Assembly (NCBI RefSeq): GCF_038096165.1
Contig: NZ_CP151076.1
Span: 3,655,501-3,719,500, forward strand
Reading direction: 5' to 3'
DNA length: 64,000 bases
Origin: Pseudomonas sp. G.S.17
Lineage (GTDB): Bacteria; Pseudomonadota; Gammaproteobacteria; Pseudomonadales; Pseudomonadaceae
Positions 1 through 64,000 of the stretch are shown piece after piece (position 1 is the first letter of the stretch; every line of letters starts with the position of its first letter). The position numbers were made by a program, and so were the translations under genes. The notes beneath the pieces were generated by a model. That model had not been told where the DNA came from. It did not search any database and saw nothing but the letters and a program-made list of their open reading frames with translations.

Positions 1-144
1 CAGCTCAAACGCCACGCGCTCCTCGCCTTCTGCATGACCCTCTCCAGACTCGATCCGGGAGGCGAGGCTCAGCACTTCGGCCGGGCCCGCCAGATCCAGC
101 ATCAGCACATTGGGCAGCAGCACGAACAGCACCGGAATCGCCAT
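1..144 (-). CDS. GlxA-family transcriptional regulator, N-terminal part (runs off the window)
   Basis: Only the first 48 codons are inside the window. The translation begins MAIPVLFVLLPNVLMLDLAG and continues GPAEVLSLASRIES, the start of the DJ-1/PfpI-like domain that precedes a C-terminal AraC-type helix-turn-helix in GlxA regulators. The ATG lies 4 bp after the stop codon of the cysteine hydrolase gene upstream, so the two are probably co-transcribed, a pairing often seen in pseudomonads. The DNA-binding half is outside the window, so the AraC part is inferred from family architecture. The ligand is unknown. Confidence 0.75.
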   Translation of the reverse strand, partial: MAIPVLFVLLPNVLMLDLAGPAEVLSLASRIESGEGHAEGEERVAFEL

Positions 145-148
145 GGTT

Positions 149-691
149 TCAGCCCTCCAGCGTCTGCGCGACCGTGGCGATGCGTGCGAAACGCCCTTCC
201 AGCACCAGCTCGGTACGCTCGCGAATCTCGGCGGCGCTGTAAGTGCGCTCACTGCGGGCGTGGGTCATGGCGAAGGTCAAGGTGGCCTCACTCACATAGT
301 CCACGGCAAAACCGCTGTCCGAGGCGTGGCGCGTGGTCGTTTCACAACATTGTTCGGTGCGGATGCCGCTGATGATCAGCTTGCCGATCCCCCGCCTCGT
401 CAGCCAGGCTGCCAGTCCAGTGCCGGCAAGTGCGCTGTGATAATGCTTGTGGAAAATCACGCTCGGGCTGATCGACAGCTCTTTCAGCGTACGGACGTGG
501 CCCGACGCCAGGGAAAATGGCCCGTGCTCGCCGACGTGGAATATCTGCACCACCGGAATACCCTGCTCTACACAGCCGTCAATCAACGCCTGCTGTTTTT
601 CGAGGAAGTCAGACAGATCAGTTTCGGACCAGTAAGGTGCGTGACGAAAGGACTCTTGTACATCGATAACGATAAGCGCGCTGAGGGTCAT
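149..691 (-). CDS. Cysteine hydrolase, isochorismatase family
   Basis: A 180-residue single-domain isochorismatase-like hydrolase. It starts MTLSALIVIDVQESF, the usual N-terminus with catalytic Asp10. Lys82 (FHKHYHSAL) and the nucleophile region T-E-Q-C-C-E-T (Cys115) complete the expected Asp-Lys-Cys triad. Members hydrolyse amides, ureas or vinyl ethers in the cytoplasm; the substrate cannot be read from the sequence. An in-frame ATG 24 bp upstream exists, but the ATG at 691 gives the family N-terminus. The gene is followed after 4 bp by a GlxA-type regulator, suggesting regulator and enzyme belong to one transcript. Confidence 0.85.
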   Translation of the reverse strand: MTLSALIVIDVQESFRHAPYWSETDLSDFLEKQQALIDGCVEQGIPVVQIFHVGEHGPFSLASGHVRTLKELSISPSVIFHKHYHSALAGTGLAAWLTRRGIGKLIISGIRTEQCCETTTRHASDSGFAVDYVSEATLTFAMTHARSERTYSAAEIRERTELVLEGRFARIATVAQTLEG

Positions 692-955
692 GTTTAGCTC
701 CGTGGCGTTTGCCATGCTGGTGATAATGTCTGCATGGTAAAGCGTGCACAAGCACTGTAATAGACGTGAGCAAGACCAACGGAGGACGTTTTCGGACATG
801 CGTCGCCAGATGGGAGCCGGAGAAAGCCGTATCGCACAATACGGCACCTGAACCTGAACCCTGCAAATTGTCTGCTAAACCTTAGAATTGCTGTTGGTGA
901 AGCTCAAAAACAGGCCGCTGAAATGGCAGGCCCCACCCCTGAAGGAAATCACAAA

Positions 956-1297
956 ATGTTCAATAACTGGTCCGAACTGCTGCCCACCATCCAGAAGTCT
1001 TTCGCCGCCCTGGGCAAAAGCAACCCGAAAATGGTCAAGGCGTATATGGCGCTCGATGAAGCCTCTGCCGAGAACGATGTGCTGGATGCCAAGACCCGTG
1101 AGCTGATCTCCATCGCCGTGGCCATCACGACGCGCTGTGACGGTTGCATTGGCGTACATACCGACGCGGCAATCAAGGCCGGCGCTACCCGCGAGGAAAT
1201 CGCGGCGACTCTGGCGACCGCTATTTCGCTGAATGCCGGTGCCGCCTATATCTACTCGCTGCGGGCGCTGGAGGCGCATGACGCACTGAAAAAATAA
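956..1297 (+). CDS. Carboxymuconolactone decarboxylase / AhpD-like protein
   Basis: A 113-residue all-helical protein of the CMD/AhpD family. The motif R-C-D-G-C-I-G-V-H (Cys61, Cys64, His68) is the AhpD-type CxxC plus His active site, implying thiol-dependent peroxidase or disulfide reductase chemistry rather than true carboxymuconolactone decarboxylation. The ATG at 956 is preceded by GAAGGAAAT at good spacing. A start at 923 is possible but adds residues the family lacks. It stands alone, followed by a REP-like element. Peroxidase activity is family-based inference. Confidence 0.85.
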   Translation: MFNNWSELLPTIQKSFAALGKSNPKMVKAYMALDEASAENDVLDAKTRELISIAVAITTRCDGCIGVHTDAAIKAGATREEIAATLATAISLNAGAAYIYSLRALEAHDALKK

Positions 1298-1320
1298 GCA
1301 GCGCCGTCTTGTACAGACTG

Positions 1321-1399
1321 TGTAAGAGCGAACCTGTTCGCGAGGGGGTTTGTCTGGTTACGCAGGACCATCCTCTCGCCAACAAGTTGGCTCCTACAG
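1321..1399. repeat. Paired REP-like palindromic element
   Basis: Two inverted REP-like units, GAGCGAACCTGTTCGCGAGG and CTCGCCAACAAGTTGGCTCC, face each other between two convergent genes. Each unit is an imperfect hairpin, and together they resemble a BIME of Pseudomonas intergenic repeats. Confidence 0.7.
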
Positions 1400-1416
1400 A
1401 GATTGGCATTGCTGTA

Positions 1417-2763
1417 TCAGGAAAAAACCTTGAGCAGGATCGTGGCGATAATCACCGTGGCCGCCCCGCCAATCCGGGTCGATATCTGGGCGAACGGCAT
1501 CAGTTGCATGCGATTGGCCGCCGAAAGAATCGCGACATCGCCTGTACCGCCCAGCCCGCTGTGACAACAGGTCACGATAGCCGCCTCGATGGGGTACATC
1601 TTCATCAGGTTCCCCACCAGGAATCCCGCAGCGGTCATCGACACCACGACGGCAAGGCAGACCACCACATAACCCACCGAAAATACCTTCACGACGCTGT
1701 CGAGTGGTACGTAGAGCATTCCCAGGCCAATCATCACCGGCCAGATAAATGCCGACGAGACAAGTTTATAAAAAGTATGGGCACCCTTCTCCAGACGCTC
1801 CGGCAATACCCGAATGTATTTAAAAGCGACTGCGGCAAGAATCATCATCACCGGACCGGGGATACCCACGACTTTTTCCAGCAGGCCGCCAAGCACGAAG
1901 AACGCACAGATCAGCAAGACACCTGCGCCCATCAAACGGAAATCGACCGGGCCTTTATCTTCTTCCTTCACCTGAAACTTGTCGTTCTCATCCTTGGCCC
2001 GAATCAGTGTCCCCTCACCGTTCAACGATGGGCGCTTGAGCGCGATACGAGCCAGCACTCCGGAACAGATGATGGCGATGATGTTGCCCACCACCGCAGC
2101 CGGGACCAGTTGGGCGACGTATTGATCCGGGCTTCCACCCAGAATGGCCGAGTAAGCCAGGGACAGCGGCAGAATCCCTTCACCGATACCGCCGCCCAGA
2201 ATAGGCACGATGATGTAGAAGAACGTGTGGTGAAACGTATAGCCAAACAGCTCGCCCACCAGTAACCCGGCTGCTAAAGCCGCGAACGTACCCGCGAGCA
2301 GGGGAACGAACATTCTGATCATGCCTTGAACCAGAGTGAATCGACTCATCCCCAGGATGCTGCCGACCACCAGGCTGGCGATCACGAAATACAGGAAATT
2401 GGCATCCTTCATGAGCATCTTGGTGGCATCAATTGTGGGCGCACCGAAAAAACCGAAGAACACCAGAACCGACGGCAACATCAGGCACAGAATCGCCCCG
2501 CCACCGAACTCTTTCAATATCGGAAGACGCTGCCCCACCTGACCGAAAAACACGCCCATGGTCATGATGACGGCCAGGCCACCGATCATGTTTTTCGGCA
2601 GTAAACCCAAATGGGCCGACAGGAAAACGATGAAAGCGATGCCCAGGAATATCGGCAGCGGAATCACCCCGATCTCATAGGCACACAGGCTGTTCAAGCG
2701 ATTGCGTAGACCCGAACCGGCTAAACTGCTGACCTTCAGAGATTGCTCATAAGGTTTGTTCAT
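1417..2763 (-). CDS. 2-hydroxycarboxylate transporter family protein (CitS/MaeP-like)
   Basis: A 448-residue, very hydrophobic carrier of the 2HCT family (TC 2.A.24), whose members carry malate, citrate, citramalate-like hydroxy acids by H+ or Na+ symport or by exchange. Both re-entrant-loop signatures are visible: GGGIGEGILPLSLAYS in the first half and a GLGGTGDVAILSAANRM stretch near the C-terminus, the latter following a conserved His (CCHSGLGGTG). About eleven membrane segments are evident. It is transcribed divergently from the LysR gene at 2892 and lies close to the LeuCD-type genes, so the carried acid is probably the substrate of that hydro-lyase. Substrate identity is inferred. Confidence 0.88.
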   Translation of the reverse strand: MNKPYEQSLKVSSLAGSGLRNRLNSLCAYEIGVIPLPIFLGIAFIVFLSAHLGLLPKNMIGGLAVIMTMGVFFGQVGQRLPILKEFGGGAILCLMLPSVLVFFGFFGAPTIDATKMLMKDANFLYFVIASLVVGSILGMSRFTLVQGMIRMFVPLLAGTFAALAAGLLVGELFGYTFHHTFFYIIVPILGGGIGEGILPLSLAYSAILGGSPDQYVAQLVPAAVVGNIIAIICSGVLARIALKRPSLNGEGTLIRAKDENDKFQVKEEDKGPVDFRLMGAGVLLICAFFVLGGLLEKVVGIPGPVMMILAAVAFKYIRVLPERLEKGAHTFYKLVSSAFIWPVMIGLGMLYVPLDSVVKVFSVGYVVVCLAVVVSMTAAGFLVGNLMKMYPIEAAIVTCCHSGLGGTGDVAILSAANRMQLMPFAQISTRIGGAATVIIATILLKVFS

Positions 2764-2891
2764 GCGTGTATTCCTCTAGTTATTTTTATCGAGGATTTAT
2801 GTAAGTCACGGAGAGCCCGATACGATTAATCAAGCGTATTTCGATGTTATCCTTGCGCCAAAACATGATAAATAGCGAAGTCATGAGGCCT
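2764..2891. promoter_or_regulatory. Divergent promoter region of 2HCT carrier and LysR gene
   Basis: This 128-bp gap separates the divergent starts at 2763 and 2892 and should hold both promoters and the LysR operator. It is AT-richer than its flanks. LysR proteins typically bind T-N11-A motifs in such gaps, but no single site stands out by eye. Confidence 0.45.
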
Positions 2892-3809
2892 ATGAACACG
2901 AATCGTGAGCAATCCCTGCTACCGGATGACCTTCGGGTTTTTCTCACCGTGATCCGCAAGAATGGTTTCAACCATGCCGCCGAGGAGCTGGGCTATTCAC
3001 CGGCCTACGTCAGCAAGCGCGTGTCGATTCTGGAGGCGACATTGGGTGCCAGGCTTCTGCACAGGACTACCCGCCGCGTAGCACTGACCGATGATGGCGA
3101 ACGGGTTCGCGTCTGGGCCACGCGATTTCTGGGGGACATGGATGATTTCATCAGCGAGCTGACCGACGCCCGACAACAGTTAAGCGGCAGCCTGCACATC
3201 TGCAGTACATTCGGTTTCGGTCGCAATCATGTGGCGCCGGCGATAACCACGCTGTCCCGTCTGTATCCCAAACTGGAGATTCGACTGGACGTATTTGACC
3301 GTGTTGTCGATATCGTCAATGAAGGGTTCGATCTGGAAATTCGGGTAGGCGATGATTTGCCCAATCAATTGCTCGGAAAGAAGCTGGTAGCCAATCGCAG
3401 GGTGCTCTGCGCGACTCCGGACTATCTGCAGCGACGTGGCAGACCGAACTCGCTGGACGACCTGTCCGATCATGATTGCCTGGTCCTCAAGGAACGCAAT
3501 AATGCCTTCGGCCTCTGGAGCCTTACCAAGGGTGGAGTCGAAGAGTCGGTGCGGGTCAGCGGGCCACTGTCATCGAACAATGGTGAGATTGTGTTGCGCT
3601 GGGCATTGAGCGGCGCAGGGATCATCCTGCGATCTTTATGGGACGTGAAACCCATGCTGGAAAGCGGTGAACTGGTTCAGGTGCTCGACGAGTACACGCA
3701 AAGTGCCAATGTCTGGGCGGTGTACCCGACGCGGGTCAGCCAGTCGGCAAAACTCAGGGTCTGCATCGAGTTTTTCGAAGAGCATTTCCGCAACTTGTCG
3801 CTGGTTTGA
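2892..3809 (+). CDS. LysR-family transcriptional regulator, DmlR-like
   Basis: About 305 residues with the N-terminal winged helix-turn-helix (LRVFLTVIRKNGFNHAAEEL, then SPAYVSKRVSILEATLGARLLHRTTRRVALTDDG) and a C-terminal periplasmic-binding-like effector domain. Overall pattern resembles DmlR, the D-malate-responsive regulator, and the wider group of LysR proteins beside organic-acid genes. The start at 2892 is chosen because GAGG sits 7 bp upstream; in-frame ATGs at 2844, 2865 and 2883 are less well placed. Divergent from the 2HCT carrier and convergent with the LeuCD-type genes, it probably activates them in response to the transported acid. Confidence 0.85.
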   Translation: MNTNREQSLLPDDLRVFLTVIRKNGFNHAAEELGYSPAYVSKRVSILEATLGARLLHRTTRRVALTDDGERVRVWATRFLGDMDDFISELTDARQQLSGSLHICSTFGFGRNHVAPAITTLSRLYPKLEIRLDVFDRVVDIVNEGFDLEIRVGDDLPNQLLGKKLVANRRVLCATPDYLQRRGRPNSLDDLSDHDCLVLKERNNAFGLWSLTKGGVEESVRVSGPLSSNNGEIVLRWALSGAGIILRSLWDVKPMLESGELVQVLDEYTQSANVWAVYPTRVSQSAKLRVCIEFFEEHFRNLSLV

Positions 3810-3848
3810 TCACAGGAGAACTGTTGTTCCCCTGTGATAGCCCAGCGC

Positions 3849-4457
3849 CTAGCTCAGCCAGGGATTCTCTGCGAGGTGCCGGGTTTCGAAATCACGAATC
3901 TGCGCTGAGCGTTGCAGTGTGTTGCCGATGGCATCGAGCCCCAGCAGCAGCGATTGCTTGCGTAAATCGTCTATTTCGAAGGCGATCACCGAACCGTCAC
4001 TCAAGCGAATCACCTGGTTGGGCAAGTCGACACTGATCGTCGTGGTTGCCGCGTTGCTGACCACCTGGCCGAGCCTTTGGTGTTCAGTCTCGGATAACTG
4101 GATCGCCAGCACGCCGTTACGCTGGCAGTTGTCATAGAAAATGCCGGCGAAGCTGGTGCCGATCAGCGCCCGGATACCCAATTGCTTGAGCCCCCAGACC
4201 GCATGTTCACGGCTGGAGCCGCAACCGAAGTTTGGCCCGGTCACCAGAAAACGCGCACCGCTCCAGGCTGGCTGATTGAGGACGAACTCTGGATTCGGCT
4301 CACCCGACCCGAGGAAACGCAGGTCGAAAAACAGGCCCTTGTCCAACCCGCTGCGGTCGATGCCCTTGAGGAACTGCTTGGGCATGATGACGTCCGTGTC
4401 AACATTCGACGCGAGGAACGGGGCAGCTTTGCCCGTTACGGTATCAAAAGGTTGCAT
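3849..4457 (-). CDS. leuD: LeuD-type small subunit of aconitase-family hydro-lyase
   Basis: 202 residues, the normal length of 3-isopropylmalate dehydratase small subunits. It carries SNVDTDVIMPKQFLK at the N-terminus and the swivel-domain motif FGCGSSREHAVWGL. It follows the large subunit by 12 bp. LeuCD hydrates/dehydrates 2-isopropylmalate for leucine synthesis, but in pseudomonads leuC and leuD normally sit with leuB and asd-type genes. Here the pair adjoins a hydroxycarboxylate carrier and a DmlR-like regulator, so a catabolic paralogue acting on maleate, citraconate or a similar acid is more likely. The symbol marks the family only. Confidence 0.85.
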   Translation of the reverse strand: MQPFDTVTGKAAPFLASNVDTDVIMPKQFLKGIDRSGLDKGLFFDLRFLGSGEPNPEFVLNQPAWSGARFLVTGPNFGCGSSREHAVWGLKQLGIRALIGTSFAGIFYDNCQRNGVLAIQLSETEHQRLGQVVSNAATTTISVDLPNQVIRLSDGSVIAFEIDDLRKQSLLLGLDAIGNTLQRSAQIRDFETRHLAENPWLS

Positions 4458-4469
4458 GGTTCAAGCCTC

Positions 4470-5882
4470 CTAGGCAAACGAGCGAACATCAGTCAGATGG
4501 CCACGGATCGCCGCCGCCGCCACCATCGCCGGGCTCATCAGATGGGTTCGCGCACCCGCACCCTGACGCCCTTCGAAATTTCGGTTGGTACTCGACGCGC
4601 AGCGGTCACCCGGCGCCAGCACGTCGTCGTTCATGGCCAGGCACATGGAGCAACCGGACTGGCGCCACTCGAAACCGGCATCGAGGAAAATCCTCGCGAG
4701 CCCCTCCTCTTCTGCCTGATTGCGCACCAGGGTCGAGCCCGGCACGATCATCGCCCGCACGCCGGGAGAGACCCGCTTGCCATGGACAACCCGCGCGACG
4801 TCGCGCAAATCCTCGATTCGCGCATTGGTGCATGAGCCGATGAATGCATGGCTGATCTTCACCTCGCTCAACAGCATCCCGGCCTCCAGGCCCATGTATT
4901 TCAGCGCCCGCTGCATACCCTGGCGCAGAATCAGATCAACTTCCCCGGCAGGATCCGGAACGGTGCTGCCGACCGGGGCGGCCTGATCGGGACTCGTGCC
5001 CCAGGTGACCATCGGTTCAAGTGCATTCACGTCGACCCGCACTTCGCGATCAAACACCGCGCCCTCGTCGGTGTACAGCTCCCGCCACTTCTGCTCGGCC
5101 GCCGCCCATTGCTCGCCTTGCGGTGCGCGAGGTCTGGATTTGACGTAGGCGAATACCTTATCGTCCGGCGCCATGAACGCACCGCGTGCGCCCGCCTCCA
5201 CCGCCATGTTGCAGATCGTCATCCGCGCTTCGACGCTCAGCGCCGAGATGGCCGGACCGGCGAATTCGATTGCGTATCCCGTGGCACCCGAAGCGCCGAT
5301 CTGCTGGATCAGGACCATGATGATGTCTTTGGACGTCACGCCCATGCCGAGGTCGCCGGTCACGGTGACGCGCATGGTCTTCAAGCGCTTGTAGACCAGC
5401 GTCTGGGTGGCAAGCAGGTGTTCGATCTCGGAGGTTCCGATACCAAAACCAAATGCGCCGAGGGCGCCATAAGTCGTGGTGTGGCTGTCGCCGGCGGCAA
5501 CCACCATGCCGGGCAGAATAAACCCCTGCTCGGGAGCGACGACGTGCTCGATGCCCTGGCGCTTGTCCAGCACATCGAACAGCTCAATGCCGAAATCCCG
5601 GCAGTTCTCTTCGAAATAGGAGACTTGCAGCGCCCCACCGGCGTCCGGCATCGCGGCAACACGCTCAGGTGCTGTCGGGTTGACGTGGTCGACAACGGCC
5701 AGGGTCGCCGAAGGCCGCCATACACTGCGTTTGGCCTCGCGCAGACCGCTGAACGCTTGCGGACTGGTGTATTCATTGGCGACCTGCCGGTCGATGTACA
5801 ACAGGACGTGGCCCTGATCATCCAGCGTGCAGACGGTATGGCTGTCGATATGTTTTTGATAAAGGGTACGTGGGCTAATCAT
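4470..5882 (-). CDS. leuC: LeuC-type large subunit of aconitase-family hydro-lyase
   Basis: 470 residues, full length for the [4Fe-4S] large subunit. The cluster ligands are visible in IGSCTNARIEDLR and SGCSMCLAMNDD (three Cys), with conserved GDSHTTTYGALGAFGFGIGTSE and the late NRNFEGRQGAGARTHLMSPAM segment. Together with the small subunit it should interconvert a 2-substituted malate and an unsaturated diacid. The N-terminus (ISPRTLYQKHIDSHTV) aligns with LeuC without extension. The genomic setting (2HCT carrier, LysR) argues against the housekeeping leucine role; maleate hydratase and citraconate hydratase belong to the same family and are candidates. Confidence 0.87.
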   Translation of the reverse strand: MISPRTLYQKHIDSHTVCTLDDQGHVLLYIDRQVANEYTSPQAFSGLREAKRSVWRPSATLAVVDHVNPTAPERVAAMPDAGGALQVSYFEENCRDFGIELFDVLDKRQGIEHVVAPEQGFILPGMVVAAGDSHTTTYGALGAFGFGIGTSEIEHLLATQTLVYKRLKTMRVTVTGDLGMGVTSKDIIMVLIQQIGASGATGYAIEFAGPAISALSVEARMTICNMAVEAGARGAFMAPDDKVFAYVKSRPRAPQGEQWAAAEQKWRELYTDEGAVFDREVRVDVNALEPMVTWGTSPDQAAPVGSTVPDPAGEVDLILRQGMQRALKYMGLEAGMLLSEVKISHAFIGSCTNARIEDLRDVARVVHGKRVSPGVRAMIVPGSTLVRNQAEEEGLARIFLDAGFEWRQSGCSMCLAMNDDVLAPGDRCASSTNRNFEGRQGAGARTHLMSPAMVAAAAIRGHLTDVRSFA

Positions 5883-5980
5883 GGCGATGCACTCTTCTCA
5901 TTGTTATGCGAGATCACGGTTACTCATGAACCCAGCATATTCCGAATGAAAACTGCATCAATGGCCTTGAAGTGATCATG

Positions 5981-6073
5981 CAGAACACGAATTGTGAACA
6001 ATCTGCTGGCGGGCAGGCGGTGCTGGAAGTCTGCGACCCGTTCGGCAACCGGATTCGGTTCTGCCAGAGCTGA
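5981..6073 (+). pseudogene. C-terminal relic of a glyoxalase/bleomycin-resistance-like gene
   Basis: An open stretch ending at TGA 6073 encodes GGQAVLEVCDPFGNRIRFCQS, matching the last beta-strand and the DPFGN-R-F-C-E type tail of VOC-fold glyoxalase/BRP proteins. The rest of the roughly 120-residue gene is absent: upstream is the leuC promoter side, downstream a convergent histidine kinase gene. It is most simply a leftover of a deletion. Family assignment rests on about 20 residues. Confidence 0.5.
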
Positions 6074-6096
6074 CGCGCGACGCTGGACGAATGAGG

Positions 6097-7116
6097 TCAG
6101 AAGTGGAACAACGGCAGTGTCAGGACAAACTCGCTGCCTTTACCATCGCCCTCGCTGGTGCCCGTTACTGTCCCGCCATGGGCTTCGACCAGCTCGCGCA
6201 CCACCGTCAAACCAATGCCCAGCCCCACGCCATTGAAGCCAACCGCGTGGGCATCCTGCACAAAGGGCTCAAAGATAAAGGGCAGCGCCCGGGCAGAAAT
6301 GCCGATGCCGTTATCCCGAATCCGTACCTCCACACTGTCCGCATTGTTCGATACCGAAAGCACGACAAGACCGCCTGATGGCGTGTATTTCGCAGCGTTG
6401 CCGAGCAGATTGCCGAGAATCTGCGCCAGACGCACCGGATCTCCATTGACGATCAGCGCACACTCGGGTTGTTCGACGCGGAAATCCAGGTGCTGGGCGA
6501 CCATTACCGGGCTGCAGATCTCGATGGCTTCGCGGATGATGGGTGACATGTCGACCAGGCGGCAATCCAGGCGAAACTTGCCAGTGTTCGCGCGTGATAC
6601 GTCGAGCAGGTCTTCCACCAGGCGCGACATGTGCTGAACCTGACCTTCGATCAACTTCTGCATGCGCGGCAGTTCTTCCCTGGGCACCCGCACCAGTCGC
6701 CCGGCAATCATGCTGATGGGGGTCAGCGGATTGCGCAGTTCATGGGCCACCAGGGTCAGGACCTGGCGTTGCCGCTCCAGAGCGTGTTCGGCCAGATCCT
6801 GCAGGTGTTGCGCGCCGAGGGCAGCGATCACCAGCTGTTCGTTGGCCTCACGAACCTGCAGGGAAGAGCGTTGTTCTTCCAGCGTGTGCGGTAATTTTTC
6901 CGCATCCGCTTGCGCCAACAGGATCGCCAATACCAATTGCTGATTGGCCTCGACCAATTGCTCAAGCTGCCGGCTTTCAGCCATGCGCTGGTTGGTGTCA
7001 CTCAACTCTTGTTGCAGCGCCGCCAGAACTGCCTTTGCTTCAAGAATTTCCTCCTCGAGCAGGAGTAATTCGCGAGCGGCGTTCGCCGTAACGTCCTTGT
7101 CCTCGGCGTTGGTCAT
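6097..7116 (-). CDS. Soluble histidine kinase of the KaiC operon
   Basis: 339 residues with no membrane segment or recognised sensor domain. A long N-terminal coiled coil (residues 10-120) precedes the HisKA box TLVAHELRNPLTPIS (phospho-His125). The HATPase domain shows GNLLGNAAKYTP (N box), RDNGIGI (G1), FEPFVQ (F) and GVGLGIGLTVV (G2). It starts 9 bp after the KaiC-like gene, so the kinase is probably its output or input partner; KaiC/histidine kinase pairs are known from cyanobacteria (SasA, CikA) and Legionella-type loci. No cognate response regulator is adjacent. Confidence 0.85.
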   Translation of the reverse strand: MTNAEDKDVTANAARELLLLEEEILEAKAVLAALQQELSDTNQRMAESRQLEQLVEANQQLVLAILLAQADAEKLPHTLEEQRSSLQVREANEQLVIAALGAQHLQDLAEHALERQRQVLTLVAHELRNPLTPISMIAGRLVRVPREELPRMQKLIEGQVQHMSRLVEDLLDVSRANTGKFRLDCRLVDMSPIIREAIEICSPVMVAQHLDFRVEQPECALIVNGDPVRLAQILGNLLGNAAKYTPSGGLVVLSVSNNADSVEVRIRDNGIGISARALPFIFEPFVQDAHAVGFNGVGLGIGLTVVRELVEAHGGTVTGTSEGDGKGSEFVLTLPLFHF

Positions 7117-7125
7117 GAGGTTGAG

Positions 7126-8586
7126 TTACTCATTGTTGATGTCCGGGCGCTGCCGGGTCGGCCGGCCGCCCAGTAAACCTTCCTGATCCGGCAGCATCTC
7201 GCCGATCTGCAACCCGTTATCGTCGATGCTGTACAAACGCAATTCATCGGAGTGGGCGCTGGCCCGAACCTTGACCACGGCCATGATGCGCAGCAAGCGG
7301 CTCTGCACTTCGATGTAACGCTGAACGATGATCGCGTCAGTGAGAAATGCCGTGCCGTAAGGGCTGAAACGCAGGTCGGTGTAGCGGTCTTCCAGTTCTG
7401 AAGTCATCAACACGCTGACTCCCGCGCTGGTCAGCGCAGTCACCATGCGCGACAGCGATTCGCGAAAGTCTTCGCGGAAGGTCGGCGCCAGCGCCAGCTC
7501 AAAACCTGAGAGCGAATCGATCACCACACGAGTGGCTTTGAGTCGACTGATCTCGCTGAGCAGCAACTGGACAATTTCGTCAATCGACAGATCTGGAGCA
7601 CGACTGTCCACCAGCCCAACCATTCCACTCTGGATCAAGTCAGAAAGCGTAGCGTTTTGCGAGTGATTGGGGCGCTGTTCGAAGACGGCGATGACACCCC
7701 TTTCGCCATTGCGCGCGCCCTCGGCCAGAAAGGACGCTGCCAAAATGCTTTTACCCGAGCCCGACGGCCCCGCCACCAGCAAGGAGTACCCGCGAGGCAA
7801 TCCGCCGCCGAGCATGTCGTCGAGCCGGGGCACGCCCATTTTCAGGCGTTTGACCGGAAACTCCAGAGGCGCCTCGTTCACGTTGCGCGCGGCCGGCGCG
7901 AACACTTTGATCCCGGACGTAGCGATGCGGAAGGTATGCAGCCCCGGCAGGGTCGGCTGGCCGCGCATCTTCATGATTTCCATCTTGCGCACCATGGAGT
8001 TGCGCTGGACGCTCTGCCGTAGCCAGATGAGACCGTCGGCCACAGTGAAAATCGGGTTGGTGTCGGTTTCGGTGAAATACTCCCCAATCAGGAAGGTGGT
8101 CGCCTGCCAGGTGGTCATCAACATGCCCAATTCCTGAATGAACTGCGGCAGATTATTGTTGGGATTGGTCTGGGTCTGACTCGCCAGCACCACGGAACGG
8201 AACGAGTCGACGAACACCAGCGACGGGTTATGAATCTCAACCTCACTGACGATACGGCGCAAGACTTCGTCGAGATCACCAGCCAATGTGTCGTCGACCA
8301 GATTCACGTAGCGAATCGACTTATTTATCGCGTCACTGTCGAAAAAATCGAACTGCTGCTGATAACGCAGCATCTTCAGCGGCGGCTCGCCCAGTACCGT
8401 AAAGAACAAGGCCGGGCGCTCGGGCGTCGCCAGGGCAAACATCATCTGATGCGCCAGGGTGGTTTTACCGCAGCCAGGCGGGCCCGCGATCAGATTGAAC
8501 GAAAACTCCGGCAAACCTCCGCCCAGCACCTCGTCCAGTCCTGGCACGCCGGTGGCCAGGCGGTTGATAGTCACTTTGGTGCTCAT
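7126..8586 (-). CDS. KaiC-like double-domain RecA ATPase
   Basis: 486 residues with two tandem KaiC/RadA-type ATPase domains. Walker A motifs are GPPGCGKT (residues 35-42) and GPSGSGKS (273-280); Walker B strands are SLVFVDSF and TRVVIDSL. Domain linkers begin ATGVPGLDEVLGGGLP and KMGVPRLDDMLGGGLP, the KaiC signature. The catalytic-glutamate positions read LGEPP in the first and FEQRP in the second domain. The region matching the cyanobacterial phosphosites S431/T432 reads GTAFLTDAI, so the classical Ser/Thr pair seems missing. The start at 8586 overlaps the upstream stop (ATGA). No KaiB or KaiA lies nearby, so timekeeping should not be assumed. Confidence 0.88.
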   Translation of the reverse strand: MSTKVTINRLATGVPGLDEVLGGGLPEFSFNLIAGPPGCGKTTLAHQMMFALATPERPALFFTVLGEPPLKMLRYQQQFDFFDSDAINKSIRYVNLVDDTLAGDLDEVLRRIVSEVEIHNPSLVFVDSFRSVVLASQTQTNPNNNLPQFIQELGMLMTTWQATTFLIGEYFTETDTNPIFTVADGLIWLRQSVQRNSMVRKMEIMKMRGQPTLPGLHTFRIATSGIKVFAPAARNVNEAPLEFPVKRLKMGVPRLDDMLGGGLPRGYSLLVAGPSGSGKSILAASFLAEGARNGERGVIAVFEQRPNHSQNATLSDLIQSGMVGLVDSRAPDLSIDEIVQLLLSEISRLKATRVVIDSLSGFELALAPTFREDFRESLSRMVTALTSAGVSVLMTSELEDRYTDLRFSPYGTAFLTDAIIVQRYIEVQSRLLRIMAVVKVRASAHSDELRLYSIDDNGLQIGEMLPDQEGLLGGRPTRQRPDINNE

Positions 8587-9017
8587 GGCGATTTTTCCTG
8601 CGAAGGAGTGTCGCTCAAAGAAGGTTCCCACACGGAGCTAAGCAAACGCGCGGTCAGCGAAGGCCCGATCAGCGTGGTCAGCAACCCGTAATAGGTGGTC
8701 AGCAAGACTTTGCCAAAAAACAGCGCATTGGTTTTGCTTTGCTCGACGAGTACGGCCGCGATGGCAGTCAGAATAGGCGATGCCTGCAGGCTGCCATAGC
8801 TGGCAGCCAGACTTGGATGAGTCGTTACGCAGAGATGAAGGCTGCGACGCAGCAACGCCGCAGCCCCTTGTTGGCCGATGACAGGCGTGAGCGCCGCGTC
8901 CATATCCTGCAATATGGAAACGACCGCTTGAGCAATTGTTGCAATGTCAGCGTTGGGGCCAACGCGGTGCGCCAGAGAAGCTACGATCTGACGGCTCTCT
9001 TCGCTGAGCGTGGGCAT
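8583..9017 (-). CDS. Small helical protein of unknown function, first gene of KaiC operon
   Basis: About 144 residues from MPTLSEESRQIVASL. It looks mostly alpha-helical, rich in Ala and Leu, with repeated short amphipathic helices and a moderately hydrophobic C-terminal half, but no clear transmembrane span or signal peptide. Its stop overlaps the KaiC start codon (ATGA), implying translational coupling and a functional link. I do not recognise the family. By position it may take the place KaiB has elsewhere, but it bears no visible resemblance to the thioredoxin-like KaiB fold. Confidence 0.7.
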   Translation of the reverse strand: MPTLSEESRQIVASLAHRVGPNADIATIAQAVVSILQDMDAALTPVIGQQGAAALLRRSLHLCVTTHPSLAASYGSLQASPILTAIAAVLVEQSKTNALFFGKVLLTTYYGLLTTLIGPSLTARLLSSVWEPSLSDTPSQEKSP

Positions 9018-9062
9018 GGCTAACTGATATCCGAAGGACAGACTCAGATGGTACACCCTATT

Positions 9063-9128
9063 GCCGGTTACCGAGCACTGATTGATAAATGCAGTGTAAC
9101 CGGCTGATTTAAATCAAATCTTTTGATT
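9063..9128 (-). promoter_or_regulatory. Upstream region of KaiC operon with ANR/FNR-like box and inverted repeats
   Basis: CTGAT-TTAA-ATCAA at 9104-9117 differs from the FNR/ANR consensus TTGAT-N4-ATCAA at one position. It lies 87 bp upstream of the start at 9017. Next to it AATCAAA/TTTGATT (9112-9118 and 9122-9128) forms a second palindrome, and GCCGGTTA/TAACCGGC (9063-9070, 9097-9104) with inner CACTG/CAGTG makes a larger imperfect inverted repeat over the probable promoter. Minus-strand TATCAA at 9087-9082 could be a -10. Oxygen-dependent control is an inference from the motif. Confidence 0.45.
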
Positions 9129-9272
9129 ATGGCCAAATGCCTTAATCCGACAAAGGCAGTCGAATCGCTCGTAATTCAAACGCTATCGAAAATGACTTGG
9201 CCAGCGAATCCAAAACGCCATCATGCCGTTGGCGTTTGATGAGCGTGGGTCAACAGCAGAGTGAATCGGATA

Positions 9273-9950
9273 TCAGACCGGCTCGGACATCGTCACCCGG
9301 TTTTTCACGCTCTCACGCTCCTGCATCCTTGCGTACCAGGCGTGCAGTGCCTGACATTCTTCAGGAATCGCCAGCTCGACAAGCCCCGCGAAGATCAAAC
9401 CGCCAATAACGGTGATATCGGCCATTGAAAACGTTTCACCCGCCACGAACGGCCGGGTTTGCAGAACGGCATCGAAGTAATGCATGCCGCGCAGGGCCTT
9501 GTCGCGCTGGCGAAAACCCCATTCGGCATTCTGGTAAAGCTCGACGTCAGGACCCAGCCCCGGCGTGGCGTGATGGAAATACACACTGACGGCGTCCAGC
9601 AGCTCCAGTTCGGCGCGTTTGCTCATCATGTGGATCAGGCCTTTTTCCAGCGGGGTGCTGCCGGTGAGCGTGGGTGCGCCATCAAGGCTGTCGAGGTATT
9701 CGGTGATCGCAGTGCATTCCGCAATCAGGGTTCCATCGTCGAGTTCCAGCACCGGGAGCGTGCCGGAGTAGTTCTTGGCCAGGAATTCCGGGGTCTTGTG
9801 CTCGCCTTTCCAGAGATCGATCGAAACGAAACGGGTGCGCGATTGCAGGTTTTTCTCTGCCAGGGCGATGCGTACACGCGCCGGATACGGGCCTGTATGC
9901 CAGTCGTAGATGGTCAGCGTGCTTGTGTCTGACGGGGTGTTGGAGTTCAT
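9273..9950 (-). CDS. Glutathione S-transferase family protein
   Basis: 225 residues. The N-terminal thioredoxin-like domain (IYDWHTGPYPARVRIAL, then SGTLPVLELDDGTLIAECTAITEYLD with the cis-Pro and the glutathione-binding Glu-Cys/Ser turn) and the all-helical C-terminal domain (FVAGETFSMADITVIGGL) are both complete. Cytosolic GSTs of this kind conjugate or isomerise electrophiles. The gene diverges from a TetR regulator at 10066, which probably represses it and responds to an electrophile. Substrate unknown. Confidence 0.88.
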   Translation of the reverse strand: MNSNTPSDTSTLTIYDWHTGPYPARVRIALAEKNLQSRTRFVSIDLWKGEHKTPEFLAKNYSGTLPVLELDDGTLIAECTAITEYLDSLDGAPTLTGSTPLEKGLIHMMSKRAELELLDAVSVYFHHATPGLGPDVELYQNAEWGFRQRDKALRGMHYFDAVLQTRPFVAGETFSMADITVIGGLIFAGLVELAIPEECQALHAWYARMQERESVKNRVTMSEPV

Positions 9951-10065
9951 AATAATATTCTACCTGTCTGCCAGTTGATAGGTAGAAGATAACGAGTGAA
10001 AAGTTAACGGTCAAGGGCTTTGTATCGCTTAAGATGCCCAGCCATTGAACCGAGGAGACAGTGAA
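9951..10065. promoter_or_regulatory. Divergent GST/TetR promoter with inverted repeat
   Basis: The 115-bp gap holds both promoters. ATTCTACCTGTCTGCC... AGTTGATAGGTAGAAGAT contains inverted arms CTACCT (9961-9966 region) and AGGTAGA (about 9981-9987), next to the GST start, a plausible TetR operator. The TetR gene has a strong GAGGAG at 10052-10057. Confidence 0.5.
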
Positions 10066-10629
10066 GTGAGCTCAAACCATCGAGAAGCCATTCTGGCCGC
10101 CGCCAAGGATGCCGCGCAGGCCCGTGGCTACAGCGGTTTGAATTTTCGTGATCTCGGCGAAGTCGTGGGCATCAAGAGCGCGAGCATCTACTACCACTTC
10201 CCGAGCAAGGCCGATCTGGGCGCAGCCGTAGCTCGACGCTATTGGCAAGACACCGCCGCCGAACTGGAAACCATGCTGGCCGAAATGCCGGACCCGGCCA
10301 GCTGCCTGCGCCGCTATCCCGAGCTGTTTCGCCGCTCGCTGGCGAACGGTAACCGGCTGTGCCTGTGCAGCTTCATGTCCGCCGAATTCGACGACTTGCC
10401 GGAACCGGTCAAGACGGAGATCCAGACCTTCGCCGACATCAGCGTGGCCTGGCTCGGCAAAGTCCTGGCTGCTGCAAACGGTTCCAGCCCCGAGGACAAC
10501 CAAGCACAGGCGCGCGCGATCTTCGCTGCGGTCTCCGGCGCTCAGCTCATGGCAAGAAGCCGCGCGGATATCGGGCTCTATGACACGCTGATCGAAAGTT
10601 ATCGTGTGGCGGGACTGCTGCCGGCGTAA
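10066..10629 (+). CDS. TetR/AcrR-family transcriptional regulator
   Basis: 187 residues from a GTG start chosen because GAGGAG lies 8 bp upstream; an in-frame TTG at 10045 would leave that site inside the gene. The N-terminal helix-turn-helix is typical (FRDLGEVVGIKSASIYYHFPSKADLGAAV). The C-terminal ligand domain has a Cys-bearing segment, NRLCLCSFMSAEFDDLP, resembling thiol-containing regulators of the AcuR/NemR type, so electrophile sensing by cysteine is possible. It is divergent from a glutathione S-transferase gene, its likely target. Confidence 0.86.
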   Translation: MSSNHREAILAAAKDAAQARGYSGLNFRDLGEVVGIKSASIYYHFPSKADLGAAVARRYWQDTAAELETMLAEMPDPASCLRRYPELFRRSLANGNRLCLCSFMSAEFDDLPEPVKTEIQTFADISVAWLGKVLAAANGSSPEDNQAQARAIFAAVSGAQLMARSRADIGLYDTLIESYRVAGLLPA

Positions 10630-10808
10630 ACACAAAGCTTCGCGGCTTCCGGCAGCATCGGTCTAGTGGTGGCTAAGCAAAAGCAGGCAGCCTATTGACC
10701 AGACTCGGTGTGAATTCCGTCATCAGCTGGCAGGCATTGAGGGTTGGACGAGAAGGCTGAACCGCTACCGCCAACCCCGAAAAACGCTGTACCTCAGCAA
10801 TCATTGAA

Positions 10809-11186
10809 GTGACGGGCATCATGAGCGAACAGCTGGCGAATGTAGAGCGAGCCATTGAAGTCCCACGCCCGCAATTGGGTAATATGGCGATTGTCGGCGC
10901 CATAGCGGCAACGTGTGTCGGGCTGCCGGGTTGGGTCGCGCCGACTGCGTCCGAATGGGTTTTGCTGGGCATAGTCTCGCTGACGGGGGTGGTCGCTCAA
11001 CTGCTGCTCATTCAGTCCCTTAGATATGCAACAGCCGGAACCCTGCAACCGTTCAACTACGCGTTGCTGGTGTTCGCGACCCTGATAGGCTTGGCCGTGT
11101 TCGGCGAGATTCCTGATACCTGGACGGTGGTCGGCGCGGTATTGGTTATTCTCGGGGGCATGTATTCCATCAAAACCAAAAGCTGA
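10809..11186 (+). pseudogene. C-terminal half of an EamA/DMT-type transporter
   Basis: About 125 codons with four to five membrane segments ending GALVILGGMYSIKTKS-like, matching the second EamA repeat (WVAPTASEWVLLGIVSLTG, then ALLVFATLIGLAVFGEIPDTW). Full carriers have about 290 residues in ten helices; the first repeat is missing. No good start codon or ribosome site precedes it. It is probably a truncated relic; a functional five-helix small form cannot be excluded. Confidence 0.65.
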
Positions 11187-11354
11187 ATGCCGCGCCTGGC
11201 ATTTGCTGAAGTATTGAGCGAAATCGGTCAGGGCTGTGTGAGCGAATGTGTCCTGAATATGCCTGTGTGGAATGATTGTTACCGGATTGAAATATACGAC
11301 CGGGCCATTTATTTCACTTCGATTAGGACTCATCAATCGCCCTGACTGACCCTC

Positions 11355-11495
11355 GTGAGCAAACTTCTGATCGTCGACGTCGAAATCCTCGATCTGCAGG
11401 TCAGTCGGTTGCGCCGCGAGATCGAACCCGACAGCAAGCGCCCCGACATCATCCGCAGCGGGCGCAACGGCGGCTACAACTCACCGCTGATGTAA
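11355..11495 (+). pseudogene. C-terminal relic of an OmpR-type response regulator
   Basis: 46 codons ending at TAA 11495. The segment VDVEILDLQVSRLRREIEPD followed by SKRPDIIRSGRNGGY resembles the recognition helix and wing of OmpR/PhoB regulators (usually VDVQVSRLRRKIE...RTVRGVGY). The receiver domain and most of the winged helix are gone. It is followed 8 bp later by what looks like the start of the partner sensor kinase, so this is a collapsed two-component locus. Confidence 0.6.
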
Positions 11496-11502
11496 GCCGG
11501 CG

Positions 11503-11619
11503 ATGAGCGCTCTGGACGGATCCAGGGACACCATCGTGCGCTGGATCGCGCTGACGATCATCGCCGTGTTAGTTGAATCTGCAGAAACTTCCCCTATTTA
11601 CGCGCCAGCTCGTGGTTGA
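11503..11619 (+). pseudogene. N-terminal relic of a sensor histidine kinase
   Basis: ATG at 11503 opens MSALDGSRDTIVRWIALTII followed by AVLVE, like the first residues and first membrane helix of sensor kinases that follow OmpR regulators. Homology seems to stop near 11575; the remaining codons read into the antisense of the next gene and end at TGA 11619. No HisKA or HATPase sequence follows. Identity is inferred from the pairing with the response-regulator tail just upstream. Confidence 0.45.
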
Positions 11620-11923
11620 TGCACTGCTCTAAATAGGTCTGCTTGATACCGGCCGGCTTCAGGCGTGAAGCACTTTTATACGTCTGTTCGGTGATGCCCA
11701 TGGCCGTCATGCGCATCCAGGGTTGGGTAAACTTCCGGGTTTGCAGCTTCTTGCGTGCGCCATAGAGGGTCACTCCCGCAAGCTTCGATTCCTGCGCGCC
11801 TGCCGCAATGCCCGAACCCCAGGCGCAAATAACCCGCCCATTCATGCTCGGCTCTTTCGCCTGAGCCGTTAGCGAAACATTGACCAAGACCAACGTCGCC
11901 GCAATCAATCCAAAGATCCGCAT
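11594..11923 (-). CDS. Small exported protein of unknown function
   Basis: About 109 residues from MRIFGLIAATLVLVNVSLTAQA, a clear Sec signal peptide cleaved after AQA, leaving a mature protein of about 87 residues. It contains two Cys (VICAWGS and LEQCINHEL) that may form a disulfide in the periplasm. The basic middle (YGARKKLQTRKFTQPW) has no recognised motif. An in-frame start at 11992 would bury the signal peptide. Function unknown. Confidence 0.65.
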   Translation of the reverse strand: MRIFGLIAATLVLVNVSLTAQAKEPSMNGRVICAWGSGIAAGAQESKLAGVTLYGARKKLQTRKFTQPWMRMTAMGITEQTYKSASRLKPAGIKQTYLEQCINHELARK

Positions 11924-12087
11924 CAAGCCAGCACCTAACATTCTGAAAAGAAAGACAGTTTGACGGGCAATCCGAGATTGCGGGGCCAGCAATATGCCTT
12001 ATTTCCTGGTGAAACTGCTGACGGAAGCTGGCGGTTAGCCATTTATTCTGGATAACATGACCACAGTCCAGTCGTCAGGTCGCGCCC

Positions 12088-13764
12088 ATGCTCAAAGCCA
12101 GTCTCCGTAGCCACCTGACCCTCTGGTTTGCCGGTCTGTCCCTGCTGACGCTGCTGATCGTCGGCGTGTATGTGGGCCATATCGCCACCGAGCAAATGAA
12201 GCAGGCGAGCGGCAGCGCGTTGGCGAGCACTGCCCGATCAGCTGCGGCGCTATTGGGCATCCAGTTGCGGGAACGACAACTGGAAATCTTTCTGCTCAGC
12301 CGCGAACCCCATCTGGTGCGAGGCAACCTCGATGACCCGGACATATTGCCGTCGATGGAGCTGCGCAGTCAGTCGCGGTCCGAATACGCCTGGATGGGCG
12401 TGGCGGACACCGATGGGCGGGTGCGCCAGGCGGTGAAAGGCCTGCTGCTGAATCAATCGGTGAAAGAACGCCCTTGGTTCAAGGCCGGATTGCTCGGCCC
12501 GTACACCGGCGATCCTCATGAGGCGCTGCTGCTGGCAAAAATGCTGCCCTCCAATACCAACGGCGAGCCTCTGCGTTTCATTGATTTTGCAGCGCCCATT
12601 GTCAATGTCGACGGTCAAGTGGTCGGCGTCCTCGGCGCACATGCCCATTGGAGCTGGGTGACGACGATTGTTCAATCCGCCGTCTCGCACACCGACATGA
12701 GCGCTGACACGCAGGTGCTGATCGTCAATCAGGATGGGCGGATACTCTATCCCGAGCAACTTGCCGGGCAGCAGCAAACCAATATGCCTGGATCGCCACT
12801 CACCCTCTCCGATGCCTCCGGCTGGTCGGTGGACAGCGAGTTTGTCAGCAGCGTCATTGCAGTGCAGACGCCGCCCAACTCGGGGCTGGCCTGGAACATT
12901 GCGGTCCGCCAGCCGCTGAACACAGCGCTGCAACCCGCGCGCATCCTGCTTTACAAGCTGCTGGGGCTGGGTGTGCTTGCCGCGCTGCTGTTCGCGGTGG
13001 TGGCTTACTATCTGGCGCTGACCCTCAGTCGACCAATCGAGCAACTGGCCAGATCCGCCAAGCGGGTCCAGGCCCATCGCACCGACGTGTCCTTTCCCCT
13101 GCATCATCCCGTTCAGGAAATCGCGCAACTGGGCCAATCCATGCAAAGCATGACCGAGTCGTTGCTGGGCAAGGAGCGTGAATTGCAGGCCGCGAACGCG
13201 TCTCTGGAAACCACCGTCGCGCAACGCACCGCCGCCCTTACCCAGGCCAATGCCGAACTCTTGAAACTGGCGAGCCACGACGCCCTCACCGGGGTTTACA
13301 ACCGGCGTCGGCTGGATGAGAAGCTGGTCGAGTGCAGCCTGCTCTTCAAGCGCACCGGCCGTGCATTCGCCTTACTGTTGATCGATGCCGACCATTTCAA
13401 GCGCATTAATGACACCTTCGGACACGCCACCGGTGACGAAGTGCTGGTGCAACTGGCGCAGTTGATTCAATCCAGCACCCGCGCCACTGACTTTGTCGCC
13501 CGCTATGGCGGTGAAGAGTTCGCCGTGCTGTTGCTGGAAATCGAAGGCGAACAAAGCCCGTTGATTGTTGCCCAGACCATCTGCTCCGCCATCGCCCAGG
13601 CCACGTTTGCCGTGGTCGGGCAAGTCACCGTTAGCGTCGGTATCGCACTGGCGCGGGCCTCGGACGCCAATCCGGCGGCGCTGATCAATCGCGCTGATCA
13701 GCAGCTTTACCAGGCGAAGCGATTAGGCAGGAACCGGGTCGCATCGTTTGAGCGAAGTTCGTGA
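12088..13764 (+). CDS. Membrane diguanylate cyclase with Cache-type sensor, HAMP and GGDEF
   Basis: 558 residues. An N-terminal helix (13-33) and a second near 290-310 flank a periplasmic dCache-like domain, then a HAMP-like linker, a coiled coil (SLETTVAQRTAALTQAN) and a GGDEF domain from about residue 395. The active site reads GGEEF and the inhibitory I-site is RATD five residues ahead, so both synthesis of cyclic di-GMP and product feedback look intact. DALTGVYNRRRLDE and DADHFKRINDTFGH are canonical. No EAL domain. The sensed ligand is unknown. Its last codons overlap a transporter relic. Confidence 0.9.
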   Translation: MLKASLRSHLTLWFAGLSLLTLLIVGVYVGHIATEQMKQASGSALASTARSAAALLGIQLRERQLEIFLLSREPHLVRGNLDDPDILPSMELRSQSRSEYAWMGVADTDGRVRQAVKGLLLNQSVKERPWFKAGLLGPYTGDPHEALLLAKMLPSNTNGEPLRFIDFAAPIVNVDGQVVGVLGAHAHWSWVTTIVQSAVSHTDMSADTQVLIVNQDGRILYPEQLAGQQQTNMPGSPLTLSDASGWSVDSEFVSSVIAVQTPPNSGLAWNIAVRQPLNTALQPARILLYKLLGLGVLAALLFAVVAYYLALTLSRPIEQLARSAKRVQAHRTDVSFPLHHPVQEIAQLGQSMQSMTESLLGKERELQAANASLETTVAQRTAALTQANAELLKLASHDALTGVYNRRRLDEKLVECSLLFKRTGRAFALLLIDADHFKRINDTFGHATGDEVLVQLAQLIQSSTRATDFVARYGGEEFAVLLLEIEGEQSPLIVAQTICSAIAQATFAVVGQVTVSVGIALARASDANPAALINRADQQLYQAKRLGRNRVASFERSS

Positions 13765-14189
13765 CTCAGGTAAAGGATGCCACCGGGGTCAACGCCTTCA
13801 TGCACTACACGCCGATCATTCTCAAGAACACCGGGATTGGCACCAATACCGCGCTGACCGCCACTATCAGCAACGGCATCGTCTCGGTGATCGCCACCCT
13901 GCTGGGTATCTGGGCGATCGGCCGCTTCGGGCGTCGTCATCTGTTGATGTCGGAACTGTTCCCGACGCAGGTTCGTGGCCTGCTGACCGGTACCGCCGTG
14001 TCGATGCAATGGCTGTTCAACGCAGCGGTTGCCTTTCCAATGGCCCTGGCAGCGCTGGGAAACCCGACCTTTTTTGTCTTTGCGGTGATTAACGTTGGCT
14101 CTTTGCTGTTCGTGTTCTTCTGTCTGCCGGAAACCAAGGGCAAGTCTCTGGAACAGATCGAACGCCACATGAAGAAAGAGCTGGTTTAA
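13761..14189 (+). pseudogene. MFS sugar-porter relic with internal deletion
   Basis: 142 codons open at GTG 13761. Residues up to IWAIGRFGRRHLL match the middle of a sugar-porter MFS protein (TGVNAFMHYTPIILKNTGIG). The text then jumps straight to SELFPTQVRGLLTG and runs to the genuine C-terminus, PETKGKSLEQIERHMKKELV. About 60-80 residues are missing at that junction, and the first half of the roughly 450-residue carrier is missing altogether. The reading frame survives by chance, but a working carrier is very unlikely. Confidence 0.75.
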
Positions 14190-14223
14190 TGTCGCCCGCC
14201 ATACTCAATTTTTGCGAGGTTTC

Positions 14224-15399
14224 ATGACTACAACTGCCGACACGCAACCCACCAGCTGGATCAGTGTCTGCACGCTGGCCGTCGCTGCGTTCATCTTCAT
14301 CACCACCGAGTTCGCTCCGGTGGGCTTGTTGAGCGCCATCGCCAGCAGCTTTGACATGACCCCGGCGCAAGTGGGCCCCATGTTGACGGTCTATGCCTGG
14401 ACCGTGTCTCTGATGTCGCTGCCGATGATGTTGCTGACCCGTAACGTCGAGCGGCGTCTGTTGCTCAAAGTGGCCATCGGCACGCTGATCGCCAGCCATC
14501 TCATCCTCAGCCTTGCGCCCAGTTTCACCATCGTAGTGATCAGCCGTATCTGTATTGCCCTGGCGCACTCGGTGTTCTGGTCGATTACCGCATCGCTCGC
14601 CGTGCGCCTGGCGCCAGCCGCCAATCATGGCCGCGCGCTGAGCATCCTGGCCATGGGCTCGTCCCTGGCGATGGTGCTGGGCATCCCCATTGGCCGTCTG
14701 CTGGGTGAAGGCATGGGCTGGCGCGCGACCTTTGTCGCCATCGCGCTGGTGGCCTGCCTGATCTGGTTTTTGCTGGCCAAGAAGTTGCCGCTGCTGCCGA
14801 GCCAGAACAGCGGCAGCCTGACCAGCCTGCCTGTGCTCTTCAAGCGTCCGGCGCTGGTGTCGCTGTATGTCATCACCGCGCTGGTGGTGACCGCCAACTT
14901 TACCGCCTACACCTACATCGAGTCGTTCGTGCAGTCGGTGGGCGGCTTCAGTCAATCGACCACCACCTGGCTGCTGCTGTTGTTCGGTCTGGCTGGATTG
15001 CTCGGCTCGATTTTCTTCAGCGTCTTGCATACGCGCTTCCCGGCGACCCTGACTCACATCGCGATTGGTTGTCTGTGCCTGTGTCTGGGGCTGATGTTCT
15101 GGGCATCGTTGAGCGTTTACGCGCTGGTTGCCGTCTTCGCCGTGTGGGGCCTGGCGATGCTGTGCTTCGGCGTGCAGATGCAGTCCCAGGTGATTCGCAT
15201 GGCGCCGGACGCAACCGACGTTGCCACCGCGCTGCACTCGGCGATCTACAACATCGGCATCGGCGGCGGTGCGTTGTTGGGCAGCATCGTGGTCCATCAT
15301 TTCGGCGCGGCCTGGGTAGGTTTTATCGGCTGCCTGGTGGCGATCATTGCCTTGGCGATCTGCTGGGTGACCAGTCGCCGCTACAGCAGCGCCATCTGA
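14224..15399 (+). CDS. sotB: SotB-like sugar/arabinose efflux MFS transporter
   Basis: 391 residues with twelve predicted membrane helices. The N-terminal run LAVAAFIFITTEFAPVGLLS and the later RICIALAHSVFWSITASLAVRLAP closely follow SotB/YdeA, which exports arabinose and other sugars by proton antiport. The start at 14224 has GAGG 6 bp upstream. An in-frame ATG at 14212 precedes that site. It follows a sugar-porter relic. The specific substrate in this organism is not shown by the sequence. Confidence 0.85.
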   Translation: MTTTADTQPTSWISVCTLAVAAFIFITTEFAPVGLLSAIASSFDMTPAQVGPMLTVYAWTVSLMSLPMMLLTRNVERRLLLKVAIGTLIASHLILSLAPSFTIVVISRICIALAHSVFWSITASLAVRLAPAANHGRALSILAMGSSLAMVLGIPIGRLLGEGMGWRATFVAIALVACLIWFLLAKKLPLLPSQNSGSLTSLPVLFKRPALVSLYVITALVVTANFTAYTYIESFVQSVGGFSQSTTTWLLLLFGLAGLLGSIFFSVLHTRFPATLTHIAIGCLCLCLGLMFWASLSVYALVAVFAVWGLAMLCFGVQMQSQVIRMAPDATDVATALHSAIYNIGIGGGALLGSIVVHHFGAAWVGFIGCLVAIIALAICWVTSRRYSSAI

Positions 15400-15438
15400 T
15401 CTTTTTCAGGCGTTTTGCGAGTGGCTCTTGCGGGCCAC

Positions 15439-16809
15439 TCACCAGGCGTACTGCTCAATCACCCGCCGCACTTCCTTGAGCGCTACCTCAAGCGTCGGCA
15501 AGTCGACGGAACCCAATGCCAGCCGAATCCCGTGGGGCACCGGGCCAGACGCGACAAAAGACTCAGCCGTCGAAACCGCAACATTCGCCCGCAACAGAGC
15601 CACGGTGACCTGATCGGCGCGGACCTCTTCCGGCAGCGGCAGCCAGAGAAAATAGGAATTGGGGTGACCGATGCAGCGCAGACCGGCCAGCACCTTTCTG
15701 GCAATCGCCTGCCGGGTCGAGGCATCCTCGCGCTTCTCGGCTTCGAGGCGGGCGACGGTGCCATCCTCGATCCAGCCACAGACCATTGCCGTCATGACGC
15801 CGGGGGTGTTCCAGGTCGTCGCTCTTATCGCGCGTTCGAACAGTGGCACCCAATCCAGCGGCGTGACGACGAAGCCGACGCGCAACCCCGTGGCGATGTT
15901 TTTCGAGAAACCGGAGACGTACACCGTCAACTCGGGTGCCAGTGTCGCCAAGGGCGTCGGCGGGTTCTCGGCGAGAAAGGCATAGGCGGCATCCTCGATC
16001 AGCAACAGGTTGTGCTGTCGGGCAATACCGACCAGTCGTTCACGCCAGGCCAGATCCAACACCCAGCCCATGGGGTTATGCAGCGTCGGCATGCTGTAGA
16101 CCGCTTTGACCCGTCGCCTGGCGCACAAGGTTTCAAGGGCATCCAGATCAGGTTCCCGGTCGGTGATCGGGATCGACACCAGCTCCAGACGATGCGCGTC
16201 CGCAACTACCTTGAATCCCGGGTAAGTGAGCGCGTCGACGGCAATCACATCCCCCGGCTTGAACAGCGCCATGACGGCGATTGCCAAGCCGTGTTGAGCG
16301 CCGCTGACAATCAGCAGCTGTTCAGCGGCAACCGCCAGGCCACGACAGGCCAGATAACGCGCCAGACACGCGCGCTCGTGCAGACGGCCGGCGTGGGGTT
16401 GATAACGCAGCAGTGCTTGCAGATCCCCCGCCACCGCCAACTGGCGCAGCGCACCGCGCAACAGCTCAACCTGACCGGGCAGTGACGGGTAATTGAAACT
16501 GAGATCCAGCATGCCAGCCGCCACTTCCTGCTGATCAATGCCGCGCCCCGGCGGCAACGTCGTTTCCCGGACAAAGGTGCCCCTCCCGGTTTCGCCGCTG
16601 ATCAGGCCCATGGTCTCCAGCTCGGCATAGACCCTGGACGCGGTCACCAGCGCCAGCCCTTCGCGGACGGCCAGTTCCCGGTGAGTGGGCAAGCGGGTAC
16701 CGGGCGGCAACGCGCCCGAACGAATGTCGGCAGCGAATGCATCCACCAGGGTCTTGTAGCGAGCACGGGCCATATGAAGATGTATCCATGACGATTTTTT
16801 GATTGTCAT
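15439..16809 (-). CDS. MocR-type GntR regulator / PLP aminotransferase fusion
   Basis: About 456 residues. The N-terminal GntR winged helix (LVDAFAADIRSGALPPGTRLPTHRELAVREG) is joined to a fold-type I aminotransferase domain. The PLP Schiff-base lysine is in VSGFSKNIATGLRVG; other PLP contacts are SMPTLHNPMGW and LIEDAAYAF. MocR proteins are usually regulators, not free aminotransferases. It diverges from the EamA carrier at 16874 across about 65 bp, so that carrier is the likely target, an arrangement common for amino-acid exporters. The start at 16809 includes the conserved Trp; 16773 and 16839 are alternatives. Confidence 0.87.
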   Translation of the reverse strand: MTIKKSSWIHLHMARARYKTLVDAFAADIRSGALPPGTRLPTHRELAVREGLALVTASRVYAELETMGLISGETGRGTFVRETTLPPGRGIDQQEVAAGMLDLSFNYPSLPGQVELLRGALRQLAVAGDLQALLRYQPHAGRLHERACLARYLACRGLAVAAEQLLIVSGAQHGLAIAVMALFKPGDVIAVDALTYPGFKVVADAHRLELVSIPITDREPDLDALETLCARRRVKAVYSMPTLHNPMGWVLDLAWRERLVGIARQHNLLLIEDAAYAFLAENPPTPLATLAPELTVYVSGFSKNIATGLRVGFVVTPLDWVPLFERAIRATTWNTPGVMTAMVCGWIEDGTVARLEAEKREDASTRQAIARKVLAGLRCIGHPNSYFLWLPLPEEVRADQVTVALLRANVAVSTAESFVASGPVPHGIRLALGSVDLPTLEVALKEVRRVIEQYAW

Positions 16810-16873
16810 GATCTTCAGCCATACGATAGCCAGACGCAACCGGCATTACCCCGACCACAGTGAGTGAAGCGCT

Positions 16874-17770
16874 ATGCAACAGACCTCAAACCCGGCAATC
16901 CATGCCGACACCAAGCTTGCCAGCGGATGGCTCAACGGCCTGATTGGCGTCGTCATTTTCAGTGGTTCGCTGCCTGCGACGCGCTTGGCGGTCATGCAAT
17001 TGGACCCGGTGTTCCTGACCGTGGCCCGGGCAAGCATTGCCGGGGTATTGGCGCTTGGCATGTTGATGCTGCTGCGCCAGCGGCGACCGGCCACCCATCA
17101 GCTCGTGCCCCTGGCAATAGTGGCAATGGGCGTGGTGGTCGGGTTTCCATTGCTGACGGCGTTGGCGCTGCAATATGTAACGTCAGCGCACTCCATAGTT
17201 TTCGTCGGCCTGTTGCCGCTGGCCACGGCGGTGTTCGGCGTGTTGCGCGGCGGCGAACGCCCGCGTCCGGTGTTCTGGCTGTTTTCAGTATTGGGCAGCG
17301 CGCTGGTGGTGGGATTTGCCGTGTCGCAAGGCCTCAGCGTCGCGCCAGCCGGCGACATTCTGATGTTGCTGTCCATCCTCGCCTGCGGACTGGGCTATGC
17401 CGAAGGCGCCAGGCTTTCAAAGACATTGGGCGGTTGGCAAGTGATCTGCTGGGCCTTGGTGCTGGCGCTGCCGGTCATGGCGCCGCTGGCGTGGGCCTTG
17501 AGCCCGCCGTCATTTTCCGGCATTGATCTGCCGGCGTGGCTCAGCCTGGGTTACGTCTCGGTGTTCAGCATGCTGATCGGTTTCGTGTTCTGGTATCGCG
17601 GACTGGCCCAGGGCGGGATCGCCGCAGTCGGCCAGTTGCAACTGCTCCAGCCGTTCTTCGGCCTGACCCTGGCGGCCACGCTGCTGCAGGAACAGGTCAG
17701 CATCGGCATGCTTGGGGTTTGCGTAGCGGTGATCTTCTGCGTGGCAGGGGCGAAGCGGTTTTCCCGCTGA
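16874..17770 (+). CDS. EamA-family DMT transporter
   Basis: 298 residues with ten hydrophobic helices in two EamA repeats (first: SGWLNGLIGVVIFSGSLPATRLAV; second: LSLGYVSVFSMLIGFVFWYRGLAQGG). Such inner-membrane carriers commonly export amino acids or their derivatives. Divergence from a MocR-type regulator supports an amine or amino-acid substrate, by analogy with other MocR-controlled exporters. Full length and intact. Confidence 0.87.
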   Translation: MQQTSNPAIHADTKLASGWLNGLIGVVIFSGSLPATRLAVMQLDPVFLTVARASIAGVLALGMLMLLRQRRPATHQLVPLAIVAMGVVVGFPLLTALALQYVTSAHSIVFVGLLPLATAVFGVLRGGERPRPVFWLFSVLGSALVVGFAVSQGLSVAPAGDILMLLSILACGLGYAEGARLSKTLGGWQVICWALVLALPVMAPLAWALSPPSFSGIDLPAWLSLGYVSVFSMLIGFVFWYRGLAQGGIAAVGQLQLLQPFFGLTLAATLLQEQVSIGMLGVCVAVIFCVAGAKRFSR

Positions 17771-17850
17771 TCAGGCCTGTCGGCTGGGCCGGTACACATG
17801 ACTGGCGGGTTGACCCGGCACATCGTCAAGGGAGTCGATGCTCTGCCCTG

Positions 17851-18513
17851 TCAATTACTCGCCACCTGGCCGGAGGTCACCAGCGCCTTCAATGATGCGT
17901 CGAACTGTTTCAGTGCGTTCACTTGCAGCTCGCGTTGCTGGTCCACTTGCGCGGCAATCTCCGCAGCGGCCTTGTCGTGAACCCACACCGAGGACATTTG
18001 CTTGGCGCCATAACCTTCAGCCTTGCCGATGTATTGCAGATTCGCATCGTAGAACCTGGCGACATAGCGCGCTTCGACCTGGGTATTGCGCTGAGTGACC
18101 AGTTGGTTATAGGTGTCGAGCATCACTACCACATCGGGCCTGGCCTGCACCAGTGAATCGAGATCCTTGTAGACGGTGACCGTGGCAAATTGCGTATCCA
18201 GCGACTCTTTGAGCCAGCCGATTGCCAGTTGCGGATCTGAACTGTCAATGAACGCCGAGCTGATCCGCGGATCCAGCACGCCGCTCTTCTGACCTTTCAC
18301 AGCGACTGAGTGATATTGCTCAAGATAAGCCAGGTTGCTGACTGTGTTTTCGCTGTAGAGCACGCCCACCGACTGGGAATGCTGCAAGCTCGCCGAGCTG
18401 GCGGCCACCGGCAGCAAATGGCAGGACTGCGCGTCGGCAGCGTAGGTAGGTGCAGCGACAGCAACGCCACCGGTCAATACGGCGACAAGAGCCAGCAGGG
18501 TTGAAATTCTCAT
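17851..18513 (-). CDS. Exported protein of unknown function
   Basis: About 220 residues from MRISTLLALVAVLTGGVAVAAPTYA, a Sec signal peptide cleaved near AYA/AD. The ATG at 18513 has AAGGA 9 bp upstream. The mature part has helices and strands compatible with a small alpha/beta periplasmic protein: DSLVQARPDVVVMLDTYNQL, then VEARYVARFYDANLQYIGKAEGYG, and a helical Gln-rich C-terminus. No family recognised; the phrase VARFYDANLQYIGKAEG suggests a handler of small molecules or envelope stress but this is speculative. A Fur-like box lies 183 bp upstream. Confidence 0.7.
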   Translation of the reverse strand: MRISTLLALVAVLTGGVAVAAPTYAADAQSCHLLPVAASSASLQHSQSVGVLYSENTVSNLAYLEQYHSVAVKGQKSGVLDPRISSAFIDSSDPQLAIGWLKESLDTQFATVTVYKDLDSLVQARPDVVVMLDTYNQLVTQRNTQVEARYVARFYDANLQYIGKAEGYGAKQMSSVWVHDKAAAEIAAQVDQQRELQVNALKQFDASLKALVTSGQVASN

Positions 18514-18695
18514 CGCGCGCATTCCTTCAAAAGCTTCCGGCGGAAGCAGGTTGGGTATGACGCTATCCTCCTCCTTTGCCAAAAAAACAGAACTCGCAAT
18601 AGATGATGGTCACTATCAATTGAACGAATGATGGCGCGGGTTTTGTTGCGCCACGGTTTGTTGCTGCGGAGCGTGGGCATGAAGCGATCCGCGCG

Positions 18696-18714
18696 TATAA
18701 TGCGACTCATTCTC
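18696..18714. promoter_or_regulatory. Candidate Fur box
   Basis: TATAATGCGACTCATTCTC matches 14 of 19 positions of the Fur consensus GATAATGATAATCATTATC, with a good outer dyad (ATAATG / TCATT). It overlaps a TATAAT hexamer. There is no obvious plus-strand gene downstream, only the antisense of the next minus-strand gene, so it either controls the exported-protein gene at 18513 or is left over from a lost iron-regulated gene. Confidence 0.35.
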
Positions 18715-18805
18715 AAGCTAGCTTATGCCTTCTCTCATACACACACCCTCCTGCAACGATTGTCTGATGACTGCGCCGGCGCTTTCCGGGATAGAGTGGA
18801 AAGCC

Positions 18806-19153
18806 TCACTCAGCCCGAAAATCCCAGACAATCTCCACGATGCGAAATGCCAGGATCAGGTACACCACGCAAAAAATCACTTGCACCGCCCGATGATGGG
18901 GAAGCCTCGCAAGTCGGTTCAGGCCGTCGCTGATGTTAAGCAGCATCAGCAGCGCGGAAATCCCGATCAACACCCACCCGGAAATAGTTGCCCCCGCCAG
19001 CCCCATGAACACTTCATGCCGAGAACGCAGGACGTTAGTCCCTGCCGCAAACAACAAGGCGCAGACCAGCAGATTCTTGACGTTATCAAAGATCTTGGTA
19101 TTGAGGTCCAGGTCCAGCTGGTGCACATAACGCTTCCAGATTTTTCGCATCAT
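18806..19153 (-). CDS. Small integral membrane protein of unknown function
   Basis: 115 residues from MMRKIWKRYVHQLDLDLNT. Three hydrophobic segments follow: NLLVCALLFAAGTNVL, LAGATISGWVLIGISALLMLL and VIFCVVYLILAFRIVEIVW, with a basic N-terminus likely cytoplasmic. Its start codon overlaps the stop of the upstream lipoprotein gene by one base (TGATG), indicating translational coupling and a shared role, perhaps at the inner membrane. Family not recognised. Confidence 0.7.
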   Translation of the reverse strand: MMRKIWKRYVHQLDLDLNTKIFDNVKNLLVCALLFAAGTNVLRSRHEVFMGLAGATISGWVLIGISALLMLLNISDGLNRLARLPHHRAVQVIFCVVYLILAFRIVEIVWDFRAE

Positions 19154-20208
19154 CACGGTCTCAGGTTGGATGGCTGCTGACGCTCGTGCTGTTTGGGTGG
19201 TGAATAAACCGTAGCTGACAGCGCAGGACGCGCTGCCAGATTTGTTTCGATCTCTCCGGACAAGTAATAGACCGCCGCCATGACGCCGGTTTCCCGGTTC
19301 TTCATGATGCCCAGCCATGCACCGTCGAAAGCGGTACCCAGGTTGTGCCGCAGTTGGGCTTCCATTTCCGCTCGGTCGCTTTCGTGAGCCATTGCGCGAA
19401 ATCCCGCCACGCCCACGGAAATCAGCAAGCCGGCTACCCGGCCGGCCGCCGCTGCCGCAGCGCTCGCTACGCCCCGGCTGGCAAACTGGGCCTGGAGTTT
19501 TTCACTGGTGCGTTTGGCGACCGAGGCCATGGCCGCCTGGGATGACTGGACCCTGGCCGTGTGGATCTTGTCCTGCAATGCCAGCCAGGCGGGAAGCACC
19601 GTCAGTGGCTCGGAACGAACCAGCTGATACAGCGAGGCATTGCGCGGCGGCGGAGGACCGAGGGTGATCGCCAGCACGCCATTCAGATGCTGGTTCATTT
19701 GCTCCGCCGGCACGCCATGGCGCTGAGCGATGCGTTGAAAGTGCTGGCCCAGCAGCTGCACATAGAATTGCGTCGATTGCTGCATGATCGCGTCCGGATC
19801 AATCTCCACCGCGACCGGCGCGAGGACACGACCGCGATATTGTTCCTGCAGATAGACCGCCAATCGATTCGCCGAGGCGTCCTGATCGTCCCCCGCGCTC
19901 ATGCTGTACCAACCGACTTTCATCGCCAGCCATTCCTGGGTCCAGTAGCTGCTGAACCACGGGATGAACGTCTCTTCGGTCTGCTCGTACACCCGCAACC
20001 GCCAATGGTCCATGGAACCACGGGCATAAACACCGGCCTGCCCGGCCGCATCCTGCGATGCGGCAATGATCTCGACGTCGACCTGCCGCCAGGTGTTCTG
20101 CGAAATCACAATCGGCGGCGCTGGCGGGGCACGCGGTGCGGTTGCGCAGCCCGTCAGCAGCACCACCAGGCCAACGATCAAGGCAGTGCTTACGGAGCGC
20201 AGATTCAA
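19153..20208 (-). CDS. Lipoprotein of unknown function
   Basis: About 351 residues. The lipoprotein signal LRSVSTALIVGLVVLLTGCATAP has a proper lipobox (LLTGC), so it is probably outer-membrane anchored. A TTG start at 20208 fits: AGGAG is 9 bp upstream, whereas the TTG at 20226 precedes that site. The mature protein is helical, with a Gly/Ala-rich hydrophobic stretch (GVASAAAAAAGRVAGLLISVGVAGF written here as a feature near residues 245-275) that might insert in a membrane. Coupled to the small membrane protein downstream. Function unknown. Confidence 0.68.
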   Translation of the reverse strand: MNLRSVSTALIVGLVVLLTGCATAPRAPPAPPIVISQNTWRQVDVEIIAASQDAAGQAGVYARGSMDHWRLRVYEQTEETFIPWFSSYWTQEWLAMKVGWYSMSAGDDQDASANRLAVYLQEQYRGRVLAPVAVEIDPDAIMQQSTQFYVQLLGQHFQRIAQRHGVPAEQMNQHLNGVLAITLGPPPPRNASLYQLVRSEPLTVLPAWLALQDKIHTARVQSSQAAMASVAKRTSEKLQAQFASRGVASAAAAAAGRVAGLLISVGVAGFRAMAHESDRAEMEAQLRHNLGTAFDGAWLGIMKNRETGVMAAVYYLSGEIETNLAARPALSATVYSPPKQHERQQPSNLRP

Positions 20209-20342
20209 AATTGCGATCTCCTGCAAGGTTGAATGCGTGTGAGCCCTACCCGCCCGGATGGGTTTTAGCCACGCTGCGTTGAGTATAGGTGGACAATTTT
20301 CGACGAGAAATTGCCTGACCAGACGCCATTGCGGGCTGGCCT

Positions 20343-21065
20343 CTAGACCAGTCGCGGCCCCGGCAGCGGGTTCTGCACAGCCGCATCACCAAGACGCCCC
20401 TGGACAAATGCCCGCGCCTGTCGGGTCATCTGGTCCAGATGCCGGTCACGCTGTTTCTCGGCATCGACCATGGCCCGCTTGCCATGTTGTTGCAGCAAGT
20501 AGGTGTGAATCTGCCGAACTTCCAGCGAGTTGTAGATCGGCGCGACATCCAGCACCGCCAGCAGGCCGTCGGTGCCATGGTCGCGGGTGTTCATCAATAC
20601 CTGCGGACCGCGCGCGCCCACTACCTGAAAGCCCAGCGCCTCGAAATACGGCACTTTGGCAATGAAGCATGCGAGTTCAGCATGGGGATATCGGCTGATT
20701 ACCGTCTGCAACATCGCCCGGGCAACGCCCTGACGACGGCGGCTGGCCTGCACCGCCATGTAAGCCACTGCACAGGCTTGAGGGTCGTCCTGCACCGGCA
20801 AATACAGCACAAACCCGATCACGGTTTCCGGGTTCTGCTCGTCCGTGGCGACGATCAGTTCAACCGGTATGCCCCGGGAACCGTCCATGGCCTGCAAGTA
20901 CAGATGCACTTCGTAGCCAATGCCGTATTGATAGAGGTTGTACAGCGGATTGCTCGGCGCGATGGCGACCATGCTGATATCGGTCACATAATCGACCACC
21001 ATCTGCATGATCTGACTGTTGATGGCTTCTGGCGGCGGCGTTTCATAGCGGGTGACGATGGACAT
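20343..21065 (-). CDS. GNAT-family N-acetyltransferase
   Basis: 240 residues with one GNAT domain between about residues 70 and 165. The acetyl-CoA pyrophosphate loop reads ASRRRQGVARAML (R-x-x-Q-G-x-A), preceded by the beta-4 strand ACAVAYMAVQ and followed by VPYFEALGFQVVGARG, the usual C-terminal signature. A helical N-terminal part (DYVTDISMVAIAPSN) and a basic C-terminal tail surround it. Substrate unknown; it is a monocistronic gene between convergent and divergent neighbours. Confidence 0.8.
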   Translation of the reverse strand: MSIVTRYETPPPEAINSQIMQMVVDYVTDISMVAIAPSNPLYNLYQYGIGYEVHLYLQAMDGSRGIPVELIVATDEQNPETVIGFVLYLPVQDDPQACAVAYMAVQASRRRQGVARAMLQTVISRYPHAELACFIAKVPYFEALGFQVVGARGPQVLMNTRDHGTDGLLAVLDVAPIYNSLEVRQIHTYLLQQHGKRAMVDAEKQRDRHLDQMTRQARAFVQGRLGDAAVQNPLPGPRLV

Positions 21066-21179
21066 GCGCGATTGTGGCTCCGGGAAGGCTGAATGCGCCC
21101 ATCATACCCGTCTGACTTTATTGGCCGTTACCGCAAACGTTGCTTTAATAAGGCAATCCCAGCCCAAGGAGAGCAGTAG

Positions 21180-22067
21180 ATGGAACGTCTCACCGCAAAA
21201 GATTTTTCCCCGGAACTGCTCGAACTTTACGATTTCTACGCCCATGGCAAGATCAACCGTCGGGAGTTTCTCGACCGTGCGGCGGCGTTCACCTTGGCCG
21301 GGCTGACCGCTGGCGCCATGCTCAGCGCCCTGAGCCCCAATTACGCGCTGGCGCAACAGGTGGAATTCACCGATCCCGAGATCGTCGCCGAGTACATTGC
21401 CTACCCGTCACCCAAGGGCCACGGCCAGGTTCGTGCGTATCTGGTGCGCCCGGCCAAAGCCAGCGGCAAAGTGCCGGGCGTGGTCGTCGTGCATGAGAAT
21501 CGCGGCCTCAACCCCTACATCGAAGACGTTGCACGGCGCGTGGCAAAAGCCGGGTTTATCGCCCTGGCGCCGGATGGCCTGTCCTCGGTCGGAGGCTATC
21601 CCGGCAACGACGACAAAGGCCGCGAACTGCAGGAAAAGGTTGATCCGGAAAAACTCATGAATGATTTCTTCGCCGCCATTGAATGGCTGATGGCCAACAA
21701 ATCAACCACGGGAAAAGTCGGCATCACCGGCTTCTGTTACGGCGGCGGCGTCGCCAACGCCGCTGCGGTGGCCTACCCGGAACTGGCGGCGGCAGTGCCC
21801 TTCTACGGACGCCAGCCGAAAGCTGAAGACGTAGCCAGGATCAAAGCCCCGTTGCTGCTGCACTACGGTGAACTGGATACCCGCATCAACGAAGGCTGGC
21901 CGGCCTATGAAAAGGCATTGAAGGCCGCTGGAAAAACCTATGAAGCTTATATTTACCCAGGCGCCAATCATGGATTCCACAATGATTCCACGCCCCGCTA
22001 CGATGATGCCGCCGCCAGACTGGCATGGGACAGAACCCTGGCCTGGTTCAGCAGGTATCTGGCTTAG
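21180..22067 (+). CDS. Dienelactone hydrolase family protein (YghX-like, possible Tat signal)
   Basis: 295 residues. The catalytic triad of dienelactone hydrolases is visible: nucleophile Cys in [14 protein letters not shown], Asp in [12 protein letters not shown] and His in [12 protein letters not shown]. The N-terminus [21 protein letters not shown] has twin Arg and a hydrophobic stretch ending in ALAQQ, so Tat export is possible, as proposed for YghX-like members. Start has AAGGAGAGCAGTAG upstream. Substrate likely an ester or lactone; not resolved by sequence. Monocistronic. Confidence 0.85.
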
Positions 22068-22373
22068 GGAACGAACTTATAGGGGAGCAAGCTTGCCAAC
22101 AAGTTGACTCCCACAACCCGGTTCCTGCTGCTTTATTGCCTTGCCAAATATTCAATATAAACAATGGTGAATTGCCCGCCCGCGGATACTTTTATACAAC
22201 TAAGGCGCTTTATTAAGCCTTGTCGCCACTGCCGTTTACACCTTGCGTTAAACACAAACAGTCCTAGAACTGCCAGCACCGCTGCACTATTTTGAATACC
22301 GCCTTGTACCACCCGAATCGCCTATTGCGCCGTCTCATCCGGCCAATCCTTATTTGCGTGCATGAGGTAGTCA
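22068..22373. other. Intergenic region with REP-like hairpin and promoter of solute-binding protein
   Basis: 306 bp without a gene. At 22081-22117 a REP-like unit GGGAGCAAGCTTGCCAACAA pairs with GTTGACTCCCAC and follows the hydrolase gene. The rest is AT-rich (TATACAACTAAG-type stretches around 22190-22240) and probably carries the promoter of the gene at 22374. No further structure seen. Confidence 0.55.
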
Positions 22374-23222
22374 ATGTCATCTCGACGATTTCAAAAACTG
22401 GTAATGAGTGCAGCGGTTGCGCTGGCGCTGTCCAACGCAGTGGCAGCAGAAGTAACCATTGATCCAAAGATCAATTTACCCGCGAGTCTCCAGGCCAGCA
22501 AAACGCTGAAAATCGCGTTGTTTGCGGGGTTTCCGCCCATGGCATCCAAAGTTCCGGAAACCGGCGAACTGGTCGGCATCGATGTTGACCTGGCGAACTA
22601 CGTTGGCAAGCGTCTGGGCGTAGCGATCCAATGGGAGGACGTGTCCTACGAGTCGGCAATCAATTCGCTGATGACCGGCCGCGTCGACATGGCCTTTAGC
22701 TTGCTGGATGCGCCTGAGGCGGCGGACCGCCTGGATTATCTGCCTTATCTGACGTCCGGCATGCAGCCTTATGCCTTGGCGAGCCACGCGCCCATCGCCA
22801 CTGCCGAGGACATTTGCGGCCTCAAAGTCGGCGCCAATCGGCGTAATGCGTTCGACGCAGCGATGAAAAAGTGGAGCGAGACCCACTGCGTTGCCAAGGG
22901 CAAACCGGCCATTGAAGTCCACTCCACCGACGGTACTGCCATGGCCCGCCTGGACCTGAAACAGGCGCGGGTCGATGTTGCCGTGCAGAGCAGCGAATCG
23001 GTTCCCGCCACCATGGCCCTGGAGAAAGGCACCTACGTCACCATCGGCAAGCCGCTAAGCTCGCTGTTTATTGTTGCCGGTTTCCCAAAACAGTCACATG
23101 AATTGCGCGACGCGGTGTCCGCGGCATTGCAGGACGCGGTCGCAGACGGCAGCTACGCGGCAATGCTGGTTAAATACAAGCTGACCGACAATACGGCCGC
23201 GAATACCATCACCACGCACTGA
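22374..23222 (+). CDS. Periplasmic solute-binding protein, amino-acid ABC type (SBP family 3)
   Basis: 282 residues with a Sec signal (KLVMSAAVALALSNAVAAE). The mature sequence follows SBP_bac_3 proteins: GIDVDLANYVGKRLGV, the switch WEDVSYESAINSLMTGRVDMAFSLLDAPEAADRLDYLPY, and the hinge ICGLKVGANRRNAFD. These bind polar amino acids or opines. There is no adjacent permease or ATPase; the following gene, 28 bp away, is an alpha/beta hydrolase, which may process the same compound. Ligand unknown. Confidence 0.87.
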   Translation: MSSRRFQKLVMSAAVALALSNAVAAEVTIDPKINLPASLQASKTLKIALFAGFPPMASKVPETGELVGIDVDLANYVGKRLGVAIQWEDVSYESAINSLMTGRVDMAFSLLDAPEAADRLDYLPYLTSGMQPYALASHAPIATAEDICGLKVGANRRNAFDAAMKKWSETHCVAKGKPAIEVHSTDGTAMARLDLKQARVDVAVQSSESVPATMALEKGTYVTIGKPLSSLFIVAGFPKQSHELRDAVSAALQDAVADGSYAAMLVKYKLTDNTAANTITTH

Positions 23223-23250
23223 AAGACCCTTGCTGGTCAGGAGTGAATGC

Positions 23251-24054
23251 ATGTCCAGCGCCGAACTGTCGTGGGGCCGTTTGTATTACGAAGACGCTGG
23301 AAGCGGCACGCCGTTGCTGCTGATCTCGGGACTAAACGGTCTGGCGCGTCCCTGGACCGGCATCGTGCCAGCACTGGCCACGCAGTTTCGCGCGATTACC
23401 CATGACCATCGCGGCCTTGGCGCCAGCGATGGCTGGGACGGGCCTTACAGCGTCGAGCAAATGGCCGGCGATGTGCTGGCGCTGATGGATCATCTGCACA
23501 TCAACCGCGCGCATATCGTCGGCCATTCGCTAGGCGGTGCCGTAGCGCAAGCGCTGGCAGTCGAGCACCCCGAGCGCGTGGCCGGGCTGGTGATCTACGC
23601 CAGTTGGTGCGGGCCGGAGCCTTATTTCTGCCGGGTCATGAACATGCGCCGGGAAATGCTCACCGGGCTGGGCGTCGAAGCCTTCGTGCGCAGCGGCCCG
23701 ATCGGGATTTACCCGCCGGACTGGATCGCTCGCAATGACGCCGCGCTGAGCGCTGGATTCAACGCGTCCTGCGCAGCCTTTCCCGGTACCGACGTGATGC
23801 TGCGGCGCATCGATGCCTGCCTCGCCCATGACCGCCGGGCAAGCATTGGCCAGATTGCTGCGCCTACGCTGGTGCTGGGGTTACAGGATGACATGAGCAC
23901 CCCCAGCCATTGCTCGGCGGAAATTGCCGCGCTGATCAGCCATTCACAACTCAAGCTGCTGCCTTACGGTGGGCATAACGCGCATCTGGTGGTGCCGCGA
24001 TTGATCCAACAGGCGATCAGCGAGTTTCTGCTCGGATTAAGCGTAAAGTGTTGA
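23251..24054 (+). CDS. Alpha/beta hydrolase
   Basis: 267 residues. The nucleophile elbow is VGHSLGGAVAQAL, the oxyanion region LISGLNGLARPW follows the first strand, the acid is in LGLQDDMSTP and the catalytic His in LPYGGHNAHLV. The pattern resembles 3-oxoadipate enol-lactonase and RutD-type hydrolases. The ATG at 23251 has AGGAG 9 bp upstream; an upstream in-frame start at 23230 precedes that site. It probably forms a two-gene operon with the solute-binding protein. Confidence 0.85.
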   Translation: MSSAELSWGRLYYEDAGSGTPLLLISGLNGLARPWTGIVPALATQFRAITHDHRGLGASDGWDGPYSVEQMAGDVLALMDHLHINRAHIVGHSLGGAVAQALAVEHPERVAGLVIYASWCGPEPYFCRVMNMRREMLTGLGVEAFVRSGPIGIYPPDWIARNDAALSAGFNASCAAFPGTDVMLRRIDACLAHDRRASIGQIAAPTLVLGLQDDMSTPSHCSAEIAALISHSQLKLLPYGGHNAHLVVPRLIQQAISEFLLGLSVKC

Positions 24055-24061
24055 ACGCCTG

Positions 24062-24115
24062 AAGCCCGCGCCAAGCTGCTGTAACCCGGTTGAATTTTCG
24101 TGTTTGCGGGCTTTT
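24062..24115 (+). terminator. Possible long-loop terminator
   Basis: AAGCCCGC (24062-24069) can pair with GCGGGCTT (24106-24113), followed by a short T-run, just after the hydrolase gene. The 36-nt loop makes it a weak candidate. Confidence 0.35.
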
Positions 24116-24206
24116 CAGGGGAACGATTTAGCCCGAGCGAAATCCCTTTGTGCCTGATGCGAGAAAATTGCGCATGATAGGCGCACTCGACTCAAGGGAG
24201 AGGTTC

Positions 24207-25058
24207 ATGGCATTCATTTCATCCGCGCTGCGTCTGACAGCGTTTTTGCTCGGGCTGTTGCTCGCCACTTCCGCCGTGGCGAGCGAGGAAACGCAGTTGA
24301 TCGACACGATCAATGCCTACCGCAGCCAGGGTCAACGCTGCGCAGACCAGGTTTCCCTGGAGTTGCCACCTCTGGTAAGCGATCCGCGTCTGGTGCTGTC
24401 CGGCAACAGTGTCGGTGACCTGCAAAGGGCGCTGGCGCGGGCGACGTATCCGATGGTCAACGTGCAAGCAATCAGCCTTTCCGGCCCCCGCGATGCCAAG
24501 GCGGCCATGGGCGTGGTGCTGGAAAGCTTCTGTCAGGTGGTGCTGGACCCGCAGTTTGTCGATATTGGCGTCAGCCGGGAGGGCCGTGACTGGCGCATCG
24601 TCCTGGCGCGGCCACTGCTGGCGGCGCGTCTGGGCGACTGGCAGGCAGAGGGCCAGAAGCTGCTGGAAATGATCAACCGTGCGCGCACTCAGCCACGTCA
24701 GTGTGGCGGCCAGGAGTTCGCCGCAGCCTCCCCGCTGAGCTGGAATGCAACCTTGGGCAGCGCAGCTCAGAGCCATAGCCGAATCATGGCCAACAACAAT
24801 TTCTTCGATCACATCGACCGTGATGGCCGCACTCCGGGCGATCGGGCCGAGCTGGCGGGTTACGTCGGCCAACAGATCGGTGAGAACATCGCCGCTGGTC
24901 AGGATTCAGTGCACAAGGTGCTGGATGGCTGGTTGGCAAGCCCAGGTCACTGCGCCAACCTGATGAACCCGCAATACCGCGACCTGGGCGCCGCCTATGC
25001 AACCGACCCGAAAAGCGATGCCGGAATTTACTGGACGGCGATGTTTGGTAGTCAGTGA
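24207..25058 (+). CDS. Exported CAP-domain (SCP/PR1-like) protein
   Basis: 283 residues. The signal peptide is RLTAFLLGLLLATSAVASEE-like. The C-terminal half is a CAP domain: AQSHSRIMANNNFFDHIDRDGRTPGDRA, then GENIAAGQDSVHKVLDGWLASPGHCANLMNPQYRDLG, with the conserved His and Glu of the CAP cavity. The N-terminal half (30-150) also has a NAYRSQGQRCADQVSLELPPL stretch, echoing the start of a CAP domain, suggesting a decayed duplicate. Start chosen at 24207 for the GGGAGAGG upstream. Bacterial CAP proteins are periplasmic or secreted, of unclear activity. Confidence 0.83.
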   Translation: MAFISSALRLTAFLLGLLLATSAVASEETQLIDTINAYRSQGQRCADQVSLELPPLVSDPRLVLSGNSVGDLQRALARATYPMVNVQAISLSGPRDAKAAMGVVLESFCQVVLDPQFVDIGVSREGRDWRIVLARPLLAARLGDWQAEGQKLLEMINRARTQPRQCGGQEFAAASPLSWNATLGSAAQSHSRIMANNNFFDHIDRDGRTPGDRAELAGYVGQQIGENIAAGQDSVHKVLDGWLASPGHCANLMNPQYRDLGAAYATDPKSDAGIYWTAMFGSQ

Positions 25059-25074
25059 GGCGTTTGGCACCACT

Positions 25075-25104
25075 CGGTCCAGCGGTCCAGCGGTCCAGCG
25101 GTCC
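25075..25104. repeat. Short tandem repeat, unit GCGGTCCA
   Basis: Nearly four copies of the 8-bp unit GCGGTCCA lie between the convergent stop codons of the CAP protein and the DUF3313 lipoprotein. This could be a slippage-prone tract but lies outside any coding region. Confidence 0.8.
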
Positions 25105-25109
25105 AAATA

Positions 25110-25784
25110 CTACTTCGCCTTCAACTTCAAATACGACTGATGCAGGTCCGACGCCCAACCATCGAGCACCGCTTTGACGTCGTCTGGCTTCATGACCTGT
25201 GCCGAACTCTCCAATGGGCTGCCGGAGCCTTTGCGCACCACTTGGGCGATGACCTTGTTGGTGTCGGCATCGAGGAACGCCGCTTCGGTGGCGATGGTGG
25301 TTGCCTGGTCACGAATCCCCGATGCGGTGCTGACCGCTGCCGCCACCAGGGCGATGGGAATCACTTCGTAGGGTTTCAGGCCTTCAGTCTTGCTGGTGAC
25401 AGCAGTAATTGCCGGCCTGACGATAATCGTGCCTGGACCGGGCGACGCTACAATGGGTAGCGATTTGCCCAGCTCCCGCTTCAACGCCTGGTCGTAATAC
25501 CGGGTGATTCCTTGCAGCGTGCTTTGCGGGATTTTGTCGGTGGCTTGGGGCTTGGGATAAAACTGGCTCGGTTCGATGTAGGCGTTGGTGTATTTCGCGA
25601 GATTGAGCTGCGGATCAATCCAACGCATCACGTCGGCACCCGAGGGTGATTTCTCCTGCTTGAGCTGGCTGTAGTCCTTGAGAAACCCGGAATACTCATC
25701 CGGTTGGGTCACTGAACTGGCACATCCTGCAACCGTTATGGCCACCAACCATAACGAACTCAATTTAAGGGCAAGTGTGGGCAT
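25110..25784 (-). CDS. DUF3313-family lipoprotein
   Basis: About 224 residues from MPTLALKLSSLWLVAITVAGCASS, with lipobox VAGC. The mature part shows the DUF3313 pattern: YSGFLKDYSQLKQEKSP, WIDPQLNLAKYTNAYIEPSQFYP, and a C-terminal ending with DDVKAVLDGWASDLHQSYLKLKAK. These are outer-membrane-associated proteins of unknown role. The start at 25784 is selected for the signal peptide; the frame extends further upstream without one. Confidence 0.82.
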   Translation of the reverse strand: MPTLALKLSSLWLVAITVAGCASSVTQPDEYSGFLKDYSQLKQEKSPSGADVMRWIDPQLNLAKYTNAYIEPSQFYPKPQATDKIPQSTLQGITRYYDQALKRELGKSLPIVASPGPGTIIVRPAITAVTSKTEGLKPYEVIPIALVAAAVSTASGIRDQATTIATEAAFLDADTNKVIAQVVRKGSGSPLESSAQVMKPDDVKAVLDGWASDLHQSYLKLKAK

Positions 25785-25834
25785 GGCTTCACTCCGTGAA
25801 CGGTCAGGCGCTTGGGGAATTAGCAAGTCACCGA

Positions 25835-26230
25835 CTAGGTATAGCCGAGAAAACCGACTCGCGAACGCACACCTGTCCATCGAAGATCAACCGCGCGGTG
25901 CGCACCGTCGATACAAGTCACTTGCACGCCGTCGATGCGGTCGACGGGATTACCGGTGGGCAGCAAGGCGCCGCAACTGGAACCGGCAATATCGTCGAAC
26001 TCCACCACCACCGCCGCTGCGGTGCCGGGAACACCGTCGATCCTGACGTCGCCGTCATAGTTCACCGCGCCGTCAGGGGTCTGAATGATCGCAGTGGCAG
26101 TCTGGCCAGTATTCTCCATGTAGATCCTGACCCGGGTCTGCGCGTCCTGCACGGCGACCAGACCGCGCTCAATCGCAAACGGCCCGACGCCCGCCAGGAT
26201 ATTGCCGCAGTTCTGCCTGTGGAAGCGCAT
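25835..26230 (-). pseudogene. galD: Fragment of 4-oxalomesaconate tautomerase (GalD/PrpF family)
   Basis: 131 codons whose sequence NCGNILAGVGPFAIERGLVA, then RVRIYMENTGQTA, DVRIDGVPGTAAAVVVEFDDIAGSSCGALLPTGNPVD and VEVTCID-like matches residues about 90-210 of GalD, the gallate-pathway tautomerase of the PrpF/diaminopimelate-epimerase fold. Full proteins have about 360 residues. The first part with the RGGTSKG motif and the second lobe are missing, and the fragment ends at a stop just where similarity fades (TGVRSRVGFLGYT). The catalytic Cys region is retained but cannot work alone. No other gallate genes are seen. Confidence 0.75.
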
Positions 26231-26235
26231 TTCAA

Positions 26236-26760
26236 TCAGCGCTGGTCTTTGACCGCCTCAATCCATGCCGGATCAAACCGGGTTTGCTCCGGGTTGATGC
26301 TCAAGGCTGTCATGCGTTCCTTGTGTTGTTCGCTGTCCCTGAGCAGTTCGCTGTGGGCGCCGGTATTGCCGTCGAGCTCATGCATTTGCGCCAGCGCCAG
26401 ATGGTAGAAGCGCAGCAGTTTGATCGCTGCCGGATCATCGGCCGCCACGCCGGACTTAATGTGGTGCATGACGTTGGTAATGCGCATCAGGTTGCGCTTG
26501 AGTTGCCAGCCATAGACCGCCGCCGCCATCCAGGGCTGTGGCCAGAAGATGAAACGAACCAGGGCAATCATCAGCAGCAACGCGACGATGACGCCGCTCA
26601 GGTTCAGGCTGAAATTATCGCCACCGGGCACACCGAACAGGTGCACCGCGAGGCTGGAAAGCGCCACCGCCAGCACCGCGAAGGTCACGGCGATGATCAG
26701 CGTGCTGCGTCGGGTCTGGCTGCGGTAGGTTTGTGGGTTCAGCGGTTTGATCTCGAACAT
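26236..26760 (-). CDS. DUF3087-family membrane protein
   Basis: About 174 residues starting MFEIKPLNPQTYRSQTRRST, the usual beginning of this family. Two membrane helices are clear (LIIAVTFAVLAVALSSLAVHLFG and LNLSGVIVALLLMIALVRFIF), followed by a cytoplasmic helical region with LLRFYHLALAQMHELDGN and ERMTALSINPEQTRFDPAWIEAVK. Function unknown. It is followed 6 bp on by the galD relic. Confidence 0.8.
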   Translation of the reverse strand: MFEIKPLNPQTYRSQTRRSTLIIAVTFAVLAVALSSLAVHLFGVPGGDNFSLNLSGVIVALLLMIALVRFIFWPQPWMAAAVYGWQLKRNLMRITNVMHHIKSGVAADDPAAIKLLRFYHLALAQMHELDGNTGAHSELLRDSEQHKERMTALSINPEQTRFDPAWIEAVKDQR

Positions 26761-26899
26761 CACACGTGTGGATTCCGTGGTGGTTGGCAGGAGCGGCAAG
26801 CGGAGCATTATCAACGCTAAACGATGCATTACACACCCGATACCCCGCCTCCCGCTTGTCGCCGGTCACTGAAGATGCCGAAACTTCAATGATCGCTGC

Positions 26900-29023
26900 C
26901 TAGAAACTGAAGTCCACCTTGGTCCACAAGGTACGCCCCGGCTCATTGAGCGCCCGGTCGCCGGCAAATCCGAAGCCAGCGTCGCCCGCCAGATTCAGAT
27001 GTTCGGTGTAGTTCTCGTCGAACAGATTGTCCACGCCGGCGCTGACTTTCAGCTGCTTGCTCAGCTTATAGCTGCCATTGAGCGAGAACACCCCAAAACC
27101 GGCGCTCTTGCCAAAGTCCTGGCCGACCACGTTGCCCTTGCCTTCGGCGACCCGGTTTTGCTCCGCCACCAGCCGCCATAAAGCACCGGCACTCCACAGC
27201 TCACGCTCATAGGTCAAACCGAGCTTGCCTTCCAGTGGCGGCATTTGCGGCAGCGCCTGTCCATCCGAACTGTTCTTGCCCCAGGCATAAGCCAGTGTCG
27301 CGTCGGTTTTCCAGTTGGCATCCAGGCGATAGGCGAAGCCCAATTCGCCGCCCATGATCCGCGCGTCCACGTTGGATGCCTGGGACGTCGTGGTACCCAT
27401 CATGTTGGTGCTGTAGTCGAACAGAATGAAGTCGCGCACCTGCCCCACATAGCCGGACGCCCAGGCCCGCAAATCGTCACCGTTGTACTGTGCGCCGAAG
27501 TCCAGCTGGGTGGTTTTCTCGGGCTTTATGCCGTCGAAGGCGTTGCGGGTGCCGCTCGGCCCGCTATTGGGGGAAAACAGCTCCCAGTAATCAGGAAAAC
27601 GCTGCACATGACCGATGCCGGCATACAAGGTGATGGGCGAGTCCGCAAGATCATATTCGTAACGGACGAAACCACTGGGCAATGTGTCGGACCGGGTATC
27701 GTCGGCCGTGGGGTTGGTCGCTTGGGTAGACATGCTGCGCAGAGTGTCGCGGTAATCCTTGGCCGACGCCCGATCCAGGCGAGCGCCGCCGACCAGCCGA
27801 CGACGCTCGGCGGCGAACCAGGTCATTTCGGCAAAGCCGCCGTAATCGTGCTCCACCGCATCGGTATTCCAGGCCACGGCGTCCGCGTCGGTATAGAACC
27901 CGGTCATCATGTTGTAGCTGGAATTACGCGTGCGATGTTCGCTGCGCATGGCGTCGACGCCGGTCACCAGTTCCACGTCGGCCCATTTCCAGGTGGCGGC
28001 CAGACGCGTGCCAAGGGTGCGTCGATCAACCTGCGAAGCCATGGGCATACTCATCATGCTGCTGGGATCGGGGGTGCGTAGCCGAAAATTGTCCATGATG
28101 TGGTCGGCATAGTTGTAGTAGACCTGCGCTTCCAGCTTATCCAGCACACCGCCGAGGTTACGCTTCTCGAAGCGCAGCCCGAGGCTTTCCCGGGCCAGTT
28201 GCGAGCTGTCCATGCCCCGCCCGCCCAGGCGCGCCTCGCCATCGCCCTTGCCCGCCGTGAATTCCAGCAACGTATCGGCATCCGGCGTCCAGCCCAGCGC
28301 GATGTCGGTATTCCATTTGTCCCAGCGCGACGGCACCGTATTGCCACCACCATCCTTGTAGTCATCGGCACGGGACTGATTGCCCACCATGCGCAGATAA
28401 CCTTGCGGTCCGCCCACCGCCCCATCGAGCACCTTGTCGAAGCGGCCGTTGGAACCCACCAGCACGCTGCCGTCAAGGCGACTGCCCAGCTCGCCGAAAT
28501 GCTCGGGGCCGCGCTCGAACAGCACCGTCCCGGCCGAAGCGCCCGGCCCCCATTGCACACTTTGCGGGCCTTTGATCACAGTCAGTTTGTCGAAAGTTTC
28601 TGGAGCGATGTAGGAGCTGGGCGCATCCATGCGCGCCGGGCAGGCACCCAGCATCAGTCCGCCATTGGTGCGCAGGTTCAAGCGCGAGCCGAACATGCCA
28701 CGCAGCACCGGATCGCCGTTGGAGCCGCCGCTGCGGATCGCGGAAAAACCCGGAATGGTCTTCAGATAGTCAGTGCCGTCGCTGGCCGGTACCGGCTGCC
28801 GCGCTTCTTTCGGGTTGGTGACGATGGTCAGCGGTGAGCTCTGTTGCACGGCGGTGATGACCAGAGGCGACAAGTCCAGCGCCGCCGTCGCCGGTTCTCC
28901 GTCAACAGGTGCAGCGTGGACCATGCCGGGCAGCGCCAGGCCGAGAAACAGGCCAAAGGCGTGACGCCAGCGTAGACGGGGTAGATCCAGGTGAAAGGCA
29001 GGCTCGTTCTGAGTCGAGTACAT
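26900..29023 (-). CDS. oprC: TonB-dependent copper receptor, OprC-like
   Basis: About 707 residues: signal peptide (FGLFLGLALPGMVHA), plug domain with DGTDYLKTIPGFSAIRSGGSNGDPVLRGMFGSRL written across residues 80-115, and a 22-strand barrel ending in the aromatic TLWTKVDFSF. The distinctive NGGLMLGACPARMDAPSSY segment with its Cys and Met, and the MMSMPMASQ loop, match OprC, the copper receptor of P. aeruginosa. The start at 29023 avoids a non-signal extension. Next to a Met/His-rich DUF2946 protein, the pair suggests copper uptake, normally repressed by excess copper. Confidence 0.88.
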   Translation of the reverse strand: MYSTQNEPAFHLDLPRLRWRHAFGLFLGLALPGMVHAAPVDGEPATAALDLSPLVITAVQQSSPLTIVTNPKEARQPVPASDGTDYLKTIPGFSAIRSGGSNGDPVLRGMFGSRLNLRTNGGLMLGACPARMDAPSSYIAPETFDKLTVIKGPQSVQWGPGASAGTVLFERGPEHFGELGSRLDGSVLVGSNGRFDKVLDGAVGGPQGYLRMVGNQSRADDYKDGGGNTVPSRWDKWNTDIALGWTPDADTLLEFTAGKGDGEARLGGRGMDSSQLARESLGLRFEKRNLGGVLDKLEAQVYYNYADHIMDNFRLRTPDPSSMMSMPMASQVDRRTLGTRLAATWKWADVELVTGVDAMRSEHRTRNSSYNMMTGFYTDADAVAWNTDAVEHDYGGFAEMTWFAAERRRLVGGARLDRASAKDYRDTLRSMSTQATNPTADDTRSDTLPSGFVRYEYDLADSPITLYAGIGHVQRFPDYWELFSPNSGPSGTRNAFDGIKPEKTTQLDFGAQYNGDDLRAWASGYVGQVRDFILFDYSTNMMGTTTSQASNVDARIMGGELGFAYRLDANWKTDATLAYAWGKNSSDGQALPQMPPLEGKLGLTYERELWSAGALWRLVAEQNRVAEGKGNVVGQDFGKSAGFGVFSLNGSYKLSKQLKVSAGVDNLFDENYTEHLNLAGDAGFGFAGDRALNEPGRTLWTKVDFSF

Positions 29024-29143
29024 AAAGACATCCGATGAAAAGTCAGGTGATGGCTGCCAGCAAAACGGCAAACAACGCACGCACAGACTTGCGTCGGCGC
29101 ATGGGTCGATTGAGCGTTGTTCAGCAGCGGATGGCGGTGACGT

Positions 29144-29644
29144 TCAGCGGGAGGAGATCGGCGGCGCCCGGCTCCGAGCGCCGGGAAACACCGGTGCGCG
29201 GACTTGCTGCGGGGTAAACGAGGTTGCCAGGAACGTCGCCGGCACGATGCCCAGCGGCGCGACAATCAGGTTGGATTCGGTGAGCGGTGGATGCTGGAAC
29301 AGCAGCGTGCAATAGCCGCATTTTTCCCAGATGACCAGATCGTGATGGCCGCCCGGCGAGACAGGCTTTGCAACCTGCGCCATGCCTGGCATGTCGTCGC
29401 AGGCCATGTCGTGGGCCATCGGCGCGCCCGTGCCATGAACCATGCTCGCGCCTTGGGAAATCAGCGGGCCGACGAAGATCATCAGCATGGCGAATATGCC
29501 CAGCCAGGCGCCGATACCGTGCCGACTGGCCGCGCCTGCGCGGCGCTTGATCAATCCCGTGCGCAGTTTTTCAACGCCACGCGTGCCCGTTGCGGAGGGC
29601 TGATGCCTGGCATTGAGCAATCGGTGGATGGCAGGGACGTTCAT
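29144..29644 (-). CDS. DUF2946 protein, Met/His-rich, copper-associated
   Basis: About 166 residues with one N-terminal membrane helix (IGAWLGIFAMLMIFVGPLIS) and an external Met/His/Cys-rich part: HGTGAPMAHDMACDDMPGM, then HHDLVIWEKCGYCTLLFQHPPL containing CxxC. DUF2946 genes commonly sit beside copper receptors or copper-responsive loci and the residues suggest Cu(I)/Cu(II) binding. It lies 120 bp upstream of oprC on the same strand; both may share copper control. The N-terminal extension of about 40 basic residues is longer than usual, so an internal start is possible. Confidence 0.72.
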   Translation of the reverse strand: MNVPAIHRLLNARHQPSATGTRGVEKLRTGLIKRRAGAASRHGIGAWLGIFAMLMIFVGPLISQGASMVHGTGAPMAHDMACDDMPGMAQVAKPVSPGGHHDLVIWEKCGYCTLLFQHPPLTESNLIVAPLGIVPATFLATSFTPQQVRAPVFPGARSRAPPISSR

Positions 29645-29937
29645 GACCGGGAAATGTAACACCGCCGCTACAGGTTCAACATCGCCCGGCACAGGCTTTG
29701 CGCAGCTTCAATGCACCCTGTTCCGCGCAAAGCCACGGCGGGCAAGCGCTGCGTCACACCTTGCGACATAAGCGCGCAGCGGGGAACTTTTCCGTTGTCT
29801 TCCCGGCAGCGTGGCTGCCTTATGCGGTCAGGTACACGACGTTGAACGTCTGCGCCAATCCGCTTTCAGAATCCTTGTTAGTTCTTCATCACCGAGCGCG
29901 ACAGCCATTGCGCGCTCCCAACACGAGATGCCTGCAC

Positions 29938-30612
29938 ATGAAAATTCTGATGGTTCTCACCTCCCACGACCAGTTGGGCGATACCGGCAAGAAAACCGGC
30001 TTTTGGCTGGAAGAATTCGCGGCACCGTATTTCATCTTCAAGGATGCAGGCGCGCAACTGACCCTCGCCTCACCCAAAGGTGGTCAGCCGCCCCTTGATC
30101 CGAAAAGCGATGAGCCGGACGCGCAAACTGAAGCCACCGAACGCTTCCGCAAAGATCCCAACGCCCAGGCCGCACTGTCCAGCACCTTGTTGCTGCAAGA
30201 CGTCAGAGCCAGTGACTTTGATGCGGTGTTCTACCCCGGCGGCCATGGTCCACTGTGGGATCTGGCTGAAGACTCTAATTCCATCGCGCTGATCGAAGCC
30301 TTCCAGTCCGCAGGCAAGCCAGTCGCTGCCGTCTGCCACGCCCCCGGCGTACTGCGCCACGTAAAAGGCGCCGACGGTGAGCCGCTGGTCAAAGGCAAGC
30401 GCGTCACCGGCTTTACCAATACCGAAGAAGACGCCGTCGGCTTGACCGATGTCGTGCCGTTTCTGGTGGAAGACATGCTCAAGGCCAACGGCGGCGACTA
30501 TTCCAAGGCCGGGGATTGGGCCAGCTATGTCGTTGAAGATGGCCTGCTGATCACCGGGCAGAACCCGTCATCTTCAGAGGCAACTGCGCAGGCGTTGTTG
30601 CAGCGTTTGTAA
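29938..30612 (+). CDS. DJ-1/PfpI-family protein (Hsp31/glyoxalase III-like)
   Basis: 224 residues. The nucleophile elbow is AAVCHAPGVLRHV (Cys133-His134) and the upstream acid is in FYPGGHGPLWDLAED. TGFWLEEFAAPYFIFKDAG carries the conserved Glu of this subfamily, whose members are glutathione-independent glyoxalases or protein deglycases. ATG at 29938 opens directly into strand 1 (MKILMVLTSHDQLGDTGKKTG shortened here). It ends at a shared bidirectional terminator. Likely defence against reactive carbonyls. Confidence 0.86.
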   Translation: MKILMVLTSHDQLGDTGKKTGFWLEEFAAPYFIFKDAGAQLTLASPKGGQPPLDPKSDEPDAQTEATERFRKDPNAQAALSSTLLLQDVRASDFDAVFYPGGHGPLWDLAEDSNSIALIEAFQSAGKPVAAVCHAPGVLRHVKGADGEPLVKGKRVTGFTNTEEDAVGLTDVVPFLVEDMLKANGGDYSKAGDWASYVVEDGLLITGQNPSSSEATAQALLQRL

Positions 30613-30615
30613 CGC

Positions 30616-30643
30616 AAAAAGCCCCGATTACGGGGCTTTTTTT
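30616..30643. terminator. Bidirectional intrinsic terminator
   Basis: AAAAAGCCCCG-ATTA-CGGGGCTTTTTTT: an 11-bp perfect stem with a 4-nt loop and T-runs on both strands, placed between the convergent PfpI-like gene and the MFS gene. Confidence 0.92.
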
Positions 30644-30656
30644 CAACCGAAAAAGC

Positions 30657-31847
30657 TCAGGCAGCCGCAACCGCCTGGGCCCGCTTCATGCTCAGCATTG
30701 CCAAAACTGCAACCACCGCAACAATGGCGCTGAACAACTCGCCGACATGCCGCAGGCCAAACACCGGGACGCTGACGCCGACCGCGATGACCGGCAGCGA
30801 CATGGAGAAATAAAACACCACAAACAATGCCGAACTGACCGCAGCCTTGTGGTGCGCGGGGCTCGCCGCAGTCACTGCGCCCATGCCGGCGCGGAACACC
30901 ATGCCTTGGCCAATCCCGGCCAGCGCGCCTGCAATCATCAGCAAACTTAATTGTTCGGTAGAAATGCTCAAGCCCAGGGTCGCCATGCCCAGGATCAGCC
31001 CGGCGCAGCCGGTGGTCATGTGCAAGCGCGCAGGCAACCACTGCAATGCGGCCTGGCCCAATACCGAGGCAGCGAAAAACGAGCCGACCACCGCGCCAAT
31101 CACCACGCCATCAGACTGGCCCATTACCTGGCGCATGATCGACGGCACCATGCTGGTGAACAGCCCGGCAACGCTGAATCCAGCCATCCCGGCAATCGCT
31201 GCCGGAATGAACATCGCGCGTACCCCCGGCGGAATCGACGGACGCATGACCCGCAAGCGTGGCACGGGCGGACGCTCGACGGTTTCCTGAGCCAACGCGA
31301 TGCCCAGCATCGCAAGCGCCAGACATCCCAGATGTAACCAGAACACCAGATGCAACGGCTGCGGCAGGTACTGCGACGTCAGCCCGGCCAGCAATGGGCC
31401 CAGACCAAGGCCGAACATATTGGCTGCGGTGGCAATCAACGTTGCACGTTTGCTCCAGCTTTTCGGCGCCAGTTCAATAATCGCCACAGTGGCGGTGCCG
31501 GTCATGATCCCGGCAGAAAACCCGGAAAACAGCCGCCCCAGCAGCAATCCGCCAATGGAATCGCAGAACAGGAAAATCGCCGCGCTGATCGCGCCCATCA
31601 GCAGGCCCGCGAACAACATCGGCCGCCGACCTATCTGGTCCGACCAACTGCCAACCGCCAGCAACGCAGCGATAACGCCCAACGCATAGATGGCAAAAAT
31701 CAAGGTGACCCAGGTTTCGCCGAAGCCCATTTGCTGCTGGTAATACACGTAAAGCGGCGTGGGCAACGTGGTGCCGATCATGGTGATCAGCAAGGCGCAG
31801 GCAACCAGAAAGAAGCCTCTGCGCGAAGGTGAATCAGGCTCGGTCAT
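30657..31847 (-). CDS. MFS transporter
   Basis: About 396 residues with twelve helices. The MFS motif A is GSWSDQIGRRPMLFAGLLMG between helices 2 and 3, and RLFSGFSAGIMTGTATVAIIELAP is the helix 4-5 signature of drug-efflux type carriers. The ATG at 31847 is preceded by GGGGA at 6 bp; an alternative ATG lies at 31871. The Rrf2 regulator ends 116 bp upstream on the same strand, so linkage is possible. Substrate unknown. Confidence 0.85.
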   Translation of the reverse strand: MTEPDSPSRRGFFLVACALLITMIGTTLPTPLYVYYQQQMGFGETWVTLIFAIYALGVIAALLAVGSWSDQIGRRPMLFAGLLMGAISAAIFLFCDSIGGLLLGRLFSGFSAGIMTGTATVAIIELAPKSWSKRATLIATAANMFGLGLGPLLAGLTSQYLPQPLHLVFWLHLGCLALAMLGIALAQETVERPPVPRLRVMRPSIPPGVRAMFIPAAIAGMAGFSVAGLFTSMVPSIMRQVMGQSDGVVIGAVVGSFFAASVLGQAALQWLPARLHMTTGCAGLILGMATLGLSISTEQLSLLMIAGALAGIGQGMVFRAGMGAVTAASPAHHKAAVSSALFVVFYFSMSLPVIAVGVSVPVFGLRHVGELFSAIVAVVAVLAMLSMKRAQAVAAA

Positions 31848-31962
31848 GCTCCGTCCCCGGTTGAAATCCATTGTGGTAATCCCGGCGGATGGGCCGGGGC
31901 CGACAATAGTAACGAGGGCTTGGATACAGCGGCAGGGAAATGTTGCAAATAAATTCCGGCGG

Positions 31963-32523
31963 TCACTCGGAAATATCGACCAGCGCAATGGCTTGCTGCT
32001 CATCGCTACTGGCACTTTTGTGTTCCCGGCGCTCATTCATCCAGCCATCGACCTGGCTGAAAAATACCGGCGGCGCCTTGCGTCCGAACCGTCGGCCCAG
32101 ATCAAGAATGGTCTGCTGCGCCAGGGCTTCTTCCATGCGTTTTTGCGCGACCAGCATCGCGCCATGAATGCCGCAAGTCCCCTCTGTGGCCCAGGCTGGC
32201 GGCTGTCCATCGAACACCGCGCAACGGCCACGAATGTCGCGACATTCAAAAATGGATTTCTTGCCGTCGATGGCCGTGACGATATCCAGCAGGGTGATTT
32301 CGTCAGACGGACGCGCCAGTTTGAAACCACCGCGCACGCCTTCGGTGGCGACCACCAGTTTCGCCCTCGCCAGCTTGGTGAACACCTTCGCCAGGTATTC
32401 GTGGGGCACACCTTGCAGCTCGGCCAGGTCACGCACGCTGGCCTCCCGACTGTCGCCGCGATCATCAAGCAAAAACAAGAGGCAATGGATGCCGTACTCG
32501 ACTCCTGCACTGTAAAGCGCCAT
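31963..32523 (-). CDS. Rrf2-family transcriptional regulator
   Basis: 186 residues from MALYSAGVEYGIHCLLFLLDD. The winged helix reads SVRDLAELQGVPHEYLAKVFTKLARAKLVVATEGVRGGFKLAR. Cys94, Cys101 and Cys117 (FECRDIRGRC, then GTCGIH) form the spaced cysteine set that binds an iron-sulfur cluster in NsrR/IscR-type members, so it is a candidate redox or nitric-oxide sensor. It diverges from the flavoprotein gene at 32855; the perfect palindrome at 32717-32743 is its probable operator. Confidence 0.86.
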   Translation of the reverse strand: MALYSAGVEYGIHCLLFLLDDRGDSREASVRDLAELQGVPHEYLAKVFTKLARAKLVVATEGVRGGFKLARPSDEITLLDIVTAIDGKKSIFECRDIRGRCAVFDGQPPAWATEGTCGIHGAMLVAQKRMEEALAQQTILDLGRRFGRKAPPVFFSQVDGWMNERREHKSASSDEQQAIALVDISE

Positions 32524-32716
32524 GACTATCTCCGACTGATTCAGTCGCCAAATGTAGCAAAAATCCTTGACTCTAACAACGATCAGCAGCTCACCGGTAA
32601 AGAGCTGAGAATATCCTGACGTTCGGAACACACCCATAACAGACGTGATAGAGCGGTTATCTGGGCTTTCAGCGAGGAATGGCAGATTTAGCGATAAAAA
32701 AATAGCTTGCCTGATT

Positions 32717-32743
32717 TAACTACGACTAATAAAGTCGTAGTTA
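32717..32743. promoter_or_regulatory. Perfect palindromic operator between Rrf2 and flavoprotein genes
   Basis: TAACTACGACT-AATAA-AGTCGTAGTTA is a perfect 11-bp inverted repeat with a 5-bp centre, in the 331-bp divergent gap (32524-32854). A looser partner, TCCGTAGTC...ACTACGA, follows at about 32795-32815. The AT-rich centre and position fit a dimeric repressor site over a promoter. No hairpin-type T-run follows, so a terminator is unlikely. Confidence 0.7.
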
Positions 32744-32854
32744 TCGAGTAAGCAGGGACGCAGCGCTAACGCAACGATTCGCGTCCGTCCTCTCCGTAGT
32801 CAGGGCACTACGAACTCGACTCACTCAATCGATTCATCTTTGAAGGACACAACC

Positions 32855-34060
32855 ATGAAACAGCAGATCTTGATCGTCGGCGCAGGATTCGGTGGCATGT
32901 GGAGCGCGCTGAGTGCAACGCGCCTGATCGATCAACATGGCCAGCAGAACATTGAAGTCACGGTCCTGGCGCCGCAGGCACAATTGCGCGTCCGTCCGCG
33001 CTTCTACGAGGCCCAGGTGCATGGCATGCAGGCGCCGCTGGGCGAGTTGTTCGAAGCCGTCGGCGTCAACTTTGTCCAGGGTGCCGCGGACCAGATCGAT
33101 GTCGCTGGCAAACGTGTCGGCTACACCGATGCCAACGGCGTCAAAGGCACCTTGAGCTATGACCGCCTGGTCCTCGCCAGCGGCAGCAGCGTGGTACGGC
33201 CGAAGGTGCCGGGCTTGCTGGAGCACGCGTTTGATGTGGACCGTATTGAAGAGGCGAGCCGACTTGAAGCGCATATCAATGCGTTGGGTCAGCTGCCTGA
33301 ATCCGCAGCGCGCAACACCGTGATCGTGGCCGGTGGCGGTTTTACCGGGATCGAAACGGCGACCGAATTGCCGCATCGTTTGCGGGCGGCGCTGGGCGAA
33401 AACGCCAATATCAAGGTCATCGTCGTCGACCGTGGCACGCGAATCGGCGCGGCACTGGGCGAATCGCTGCAACCTTTGATTGCCGAGGCCAGCGCCAGTC
33501 TTGGCGTGCAATGGCAGGTCAATTCCACCGTTGCCGCAGTCGACGCTGGAGGCATCACGCTGGCTGATGGCCAACGCATCGAAGCCAATACCGTGGTCTG
33601 GACAGCAGGCGTTCGCGCCAGCAGCCTCACCGAACAGATCACTGCCGAGCGCGACAACTTCGGCCGCCTGCATGTGGACCGCAATCTGAAGGTGATCGGC
33701 CAGGACGCAATCTACGCCACCGGCGATGTGGCCTATGCCGCAACTGACGATCTGGGAAACTACGCGATGATGACCTGCCAGCACGCCATCGCCCTTGGCC
33801 GCTCGGCCGGTAACAACGTCGCAGCCGATCTGCTGGGCGTCGCACCGATCCCCTACAGCCAGGTGAAATACGTGACCTGCCTGGACCTCGGCGCCTGGGG
33901 CGCGGTGTACACCGAAGGCTGGGATCGCCAGGTCAAATACGTGAAGGAAGAAGGTAAACAGCTCAAGATGCAGATCAACACCCAGTGGATCTACCCACCA
34001 GCGGCCAATCGCGCAGAAGCGCTGGCGGCGGCTGATCCGTTGATTCCTGTGGTGCCGTAA
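32855..34060 (+). CDS. NAD(P)/FAD-dependent oxidoreductase, NDH-2-like
   Basis: 401 residues with two Rossmann motifs: FAD site ILIVGAGFGGMWSAL at the N-terminus and NAD(P) site TVIVAGGGFTGIETATEL mid-protein; the second FAD contact is AIYATGDVAYA. The fold is that of type II NADH dehydrogenases/ferredoxin reductases, but the C-terminus is short with no strong membrane helix. GAAGGA precedes the ATG at 32855. Divergent from an Rrf2 regulator, it is likely induced by redox, electrophile or nitrosative stress. Confidence 0.86.
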   Translation: MKQQILIVGAGFGGMWSALSATRLIDQHGQQNIEVTVLAPQAQLRVRPRFYEAQVHGMQAPLGELFEAVGVNFVQGAADQIDVAGKRVGYTDANGVKGTLSYDRLVLASGSSVVRPKVPGLLEHAFDVDRIEEASRLEAHINALGQLPESAARNTVIVAGGGFTGIETATELPHRLRAALGENANIKVIVVDRGTRIGAALGESLQPLIAEASASLGVQWQVNSTVAAVDAGGITLADGQRIEANTVVWTAGVRASSLTEQITAERDNFGRLHVDRNLKVIGQDAIYATGDVAYAATDDLGNYAMMTCQHAIALGRSAGNNVAADLLGVAPIPYSQVKYVTCLDLGAWGAVYTEGWDRQVKYVKEEGKQLKMQINTQWIYPPAANRAEALAAADPLIPVVP

Positions 34061-34087
34061 ATGGCATAGACAGGTAGGAGCGAACGG

Positions 34088-34166
34088 TGTGGGAGCGAGC
34101 TTGCTCGCGAAGTGTATGGCCTGCGTAATCTGGCAGACCGCCTCGCCAACAAGTTGGCTCCTACAG
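34088..34166. repeat. REP-like elements
   Basis: GTGGGAGCGAGCTTGCTCGCGAAG followed, 40 bp on, by CCTCGCCAACAAGTTGGCTCC in inverted orientation, a BIME-like pair between two convergent genes (described in pieces of at most 20 bases: GGAGCGAGCTTGCTCGCGAA and CTCGCCAACAAGTTGGCTCC). Confidence 0.8.
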
Positions 34167-34175
34167 CGCTAGAGC

Positions 34176-34697
34176 CTACTGCTTACGAAAAAACAACGTC
34201 ACTTGCCCCAACTCTACCCCAAGCTTGCTCATGTAAGAGCGATTGGCCAGGGTCTGGTCGTCGAGCAAATACATCCAGTCATCAAAACGCACTTCGTAGA
34301 TCTTGCCGTCCACCGGCAGGTTCAGCACGTAGTTCCAGTGGAAGGTATTGCCGGAAACTTCGCCAAAAGCCTCGCCCACCACATCGCTCGCCGTGCCTTT
34401 CCACTTGTCCTGCCCGGTCGGGACCAACGTCCAGACCCGGGTTTGTTTAGTGCCGTCGCTGTAGTTGAAGGCTTCGTGCATGATCAGCTTGTCGCCTTCA
34501 CTGCGGCCATTGATCACCACATGAAATCGCTTGGTCACCTCCCCCGAACGCTTCTGGAAAATCCCGGAAGCCAAAACCTGCCCGGTGAAATAGTCGCGCA
34601 GGTCGAGTTTCGGCGTTTCCTGGCTGTATTGACTGACCTGCACTCCGCTGCAACCCGCCAAACCGATACACAACATTAAAACGATTCTTTTCAGCAT
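34176..34697 (-). CDS. DUF3833-family lipoprotein
   Basis: About 173 residues from MLKRIVLMLCIGLAGCSGVQ, with lipobox LAGC. The mature part (LDLRDYFTGQVLASGIFQKRSG, then GTASDVVGEAFGEVSGNTFHWNYVL and VRFDDWMYLLDDQTLANRSYMSKLG) is the lipocalin-like DUF3833 pattern. It forms part of a two- to three-gene set with the chalcone-isomerase-like protein upstream (45 bp), a combination seen in marine and pseudomonad genomes near photolyase or lipid genes. Role unknown. Confidence 0.84.
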   Translation of the reverse strand: MLKRIVLMLCIGLAGCSGVQVSQYSQETPKLDLRDYFTGQVLASGIFQKRSGEVTKRFHVVINGRSEGDKLIMHEAFNYSDGTKQTRVWTLVPTGQDKWKGTASDVVGEAFGEVSGNTFHWNYVLNLPVDGKIYEVRFDDWMYLLDDQTLANRSYMSKLGVELGQVTLFFRKQ

Positions 34698-34742
34698 GGT
34701 GCTTTCCTTATTTCCAGAGGCCATATTTTCAGAGCGCGCAGA

Positions 34743-35261
34743 TTACGGAGCAGCCGTGCCCAACAACTGTTCGCGCAGATTGGAATTGCGGCTGTCAGCG
34801 GCCAGCCAGATATCGAAGAAAGCCTTGGCAAACGCCGGATCCCGCACGACCTGATGCAGCCTGTCGCCAACGTAAAAGCGTGCCTCCTGACCGGGCACAT
34901 TCACGCCGACGATCCTAGTACCCTCCTGCACATCGACAAACGCTCGCTGCATCTGCTCTCGCCAGATAACCAGCTGCGCAGGGCTGACCTGCGCGCCAGA
35001 CGTGCGCTTGATCTCATCGATGCTGGCGTCCACCAGATCCTCGCGGGAAATGGAACGGTGATACGTCAGCTCCAGGGCGAATGGCTTGTCGGTCTGCAGA
35101 GGCTTGTCGGTGCTCCACATCCGCGCGGTGTAGATCCTGAAGCCGAACATGCGAAACTCACCGCTGCCGACCACTTGCGCATTGGGCAACGCATCCTGCC
35201 AGCCTGCCGCCAGGCTCGTGCCGCTCAACAACCAGACTAACCACAACCATGGTCGCGTCAT
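34743..35261 (-). CDS. Exported chalcone-isomerase-like protein
   Basis: About 172 residues with a signal peptide (MTRPWLWLVWLLSGTSLAAG). The chalcone-isomerase-like fold pattern is visible in VVGSGEFRMFGFRIYTARMWS, then ALELTYHRSISREDLVDASIDEIKR and AFAKAFFDIWLAADSRNSNLREQLLG. In bacteria these are periplasmic, probably ligand-binding proteins rather than flavonoid enzymes. The next gene, 45 bp downstream, is the DUF3833 lipoprotein, likely its partner. Confidence 0.82.
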   Translation of the reverse strand: MTRPWLWLVWLLSGTSLAAGWQDALPNAQVVGSGEFRMFGFRIYTARMWSTDKPLQTDKPFALELTYHRSISREDLVDASIDEIKRTSGAQVSPAQLVIWREQMQRAFVDVQEGTRIVGVNVPGQEARFYVGDRLHQVVRDPAFAKAFFDIWLAADSRNSNLREQLLGTAAP

Positions 35262-35420
35262 GTAAGGCCTCACTGACAGCTGCAACATAAAAACGGCGCA
35301 CAAAAAAAGGCCAGTAACGCGGTGCAAGGCCAAGAGACCACTACAACACCTTGCTACCGACCCAGAAGATTAAAACCTATACGACAAATAGCCTCTTGTA
35401 CAACATTAAGTGAAGTTTAT

Positions 35421-35575
35421 TCAAACACTCGATTGCCCAGCAAAGACCGGCTCACCCAGATTGAGCATCAAGCGGTTGGCCCAGGCGAAGATTGAAATAG
35501 CGTGAATCAGATCCAGCACCTTGCCGTCATTCAAGCCTTGATCCTGCAATGGCTGATTGGTGCGCGCTCTCAGAG
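35421..35575 (-). pseudogene. C-terminal relic of an AhpD/CMD-like peroxidase-related gene
   Basis: The last 45 or so codons read QPLQDQGLNDGKVLDLIHAI, then SIFAWANRLMLNLGEPVFAGQ, matching the C-terminal helix pair of peroxidase-related CMD-domain enzymes. Upstream, in the same open frame to 35687, the translation (Arg/Ser-rich) does not resemble the family, and the CxxC active-site part is absent. A deletion relic is most likely. Confidence 0.6.
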
Positions 35576-35769
35576 CTCGGGAGCAAGGGTCAGATCGATG
35601 GCGAGGTCGGGTGTCCTTCCTTGAAGATCGAAATGAAGAGTCCGTTCTCCTCCGGACAACCTGAAACAGGACGAGAAACGCCAGCAAAGCCTAACCATAG
35701 TTTCGATCAGCGTCGATGACGTTTGACAGCCGCCGTCCTGCGCCAGGCCTCAAGGGCGCGCTGCGGCGC

Positions 35770-36303
35770 TCAATCCACGGAAATATTCACCGAAGTTTCC
35801 GGCTTCGCTGCCGCAGGCTTCTTGGGCAGCGTGATATTCAGCACGCCCCTGCTGAAATGCGCCTGAATATGCTCGGCATCCACACCTGTGGGCAGGCTGA
35901 AGGTTCTTTCGAACTGCCCATAACGGCGTTCTGTCAGGTGATAGTTGGCGGATGAGTCCGACTTTTCCTCGCGCTTTTCGCCCTTGATCCGCAGATTGCC
36001 GTCGATGACCTTGACGGTCAGGCTCTGCTCGTCCGCGCCGGGCACTTCAGCGGCGATTTCGTAGGTGGTTGCGGTTTCCCGAATATCCACGGCAGGCGCC
36101 TGGACGCCGGAAAACTCCCCTGACCAGAACGGCTGCACATCAAACCGGCCGCTGCGGGAAAGGATTGAAGGCAGGCTATTGAATTCGTTCAGCAGATGGT
36201 CGAACTGCTGACGAATGCGGTCCAGCGGATGCCAGTTGCCGGGGCGGGTCGCCGGCTTTTTTTCATCTTCAGGCGTCGGAGTTTTTTGCTCGGAATCATT
36301 CAT
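35770..36303 (-). CDS. Hsp20 / small heat-shock protein
   Basis: 177 residues with the alpha-crystallin domain from about residue 65 (VDIRETATTYEIAAEVPGADEQSLTVKVIDGNLRIKGEKREE broken into pieces: AAEVPGADEQSL, GNLRIKGEKREE) to HFSRGVLNITLPKKPAA, including the typical G-V-L-x-I/V motif GVLNITLP. The N-terminal part has WHPLDRIRQQFDHLLNEF. It holds unfolded proteins in soluble oligomers. No ROSE-type thermosensor was evident upstream. Confidence 0.9.
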   Translation of the reverse strand: MNDSEQKTPTPEDEKKPATRPGNWHPLDRIRQQFDHLLNEFNSLPSILSRSGRFDVQPFWSGEFSGVQAPAVDIRETATTYEIAAEVPGADEQSLTVKVIDGNLRIKGEKREEKSDSSANYHLTERRYGQFERTFSLPTGVDAEHIQAHFSRGVLNITLPKKPAAAKPETSVNISVD

Positions 36304-36437
36304 GGCACATGTCCTCCACAGAACAGCTGACGGGTACGCAAACCTGATTCTAGTACATGGCCAATTCGAGGGAGGCAGCAGCGATGCGGAGGGTAATCGA
36401 CGGTTCGAGATTGCTTAACAAACACCCATAAAAAAAG

Positions 36438-36460
36438 CTCCCGGATATTCTCCGGGAGCA
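36438..36460 (-). terminator. Intrinsic terminator
   Basis: GCTCCCGGA-TATTC-TCCGGGAGC has perfect 9-bp arms; on the minus strand it is followed by a T-run (plus-strand A-run at 36431-36437), ending transcription of the gene at 36507-36830. Confidence 0.88.
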
Positions 36461-36506
36461 AGAAGCGAAACAACTCATTATTAATCGTTATAGGTATAAC
36501 TGTTTA

Positions 36507-36830
36507 TCAGTAGAGACGATCAACAACACGGACGTCGGACTGTTGTTGTGTGGCGATCCATTCATTCTTCAGGGTTTGCAGAACCCGGTTCATGAACACT
36601 TTGTCGGCGGCGGCTTTCTTGCCAACGTAGCCATGGCCGCGACGGTAGGTCCGCAGACGGGCCCGCATTTCCGGGTGGCTCTTGCCGAATTCGTTTTCCT
36701 GGCAAGTCAGCGGATCGACATGAACATCGCCTTCGTCGCTGATCCACAATACATGGCTGTCCAGACTGTCTTTGCGCGCGGCGAACAATTGGGCCAGTTC
36801 ATCAATAGTAGGTTGTTTGTTCAAATTCAT
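36507..36830 (-). CDS. Conserved small hypothetical protein
   Basis: 107 residues starting MNLNKQPTIDELAQLFAARKDSL. No signal or membrane segment. The sequence is polar and charged, with WISDEGDVHVDPLTC, then RLRTYRRGHGYVGKKAAADKVFMNRVL. A clear own terminator follows and an inverted repeat ATTAG-TTAG-CTAAT lies 36 bp upstream of the start, so it is a real, independently regulated gene. I do not recognise the family. Confidence 0.75.
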   Translation of the reverse strand: MNLNKQPTIDELAQLFAARKDSLDSHVLWISDEGDVHVDPLTCQENEFGKSHPEMRARLRTYRRGHGYVGKKAAADKVFMNRVLQTLKNEWIATQQQSDVRVVDRLY

Positions 36831-37387
36831 TTGAATGCTCCTTGACCGCTCGTCAACCGGGTTTAATTAGTTAGCTAATACACATGATTAATCGGCCAGT
36901 GGATTTGTGTCGCTGCACCTGCATGACATTCGCTATCAGACAACTTGCAGATCCGGCCCATGAATAGATGCGTGTAGCCTTGATAAAACACTGCTGCGCA
37001 AGAGCACCACAACGAGAGGAGAAGTTGCGAAAAGTCTTGATTCAAAAGGCTATTACAGCGCTGACAACTAACAATTGACTGTCAACCACAAGCCTCATGA
37101 GGACGTTTCGCCAGCATCTCGAATCCGGTCAGGGATCATGCCAGGTCAGCTTCATCAATCTGCCTTGTGGGCAGCACACATCCGGGAACATCACGACGGC
37201 TCGTCGTGCATGTCAGAACACCCTTTTACCGCTCTCCCGATCAGGGAGACAGCTGCATAATGCAAGGCGAAGGGGGAAGCGTCAACCGTTATGTAGTGAT
37301 TTTTTCAGAGCACTACATGTTTTTATTCTGACCGCCCGGTCACCCGTTTCCCGGCCTGGCGCACCATGCTGTGCCACCGGACTGCCC
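36831..37387. other. 557-bp intergenic region
   Basis: ATTAG-TTAG-CTAAT at 36866-36879 is a possible operator for the gene at 36830. ATGTAGTG (37291-37298) pairs with CACTACAT (37311-37318), followed on the plus strand by TGTTTTTATT, a weak hairpin with a T-run. Open frames of about 60-100 codons here have no recognisable features. No further structure seen. Confidence 0.5.
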
Positions 37388-39343
37388 TCAGAGAGCCGTC
37401 GGTGAGCTCTCGAGCATCTTGCGGACTTTCTCCAGCAGCGCGTTCAATTTGAACGGCTTGATGACCATATCCATGCGTTCGCCGAGGAAACGTTGACGGT
37501 TTACCGCGTTTTCCGCGTAACCGGTCATGAACAGCACTGGCAGGTTTTCCCGCCATACCCGTGCGCGGTCGGCCAGTTCCCGGCCGTTCATGTGTGGCAG
37601 GCCAACGTCGGACAGCAACAGATCCACCGAAGGATCGTTCTCGAGAATATCCAGAGCGGTGGCGACGTCTGCGGCCTGCGTGCAGCGGTAACCGTTGTCC
37701 ACCAGCAGCTCGCTGACGAACATTCGCACCGATGCCGTGTCCTCGACGATGAGAATATGCTCCCCGGTACCCGGCTGGACCGGCATTCCGGGTTCCGCTT
37801 GTGCAGGCAGGACGTCGATGGCTGCCGGAATCATCAGCGTCACTTCGGTGCCATGCCCGGCAACGCTGCGAATCAGTACGTCACCACCGGACTGCCTGGC
37901 GAAGCCGTAGATGGTCGAAAGCCCGAGCCCGGTGCCTTCGCCAATGGGTTTGGTGGTGAAGAATGGATCGAATACCTTATCGATCACGCTGTGATCGATG
38001 CCGATGCCGTCATCCTTGACCGACAACGCGATATACGCCCCGTCAGCCACACGCTGATCGCCTTTGGAGTGCGCAGCAAAGGTCGTGACGCGCACGTTGC
38101 CGCCGCCGGGAAGGGCATCCCGCGCGTTGATGACAAGATTGAGTATCGCGCTTTCCAGCTGGCTGGAATCCACCAACGCTACGGCTGATTTTGAGGTCAG
38201 GTCCAGGGTCAGCGTGATGCGCTTGCCGATGGTGCGACTGAGCAAATCTTCCAGGGAACGGATGTGCTCGTTGACATCGATCGGCCGGGCATCCAGTGGC
38301 TGCTGGCGAGCAAACGCCAACAATCGATGGGTCAAGGCCGCGGCGCTCATGGCCGAAGCCAGGGCCGCGTCGGCATAGCGCGCGACCCGTTCCGGACGAT
38401 TTTCAGCGGTGCGTTTTTTGATCAGCTCGATGCCGGTGATGATCCCGGTCAGCAAGTTGTTGAAATCGTGGGCAATGCCGCCGGTTAGCTTGCCGATGGC
38501 ATCCATCTTCTGCGCCTGCAACAGCTGTGCTTCGGTGCGTGCGCGCTCGGCGACTTCATGGGCCAGCCGCGTGTTGACACTGTCGAGCTGGCGCAGATGC
38601 GATTGCTCACGCTGACGATGCTCGGTGACATCCTCGACGAAAACCAGACTCAGTTCCGGCGTGCGGTACGGAGAAATCTGCCACTCGGTTTCCCGGACTT
38701 CGCCTTTGACCGACATCAACAGCGTGCCTCTCCAGCGCTCTCCCGCCAGCAGTCCGGCGCGCAGTTGCTGAATGATGTCGTCCTGATCTGCCGCCAGGGA
38801 GTCGAGCATCGTGTGCTGGGAAATACTTTTCTGAATCAGCTGGGCGAACGCGTGGTTGCACTCATGCACTTTGAGGTCGGCGTCCATCACCGCAATCGGC
38901 GCGGAAATGTTGACGAAGATTTCCCGAAACCGTGCCTCGCTCTCGCGCAGGGCGTATTCGGTGTCGCGCACTCGCAACAGCGTGCGCAGGGTTGCCAGCA
39001 AAACATCGGCATCCACCGGATGCACCAGATAGGCATCCGCACCGGCTTCAAGACCGGTGACGATATCGGCCGTCTGGATCGAGGCCGCCGACACATGTAC
39101 AACCGGCAACAGCGCCGTGCGCGGCTCAGAGCGCAGCAGGCGCACGATGTCAAAACCGCTCATGTCCGGAAGGTTGACGTCGAGAATCAGCGCATCCGGC
39201 GCTTCAGAAGCAATCAGCGCCAGGCCTTCATTGCCGGTGCCGGCCTCAAGCACGACAAAGTCATGAAGCTCCATGCGCCTCCGCAAGGCATAGCGCGTGG
39301 CGGCGTTGTCATCGACGATCAACAGCCGGATTTCACGCCTCAT
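37388..39343 (-). CDS. Hybrid histidine kinase of stressosome operon (REC-PAS-HisKA-HATPase-REC)
   Basis: About 651 residues, soluble. Receiver 1 has the phospho-Asp in ALILDVNLPDMSGF (Asp55). A PAS domain follows (REIFVNISAPIAVMDADLKV). The HisKA box is GGIAHDFNNLLTGI; HATPase boxes are NLVINARDALPGGG, KDDGIGI and GTGLGLSTIYGF. Receiver 2 ends the protein (LLLSDVGLPHMNG, then FMTGYAEN and IKPF). No output domain is present. The start at 39343 overlaps the preceding kinase gene by 11 bp. As the last gene of the stressosome operon it could receive phosphate from the upstream kinase and act as a hub. Confidence 0.88.
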   Translation of the reverse strand: MRREIRLLIVDDNAATRYALRRRMELHDFVVLEAGTGNEGLALIASEAPDALILDVNLPDMSGFDIVRLLRSEPRTALLPVVHVSAASIQTADIVTGLEAGADAYLVHPVDADVLLATLRTLLRVRDTEYALRESEARFREIFVNISAPIAVMDADLKVHECNHAFAQLIQKSISQHTMLDSLAADQDDIIQQLRAGLLAGERWRGTLLMSVKGEVRETEWQISPYRTPELSLVFVEDVTEHRQREQSHLRQLDSVNTRLAHEVAERARTEAQLLQAQKMDAIGKLTGGIAHDFNNLLTGIITGIELIKKRTAENRPERVARYADAALASAMSAAALTHRLLAFARQQPLDARPIDVNEHIRSLEDLLSRTIGKRITLTLDLTSKSAVALVDSSQLESAILNLVINARDALPGGGNVRVTTFAAHSKGDQRVADGAYIALSVKDDGIGIDHSVIDKVFDPFFTTKPIGEGTGLGLSTIYGFARQSGGDVLIRSVAGHGTEVTLMIPAAIDVLPAQAEPGMPVQPGTGEHILIVEDTASVRMFVSELLVDNGYRCTQAADVATALDILENDPSVDLLLSDVGLPHMNGRELADRARVWRENLPVLFMTGYAENAVNRQRFLGERMDMVIKPFKLNALLEKVRKMLESSPTAL

Positions 39344-40208
39344 CGGCAGGCTCCCCGGCAATTGCCAGCGGAATGATGATGAAGAAGGTCGAGCCGACGC
39401 CAGGCTTGCTCTGTACCCCTACCCGCCCGCCCAACAGCTCGGCGAAGCGTCTGCACAGCGACAATCCAAGGCCGGTGCCGCGCCATCGCTTTTGCAGCGG
39501 CGAGTCGATCTGCGAGAAATCCTCGAACAGCTCACCAAGCATTTCTTCCGGGATACCCACGCCGGTATCGGTGACGGCGAAACGCACTTCGTGATCATTT
39601 TCCAGGCGAGCCGAGACCCGAACCTCACCGCGCTGGGTGAACTTCAGGGAGTTGGAGATAAAGTTACGCAGGATCTGCCCGAGTTTTTTGTCATCGGTGA
39701 ACAACCGTGGCAAGCCAATGGGCTCTTCGAAAATCAGGTCCACCGAAGACATATTGACGATCGGGCGGAACATGCCGCGCAAGGCTGCAAACAAGTCAAA
39801 CATGTCGAACCAGGCCGGGGAAATGGTGATGCGTCCGGCCTCGATCTTGGCCAGATCCAGCAGATCATCGACCATGTCGGACAGCTCACGTGCGGCAGTG
39901 CTGATAAACGCAACCTGCCGATGCTGCTCGGTGGCCAACGGCCCATCGATTTCATCGGTGAGCAGGCTGGAAATACTCAGGATCGAACCCAGAGGCGTGC
40001 GGAATTCGTGGCTCATGTAGGACAGGAAGCGGCTTTTCAGATCCGAAGCCTGGCGCAGTTCATTGGCCTGATTGTCCAGTTCGGCATACAACGCGAGCAC
40101 GCCCTGATTGGTTTCATCGAGTTCGGTGCGCAAGGCATCGGCTTCAGCCTGCACGCGGGCCAGCTCAAGAGCGAGGGCATTCGAGTCGGCGGGGGTTGAC
40201 TCAGGCAT
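39333..40208 (-). CDS. Histidine kinase of stressosome operon
   Basis: About 291 residues, soluble. An N-terminal coiled coil (ELARVQAEADALRTELDET, NQGVLALYAELDNQANEL) leads to the HisKA box SRFLSYMSHEFRTPLGSI and HATPase boxes NFISNSLKFTQ, VTDTGVGI and GTGLGLSLC. There is no sensor domain, so input must come from a partner protein, most simply RsbT or the RsbT-PP2C fusion encoded just upstream. The start overlaps the stop of that fusion gene by 8 bp, and its end overlaps the hybrid kinase. Confidence 0.87.
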   Translation of the reverse strand: MPESTPADSNALALELARVQAEADALRTELDETNQGVLALYAELDNQANELRQASDLKSRFLSYMSHEFRTPLGSILSISSLLTDEIDGPLATEQHRQVAFISTAARELSDMVDDLLDLAKIEAGRITISPAWFDMFDLFAALRGMFRPIVNMSSVDLIFEEPIGLPRLFTDDKKLGQILRNFISNSLKFTQRGEVRVSARLENDHEVRFAVTDTGVGIPEEMLGELFEDFSQIDSPLQKRWRGTGLGLSLCRRFAELLGGRVGVQSKPGVGSTFFIIIPLAIAGEPADEA

Positions 40209-41217
40209 TTGCAGTCTCCAGGGCAATCACTAAAACAGTCACATCATCACGACCCCGGCAAAAATCGCGATGCAGCACTGCCGCGATGACCGCCGGATGG
40301 CGGAACGCCAACCCGGCATACTCGCGCAGATCCCAACGTGATTGCAGTCCGTCGCTGTACATGATCAACAATTGGCCACCGATCTGAGGGAAGTCGAACG
40401 TCTGGGCCTTGCGAAATTGCAGCCCTACGATACCCGGATGAGAAGCCAGGCCGCGAGGTCGCTCTGCGCCGATCAACGTACCGCCAATATTGCCGATACC
40501 GACGAATCGCAATGAATCGCCGACACCGTCAAATTGCGCAACAGCAACGGCGCCGCCTCGGGTGCCGCGCATGGCGTCGTGCATTTCTTCTAATGTGAAC
40601 ACTGGAGAGGCAAAAGGTTGTCTGGCAAATGCATTTTCCCCTGCCCGTGCCGCAAGCTCCGCGTCTTCGCCATGGCCCAGGCCGTCAATCATCAAGACGC
40701 TGATCCAGCCCTCCTTGATCGCAACTGACCAGACATCGCCGCAGGCCGGGTCGCCACCCAGCGAATGCTGGCTGACGCCGAACCTGACGTCGCTGATCGA
40801 TTGTCCACGGGGAAAGAACCGCGCCAGCACCACCGAGCCACGCGCGTCGGAATGGACATCGAAGACATCCGCCTGACGGGAAATCGCGCCCAGCCCGATG
40901 CCTTGGGTACCACGGGTGGAAAACCCGTCCGTCAGGCAATCATGCACATCGAAGCCAGGGCCACGGTCGACTGCAATCACCTCGATGCCTTGCAAGGAAG
41001 GCGAGCGGAACGTGCGCAAGTGCAGCTCGCCGCGCGTCGCATGCTTGAGCAGATTGCTGGCCAGCTCGGTGGTCACCAATGCCGCGCGACCGGCATCGGC
41101 TTCGCAGAAATCCAGCGCCTCGGCCAATTGCTGAACCGTGCGCCTGGCGTGTCCAACCTGGCTGCTGTCTTCGATCAACAACACCTGCGTCAGGGTGCTG
41201 CGCAGCATCATACCCAT
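40201..41217 (-). CDS. Switch-kinase/PP2C fusion (RsbT/W-like ATPase + SpoIIE/RsbX-like phosphatase)
   Basis: 338 residues in two domains. Residues about 10-135 are a GHKL anti-sigma-type ATPase (VTTELASNLLKHAT, VDRGPGF, GTQGIGLGAISR). Residues about 145-335 are a PP2C/SpoIIE phosphatase (GGDPACGDVWSV, LMIDGLGHGEDAELAA, LLIMYSDGLQSRWDL, RGRDDVTVLVI) with metal-binding Asp. In stressosomes RsbX dephosphorylates RsbR/RsbS. The start at 41217 overlaps rsbT by 10 bp; 41211 and 41208 are also possible. Confidence 0.87.
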   Translation of the reverse strand: MGMMLRSTLTQVLLIEDSSQVGHARRTVQQLAEALDFCEADAGRAALVTTELASNLLKHATRGELHLRTFRSPSLQGIEVIAVDRGPGFDVHDCLTDGFSTRGTQGIGLGAISRQADVFDVHSDARGSVVLARFFPRGQSISDVRFGVSQHSLGGDPACGDVWSVAIKEGWISVLMIDGLGHGEDAELAARAGENAFARQPFASPVFTLEEMHDAMRGTRGGAVAVAQFDGVGDSLRFVGIGNIGGTLIGAERPRGLASHPGIVGLQFRKAQTFDFPQIGGQLLIMYSDGLQSRWDLREYAGLAFRHPAVIAAVLHRDFCRGRDDVTVLVIALETANA

Positions 41218-41612
41218 CGGGTAATCATCACCCGAGTGCCCGCGCCGGGCGCGGTGTCCAGTTCAAACTCGTCCACCAGACGCTTGGCGCCGGTCAGGCC
41301 CAGGCCCATGCCTTTGCCGGATGTCCAGCCATCGGTCATGGCCATTTTGAGATCAGCGATGCCTGGGCCTTCGTCGCGGAACGTGATGCGCAAGCCGGTA
41401 CGCAGATTGTCATCGAGGATTTGCCAGTCCATATGCCCGCCTCCGCCGTACACCATAGTGTTGCGGGCGAGCTCACTGACCGCCGTGACCATTTTGGTCA
41501 GGTCGATCAGGCGCATTCCGCACTCCTGGGCGAGCCTGCGCGCCGTCTGGCGCGCCAATACGACATCTTGTTCGATCAGCACGGGTTGGGAACCCTCGCT
41601 TCGCACGGTCAT
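41208..41612 (-). CDS. rsbT: RsbT-like serine/threonine switch kinase
   Basis: 134 residues, a single GHKL ATPase domain as in B. subtilis RsbT. The N box is MVTAVSELARNTMVYGGGG, the G1 box RDEGPGIADL, and the G2 box GKGMGLGLTGAKRLVD. RsbT phosphorylates RsbR and RsbS within the stressosome, is then released and activates a downstream partner. Its ATG overlaps the rsbS stop (ATGA). With no RsbU-type gene nearby, released RsbT may act on the fusion phosphatase or the histidine kinase. Confidence 0.9.
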   Translation of the reverse strand: MTVRSEGSQPVLIEQDVVLARQTARRLAQECGMRLIDLTKMVTAVSELARNTMVYGGGGHMDWQILDDNLRTGLRITFRDEGPGIADLKMAMTDGWTSGKGMGLGLTGAKRLVDEFELDTAPGAGTRVMITRWV

Positions 41613-41971
41613 TGGGCATGCGCTCGCTCGTGCAGCAACTTCATGCCACGCTCGACATTGAGCGCGGTGCTGACGCCGGGCAAGGTCATGCCCAGTTCGA
41701 CCAGTGTGATCGCCACGGCAGGCTGCATGCCGACCAGCACGGTTTCGGCGTCCATGATCCGCGACAGGCCGGAAATCGTGCCGATCATGCGTCCGACGAA
41801 CGAATCGACAATATCCAGCGCCGAAATATCGATGAGCACACCACGCGCGGAAGTCTTGCTAATGAGTTCGGAGAGGTCATCCTGCAGGTTCAGGGCGAGC
41901 TGATCATGCATGTCCACTTGAATCGTGACGAGCAGGTAAGCGCCCATCTGCAGAATCGGAATACGTTCCAT
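41609..41971 (-). CDS. rsbS: RsbS-like STAS-domain stressosome scaffold
   Basis: 120 residues, one STAS domain. It begins IPILQMGAYLLVTIQVDMHD, very like RsbS, and carries the phosphorylatable Ser57 in SALDIVDSFVGRMIG, equivalent to B. subtilis Ser59. A conserved VLVGMQPAVAITLVELG helix follows. RsbS co-assembles with RsbR into the large stressosome core that holds RsbT. It starts 4 bp after the rsbR stop. Confidence 0.9.
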   Translation of the reverse strand: MERIPILQMGAYLLVTIQVDMHDQLALNLQDDLSELISKTSARGVLIDISALDIVDSFVGRMIGTISGLSRIMDAETVLVGMQPAVAITLVELGMTLPGVSTALNVERGMKLLHERAHAQ

Positions 41972-41975
41972 GGGC

Positions 41976-42827
41976 CTACACCGCCTTGGTGACGGTCAAA
42001 CCCAGACGACGCAGGGCCAGCGCCAGGGCGTCGGCAAGATTGGCCTTGGTGACCACGCCTTGCAGATCCAGACCCAGGTGCACGATGGTCTGCGCGATTT
42101 GCGGGCGCACGCCGCTGATGATGCAGTCAGCACCCATCAAGCGAATGGCAGTCACTGTTTTCAACAGGTGCTGGGCAACCAGGGTATCAACGGTTGGCAC
42201 GCCGGTAATGTCGATAATGGCAATCTCGGAGCCGGTGTCGACAATCCGTTGCAGCAGCGATTCCATGACCACTTGGGTACGTTGTGAATCCAGAGTGCCG
42301 ATCATCGGCAGTGCCAGCACGCCATCCCACAGTTTCACCACGGGCGTGGACAGCTCAAGCAGTTCTTCCTGCTGGCGCTTGATCACCGCTTCCCGGGATT
42401 TCTGGAAAGTACGAATGGTGTGCATGCCCAAGGCATCCAGCAGCTCGGACATTTCCAGAACCTGCTCGGCAAGCAGCGTCGGGCTGTCTTCGTATTCGCT
42501 TTGCAGCATCGCGAACAACGGGCCTTTTAACGAGAAAATAAAGCTGGCGGTCTGTTGCGAATCCTGGCCGCTAAGGGCGCGACTGTGGGAGAGTTTTTCC
42601 AGGAACAGACGAATATCATCCCAGTCGCTGCCACCCAGCGACTGATGGCTGCCCTTCTCTGCCACGGAAATCACCAGACGCAGAAAGTCACCCGCCTGCA
42701 ACCTCAGATCTTCTTCCTTGATATTGCGCGTCGCGCCACTCGCTTCCAGGCTGGCAAGCCATTTGGAGGTCAGCCCGGCCTGGGATTTTTTCAGTGCTTC
42801 AACGGTACGCTGCTGCAGTGCTGCCAT
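41976..42827 (-). CDS. rsbR: RsbR-like stressosome sensor
   Basis: About 283 residues. A helical N-terminal sensory domain (1-150; SKWLASLEASGAT, LEKLSHSRALSGQDSQQTAS) precedes a STAS domain. The STAS phosphosites match RsbR: Thr215 in GVPTVDTLVAQH (B. subtilis Thr171) and Ser238 in DCIISGVRPQIAQT (Thr205, here Ser). The ATG at 42827 has AGGAG 9 bp upstream; a GTG at 42860 precedes that site. No heme or flavin motif is obvious, so the signal is unknown. First gene of the operon, behind an AT-rich 280-bp upstream region. Confidence 0.88.
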   Translation of the reverse strand: MAALQQRTVEALKKSQAGLTSKWLASLEASGATRNIKEEDLRLQAGDFLRLVISVAEKGSHQSLGGSDWDDIRLFLEKLSHSRALSGQDSQQTASFIFSLKGPLFAMLQSEYEDSPTLLAEQVLEMSELLDALGMHTIRTFQKSREAVIKRQQEELLELSTPVVKLWDGVLALPMIGTLDSQRTQVVMESLLQRIVDTGSEIAIIDITGVPTVDTLVAQHLLKTVTAIRLMGADCIISGVRPQIAQTIVHLGLDLQGVVTKANLADALALALRRLGLTVTKAV

Positions 42828-43106
42828 GTTCTTGAACTCCTGGAACAGTGCGGTCTTCACAGCAGAGCTGGAAGAAAAACGAAATAGTGGCTTTTTGACG
42901 AAAAAACAGTCGTTGCGCGGAATTCTCTACACATTGCGGCTAATTGCAAGTATGACAGCGAGGCTGCACGTGGCATTCAAGACACTTTTAAAATAACTAA
43001 AGTTCAAATAAACACATTTTAATCAATCCATTTGGATAGATTACGCTAAATATCAGCAGCATGTTCAATTCAAACAATTATGTGTCGGTGCTTGTTCTGG
43101 ACCACG
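42828..43106 (-). promoter_or_regulatory. AT-rich upstream region of the stressosome operon
   Basis: This gap is much richer in A+T than the flanks (for example TTTTAAAATAACTAAAGTTC around 42985-43010) and contains ATCCA-TT-TGGAT at 43025-43036. It must hold the operon promoter. No unequivocal -35/-10 pair was assigned. Confidence 0.4.
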
Positions 43107-43973
43107 TTAGTTAAACCCGGCAAACTTTTCGACGATTTTTTCGATGACCGCACGCACCCGGGCGGTATGGCGCAAGTCCTCATGGGTTACCAGCCAGACA
43201 TCATAAGTCGTCAACCGGGAACGCTCGGGCCAGATCCGCGCAAGGCCATCCATTTCCCCCAGACAAACCGGCAGCTCGCCAATGCCGATCCCGGCCGCAA
43301 CGGATTTACGCATCATCAACCCGGAATTCACCGTGGCGACCAAATGCCCCTCGGTGATGGGCTCGGAGCACATGGTCGGAGGCTTTCCCGTCTCCAGATA
43401 AGGCTGATACATGATCAGGTCATGCCCGGCAAACCCGGCCGGCGGTTGACCACGACGCTCGACGTAGCCCGCCGATGCGAACAATCCCACCGGCCAGCGG
43501 GCGATGCAGCGGGCGATCAGGTCCGGATTCTCGGGTTTGATGTTGCGGATCGCGATGTCGGCTTCACGCTTGGACAAGCTGGCCACTTCAATCGAAGTGT
43601 CGAGCCGGACTTTGATGTCGGGATGAACGTCATGCAGGCTGGCAATGGCCGGAATCACGAAGTCGACGGCGAGGGAATCGGTGCTGGTGATACGCACTTC
43701 GCCAGTCAATCGCTCGTCGAGACCGAGAATCTGCCGTTGCAGCTCCAGCGCCGACTGTTCCATTTTCTGTGCCGCTTTCAGCGCGGCTTCCCCGGCCATG
43801 GTCAGCACATAGCCGTCCGACGTGCGCAGGAACAAGGTCGTGCCCAAGGCTCTTTCCAGTGCGCCAAGCCGACGGCCGACCGTGGCCTGATCCACGCCCA
43901 GCACCCGCGCCGCGCCGCGTAACGTGGCTTTGCGGCATATCGCCAGGAATACCCGGGTGTCATCCCAGTTCAT
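43107..43973 (-). CDS. LysR-family transcriptional regulator
   Basis: 288 residues. The helix-turn-helix is TLRGAARVLGVDQATVGRRLGALERALGTTLF (shown over residues 16-50), of the subgroup with VDQ-T-V-x-R-R-L. The effector domain includes SVAAGIGIGELPVCLGE. It diverges from the MFS gene at 44107 over 133 bp, and is the likely regulator of that carrier. Effector unknown. Confidence 0.86.
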   Translation of the reverse strand: MNWDDTRVFLAICRKATLRGAARVLGVDQATVGRRLGALERALGTTLFLRTSDGYVLTMAGEAALKAAQKMEQSALELQRQILGLDERLTGEVRITSTDSLAVDFVIPAIASLHDVHPDIKVRLDTSIEVASLSKREADIAIRNIKPENPDLIARCIARWPVGLFASAGYVERRGQPPAGFAGHDLIMYQPYLETGKPPTMCSEPITEGHLVATVNSGLMMRKSVAAGIGIGELPVCLGEMDGLARIWPERSRLTTYDVWLVTHEDLRHTARVRAVIEKIVEKFAGFN

Positions 43974-44106
43974 ACGTCTCCCTTAGCGATGCATTTATGC
44001 ATCTTAGTCATGAGAAATCACTGCAAGTCTGCATCAATAATCATCGTTACCATGGCCTCAGCCAAGCACTTTTGGTGCTTTCACCTGATTTGCGGGAAAT
44101 TCCATC

Positions 44107-45360
44107 ATGCTCTCGACCACTGATTCCGCTTCACCCCGGCGTAATAACGTCTGGCTGCACATTCTCGCCGGGCTGTGTGCCAGCCTGGTCAGCATCGGCC
44201 TGGCGCGTTTCGCCTACACCCCGCTGATTCCGTCGCTGATCGGCGCGCACTGGTTCTCCGCGTCCGACGTGATCTACCTGAGCGCCGCGAACCTGATCGG
44301 CTACCTGATCGGCGCACTCGCCGGGCGCCCCATCGCCGCCCGCCTGTCCAACGGCCATAGCCTGCGGCTGATGATGCTGCTGGCGACCGCTTCGTTCTTC
44401 GCTTGCGCCTTTCCCCTGTCGATCACCTGGTTCTTCAGCTGGCGCCTGTTATCCGGTATCGCGGGCGGCGCAATCATGGTGCTGGTGGCGGCGACAGTGA
44501 TTCCCCATGTTCCGGCCGCGCGAAAAGGCCTGGCCAGCGGTGCGATCTTCCTCGGCGTCGGCCTGGGCATCGCGGGCTCCGGGACGCTGGTGCCGTTCCT
44601 GTTGTCGCTGGGTCTGCGCGATGCGTGGATCGGCCTTGGGCTGGTGTCCTTGCTGCTGACCGCCGTCAGCTGGTTCGGCTGGCCTTCGGCGAGTGCCACT
44701 GCGGCGGTCAATGCGGCTGCGGTGCAGGATGTTCAACCCGGCAAACCAGCGCCACTGGACCCGGCGGTTTATCTGCTGTTCGGCCAATACGCGTTGATGG
44801 CGGTAGGCCTTGTACCGGCCATGGTGTTTCTGGTGGATTACGTGACCCGAGGCCAGGGCGCCAGTGCGCACATCGGTGCATTGATCTGGGTGATGTATGG
44901 CGTTGGCGCGATCCTCGGGCCGGTCATTTATGGCTTCCTCGCCGATCATCTCGGCGCGCGGAACTCGATTCGCCTGGTATTGCTGGTTCAGGCGCTCGCC
45001 GTCGAAGGGTTGTGCATGACCCACTCTTATCCGCTGCTGGTGTTGCTCGCCGTGATCATTGGTTCGTTTCCGCCGGGCATCGTCCCGCTGGCCTTGGCCC
45101 GCATTCACGAACTGGTGCCGGGTCATGAAAAGCAACAAGTCGCCTGGAGCCGCGCGACGGTATCGTTCGCCACCTTCCAGGCGCTGGCGGGCTACGGTTA
45201 TTCGGTGGTCTTCAATGGCAATGGCGGGCATCACGTGATGTTGTTTGCCATCGCCGCCGGAGCTATCGCAGTCGCGTTGATTGCCGACCTGGGACTGGCG
45301 TTGATCAAAGGTAAACGCGTGTCGGCAAAGCAGACACCAAGCCGGGACGCGACTGCGTAG
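44107..45360 (+). CDS. YbfB/YjiJ-family MFS transporter
   Basis: 417 residues with twelve helices. The N-terminal helix GLCASLVSIGLARFAYTPLIPSLI is diagnostic for the YbfB/YjiJ family, and SAANLIGYLIGALAGRPIAARL carries motif A. The C-terminal half holds LADHLGARNSIRLVLLVQ. Substrates of this family are largely unknown. Divergent LysR gene upstream; a long non-coding stretch with repeats downstream. Confidence 0.86.
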   Translation: MLSTTDSASPRRNNVWLHILAGLCASLVSIGLARFAYTPLIPSLIGAHWFSASDVIYLSAANLIGYLIGALAGRPIAARLSNGHSLRLMMLLATASFFACAFPLSITWFFSWRLLSGIAGGAIMVLVAATVIPHVPAARKGLASGAIFLGVGLGIAGSGTLVPFLLSLGLRDAWIGLGLVSLLLTAVSWFGWPSASATAAVNAAAVQDVQPGKPAPLDPAVYLLFGQYALMAVGLVPAMVFLVDYVTRGQGASAHIGALIWVMYGVGAILGPVIYGFLADHLGARNSIRLVLLVQALAVEGLCMTHSYPLLVLLAVIIGSFPPGIVPLALARIHELVPGHEKQQVAWSRATVSFATFQALAGYGYSVVFNGNGGHHVMLFAIAAGAIAVALIADLGLALIKGKRVSAKQTPSRDATA

Positions 45361-45885
45361 GAGCGAGGCGCCGGCCCTGCTTGCGTCGCCTGTTGAACCG
45401 GGTGGCACCAATGGCAGCGGCGGCGCTGCGTAGATCGGTTTCGCCCTGACGGTCGACCCCCTTTGTTTCGGCAAAGGGGGGAAACCATTTTGCGCTGACG
45501 TCCGGCCCCCGCTTCGCGGCGGTTCCCTCCTTCCGGTGCCGTGATGGGGCGACGCGCCGACGCGCCATCCCTGGCGCAACGGCGCTCGCTCGGCATCCAT
45601 GCCGAGCGCACCCCACCACGACACCTCCACTCAGCCTCCCGACGCGCGTTTGGCGGTGTCTGCGAAATCGCATTTCACTGTAGGAGCGAATTTATTCGCG
45701 AGGCGATCTTCCGGAATGGAACACGACCCCGTTGGAGCGAGGCTTGCCCGCGAATGGTTTTACCAGTCGCTACATGTGGCGACTGACCTGCCGCCTTCGC
45801 GGGCAAGTCTCGCTCCAACGGATGATCTCGTCGGCACAAAAAAACGGCGCCGCTCTCGAAGGAGCGGCGCCGTCGGGTCAGGCAA
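45361..45885. repeat. 525-bp intergenic block with REP/BIME elements
   Basis: 45361-45660 is GC-rich with several small hairpins (CCCCCTTTG...CAAAGGGGG at about 45458-45480) and no convincing gene; short open frames on both strands are Arg-rich. 45680-45706 holds a REP unit (GTAGGAGCGAATTTATTCGC). GTTGGAGCGAGGCTTGCCCG (45731) and its inverted copy ending at 45819 form a BIME with 24-bp arms, enclosing CAGTCGC...GCGACTG. Confidence 0.65.
45844..45873 (-). terminator. Strong intrinsic terminator
   Basis: ACGGCGCCGCTC-TCGAAG-GAGCGGCGCCGT has perfect 12-bp arms, with a plus-strand A-run at 45838-45844, i.e. a T-run on the minus strand. It follows the ycaC-like gene and ends the four-gene operon. 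Confidence 0.92.
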
Positions 45886-46509
45886 TTACTTGGCAGTGAG
45901 TGCCGAGTAGCTGTTCATCAGGTTGCGATAGTTCGGGATGCGTGGCGACAGCAGGTTGGCCAGGCCTTCCATGTCGTTGCGCCAGTCGACTTGCAGCTCG
46001 CAGGCGACCGAGAACCAGTTGACCAGCTGGGCGCCAGCGGCGGTCATGCGTGCCCACGAGGCTTGCTGCACGGTTTCGTTGAAGGTGCCGGAAGCGTCAG
46101 TCACGACGAACACTTCGAACCCTTCAGCCAGCGCCGACAAGGTTGGGAAGGTCACGCAGACGTCGGTTACAACGCCGGCGATGATCAGTTGCTTGCGGCC
46201 GGTGGCTTTTACCGCCTTGACGAAATCTTCGTTGTCCCAGGCATTGATCTGGCCTGGGCGCGGGATGTACGGCGCGTCCGGGAACAGTTCCTTGAGTTCT
46301 GGAACCATCGGGCCGTTCGGACCGTTTTCGAAGCTGGTGGTCAGGATGGTCGGCAGTTTGAAGAACTTGGCGACGTCGGCGAGGGCCAGCACGTTGTTCT
46401 TGAACTCGTTAGGCTGGAAATCCTGAACCAGGGAAATCAGGCCCGTCTGGTGATCCACCAGCAGAACAACTGCGTCGTCTTTGTTGAGGCGCTTGTAGGG
46501 GGTGCTCAT
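45886..46509 (-). CDS. ycaC: YcaC-like isochorismatase-family hydrolase
   Basis: 207 residues closely following E. coli YcaC: AVVLLVDHQTGLISLVQDF, then YIPRPGQINAWDNEDFVKAV and LIIAGVVTDVCVTFPTLSA with Asp19 and the nucleophile Cys118. YcaC forms an octamer of unknown substrate and is induced by stress. As the last gene of the operon, 36 bp after the amidohydrolase, and just before a strong terminator, it probably acts on the same compound. Confidence 0.88.
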   Translation of the reverse strand: MSTPYKRLNKDDAVVLLVDHQTGLISLVQDFQPNEFKNNVLALADVAKFFKLPTILTTSFENGPNGPMVPELKELFPDAPYIPRPGQINAWDNEDFVKAVKATGRKQLIIAGVVTDVCVTFPTLSALAEGFEVFVVTDASGTFNETVQQASWARMTAAGAQLVNWFSVACELQVDWRNDMEGLANLLSPRIPNYRNLMNSYSALTAK

Positions 46510-46545
46510 GGTTGACTCCTTTGAGATTTACGGTCGTCTGGGTAA

Positions 46546-48525
46546 TCAGAATGCGAAACACGAACAGCCAAACGCGCCCCAGAAACCCTGGAAGTCGCTG
46601 ACCGGTACGCTGGACATGCGAGCGCGTTCGTGGCTGTGGGAATGCACGGTGCACGGGCCCGCGCACTGGTGAACCTGGGCCAGCATCGGCGAGTTCTGGC
46701 GCCAGTGGCCAGGAACTTTGACCACCGGCGACCAGTCGGGCAGTACGGGTACGCTGGGCGGTGCGAGTTTTTCGAAATCGCCGCTGCCGTACACCACTTT
46801 GCCGTCCACTACGGTCAGCACCGACTCGATCCACTTGATGGATTCCTCGTCGACGCTGAAATAGTCCGCCGACAAGGCCACCAGATCGGCCAGCTGACCA
46901 ACTTTGATCATGCCCTTCTTGCCCTGCTCGGACGAAAACCAGGCGCTGCCGTGGGTGAATAGTTCCAGGGCGATGTCACGAGACAGGCCTTCCGGATACA
47001 GCTCCAGCCCACCAACCGTGCGGCCGCTGACCATCCAGTACAGGGAAGTCCACGGGTTGTAGCTCGACACCCGAGTGGCGTCGGTGCCGGCGCCGACGGG
47101 TACGCCTTCGGCCAACATGCGCTTGATCGGCGGCGTGTATTCGGCAGCCTTGGCCCCGTAACGCTCGACGAAGTATTCGCCCTGGAAGGCCATCCGGTCC
47201 TGAATCGCGATACCGCCACCCAAGGCTCGCACGCGTTCGATGTTCTTCGGCGTGATGGTTTCGCAGTGGTCGAAGAACCACGGCAGACCGTTGAACGGAA
47301 TGTCGCGATTGACCTTCTCGAATACGTCGAGCATGCGCGTGATGGATTCGTCGTAAGTGGCATGCAGGCGGAACGGCCAGCGATGCTCCACCAGATGGCG
47401 CACCACAGGTTCCAGGTCCTGTTCCATGCCAGCCGGCAAATCCGGCCGTGGCTCAAGGAAGTCCTCAAAGTCGGCTGCGGAGAAGGCCAGCATTTCCCCG
47501 GCGCCGTTATGGCGCAGGAAATCGTCGCCCTGATGCAGCTGAACGGTGTTGGTCCAGTTCTTGAAGTCGGTCAGTTCTTCTTTCGGCTTCTGGGTGAACA
47601 GGTTGTAGGCGATGCGGACGGTCAGCTGCTTTTCTTTGGCGAGTTCTTCGATGACGGCGTAGTCATCGGGGTAGTTCTGGAAACCACCGCCTGCATCAAT
47701 GGCGCTGGTCACGCCCAGGCGATTGAGTTCGCGCATGAACTGACGCGTCGAGTTGACCTGATATTCCAGCGGCAGCTTCGGCCCTTTCGCCAGGGTCGAG
47801 TAGAGGATCATCGCGTTAGGCTTGGCCACCAGCATGCCGGTTGGATCGCCGTTGGAATCACGCACGATCTCGCCACCCGGCGGGTTCGGTGTGTTGCGGG
47901 TGTAGCCGGCAACGCGCAGCGCGGCACGGTTGAGCAAGGCGCGGTCATAAAGATGCAGCACGAATACCGGTGTATCCGGCGCCGCCTGGTTGAGTTCTTC
48001 CAGGGTCGGCATGCGTTTTTCGGCGAACTGGAATTCGTTCCAGCCGCCCACCACACGCACCCATTGCGGCGTTGGCGTGCGGTCGGCCTGATCCTTGAGC
48101 ATGCGCAAGGCATCGGCCAACGACGGCACGCCTTCCCAGCGCAGTTCGAGGTTGTAGTTCAGCCCGCCACGGATCAGGTGCAAGTGCGAGTCGTTGAGGC
48201 CAGGGATCACCGTGCGTTTTTGCAGATCGATCACCTGCGTCGCGCTGCCGCGCAGCGCCATCACTTCCGCTTCGCTGCCCACGGCGACGAAACGGCCGCC
48301 GCTGATGGCCACCGCACTGGCGGTTGGCTTTTCACGGTCGACGGTATGGAATTGTCCGTTGTACAGAATCAGCTCGACGTTCATAGCGGTTCCTTCGACA
48401 GAGGATTGAGAGGCGCCGGCATAACCGGCAAAAGGCAAAGAGGGAAACAGTGCGGCTGCAGCACTGAGCAGCGTGCCCTTGGCGACGAAGCGGCGTCGTT
48501 CCAGATCGGTTTTGTCGTCACTCAT
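46546..48525 (-). CDS. Tat-exported amidohydrolase, YtcJ-like
   Basis: About 659 residues. The N-terminus MSDDKTDLERRRFVAKGTLL carries a twin-arginine signal (RRRFVAKG), so it is probably exported folded with metal. The amidohydrolase_3 pattern is visible: VIPGLNDSHLHLIRGG (metal HxH), RLHATYDESITRM, WFFDHCETI, and VGAGTDATRVSSYNPWTSLY. The C-terminus is unusual, a Cys/His-rich tail (HQCAGPCTVHSHSHERARM ... FGCSCFAF) that may bind metal. Start at 48525 lies 4 bp after the ABM-domain gene. Substrate unknown. Confidence 0.86.
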   Translation of the reverse strand: MSDDKTDLERRRFVAKGTLLSAAAALFPSLPFAGYAGASQSSVEGTAMNVELILYNGQFHTVDREKPTASAVAISGGRFVAVGSEAEVMALRGSATQVIDLQKRTVIPGLNDSHLHLIRGGLNYNLELRWEGVPSLADALRMLKDQADRTPTPQWVRVVGGWNEFQFAEKRMPTLEELNQAAPDTPVFVLHLYDRALLNRAALRVAGYTRNTPNPPGGEIVRDSNGDPTGMLVAKPNAMILYSTLAKGPKLPLEYQVNSTRQFMRELNRLGVTSAIDAGGGFQNYPDDYAVIEELAKEKQLTVRIAYNLFTQKPKEELTDFKNWTNTVQLHQGDDFLRHNGAGEMLAFSAADFEDFLEPRPDLPAGMEQDLEPVVRHLVEHRWPFRLHATYDESITRMLDVFEKVNRDIPFNGLPWFFDHCETITPKNIERVRALGGGIAIQDRMAFQGEYFVERYGAKAAEYTPPIKRMLAEGVPVGAGTDATRVSSYNPWTSLYWMVSGRTVGGLELYPEGLSRDIALELFTHGSAWFSSEQGKKGMIKVGQLADLVALSADYFSVDEESIKWIESVLTVVDGKVVYGSGDFEKLAPPSVPVLPDWSPVVKVPGHWRQNSPMLAQVHQCAGPCTVHSHSHERARMSSVPVSDFQGFWGAFGCSCFAF

Positions 48526-48529
48526 GGCG

Positions 48530-49162
48530 TTACTCCACGGGTTTGTTTTCCGGAGCAGCATTCAGCCATGGCGCAAACAGGCGCGTTGCTGCGGGCATCA
48601 AGAGGTAGACCACCAGCAGGACGATGGTCACGGTGACCAGCGCGGTGCTCACGACGTAGTTGGCGAGAAACGGGCTCAAGGTAAAAACCGGATGCCAGAT
48701 CAGCGGAATGAGCAAGGTCAGCGGGCAGATCACCAGGAAGGTCACGCACGCCTGCTTCCAGCGTGGCGGCGGCGATTTCGACGTTTCCGTGGAAGGTGTG
48801 AACCAGAATTCGTTGTGCGGATTGACCTCGGTGTGATCGCCGTCGGCGAGCATCGGCTGGGCTTCTGGCACCAACCGGCTGCGTTCGTCGGAATCCAGCC
48901 AGCTCTGCATGGCGTCGGTGGAGTGAAAACGCAGCACGCAGGTAAACAGCTGCAGACCGTCGGCCTTGCTGCGGATGACATCCACGCCGAGATGACCCGG
49001 ATAGCTGCCGGCAATCGACACGATGCGCCGCAGCCAGGCTTCATAATCGGCCTCAAGCCCGGCCTTGATCCGGTGCTTGATGACCAGAGTGACCACTTCG
49101 TTGAACACTGGCTGGCTGACCACAGCCGCCTCGGCGGTAAAAAGTGAAGGTGCATCAGACAT
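48530..49162 (-). CDS. ABM-domain (antibiotic biosynthesis monooxygenase) protein with membrane anchor
   Basis: 210 residues. The N-terminal ferredoxin-like ABM domain (VTLVIKHRIKAGLEADYEAW, then YPGHLGVDVIRSK and LRFHSTDAMQSWLDSDER) is followed by two membrane helices (ACVTFLVICPLTLLIPLIW and VVSTALVTVTIVLLVVYLLM). Such proteins are called membrane-bound ABM or heme-free oxygenase-like; their activity is unproven. Its start overlaps the DoxX stop by 8 bp. Confidence 0.86.
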   Translation of the reverse strand: MSDAPSLFTAEAAVVSQPVFNEVVTLVIKHRIKAGLEADYEAWLRRIVSIAGSYPGHLGVDVIRSKADGLQLFTCVLRFHSTDAMQSWLDSDERSRLVPEAQPMLADGDHTEVNPHNEFWFTPSTETSKSPPPRWKQACVTFLVICPLTLLIPLIWHPVFTLSPFLANYVVSTALVTVTIVLLVVYLLMPAATRLFAPWLNAAPENKPVE

Positions 49163-49571
49163 AACGTACCGCTCCGCTAAAACGTGCGTTGAGTGCCAGC
49201 CGTCCCGGCCCGGCCATAAACACAGTAGTAAAGATGATCAGCAGCAGCCAGCCGAACTGCCCTTCTTCCAGGCTCCATTGCGGATGGACGACCACCAAGG
49301 CCACCAGCAGCACGACGATGATGGGCAGGCACGACAGGCGCACGAACAACCCGGCGGCGATGAAAATCGGGCACACCACTTCAGCGAAGATCGCCAGGAT
49401 CAAGGTCAGGCTTGCGCCCATGTGGAAGGGATCTTCGATCAGCGACAGCTGCGCCTGGAAGTTGAGCAGCTTGGGCAGCCCATGGACGATCAAGAGGAAC
49501 GCGGCGGCGCTGATCCGCAGGAACAGCAGACCGATATCCTGAGCGTTTTTTTCCAGTGTCGAATTGTTCAT
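49155..49571 (-). CDS. DoxX-family membrane protein
   Basis: 138 residues with four membrane helices: DIGLLFLRISAAAFLLIVHG, LTLILAIFAEVVCPIFIAAG, LPIIVVLLVALVVVHP and FGWLLLIIFTTVFMAGPGR. The LFLRI...HGLPKLL and AEVVCPI elements are typical DoxX/YphA motifs. DoxX proteins accompany oxidoreductases and thiol-redox or quinone-linked enzymes. First gene of the DoxX-ABM-amidohydrolase-YcaC operon. Confidence 0.87.
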   Translation of the reverse strand: MNNSTLEKNAQDIGLLFLRISAAAFLLIVHGLPKLLNFQAQLSLIEDPFHMGASLTLILAIFAEVVCPIFIAAGLFVRLSCLPIIVVLLVALVVVHPQWSLEEGQFGWLLLIIFTTVFMAGPGRLALNARFSGAVRYV

Positions 49572-49703
49572 GGCGCCACCAGCAAATGGGGGAATGGCCA
49601 GACCACGATTCGCGTGTACTGGCCAACTCTGAATTTGATAGTGCCCATCGGGACGCGTTGAAAATTGAATGCTTGTGCTTTCTTTGCCGAACAGCTTCGA
49701 CGG

Positions 49704-50624
49704 CTAGGGCGCGACGTCCAGCGCCTGGGACATGAACTGGTTGATCCGCGCGCGCAGCCAACGTTCGGCCGGATCGTTATCGTGCACCCCGCTCCAGACC
49801 ATCGACAGCTCGGCCTCGTTGATCGGAAACGGCGGGTCGTCAGCGCGCAACGCGCAGCCCTCAACCAGCGCGCAGGCCGCGTAGTCAGGAACGGTAGCGA
49901 TCAGCTCGGTACCCGCCAGCAAGGCCCGCAAGCCGTTGAATTGCGGGACTGCCAGCACCACCTTGCGTGCCCGCCCGACCTTGGCCAGATCCAGATCGAT
50001 ATTGCCGCTCAGGTCGCCCGAGAACGACACCATCGCATGGGGCCGTGCGCAATATTCGTCGAGGGTCAACGGCCCCGGCCGGGAATCGCCACGCAGCACT
50101 TTGCAGCCGATATCGCGGAGTTTCTTGCGCTTGGCATTGGCTGGCAGGTCCGTGGTGTAGCTGACGCCCACCGAGATTTCTCCGGACGCCAACAAGGCTG
50201 GCAGCAATAGATAGTTGGCCCGTCGCACCACCACGATGATGCCCGGCGCCTCCTCGCGAAGCTGCGTCAATAGCGGCGGCAGCAAACCAAACTCGGCGTC
50301 ATCGGACAGCCCGATGCGAAACACCTCGGTACTGGTCGACGGGTCGAAATCCTTGGCTCGGCTGACGGCTCCGGAAATGGTGTCCAGTGCCGGCTGGATT
50401 TCCTTGAGGATGTCCAAGGCCCGTGCGGTCGGTTCCATGCCCCGGCCATTGCGCAACAGCAGCGGATCATCGAACAGATCCCGCAGCCGCCCCAACGCCG
50501 CGCTCACCGCCGGCTGCCCCATGAACAGTTTCTCCGCGACCCGGGTCAGGTTGCGCTCGAACATCAAGGCTTCAAAGATCACCAGCAAGTTGAGGTCGAC
50601 ACGGCGCAGGTCGTTGCGATTCAT
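49704..50624 (-). CDS. LysR-family transcriptional regulator
   Basis: 306 residues from MNRNDLRRVDLNLLVIFEALM, the NodD/LeuO-like subgroup. The helix-turn-helix is NLTRVAEKLFMGQPAVSAALGRLRDLF; the effector domain includes FRIGLSDDAEFGLLPPLLTQL. It lies 132 bp upstream of the DoxX operon on the same strand and probably controls it. Start at 50624 removes a 39-residue upstream extension that has no family counterpart. Confidence 0.86.
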   Translation of the reverse strand: MNRNDLRRVDLNLLVIFEALMFERNLTRVAEKLFMGQPAVSAALGRLRDLFDDPLLLRNGRGMEPTARALDILKEIQPALDTISGAVSRAKDFDPSTSTEVFRIGLSDDAEFGLLPPLLTQLREEAPGIIVVVRRANYLLLPALLASGEISVGVSYTTDLPANAKRKKLRDIGCKVLRGDSRPGPLTLDEYCARPHAMVSFSGDLSGNIDLDLAKVGRARKVVLAVPQFNGLRALLAGTELIATVPDYAACALVEGCALRADDPPFPINEAELSMVWSGVHDNDPAERWLRARINQFMSQALDVAP

Positions 50625-50747
50625 GAATTGGGTCCAGAACGAAGAAAATGAAAAGGCAGCCGGGCTTATCTGCTGCTCAAGTAAGCACTGCCGATGGGGG
50701 CTTGCCTTGTACGGGTGTGCTTTTGATTCGCATAAATACAACGTGAT

Positions 50748-50803
50748 CTGTAGGACCGGCTTTAGCCGGGAGAACGTCCTCCCGGCTAAAGCCGGTCCTA
50801 CAG
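50748..50803. repeat. Perfect 25-bp inverted repeat (long hairpin)
   Basis: CTGTAGGACCGGCTTTAGCC-GGGAG is repeated in exact inverted form after a 6-bp spacer AACGTC, forming a 25-bp perfect stem. It lies in the 318-bp gap (50625-50942) between the divergent LysR and OprD genes, far from either stop codon, so it is a mobile-type palindromic repeat (REP/MITE-like) rather than a terminator. The rest of the gap presumably holds both promoters. Confidence 0.85.
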
Positions 50804-50942
50804 AATGATGAGGCGAGCCTCAGCTCTAGCACCCGCAGACAATTTTGCGCACAGCCCGTCAATTCATGCCAGCCCGTTCCTGTCAGATTGAGCCGCGCTT
50901 GCCGGAGATTCGGTTCAGCGTAGTCGCTTCACTCAAAAGGGC

Positions 50943-52271
50943 ATGAATATGCGCAACCGATTTACCCTGCTGACTTCCCTGGCGCTGCTGACGTCAGGTC
51001 AGGCTCTGGCTGTCCATGCCGAAGAGCAACATGGCTTTCTTGAGGACTCGACCCTCAATCTGTTATCGCGAAATTTCTTCCTGCACAACGATTACCGCAC
51101 CGGCCATGAGCAGAAGAACTACAAGCAGGAGTGGGCACAAGGTTTTATTGCCAATCTCAAATCCGGCTTTACCCAGGGCGAGGTCGGCGTTGGCATTGAT
51201 GCCCACGGCTTCTATGGCTTGAAGCTGGACAGCGGGCGCGGGCGCTCCGGCACCGGGTTGCTGCCGCTGGACAGCCAGGGCCGCGCCGAAGATGACTATT
51301 CCAGCGCGGGCGCTGCGCTCAAGCTCAAGTATTCGCAGACCACCTTGAAGTTCGGCGAAATGGAAGTCGAAACGCCGGTGTTCGATACGGCCGACAAGCG
51401 TTTGCAGCCGGAATACGCTACCGGATTCTTCCTCGACAGCCAGGAGATTCAGGGCGTCAGACTGGTGGCCGGGCACTTCACGGCGTTCAAGAATCAGGAT
51501 GCCTCGACGACTCACGGCGATTTCGACGGATACGGCGCAAGTACGCGCAACGCCAGCATCAGCCTGGCCGGGATCGAGCTGTCGGGCGACGGTCCGCTGG
51601 GCGGTTCGCTGTATGCGTCGCAGCTCTCGGACACCTGGCGGCAGTATTACGGCAACCTGCACTTTACCCGGCAACTGTCCGCAGATAGCTCGGTGCTGCT
51701 TGACAGCAACCTGTACCGAACACTGGACACCGGCAACGCCGAGGCAGGCTCGATCAACAATACGGCGTACAGTTTGTCGGCCAAGTATCGGCTGGGCAGT
51801 CAGGCGCTCACCCTCGGTTATCAGAAGATTGACGGCGACACACCGTTCGACTTCGTCGGCGGCGATTCGATTTATCTGGCCAACTCGATCAAATATGCCG
51901 ACTTCAATGGCGCGCACGAGCAGTCTTATCAGCTGCGCTACGACCTGAACTTCGCAACGCTCGGTGTTCCGGGCCTCAAGTTCATGACCCGCTATGTCAC
52001 CGGTCGGCAGATCGACGGGACCAAGGCCCAGCAAAGCGGCGCCTACAATCCGTTCGACTCCGACATTGATCGCTACGTGCCGATGCAGGGCAAGGGCGGC
52101 CGTCACTGGGAACGCGATATCGACCTGAAATACGTGGTGCAATCGGGCCCCGCCAAAGACCTGTCGCTGGACATTTCCCATGTGTCTCACCGAGGCAATA
52201 CCGCTCAGGCAGGTGACGATATCGATCGGTTGTATCTGGTGGTTGAATACCCGCTGGATCTGCTTAAGTAA
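50943..52271 (+). CDS. OprD-family outer-membrane porin
   Basis: 442 residues. Signal peptide FTLLTSLALLTSGQALAVHA; mature N-terminus GFLEDSTLNLLSRNFFLHNDYR, a hallmark of OprD porins. Further typical pieces are EWAQGFIANLKSGFTQGEVGVGIDAHGFYGLKLD, FGEMEVETPVFDTADKRLQPE and the terminal LYLVVEYPLDLLK strand. OprD-family channels admit basic amino acids, benzoate-like or other small carboxylates; the subtype is not assigned. Its stop directly abuts that of the AraC gene. Confidence 0.88.
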   Translation: MNMRNRFTLLTSLALLTSGQALAVHAEEQHGFLEDSTLNLLSRNFFLHNDYRTGHEQKNYKQEWAQGFIANLKSGFTQGEVGVGIDAHGFYGLKLDSGRGRSGTGLLPLDSQGRAEDDYSSAGAALKLKYSQTTLKFGEMEVETPVFDTADKRLQPEYATGFFLDSQEIQGVRLVAGHFTAFKNQDASTTHGDFDGYGASTRNASISLAGIELSGDGPLGGSLYASQLSDTWRQYYGNLHFTRQLSADSSVLLDSNLYRTLDTGNAEAGSINNTAYSLSAKYRLGSQALTLGYQKIDGDTPFDFVGGDSIYLANSIKYADFNGAHEQSYQLRYDLNFATLGVPGLKFMTRYVTGRQIDGTKAQQSGAYNPFDSDIDRYVPMQGKGGRHWERDIDLKYVVQSGPAKDLSLDISHVSHRGNTAQAGDDIDRLYLVVEYPLDLLK

Positions 52272-52988
52272 TCAGCCCGCGCGACGGCTGGCGACCGGCA
52301 GTGACCGGCGCCAGCTGAACGGTGTCAGGCCGATTACGCGGGTGAACACCCGGGTGAAGTGTGATTGATCGGCAAAGCCACAATCCAGGCTGATCCGGGA
52401 AATGGTCAGCTGCGTTTCAGTGAGCAGCCGCTTGGCCTTGTCCAGACGCATCTGCAAGAACCAGTCGCGGGGCGAGACGCCGGTATTTTTCTTGAAGGCC
52501 CGGGAGAAATGGCTGCGCGACAACGAGCACTCGCTGGCGATCTGGGCGATGGACAGGCCGCGATCCATATGACTGGCCATCATTTCCTTGGCGCGCCGCT
52601 CCTGCCAGGGCGACAAGGCGATTTTTTCGCAAGGCGCTTTTTCGCTCTGAAGAGCCTCGTGAGTCACTGGCTTCTCGAAGTGCGTGGACAGATGCGAACA
52701 CAGCACCAGCATGGCCCGATCCACCGAATCCTCGACCTCCCCCTGCCGATTGCGCAACGCCGGCAATAACGAGCAGATCAATTGGTAAGCCAGCGGCTCG
52801 ATGCCGGAGGACGTCGGTTCAGCCGACTCAAGCAAGCTGATGCGCCGGGCGTCTGCCTCGTTGCGCGACCATGACTTGATCAGCTCATCCAGGGCAGACG
52901 ACAGCCGCGCCAGCGTTTGCGGCGATGGGGCCTGGGCGGCGACAGGAGATTCGATCTGGCGTAAGGGCGATGGGCTGACGGTATTCAT
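52272..52988 (-). CDS. AraC-family transcriptional regulator
   Basis: 238 residues. The C-terminal double helix-turn-helix is complete: LSIAQIASECSLSRSHFSRAFKKNTGVSPRDWF, then LTISRISLDCGFADQSHFTRVFTRVIGLTPFSWRR. The N-terminal part (1-125) is helical, with no recognised ligand-binding cupin, so the effector is unclear. It converges with the porin gene with zero bases between the stop codons. Upstream it diverges from the hydrolase at 53218. Confidence 0.86.
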   Translation of the reverse strand: MNTVSPSPLRQIESPVAAQAPSPQTLARLSSALDELIKSWSRNEADARRISLLESAEPTSSGIEPLAYQLICSLLPALRNRQGEVEDSVDRAMLVLCSHLSTHFEKPVTHEALQSEKAPCEKIALSPWQERRAKEMMASHMDRGLSIAQIASECSLSRSHFSRAFKKNTGVSPRDWFLQMRLDKAKRLLTETQLTISRISLDCGFADQSHFTRVFTRVIGLTPFSWRRSLPVASRRAG

Positions 52989-53217
52989 TTCAGACTCTCC
53001 TGAGCAAAAGGGGTTGGTCAGGTTCCGAGTCTGGAGTTGGCAGTCCTTAAAGTCCTTCTCCGGACATTAATCGTTCTGAAGCGGGCTACGATGCTTTGTT
53101 ATGGGGTGATCAGCAGCCATTCGGTTAAGAACATTTCAGGTGGGCGCCAAGGACTTGAGCGAACGGGCGGCCTACTGTTGGCCTTCTCATTTTGTTCTCG
53201 ACTCTCAGGAGAAACCC

Positions 53218-54042
53218 ATGCCCACGATCACCACCGCCGACGGCACGCAGCTTTATTACAAGGACTGGGGCACCGGCCAGCCGATTATCCTCAGTCATGG
53301 CTGGCCGCTGAACGCCGACATGTGGGAATACCAGATGAACTTCCTGGCTGCGAACGGCTTTCGGGTGATCGCCCACGACCGTCGCGGCTTCGGGCGTTCC
53401 AGCCAGCCGTGGCAGGGTTATGACTACGATACCTTCGCTGATGATTTGCACGCGCTGATCACAACGCTGGATCTGACTGACATCGTGCTGGTGGGTTTCT
53501 CCATGGGCGGCGGCGAAGTGGCGCGTTACATCGGCCGCCACGGCACCCGGCGCATCGCCAAAGCGGTACTCGTCAGCGCGGTCACCCCGCTGATGATTCG
53601 TCGCGAAGACCATCCCGAAGGTATGGACCCGGCGATCTTCGACGGCATCCGCGCCGGGTTGCTCAATGACCGCGCAGGCTTCCTCGACGCGTTCGGACCG
53701 ATCTTCACCGGTGCCGACCAGCCGGGCTCGACTGTCGGCAAACCCATGCTGGACTGGACCCAGTTCATGGCGCTGCAAGGCGGCTTGAAAGGCACTCTGG
53801 ATTGCGTGGCAGCGTTTTCCGAAACGGATTTCCGTTCCGACCTGGCGCGTTTCGACGTGCCAACGCTGGTCATCCATGGTGATGGCGACGCCGTGGTCAA
53901 CATCGACGTGACCGGCAAGGCCGCAGCAGCACTGGTCAAGGGCGCGGAACTCAAAATCTACCCAGGCGCACCTCACGCGGTGTACTTCACCCACAAGGAT
54001 CAGCTGAATCAGGATTTGCTGGACTTCGCCCAGGCCCGCTGA
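53218..54042 (+). CDS. Alpha/beta hydrolase, non-heme chloroperoxidase type
   Basis: 274 residues. The nucleophile elbow is [20 protein letters not shown] (Ser95), the oxyanion run is [17 protein letters not shown], the acid is in [12 protein letters not shown] and the His in [15 protein letters not shown]. The pattern matches cofactor-free haloperoxidases/perhydrolases and aryl esterases. GAGAAACCC precedes the ATG at 53218; the open frame extends upstream but without family resemblance. The divergent AraC regulator may control it. Confidence 0.88.
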
Positions 54043-54105
54043 ACCCGCGACCTTGACCCGTCGCCGCGACGGGTCACAGGTCCGTGAGACGGACGATCGT
54101 GAGGT

Positions 54106-54768
54106 ATGCACGTGAGGGACGACAATAACAATGACATCGCCAGCATTCGCTTGCCGGACAGCCCAATGGCCCAGGCGGCTGTCGAACTGATCCGCGATGC
54201 GCACTCAACGCTGATGCTCAACCACTCGAAACGGGTATTCCTGTTCGCCACCTTGATCGGCGAGCAGCGCCAGGTCCCGTTCGATGAAGAGTTACTTTAT
54301 GTCGGCGCACTGTTCCACCGCGTGGGCCTGACAGCACGTTATCGACGTTCGCAAAACCGCTTCGAAATCGATGGCGCCACTGCGGCACGGGAATTTCTCA
54401 AGGGTTTCGGCTGCTCCAATGACGATGCCCAGGAAGTCTGGGACGCCATTGCCCTGCACAGCACTCCGGGCATTCCGGAGCATAAATCCCACCTGGTCGC
54501 GCTGATCGCTGCCGGTGTGGATACCGACCTGTATGGCCGACATCGCAGCGCGATAAGCTCTGCGGAACTGAAGCAAATTCTGCAGCACTTCCCCCGCGAA
54601 CCGGGCTTCAACGCCAGGTTGCTCAATGCTATGGCAGCGGGCCTCAAGCATCGTCCGCATACCGCCTTTGGCACCGTAAACGCCGATGTTCTCGAACGCC
54701 TCGATAAACAGTACAAGCGAGCCAATTTCTGCACCCTGCTGCTGGAAACGCGCTGGCCGTTTGAATAG
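54106..54768 (+). CDS. HD-domain-like protein with altered metal motif
   Basis: 220 residues resembling the cyanamide-hydratase-like HD family. The first His is in LMLNHSKRVFLFATLIG (His40) and IALHSTPGI supplies a late His, but the HD doublet itself reads GALFHRVGL: Asp is replaced by Arg72. Without that Asp, dinuclear metal hydrolysis would be compromised. ATG 54106 lies only 1 bp after GAGG; a GTG at 54112 is better spaced (7 bp) and may be the true start. It follows the chloroperoxidase-like gene by 63 bp. Confidence 0.72.
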   Translation: MHVRDDNNNDIASIRLPDSPMAQAAVELIRDAHSTLMLNHSKRVFLFATLIGEQRQVPFDEELLYVGALFHRVGLTARYRRSQNRFEIDGATAAREFLKGFGCSNDDAQEVWDAIALHSTPGIPEHKSHLVALIAAGVDTDLYGRHRSAISSAELKQILQHFPREPGFNARLLNAMAAGLKHRPHTAFGTVNADVLERLDKQYKRANFCTLLLETRWPFE

Positions 54769-54860
54769 CCCTCAACATTGGATTGACGACGGCCCGTTGG
54801 AGATTCTACGTTTGGGGGCAACCCACAGACGCCGCAGATGTGTCGGGTTTACCGACCTTT

Positions 54861-54940
54861 TCGCGAGCAAGCTCGCTCCCACGGATTGTGAGGTGGTGGA
54901 CCTGAACACATGCTCGACTGTAGGCCTCGCTCCCACGAAA
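54861..54940. repeat. REP-like elements
   Basis: TTCGCGAGCAAGCTCGCTCC (54870-54889) is a REP hairpin; GTAGGCCTCGCTCCCACG near 54920-54938 looks like a half-unit. Both lie between convergent genes. Confidence 0.7.
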
Positions 54941-54963
54941 TTGATAATTGTTCGGACAACATC

Positions 54964-57900
54964 CTACACCGGCAGGGTAAACACAAAAACCGTTCCCCTG
55001 CCGCGTCCGGCAAACGCATAAAGCCCGCCGTCGTGGGATTCGATAATGGATTTACAGATTGCCAGGCCCATGCCCATGCCTTTTTCCTTGGTCGTGTAAA
55101 AGGCGTCGAACACGCGCTCGAGATTCGCCTCGTTGATTCCGGCCCCATTGTCCTGAACGCTGACCACCACATAGTCACTGCCCACCGTATCGCAACTGAT
55201 CGACAGCCGACGCGGGCCGTCATGGACTTCGCTCATGGCCTCCATCGCGTTCATGATCAAGTTGAGAATCACCTGTTGCAGCTGCACCGCGTCACCTTCG
55301 ATGCTCAGCTGCGGCCCGCTGCTGTGCCGGATCAGCAGCACTTGCCGGTGCTCGATTTCACTGGCGGTCAGCTGCACGACCCGGCGGATGACTTCGTTGA
55401 TTTGCAACGGCTGTCGGGTGGACGGCGTCTGTCGGGCCAGTGATTGCAAAGCACGCACGATGTCGGCCGCGCGCTTGCTGTCATTGACGATGTCGCCCAG
55501 CCCCGCGAGGGCTTCGGCAACCACCGGCTGGTCGCGCTTGAGCCAGCGCACACTGGCGCTGGCATTGGTGATGATGGACGCCAGCGGTTGATTGATTTCA
55601 TGGGCAATGGACGCTGCCAATTCGCCCATGATCGTCGCCTGGGACACGGTGGCCAATTCCGCTCGCGCGTGGCGCAGCGCTGCTTCGGTGGTGCGTCGCT
55701 CAGTGATATCGCTGGCGACACCGACAAAGACATCTTTATCGTCAATGTCCGGCTCGCCGAGTAATTCCAGGTGGCGGATGCTGCCGTCCGGCATCACCAG
55801 ACGAAACTCATGCTGGAAGGCGCTGCTGGTGCTTACTGCGCGGCTGAGCATCGCGGAAAACGCGCTCAAGTCCTCGGGATGCACGACGCGCTCCAGCTCG
55901 TGCAGTGAAGGCGGCGTCGCCGCAACCGACAGGCCCCAGACCGCAAACAACTGATCGGACCAGACGGACTCATCCCTGCCCGCGTCCCAGCGAAAACTCC
56001 CGGAATGACCAATGCGCTGGCCCAGCGCCAGGGAAGCCTGACTGGTGCGCAAGGCCGACTCGATCGCCCGTCGCCGGGTGTTTTCTTCCACCAGTTCAGC
56101 GTACAGCCGGGCGGTTTCCAGAGAGATCGCCGCCTGCCCGGCCAGCAGTTCCAGGACCGTGGTGCGATTGGAGGTGAATACCCCCGGCGCAAGGTTGTTT
56201 TCCAGATAAAGCACGCCGATAACCTGGCCCTGCTTGACCAGAGGCAGGCACAACACCGAGCGCGCCTGGCGCTGTTGAAAATAAGGATCATCGACGAAGT
56301 CACTGGCTTGCATGGCATCGTCCAGCACCACTGATTGCCGGGTACGCATGACGGTGTACAGCAGAGACAACGGCAAATGCTGCGCCGACGGCACTGACAC
56401 CGTCAGATCGATCTCGATGCCATTGTCCTGCGCCCGGCCTCGTGCACAAATCTGCGGCTGATCCTGTTTGACCAGCAGCAACAGCGCCTGCTGTGCGCCA
56501 GCATGAATGATGGTGTTGGTCAGCAGCGTACCGATCAGCCGGTCCAGGACGATTTCCTCGGACAAGGCTTGAGACGCCTTCATGACCGAGACCAGATCCA
56601 GCGTGTCTTGCCCGCCGGAAATACTGATCGAAGGACGAGACAACGAAGCTTGCTCGCGCAGAAAACCGGCACGGGCTTCGAGATGGGCGACCTTGCCATG
56701 CGCGCCCCAGCGCTGATAGCAATCCCGGGCACTGCGCATATGGCTGCGTGCCGAGGTGAACAATCCACGGCTGTGATGGAATTCGGCGGCGAGTTCATGG
56801 CCCAACGCCTGCACATGCACGAAACCGGCGTTGGCCGCTGCGGTAATCGACAGCTCATACAGGTCCAGCGCGTTGAGCGTATCCCCGGCCACCCGGGCCA
56901 TTTCCGCTTCGACCAGTAACGCCTTGTCGCGGAATATTTGCGGATTGAGCGCCGCCCATTGGTTGAGCTTGTCCAGATGAGACGCCATGGCCGTCAGAAT
57001 CCGGGCAGAATCCAGCGTCCGGTCACGCCCGCTGGCGAGGTTGAGGGCGCTGAAAAAATGCAATTCGAGCAGATGCACATGCGCCGGCGTCGACCAGGCC
57101 AACGCTTCGGCTTGTTCCAGGCAGTGCGTTGCGCCGGTGAAATCGCGGTACAGATAGTTGGAAATACCCTCGAAAAGCCACCACCAGAACGCTACCGGCG
57201 TCATGGCACTGTCGCGACCGGCGCAATCCTGAGTCGCGCTGGACGCCGACCCCGCGACTGGCCCCACGCGTAATGCCGCGACAAATCGCGCCTGAGTCTG
57301 CAACGCGGCTTCCACGTCGCGAAAGCGCGCACGACGAGAGAACTCCAGGCCATTGTCGACTTCCTCCTGCACGCGCTCCAGGTATTCACCCATGACCAGC
57401 AGGTCGGAGACGATGTGGTTGCAGGCATAACAACTCATGCTGAGATTGCCGGCGGTGTGACTGCTGGCAAATGCGCCACGCGCGTAATCCAGACAATGGC
57501 TCAGCGGCTGAGTCCAGACGCTGACCTGATCAAGCGCAACCAGCACCATGCTTTCGGCACCGTCATAGCCGTGGCGCTTGACCAGCTCGTGTGCCAGTTG
57601 CGCGTACTGCGCGCCTTCCTGATAAAGCCCTTGTCGCTGCGCAAGCACCACACCAAACCAGGCGAATCCCGATGCGGATGCAGCACAGATTCCGTAGTCG
57701 AGGGAAAGCTGCACCATTTCGCAAGCGACGACGAACAGCACATCCTGATCGGTAAAGGATGCCGGAGCGATCATGCTGGCGAGCATGCCCACGGCGGCCT
57801 CGAATGACGCGTCCTGCATCACCGGCAGCTCGATCAGCGATGCGATTGACCGGTTTCCGACGGTTTGCAACAGGAGCTGATAACGCTGTTCGATTTCCTC

Positions 57901-60510
57901 GCGTTCGATCTGCGGGGCAATCTGGATGCCGAACATCCGTAGCCCTTCCAGCGCCGTAATGATGGCGTCGCGGTAGCAGGACGAGAGGACCTGCAACTCG
58001 ACCTTGAGCATGTAGATCGCCGCGCGCGGCACCACCGAATCGATGTGCTCCAGCAACTCGGCGAGCACCCGGCTTGCCGGCTCGAACTGCGCATCGAGAA
58101 TCAGGCACTGCGCCTGAAGCAGACCGGCCTCGTAGCTGATCGCGGCGTGTTGCTGCCAGCGTTGCAACTGGGTCAACGACCTGACCGTCGCCAGGTAACC
58201 CAGCGCCGACTGAATCGCCGCAGCCTTCATTGCCTGCCGCGCAGCGCGCAACAATAGGTCGCTGAACAGCTCGACCTCGGTGGCGTCCGGCTCGTCGGGC
58301 CGCACCCGCTGCAAGTGCGAGGCAATTTCGAAAATCTGGTCGGCGCGCCCTTCCCCGTGCAAGTCCGCGAGGAGAATCCGGGCGATTCGCGCATGTTCGG
58401 CCGGCCGCACCGCAGGCGGCGTCAGGCGGTACGCTGATTCCTGGACACGATCGTGATAAAAGGCAAAGCCATGGCGGCTCTCGGTCAACAGCCCGGCCTG
58501 CACAGCGGTCGCCAGGTGGCGGCGTAAAGACTTCTCTACAGTGCCGCTGATTCGCGTCAGCGTCCGGATGTCGACGGACGGTCCGATACACGCCATCTGC
58601 CCCAGCAACGTACGGGTCTGGGACGGCAAACGAGCCATTCGCGCCACCATCAGGTCAATCACGTTATCAGCGCAGCGATGGCTATCGATGGCATCCAGAT
58701 TCCAGATCCAGCCCGATTTTCTGCGGTCCATGACAATCAGCTGCTCGTCGAACAGGCTGCGCAGCAACTGGCCGATGAAGAACGGATTGCCGCTGGTTTT
58801 TGCATGAATCACCCTGGCCAGCAGCATGCTTTCGGCGGGTTCACATTCCAGTGCCAGCGCGACCCACTGGCAAACGTCGTCAAGGCACAGGGTCGGCACC
58901 TTGATTTCGGTCAAGTGCGTCGGACTCTCGCGCAAGGCCGCAAGGAAGTCCGAGAACATTAGCGTTTGCGGGACTTCGACGTCGCGATAGGCACCCACCA
59001 ACAGAATGTTTCGATAGTGACCGGCGCTGAACGAAGCGATAAAGGCCAGCGTCGCATCGTCCAGCCATTGCAGGTCATCGAAGAACAGGATCAGCGGGCG
59101 TTGCGGGCTGGCGAAGCTGTTCAGGAAGCGATGCAGGACCAGGTTGAACAGGTTCTGGGTTTCATTGGCGGGAAGATCGGCCAAGGGCGCCTGTGGTCCG
59201 AGGATCAATTCGATTTCCGGGACAAGATTGGCGATCAACCGGCCGTGACCACCAAGCGCAGCCAATAATTGCTCGCGCCAGCGTTCCAGCTCGTCGGCGC
59301 TCTCGCCGACCACCCGCATGATCAAGGAACGCAGGGCCTGGGCCAGCGAGGCATAAGGGGCGTTGTATTGAGCCTGATCGAATTTCCCTGAGGCAAACAG
59401 CACCCGATTCAACGCCAGATCCTGCTGGAGCTGGCGGACCAGGGTGGTTTTGCCGGTGCCCGAAGAACCCGAGAGCAGCACCATTTCACAGCCGCCGGTA
59501 TGACTGACCCGCGAAAATACGGCATGCAGCGCCTGCAACTCTTCGCAGCGGGCAATCAATCCCCTGCGCTCGTGGCCTTGGGGTAAATCACGCTGCAGGG
59601 CCGGTTCGAATGCGGCGATGTGCTGAAACTCGCTCCATTGGGCCAGACATTCGCGCAAATCCATTTCCAGCCTGAAGGCAGTTTGATAACGGTCGGCGGG
59701 GTTCTTGGCGATCAGCTTGAGAATCAGCTGGGCCAACGGCATGGGAATGTAATCGCGAAATTGGCGCGGCGACGGCGGCTGCCTCGCCACGTGGCAATAC
59801 ACCCACTCCACCGCGTCGCTGGCTTCAAATGGCAACTGGCCGGTCAGCCATTCATAGAAGGTCATACCCAGGGAATACAGATCGCTGCGTTCATCGGCCT
59901 GACGATCCACTCGCCGCGCCTGTTCCGGCGACATATACGCCAGCGTGCCGCAGATCGAGTCCGAGACGCTGTGCGGGCCGCCAGGCTGGCGCTCGACCGT
60001 CACGCCAAATCCGGTCAGGCGCACAAAACCGTCGTCACCCTGAATGAAATTGCTGGGCTTGATATCACGGTGCAGCAAACCGTTGCCGTGAGCCTGACTC
60101 AGGGCATGTGCGGCGCCAATGGCCAGGCGCAGAAACAGGCTGATCGACAGGCTTCCGTCCGCCACTTCGTGCAGGGATTTGCCACCTGGATCGTTGGCGA
60201 CCAGCAGCGGGCCGTCCGGCGTGTGCAGGACCGCCAGCGGCATCAAGGCCCAGCCGGGATCAAGCCGGGGGGCGATCGAGAATTCATGTTCGATGCGACG
60301 AAAGCCACTTTCGACCAGTCGGGCCGAGCAGCGTGCAATCAGCCAGGTGGGTGAACAACCAGGCACATGCACCCGGTAATGATCGATCTCGCCGTCGGCA
60401 TACAGCAGTTCCCAGGAAAGCAGCGCCAGCCACTGCAGGCTGAAACCTTCCGGTTGCTGGTCAGGGAGGCCCCGCATACTCAACGTCGGCTCTGCTCTGA
60501 TGCCACTCAT
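54964..60510 (-). CDS. Giant hybrid: Ser/Thr-kinase-like / AAA ATPase / GAF / PAS / histidine kinase
   Basis: 1848 residues, soluble. Domains: Ser/Thr-kinase-like (about 30-290; HRDIKPSNF at 147), AAA ATPase (P-loop GSSGTGKTT at 348; Walker B LILFFDDLQWLDD), a long helical TPR-like region (about 700-1270), GAF (about 1310-1460), PAS (about 1495-1600) and histidine kinase (His1637 in ASIAHEINQPLAS; DNGAGI; GMGMGLAI). The architecture is known from large trifunctional kinases. Odd points: DFG reads TGFG and no VAIK lysine is seen, so the first kinase domain may be inactive. Follows a lone receiver by 17 bp. Confidence 0.9.
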   Translation of the reverse strand: MSGIRAEPTLSMRGLPDQQPEGFSLQWLALLSWELLYADGEIDHYRVHVPGCSPTWLIARCSARLVESGFRRIEHEFSIAPRLDPGWALMPLAVLHTPDGPLLVANDPGGKSLHEVADGSLSISLFLRLAIGAAHALSQAHGNGLLHRDIKPSNFIQGDDGFVRLTGFGVTVERQPGGPHSVSDSICGTLAYMSPEQARRVDRQADERSDLYSLGMTFYEWLTGQLPFEASDAVEWVYCHVARQPPSPRQFRDYIPMPLAQLILKLIAKNPADRYQTAFRLEMDLRECLAQWSEFQHIAAFEPALQRDLPQGHERRGLIARCEELQALHAVFSRVSHTGGCEMVLLSGSSGTGKTTLVRQLQQDLALNRVLFASGKFDQAQYNAPYASLAQALRSLIMRVVGESADELERWREQLLAALGGHGRLIANLVPEIELILGPQAPLADLPANETQNLFNLVLHRFLNSFASPQRPLILFFDDLQWLDDATLAFIASFSAGHYRNILLVGAYRDVEVPQTLMFSDFLAALRESPTHLTEIKVPTLCLDDVCQWVALALECEPAESMLLARVIHAKTSGNPFFIGQLLRSLFDEQLIVMDRRKSGWIWNLDAIDSHRCADNVIDLMVARMARLPSQTRTLLGQMACIGPSVDIRTLTRISGTVEKSLRRHLATAVQAGLLTESRHGFAFYHDRVQESAYRLTPPAVRPAEHARIARILLADLHGEGRADQIFEIASHLQRVRPDEPDATEVELFSDLLLRAARQAMKAAAIQSALGYLATVRSLTQLQRWQQHAAISYEAGLLQAQCLILDAQFEPASRVLAELLEHIDSVVPRAAIYMLKVELQVLSSCYRDAIITALEGLRMFGIQIAPQIEREEIEQRYQLLLQTVGNRSIASLIELPVMQDASFEAAVGMLASMIAPASFTDQDVLFVVACEMVQLSLDYGICAASASGFAWFGVVLAQRQGLYQEGAQYAQLAHELVKRHGYDGAESMVLVALDQVSVWTQPLSHCLDYARGAFASSHTAGNLSMSCYACNHIVSDLLVMGEYLERVQEEVDNGLEFSRRARFRDVEAALQTQARFVAALRVGPVAGSASSATQDCAGRDSAMTPVAFWWWLFEGISNYLYRDFTGATHCLEQAEALAWSTPAHVHLLELHFFSALNLASGRDRTLDSARILTAMASHLDKLNQWAALNPQIFRDKALLVEAEMARVAGDTLNALDLYELSITAAANAGFVHVQALGHELAAEFHHSRGLFTSARSHMRSARDCYQRWGAHGKVAHLEARAGFLREQASLSRPSISISGGQDTLDLVSVMKASQALSEEIVLDRLIGTLLTNTIIHAGAQQALLLLVKQDQPQICARGRAQDNGIEIDLTVSVPSAQHLPLSLLYTVMRTRQSVVLDDAMQASDFVDDPYFQQRQARSVLCLPLVKQGQVIGVLYLENNLAPGVFTSNRTTVLELLAGQAAISLETARLYAELVEENTRRRAIESALRTSQASLALGQRIGHSGSFRWDAGRDESVWSDQLFAVWGLSVAATPPSLHELERVVHPEDLSAFSAMLSRAVSTSSAFQHEFRLVMPDGSIRHLELLGEPDIDDKDVFVGVASDITERRTTEAALRHARAELATVSQATIMGELAASIAHEINQPLASIITNASASVRWLKRDQPVVAEALAGLGDIVNDSKRAADIVRALQSLARQTPSTRQPLQINEVIRRVVQLTASEIEHRQVLLIRHSSGPQLSIEGDAVQLQQVILNLIMNAMEAMSEVHDGPRRLSISCDTVGSDYVVVSVQDNGAGINEANLERVFDAFYTTKEKGMGMGLAICKSIIESHDGGLYAFAGRGRGTVFVFTLPV

Positions 60511-60527
60511 AACGGGTCCTTACCTGC

Positions 60528-60893
60528 TTAACCTGGCTTCTCAAGTGCCTGCTTTATCGATTCAAGCAACGCTTCCTCGGAAAATGGCTTGTGCAGGAAA
60601 CCCAGGGCGCCCGCCTCGCGCGTGCGGCGCACGATGACTTCATCGTCATGTGCGGACATGCAGCAAACCCCGACGGTCTTGCGCGCAGTTTTCAATCGCT
60701 CAAGCACTTCCAACCCTTGCATGCCTTTCATCTTGAGATCGAGCAATACGCAGTGCGCTTCGTCGCTTGCGGATGAAGCCAGGAACTCTTCCCCCGAAGC
60801 AAAGCCCACAGTGCGATAACCCAAAGACTTGAGAAGATTACCAAGGCCATTTCGCACGGAAGCGTCGTCATCAACAACGCAGATGAGGATCAT
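60528..60893 (-). CDS. Single-domain response regulator (REC only)
   Basis: 121 residues, one receiver domain. Acidic pocket VVDDDAS (Asp8-Asp10), phospho-Asp52 in CVLLDLKMKGMQGLE, switch residue Ser in CCMSAHDDE and Lys in FLHKPFSEE. With no output domain it must act by protein contact or as a phosphate relay. It sits between the FixJ-type regulator and the giant histidine kinase, from which it is separated by 17 bp, so that kinase is its likely donor. Confidence 0.9.
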   Translation of the reverse strand: MILICVVDDDASVRNGLGNLLKSLGYRTVGFASGEEFLASSASDEAHCVLLDLKMKGMQGLEVLERLKTARKTVGVCCMSAHDDEVIVRRTREAGALGFLHKPFSEEALLESIKQALEKPG

Positions 60894-60987
60894 AGGCTGA
60901 ACTTCATGACAGGAAAAGTAATTAGAGGAGAATACGCCCTTGATTCAAAGAGGGGGATTGTCTCTATGTATAATTGTGCTGTTTTAA

Positions 60988-61602
60988 TCAATTCACGGGA
61001 GCTACTTGCTCCCACATCTTGACTAGGTCAATTAGAGTTCGTGCATTCATTTTTGTCATTATGTGCCGTTTATGAACTTTGGCTGTTATTTCACTGGTGC
61101 CCAACTCGTGGGCAACCTGCTTGTTCATCTTGCCTGTCACCAGTTGGGCCATTACCTCTCGCTCGCGGGGCGTCAGGGTTTCAAAACGGCTGCGGATGCT
61201 CTCGACCTGAACCCGCTCGATCAGCCCGCGCTCATCGTGTTCGAGCGCCTGGCGGACCACTTCAAGCAATTGATCCGGTTCGAAGGGTTTGGTCAGAAAT
61301 TCGTGGGCGCCGGCCTTGATGGCTTTGACCGACATGGGAATGGTGCCGAACCCGGTCATGAAGATGATGGGGAAACGAAGCCCGCGGCGCAGCAGTTCAT
61401 CCTGCACGTCAAAACCACTGGCGGCGGCAATATTGACGTCCAGCAACAGACAGGTGGGTTGTTCGGCGAACGCCTGCTCCAGAAACTCGTGAGCCGTCGC
61501 AAAGCACTGGGCGCTGAGGTCGGCCGAGCTCAAGAGTCGGGTCAGAGAAGCACGAATCGAGCTCTCATCGTCGACCACATAAACCATGGATGTCGCAGGC
61601 AT
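60988..61602 (-). CDS. FixJ-type response regulator (REC + LuxR HTH)
   Basis: 204 residues. Receiver: VVDDESS, phospho-Asp55 in CLLLDVNIAAASGF, FMTGFGTIPMSVKAIKAGAHEFLTKPF (Lys105), all typical of FixJ/StyR/TodT regulators. Output: LTPREREVMAQLVTGKMNKQVA, then LGTSEITAKVHKRHIMTKM, a LuxR/GerE helix-turn-helix. It is the probable transcription-factor partner of the giant histidine kinase, as PAS-histidine kinases with NQPL-type H boxes usually pair with this class. Targets unknown. Confidence 0.9.
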   Translation of the reverse strand: MPATSMVYVVDDESSIRASLTRLLSSADLSAQCFATAHEFLEQAFAEQPTCLLLDVNIAAASGFDVQDELLRRGLRFPIIFMTGFGTIPMSVKAIKAGAHEFLTKPFEPDQLLEVVRQALEHDERGLIERVQVESIRSRFETLTPREREVMAQLVTGKMNKQVAHELGTSEITAKVHKRHIMTKMNARTLIDLVKMWEQVAPVN

Positions 61603-61626
61603 AAACAGTAATCCGGGAGCTGGGTG

Positions 61627-63198
61627 CTACTGGCTGGTCGCTAGGACGCGTTGGTGGTTACGGTGAAAATGGTCCACTTCCTGCTCCACTCGGGTCGCGC
61701 GCAAGGTGCTCAGTGAAGCCGGCGGTGCGCTGAACGCCAGCAGTTCGATGCACTGCCCTGCCGAGCGCGTTGACGTTGCCGTACCCGGTGCCTGTTTGAG
61801 CCTTTGCACCAGGCAGATCCGGGTTGCGCCCAACAGGCGGTAGAACTTGAACGGTCCTTCGGTCAGCACGGCCAGCAGGGATTTGAGCGCCAGACCGACA
61901 ATCGCGTCCATGACCTGCGCTCTGGAAATATCCAGCGACTGCGCGACCTCGCAAGCCTGATCCAGGGTGAACCGCCCGTCAAGCAGAGTGATCCGCCCCA
62001 GCACCTGACGTTCATCATGGGTGAGCAGGCGGTAGCTCCAATCCACCGAAGCCAGCAGGGTTTGATGGCGCTCCGGCGCGCTGCGTAAACCACCGGCCAA
62101 CAGGTGCAGGTCGTCCCGCAGGCTGGCGAAAAGTTCATAAAGCCCCAGGGCCGACGCCCGGGTAGCCGCCATTTCCAGGGCCAACGGGATGCCGTCAAGG
62201 GTGCGGCAGACCTGGGCAATCAACTCGACGCTCTGGTCGTCAAGGCCGTCGCTGTCATCGCTTGGGAAGCAGGAATCCAGCGCACGCAATCGGGTCAGAA
62301 ACAGCTGTGCGGCATCGCTGCACAGGATGTGCGCTCTACTGACGCCCGGCTCCGGTACATCGAGGGGCGCGACGTTCATGCTGCGTTCGCCATTGATACG
62401 CAAGGCTTCACGGCTGGTGGCGAGGATTTTCAGGGTCGGGCAGCGCTGGGCAAGATGCGCGCACAAGCTCGCCACGGCCTCGATCAAATGCTCGCAGTTG
62501 TCGAGGACCAGCATAGCCTCTGCCTCGTTGAGGCGGCCGACCACCGCGTCGAGCGTCGATTGCCCCTGAACGCCACCGACATCCAACGCACAGGCCACAG
62601 CGTCGATAACCCGCTCGGAGCAATTGAGTTGCCCCAGCGCGACAAAATACACCGGCACCGATTGCGTCCGGGACAGCCGATGAGCAACTGCCACTGCCAG
62701 CGACGTCTTGCCGATGCCACCCGATCCGGTCAGGGTCAGCAACCAAGCGCTTTCCAGGGCCTGACACGCATCGTCAAGGGCCGTTACCCGACCAATCAGC
62801 GCGACGTCTTGGGGCAAATCGCTCTTGCGCAGCATCGGACAGCCAAACGGGCTGGTCAGGACACTTTCACCCATGCCCGCACCGGCCCGAGCATTATGCG
62901 TCTGATCCTCATCGCCGCTGATCAGCATGTAGCCGCGACCCGGAATAGTGCGAATCAGGTCGCGGTCGGTTCCCAGCGCCTTGCGCAGGGCAGAGATGTG
63001 AACCTGCAGATTGTTTTCTTCGACAACGGTTTCGGGCCAGACTTTTTGCAGAATCTCGTCCTTGGTCACCAGACGGCCGGGACGATTGATCAACAGCTCC
63101 AGGATATCGAACGCCCGCGCACCGATACGCAACGGCGTTCCGCACTTGAATACTTCTCTTAGTTCCAGAGATACATGGGCTTGACCGAGACTAATCAT
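61627..63198 (-). CDS. Winged-helix transcription factor with NB-ARC-like NTPase, short form
   Basis: About 523 residues. An OmpR-type winged helix (LRIGARAFDILELLINRPGRLVTKDEILQKVWPETVVEENNLQVHI broken: RLVTKDEILQKVWP, NLQVHISALRKALG, IRTIPGRGYML) is followed by an ATPase: P-loop LTLTGSGGIGKTSLA, Walker B MLVLDNCEHL, and LKILATSREALRI. Related proteins are about 900 residues with C-terminal TPR-like repeats; here the sequence stops soon after YRLLGATRICLVQRL. It may be truncated. A GTG at 63207 with AAGGA 4 bp upstream is an alternative start. First gene of the signalling cluster, 24 bp before the FixJ-type gene. Confidence 0.83.
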   Translation of the reverse strand: MISLGQAHVSLELREVFKCGTPLRIGARAFDILELLINRPGRLVTKDEILQKVWPETVVEENNLQVHISALRKALGTDRDLIRTIPGRGYMLISGDEDQTHNARAGAGMGESVLTSPFGCPMLRKSDLPQDVALIGRVTALDDACQALESAWLLTLTGSGGIGKTSLAVAVAHRLSRTQSVPVYFVALGQLNCSERVIDAVACALDVGGVQGQSTLDAVVGRLNEAEAMLVLDNCEHLIEAVASLCAHLAQRCPTLKILATSREALRINGERSMNVAPLDVPEPGVSRAHILCSDAAQLFLTRLRALDSCFPSDDSDGLDDQSVELIAQVCRTLDGIPLALEMAATRASALGLYELFASLRDDLHLLAGGLRSAPERHQTLLASVDWSYRLLTHDERQVLGRITLLDGRFTLDQACEVAQSLDISRAQVMDAIVGLALKSLLAVLTEGPFKFYRLLGATRICLVQRLKQAPGTATSTRSAGQCIELLAFSAPPASLSTLRATRVEQEVDHFHRNHQRVLATSQ

Positions 63199-63616
63199 TC
63201 TATTCACGCTGTCCTTAGGGTGGCGGTGATTTTCTGCCGCAACACGGCAGTGCCCTGGGGATCGATCGCTATCAAATGGCATTCATCACTGACGGTAAAC
63301 CCTATATAACCCGGTAAATCCAACGCCCGATATTATCTATAGGGATAGTCCAGGAAAATACCCGAATATCACAAAGTTTGAACTGCGCACAATAATACAA
63401 TTAAATAGCGGTTTAACTTAAAGTACTAGCCATGCGCCACAAACGCTTTTTATATCCGCCAGCGCGGCAAACCAACCGTTGCACCGCCCGGAGTGCGCTT
63501 TATGCAATGCTCTGTTGCGCAGGCGACGGATTCTCCAACCCGATGCGTTCGCCTAAGGTGCGTTCCATATCGGTTCCAGGCGGAACTGCCCTCATCACAG
63601 ACATGAGCTAACGTGC
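63199..63616. promoter_or_regulatory. Divergent intergenic region
   Basis: This gap separates the winged-helix/NTPase gene from the MFS gene. The part at 63290-63440 is AT-rich (ATATTATCTATAGGGATAG, AATAATACAATTAAATAGCG) and should hold both promoters. An open frame of 59 codons at 63432-63611 has no recognisable features or ribosome site and was not annotated. Confidence 0.45.
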
Positions 63617-64000
63617 ATGACCCAATCGAGCGTTACACCGCTGCATGCCTCGCAGCACACCCTGACCCGCGGCCTGGTGCTGTTGTTCGCGTTTTGCTGC
63701 GGGGCCATCGTTGCCAATATCTATTACGCGCAACCCATCGTCGAACTCATTGCACCGGACGTCGGTTTATCAGCCCACCGCGCCAGCCTGATCGTGTCCC
63801 TGACCCAGATCGGTTACGCCTTGGGGCTGCTCTTTCTGGTGCCGCTGGCCGACCTGCTGGAAAACCGCAAGCTGATGATCGGCACCGCCGTCATTGCCAC
63901 CGGCAGTCTGTTCGCCGCCAGCATGAGCCAGCACCCCAACGGTTTCCTGATGATTTCGTTGCTGATCGGTTTCAGCTCGGTGTCGGTGCAGATGCTGATC
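63617..64000 (+). CDS. MFS transporter, N-terminal part (runs off the window)
   Basis: 128 codons from ATG 63617 remain open to the window edge. The translation has four membrane helices: GLVLLFAFCCGAIVANIYYAQPIVE, SLIVSLTQIGYALGLLFLVPL, motif A PLADLLENRKLMIG, and further helices. IANIYYAQP-type starts are characteristic of the MFS group with YgaY/arabinose-efflux-like (AraJ-like) carriers. Divergent from the winged-helix/NTPase regulator. Substrate unknown. Confidence 0.82.
   Translation, partial: MTQSSVTPLHASQHTLTRGLVLLFAFCCGAIVANIYYAQPIVELIAPDVGLSAHRASLIVSLTQIGYALGLLFLVPLADLLENRKLMIGTAVIATGSLFAASMSQHPNGFLMISLLIGFSSVSVQMLI

Follow-up and report, generated by a model that had tools for sequence, protein, structure and literature searches.

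The stressosome encoded in the window (the whole 64,000-nucleotide stretch of Pseudomonas DNA analyzed here) probably delivers its output to a dedicated pair of soluble histidine kinases. An RsbT-type switch would act on the first kinase through a coil, and the following hybrid kinase would take up the signal by a non-canonical receiver. We infer this mechanism from domain fusion and co-conservation. The ORF and Pfam check of the window identified six intact open reading frames, all on the minus strand from 42827 to 37388, in the order rsbR, rsbS, rsbT, an RsbT-like/RsbX-type PP2C fusion, a sensor-less histidine kinase, and a REC-PAS-HK-REC hybrid, with the following features.

41976..42827, minus strand: rsbR, 283 aa with the ATG at 42827 as start (294 aa with the GTG at 42860)
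42501-42800, minus strand: RsbRD_N sensor domain of RsbR (Pfam, 68 bits)
42066-42338, minus strand: STAS domain of RsbR (Pfam, 52 bits)
42285-42287, minus strand: RsbR Ser181 (alignment with solved RsbR chains)
42183-42185, minus strand: RsbR Thr215 (alignment with solved RsbR chains)
41609..41971, minus strand: rsbS, 120-aa STAS protein (Pfam; 108 bits to solved RsbS 6qcm)
41801-41803, minus strand: RsbS Ser57 (alignment with solved RsbS)
41208..41612, minus strand: rsbT (T1), 134-aa switch kinase (Pfam HATPase)
40201..41217, minus strand: fusion gene, second RsbT-like HATPase (T2) plus RsbX-type PP2C (Pfam HATPase_c_2 and SpoIIE)
40798-41217, minus strand: T2 HATPase domain, ATP-site motifs present
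40204-40785, minus strand: RsbX-type PP2C domain, metal-site motifs present
39333..40208, minus strand: sensor-less histidine kinase, 291 aa, with coil, HisKA, and HATPase (Pfam, motifs)
40011-40151, minus strand: coil region of this kinase, motif ETNQGVLALYAEL at residues 32-44 (coil search)
From residue 66 of this kinase, minus strand: HisKA motif SHEFRTPL (motif check)
37388..39343, minus strand: hybrid kinase, 651 aa, REC1-PAS-HisKA-HATPase-REC2 (Pfam)
38969-39331, minus strand: hybrid REC1, Asp55 retained, His108 (39020-39022) in place of the beta5 Lys
37391-37759, minus strand: hybrid REC2, Lys kept

With ATG starts assumed, rsbR and rsbS are separated by a 4-nt gap, and the remaining junctions overlap by 4, 10, 8, and 11 nt. 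The preliminary description had reported same-strand genes with overlapping or nearly touching ends, and both the ORF positions and the Pfam domains agree with it. A Shine-Dalgarno-like AGGAG precedes the rsbR start at 42827, and the promoter and terminator scan of the locus returned no more signals than shuffled sequences did. We also considered the Hsp20 gene at 35770-36303 as a member of the module and rejected it, as no homolog (E≤1e-10) was found in 80 named loci, some short ones among them.

Judged by sequence, the genes encode a stressosome core, RsbR-RsbS-RsbT, with its own feedback phosphatase. RsbR combines an N-terminal domain with a two-site STAS domain, RsbS is a stand-alone STAS protein, and RsbT is of the GHKL type, with its SELARN, DEGPGI, and GMGLGL motifs all intact. 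The solved relatives of RsbT are anti-sigma F factors, and the N-box and G1 motifs were present in 41/41 T1 domains examined. Thr215 of RsbR and Ser57 of RsbS, both listed in the preliminary description, align with known phosphosites of the solved proteins and are putative phosphorylation sites. Its second RsbR site, Ser238 (the serine of IISGVRP), had to be abandoned, because alignment with solved RsbR places Ser181 at the other known position, which we take to be Listeria T175/Bacillus T171. Both Ser181 and Thr215 are invariant in a 53-sequence alignment that includes the window. The phosphatase half of the fusion carries a PP2C/SpoIIE-type domain with the metal-binding Asp residues expected of an RsbX-type enzyme. 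Its score against Pfam SpoIIE is 22.5 bits, just below the cut-off of 25; among solved chains it matches the PP2C 3zt9 at 45 bits and RsbX 3w40 at 16.6 bits (E 0.036).

The operon resembles the Bacillus subtilis sigma-B pathway in its RsbR, RsbS, RsbT, and RsbX-type proteins and their matching phosphosites. It differs in that the operon has no RsbU, no sigma factor of the SigB family in the genome passes the NCBIfam threshold (234 bits; the top SigBFG match scores 136), and the output would be a kinase pair. Taken over a Pfam check of the six proteins for RsbU_N and the genome search for SigB, no RsbU-RsbV-RsbW-SigB output was found. The earlier statement that sigma-B, RsbV, and RsbW are missing holds for SigB over the cut-off in the genome and for RsbV and RsbW in the operon, but other partner-switching-type STAS, PP2C, and HATPase genes lie elsewhere in the genome. 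Its proposal that the kinases replace a sigma factor as output gains support from the co-occurrence with RsbT, the lack of SigB over the cut-off, and the fusions of an RsbT-like domain to histidine kinases in relatives.

The broad idea is not new, since stressosome modules preceding two-component genes, as the preliminary description noted, have already been published for Vibrio and other bacteria. Vibrio vulnificus and V. brasiliensis have a stressosome with a downstream kinase, D1 (PMC9237108, PMC4976288, PMC10014275), and deletion of rsbRSTX or of the downstream kinase in V. vulnificus gives similar phenotypes (PMC10014275), which supports a functional link. Published tests of VvRsbT with D1 gave no interaction, a result that speaks against our model. 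The Vibrio loci share with ours rsbRST, an RsbX-type phosphatase next, two-component genes thereafter, and no SigB. Vibrio RsbR carries a haem globin, whereas the RsbR of the window carries RsbRD_N, and no His column is conserved at ≥90% in its first 150 residues. The phosphatase of the window, unlike that of Vibrio, is joined to another RsbT-like domain. Finally, the window kinase is short and sensor-less with a specific coil, whereas the Vibrio-type locus L238 (kinase named V. orientalis) shows none.

A second precedent concerns RsbU itself, which RsbT activates by ordering its coiled-coil linker (PMC12143880). Histidine kinases with RsbU_N occur in stressosome operons, and control by RsbT through a linker has been proposed for them (PMC12143880, PMC9237108). 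The likeness to our locus lies in the kinase directly behind the stressosome genes and in this proposed linker control. However, Pfam finds RsbU_N in none of the six proteins, the downstream kinase included; the handle would be the coil, accompanied in sister lineages by an RsbT-like domain. RsbU_N kinases at L092, L093, L094, and L226 show no coil. In Moorella thermoacetica, as cited in PMC12143880, the stressosome is likewise re-used for a non-sigma output, an RsbU_N-GGDEF c-di-GMP enzyme where the window has histidine kinases.

The arrangement is widely kept. The samples comprised 398, 398, and 388 genomes (genus and phylum), drawn from larger groups. RsbT was found in 154 of the 398 genus genomes, 143 of which have this histidine kinase about 1 kb behind it and 11 the version bearing a further RsbT-like domain (T3). 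The 154 leave out five genomes with weak RsbT matches (G082, G127, G190, G204, and G369; E 7e-6 to 8e-4, frames of 494-803 aa), and further kinase copies within a genome do not enter the counts: G235 carries both genes at two loci, and in G336 another piece of the kinase lies at the end of a contig (C96), with no rsbT in sight. The conservation of gene order among pseudomonads suggested as a check was run, and rsbT lies 990-1341 nt upstream of the kinase on the same strand in 143/143 genus-sample genomes with the kinase. The gene order is far beyond chance, because this spacing is always kept, whereas the LysR and MFS neighbors are common to only 4/80 named relatives (L134, L135, L136, and L188), not counting as shared LysR five weak other-strand matches (46-48 bits) and one at 52 bits. 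Among the 80 named loci, L201 and L213 stop short of the kinase; the coil kinase is present in 77 of the remaining 78 (in L173 its frame runs together with that of the fusion), the exception being L207, which bears T3 but no coil. The cassette is also conserved in Actinobacteria and Planctomycetes. Co-occurrence, for its part, would also be expected if the cassette were simply inherited and lost as a unit, which counts against the model.

We regard it as very unlikely that the kinases and the stressosome are only co-inherited and act separately. Flanking genes do differ in most named loci, so the block has been kept as a unit in different places, as such a cassette would be. Against this stand the overlapping reading frames, the absence of any genome with the kinase but without RsbT among the 398 of the genus sample, the T3-kinase fusions in the same slot, and the conservation in Actinobacteria and Planctomycetes.

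In sister lineages, the histidine kinase in this slot bears its own RsbT-like domain, T3; among the best 120 listed homologs of one T3-kinase protein, 117 combine HATPase_c_2 with HisKA. T3 occurs on two kinds of HisKA kinase (L114 and L078) and on a HisKA_2/HWE kinase (L095), and worn-down forms are seen in L090 and Actinobacteria. The window kinase has no T3: the protein begins shortly before the coil, and its core groups beside T3 kinases. The non-T3 kinases form one clade (99/96 in one tree, 100/99 in another), placed beside the T3 kinases at a support of only 80-88/50-84; these kinase-core trees omit L078 and L080 (other catalytic type), and the 99/96 tree omits L207 as well. Loss of T3 in the window's lineage, rather than gain elsewhere, appears most likely, although this direction depends on long-branch outgroups and the tree without them gives none. 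RsbT residues in T3-less lineages showed no shift towards T3 (5 sites versus 4 in the control direction).

The coil motif occurs in both T3 and non-T3 kinases. It was found in 16/388 genomes, every time 1.0-1.6 kb from an rsbT (hypergeometric p 4e-18, the 39 genomes with rsbT coming from the sample of 398). Neither this value nor the Fisher test on the genus sample corrects for relatedness. T3 and the coil are not inseparable, because L095 and L207 have T3 with no coil match. A GGDEF-EAL protein of L091 looks coil-like by eye (coil score E 0.45 among 8261 ORFs), a weak lead for a coil there. The N terminus of Vibrio D1 gave profile matches of 76% to a T3-GGDEF set and of 2.9%, 3.7%, and 37% to three T3-holding sets, compared with 1.7% to T1, 4.2% to T2, and 0.2% in controls, which is suggestive only of a decayed T3.

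In the phylum-search loci, the coil was present in 13/15 with the T2-PP2C fusion and in 0/17 without it. This table omits loci lacking a stand-alone rsbT (L225, L227, L234, L235, and L239), includes loci with no rsbR or rsbS beside rsbT (L094, L226, and L233), and has two genomes contributing two loci each. Since the coil tracks the fusion, its partner may be T2 instead of RsbT. The phosphatase fusion itself could then be the link, with the T2 HATPase binding the kinase coil and the state of the kinase setting the feedback dephosphorylation of the stressosome. T2 forms one clade in the domain tree, and, both in the window and in almost every named locus, the fusion gene stands immediately before the kinase, as this explanation would have it. 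We nevertheless consider it unlikely: the kinase-fused domain T3 is a single clade apart from T1 and T2 (support 99/97) and matches an RsbT query better than a T2 query. The DxGxG motif is altered in 8/35 T2 domains; one would not expect this of a key switch, although it is compatible with binding.

The hybrid kinase provides the putative partner of the first kinase. Our receiver census found the partner receiver without its usual lysine in 106/106 cases, compared with 0/144 other receivers. The catalytic HisKA/HATPase motifs and REC2 are complete, but the earlier phosphorelay reading needs a caveat because the first receiver lacks the conserved lysine, with His in its place; this is not a canonical phosphorelay. 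By Pfam, none of the six genes encodes an Hpt domain or a DNA-binding regulator. Our literature searches found no report of a T3-bearing histidine kinase in a stressosome slot, of a coil motif common to histidine kinases with and without T3, or of the lysine-less partner receiver.

Kinases can also stand upstream of partner switching, as do RsbK and RsbY, which feed a signal into it for sigma-B in Bacillus cereus. The PAS domain in the hybrid would suit kinases that sense a signal of their own. The sixth gene of the four actinobacterial loci is a REC-PP2C, and such proteins act on anti-anti-sigma factors; this version puts the phosphatase after the kinase and fits an output equally well. The first kinase has no sensor domain by Pfam, and the fused T3 looks like an input handle, making the upstream placement improbable in our judgment.

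In the mechanism that we favor, the kinase pair as output, stress would lead RsbT to phosphorylate RsbR and RsbS and leave the core, by analogy with known stressosomes. Once free, a switch domain of the RsbT type, either RsbT itself or the T2 half of the fusion, may bind the conserved coil before HisKA and switch the first kinase, much as RsbT stiffens the RsbU linker. In sister lineages, the switch domain would be built into the kinase as T3; with T3 absent and most likely lost in the window's lineage, control there would therefore have to come in trans. The first kinase would work with REC1 of the hybrid, where the phospho-acceptor Asp is retained but the usual Lys is lacking, and the signal would exit through the last receiver of the hybrid.

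A wider generalization is conceivable, although we hold it only tentatively. Stressosomes lacking RsbU might act on their output enzymes by way of a handle with the RsbT fold, namely T3, fused to histidine kinases (HisKA and HWE) and decayed on diguanylate cyclases and perhaps on Vibrio D1. The lineage of the window would have lost it and kept only the coil, with RsbT or T2 acting in trans. As the coil kinase would have a lysine-less receiver for its partner, the system would amount to an old, specialized stressosome-to-two-component wire common to Proteobacteria, Planctomycetes, and Actinobacteria.

These findings bear on the partner of RsbT in bacteria that have a stressosome but neither RsbU nor SigB. 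The fused T3, the rsbT-specific coil, and the lysine-less receiver are three small testable claims. If they are true, the switch-protein and histidine-kinase branches of bacterial signaling would be physically coupled by one recurring module.

Six genes with overlapping or nearly touching ends lie at window positions 42827-37388 on the minus strand.

Gene products of the cassette and their Pfam domains
RsbR, minus strand: RsbRD_N and STAS
RsbS, minus strand: STAS
RsbT, minus strand: HATPase
Fusion protein, minus strand: HATPase_c_2 and SpoIIE-type PP2C (SpoIIE below its cut-off)
First kinase, minus strand: HisKA and HATPase, without a sensor domain
Hybrid kinase, minus strand: REC-PAS-HisKA-HATPase-REC

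Motif inspection found ATP-site, H-box, and PP2C motifs present. The solved relatives of RsbR are chains 7o0i (121 bits), presumably from Vibrio, and 7b0u (110 bits); that of RsbS is 6qcm (108 bits), and we take the latter two chains to be from Listeria. RsbT matched anti-sigma F factors (27 bits), and the fusion matched PP2C chain 3zt9 (45 bits). Alignment with the solved chains matched RsbS Ser-57 and RsbR Thr-215, both listed in the preliminary description, to known phosphosites; its assignment of RsbR Ser-238 was wrong, the other site being Ser-181 (the classical numbering of these residues is assumed). A 107-aa protein is encoded just downstream of the cassette (window 36507-36830); among 80 named loci, it occupies the same place in the near relatives L134, L135, L136, and L188, and a homolog lies elsewhere in L185.

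We then assessed conservation in a sample of 398 Pseudomonas genomes. RsbT matches occurred in 159 genomes, or 154 after five weak matches to longer frames were dropped, and the window kinase was found in 143 (E ≤ 1e-70). In all 143, rsbT lies 990-1341 nt upstream of the kinase gene and on its strand; counted by genome, the kinase set is thus nested within the rsbT set. The remaining 11 rsbT genomes (G013, G023, G028, G054, G146, G161, G280, G291, G343, G379, and G397; six examined as whole loci, five as search matches only) have, about 1 kb past rsbT, a 584-634-aa frame that includes a second RsbT-like domain. In G336, an extra kinase piece lies at a contig end, and G235 has two loci, each with rsbT and the kinase.

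Among 80 named GTDB loci, the best of 587 confirmed matches and a set skewed to close relatives, 77 of the 78 reaching far enough have in the cassette slot a kinase with the same conserved stretch in front of HisKA (the coil). They come from Pseudomonas, Stutzerimonas, Xanthomonas, Stenotrophomonas, Luteibacter, Dyella, Pseudoxanthomonas, Burkholderiales, Planctomycetes, and Actinobacteria. LysR and MFS neighbors are common to only 4 of these 80 loci, so the conserved unit is the six-gene block. Several loci deviate from it. L111 (G316) and L191 (Pseudomonas sp. TH10) have a truncated rsbT and a hybrid kinase broken into three frames, the other genes having one frame each, which reflects either decay or draft errors. 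The genome with L241, a complete cassette, also contains a second copy of rsbR-rsbS-rsbT (L112, G207:C1:2714000-2726500), in which rsbT is truncated and the fusion and kinases are missing. In L178 (Stutzerimonas chloritidismutans), rsbR lies upstream of rsbS at a distance about 1.3 kb larger than usual, as if by insertion between both genes.

In 11 of 40 fetched loci (L078-L084 and L113-L116), the slot kinase starts with an RsbT-like HATPase domain, here T3, followed by the coil. These domains score 65-89 bits against the window RsbT; L090 has a T3 fragment (20 bits) ahead of the coil, and L095 has a more distant T3 (39 bits) without a coil. The architecture HATPase_c_2-HisKA-HATPase-REC recurred in 117 of the best 120 of 7218 homologs of one T3 kinase. 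T3 is carried by HisKA kinases (L114, L207, and L209), another HisKA type (L078), and a HisKA_2/HWE kinase (L095). Of 12 T3 domains, 11 retain intact N-box and G1 motifs, and only that of L090 does not. Actinobacterial kinases contain worn-down T3 domains (L204, E = 1.6e-13; L205, 4.6e-12; L197, 1.4e-4; L211, 4.4e-5) that have lost the N-box Asn and were not detected by Pfam alone.

In a tree of 63 switch domains, some on long branches, T3 (99/97) and T2, the RsbT-like half of the PP2C fusion (100/99), each form one clade, both separate from RsbT proper. Kinases lacking T3 also form one clade (99/96 without and 100/99 with an outgroup). Their neighbors in the rooted tree carry T3, with weak support (80-88/50-84); T3 loss is the simpler reading, although the root is not firm. 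L224 and L093 each encode the second RsbT-like domain in a gene of its own, ahead of a single-domain phosphatase; therefore, the T2-PP2C fusion may derive from neighboring genes.

The coil was searched alone as a 47-residue query around ETNQGVLALYAEL in 388 Pseudomonadota genomes, yielding 16 matches in 16 genomes (E ≤ 1e-4), every one 1.0-1.6 kb from an rsbT. Its profile matched 110 of the loci examined (E ≤ 1e-3), and it is common to kinases with and without T3 and to two catalytic types. Of the phylum-search loci, 13 of the 15 that encode the T2-PP2C fusion also have the coil, whereas none of the 17 lacking the fusion has it. The latter include Vibrio-type kinases, RsbU_N kinases (L092, L093, L094, and L226), and rsbT-X type loci in which a decayed-T3 protein comes next (L096, L228, L230, L232, and L236). 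As a set, the N termini of these proteins match T3 (96.5% profile probability), RsbT (95%), and T2 (90%), against <1% for two control sets; Pfam confirmed a GGDEF (diguanylate cyclase) domain in the three scanned (L096, L228, and L232). The coil-like stretch of the L091 GGDEF-EAL protein was not a significant match. Residues 1-165 of the Vibrio/Aeromonas kinase D1 (P0250 and 13 relatives), an unassigned N terminus, match the GGDEF set at 76% and T3 itself weakly; judged by sequence, they may be a decayed RsbT-like domain.

The N-terminal receiver (REC1) encoded by the sixth gene, which in the window is the hybrid kinase gene, showed a second signature. To our knowledge, the receiver β5 Lys is normally invariant. 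It is replaced in all 106 of these receivers examined (His in 99, Glu in 4, and Ala, Gln, and Asp in 1 each), most of them from close relatives, and the phospho-acceptor Asp is retained in all 106; as a control, Lys is present in 144/144 other receivers of the same loci. The non-His replacements occur in separate lineages (Glu, four actinobacterial loci; Gln, L079; Ala, L090; Asp, L209). After REC1, the sixth gene encodes PAS-HK-REC in the window type, HK in the sister lineages (L081 and L083), or PP2C in Actinobacteria. A LuxR-type regulator is next in L087, a hint of a transcriptional end point.

No SigB-family factor scored above the cut-off in the window genome, in agreement with the missing sigma-B noted before. 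Elsewhere, the genome encodes a REC-PP2C-HATPase and a REC-PP2C protein, each adjoining a STAS protein, and a SpoIIE protein adjoining DUF6272. By architecture, we take these three pairs to resemble HsbR/HsbA, RssB/RssC, and SiaA/SiaB; the path might end in such pairs.

Stressosome modules were reportedly surveyed early by Pane-Farre (2005, 2017). In published work, rsbRSTX modules precede PP2C, c-di-GMP, or HisKA/REC modules, some with RsbU_N, and VvRsbT did not bind VvD1 (Heinz et al. 2022, PMC9237108); upstream and downstream deletions have like phenotypes (Cutugno et al. 2023, PMC10014275); and RsbT orders the RsbU linker, RsbU_N kinases beside stressosomes being mentioned (Baral et al. 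2025, PMC12143880). PMC4976288 is a further source on the Vibrio stressosome. The observed six-gene cassette stands and is widespread; the broad interpretation given to it was already known for other bacteria.

Building on the observed genes, order, co-occurrence, fusion, and coil and receiver signatures, we propose a path in which, by analogy with known systems, stress would release RsbT and the PP2C would provide feedback. RsbT or T2 would act through the coil to control the kinase, which would hand over to REC1, and the last receiver (REC2) would signal to a target. A switch protein of either kind is quite likely linked to the coil, and we lean mildly toward RsbT as the main one. Among the titles and abstract openings listed in our literature searches, none reports that stressosome operons encode an RsbT-like/kinase fusion, this coil, or a receiver lacking the lysine. 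These three features, with the fusion in its T3 form and the coil specific to rsbT, thus seem to be new, and together they make the missing step testable.
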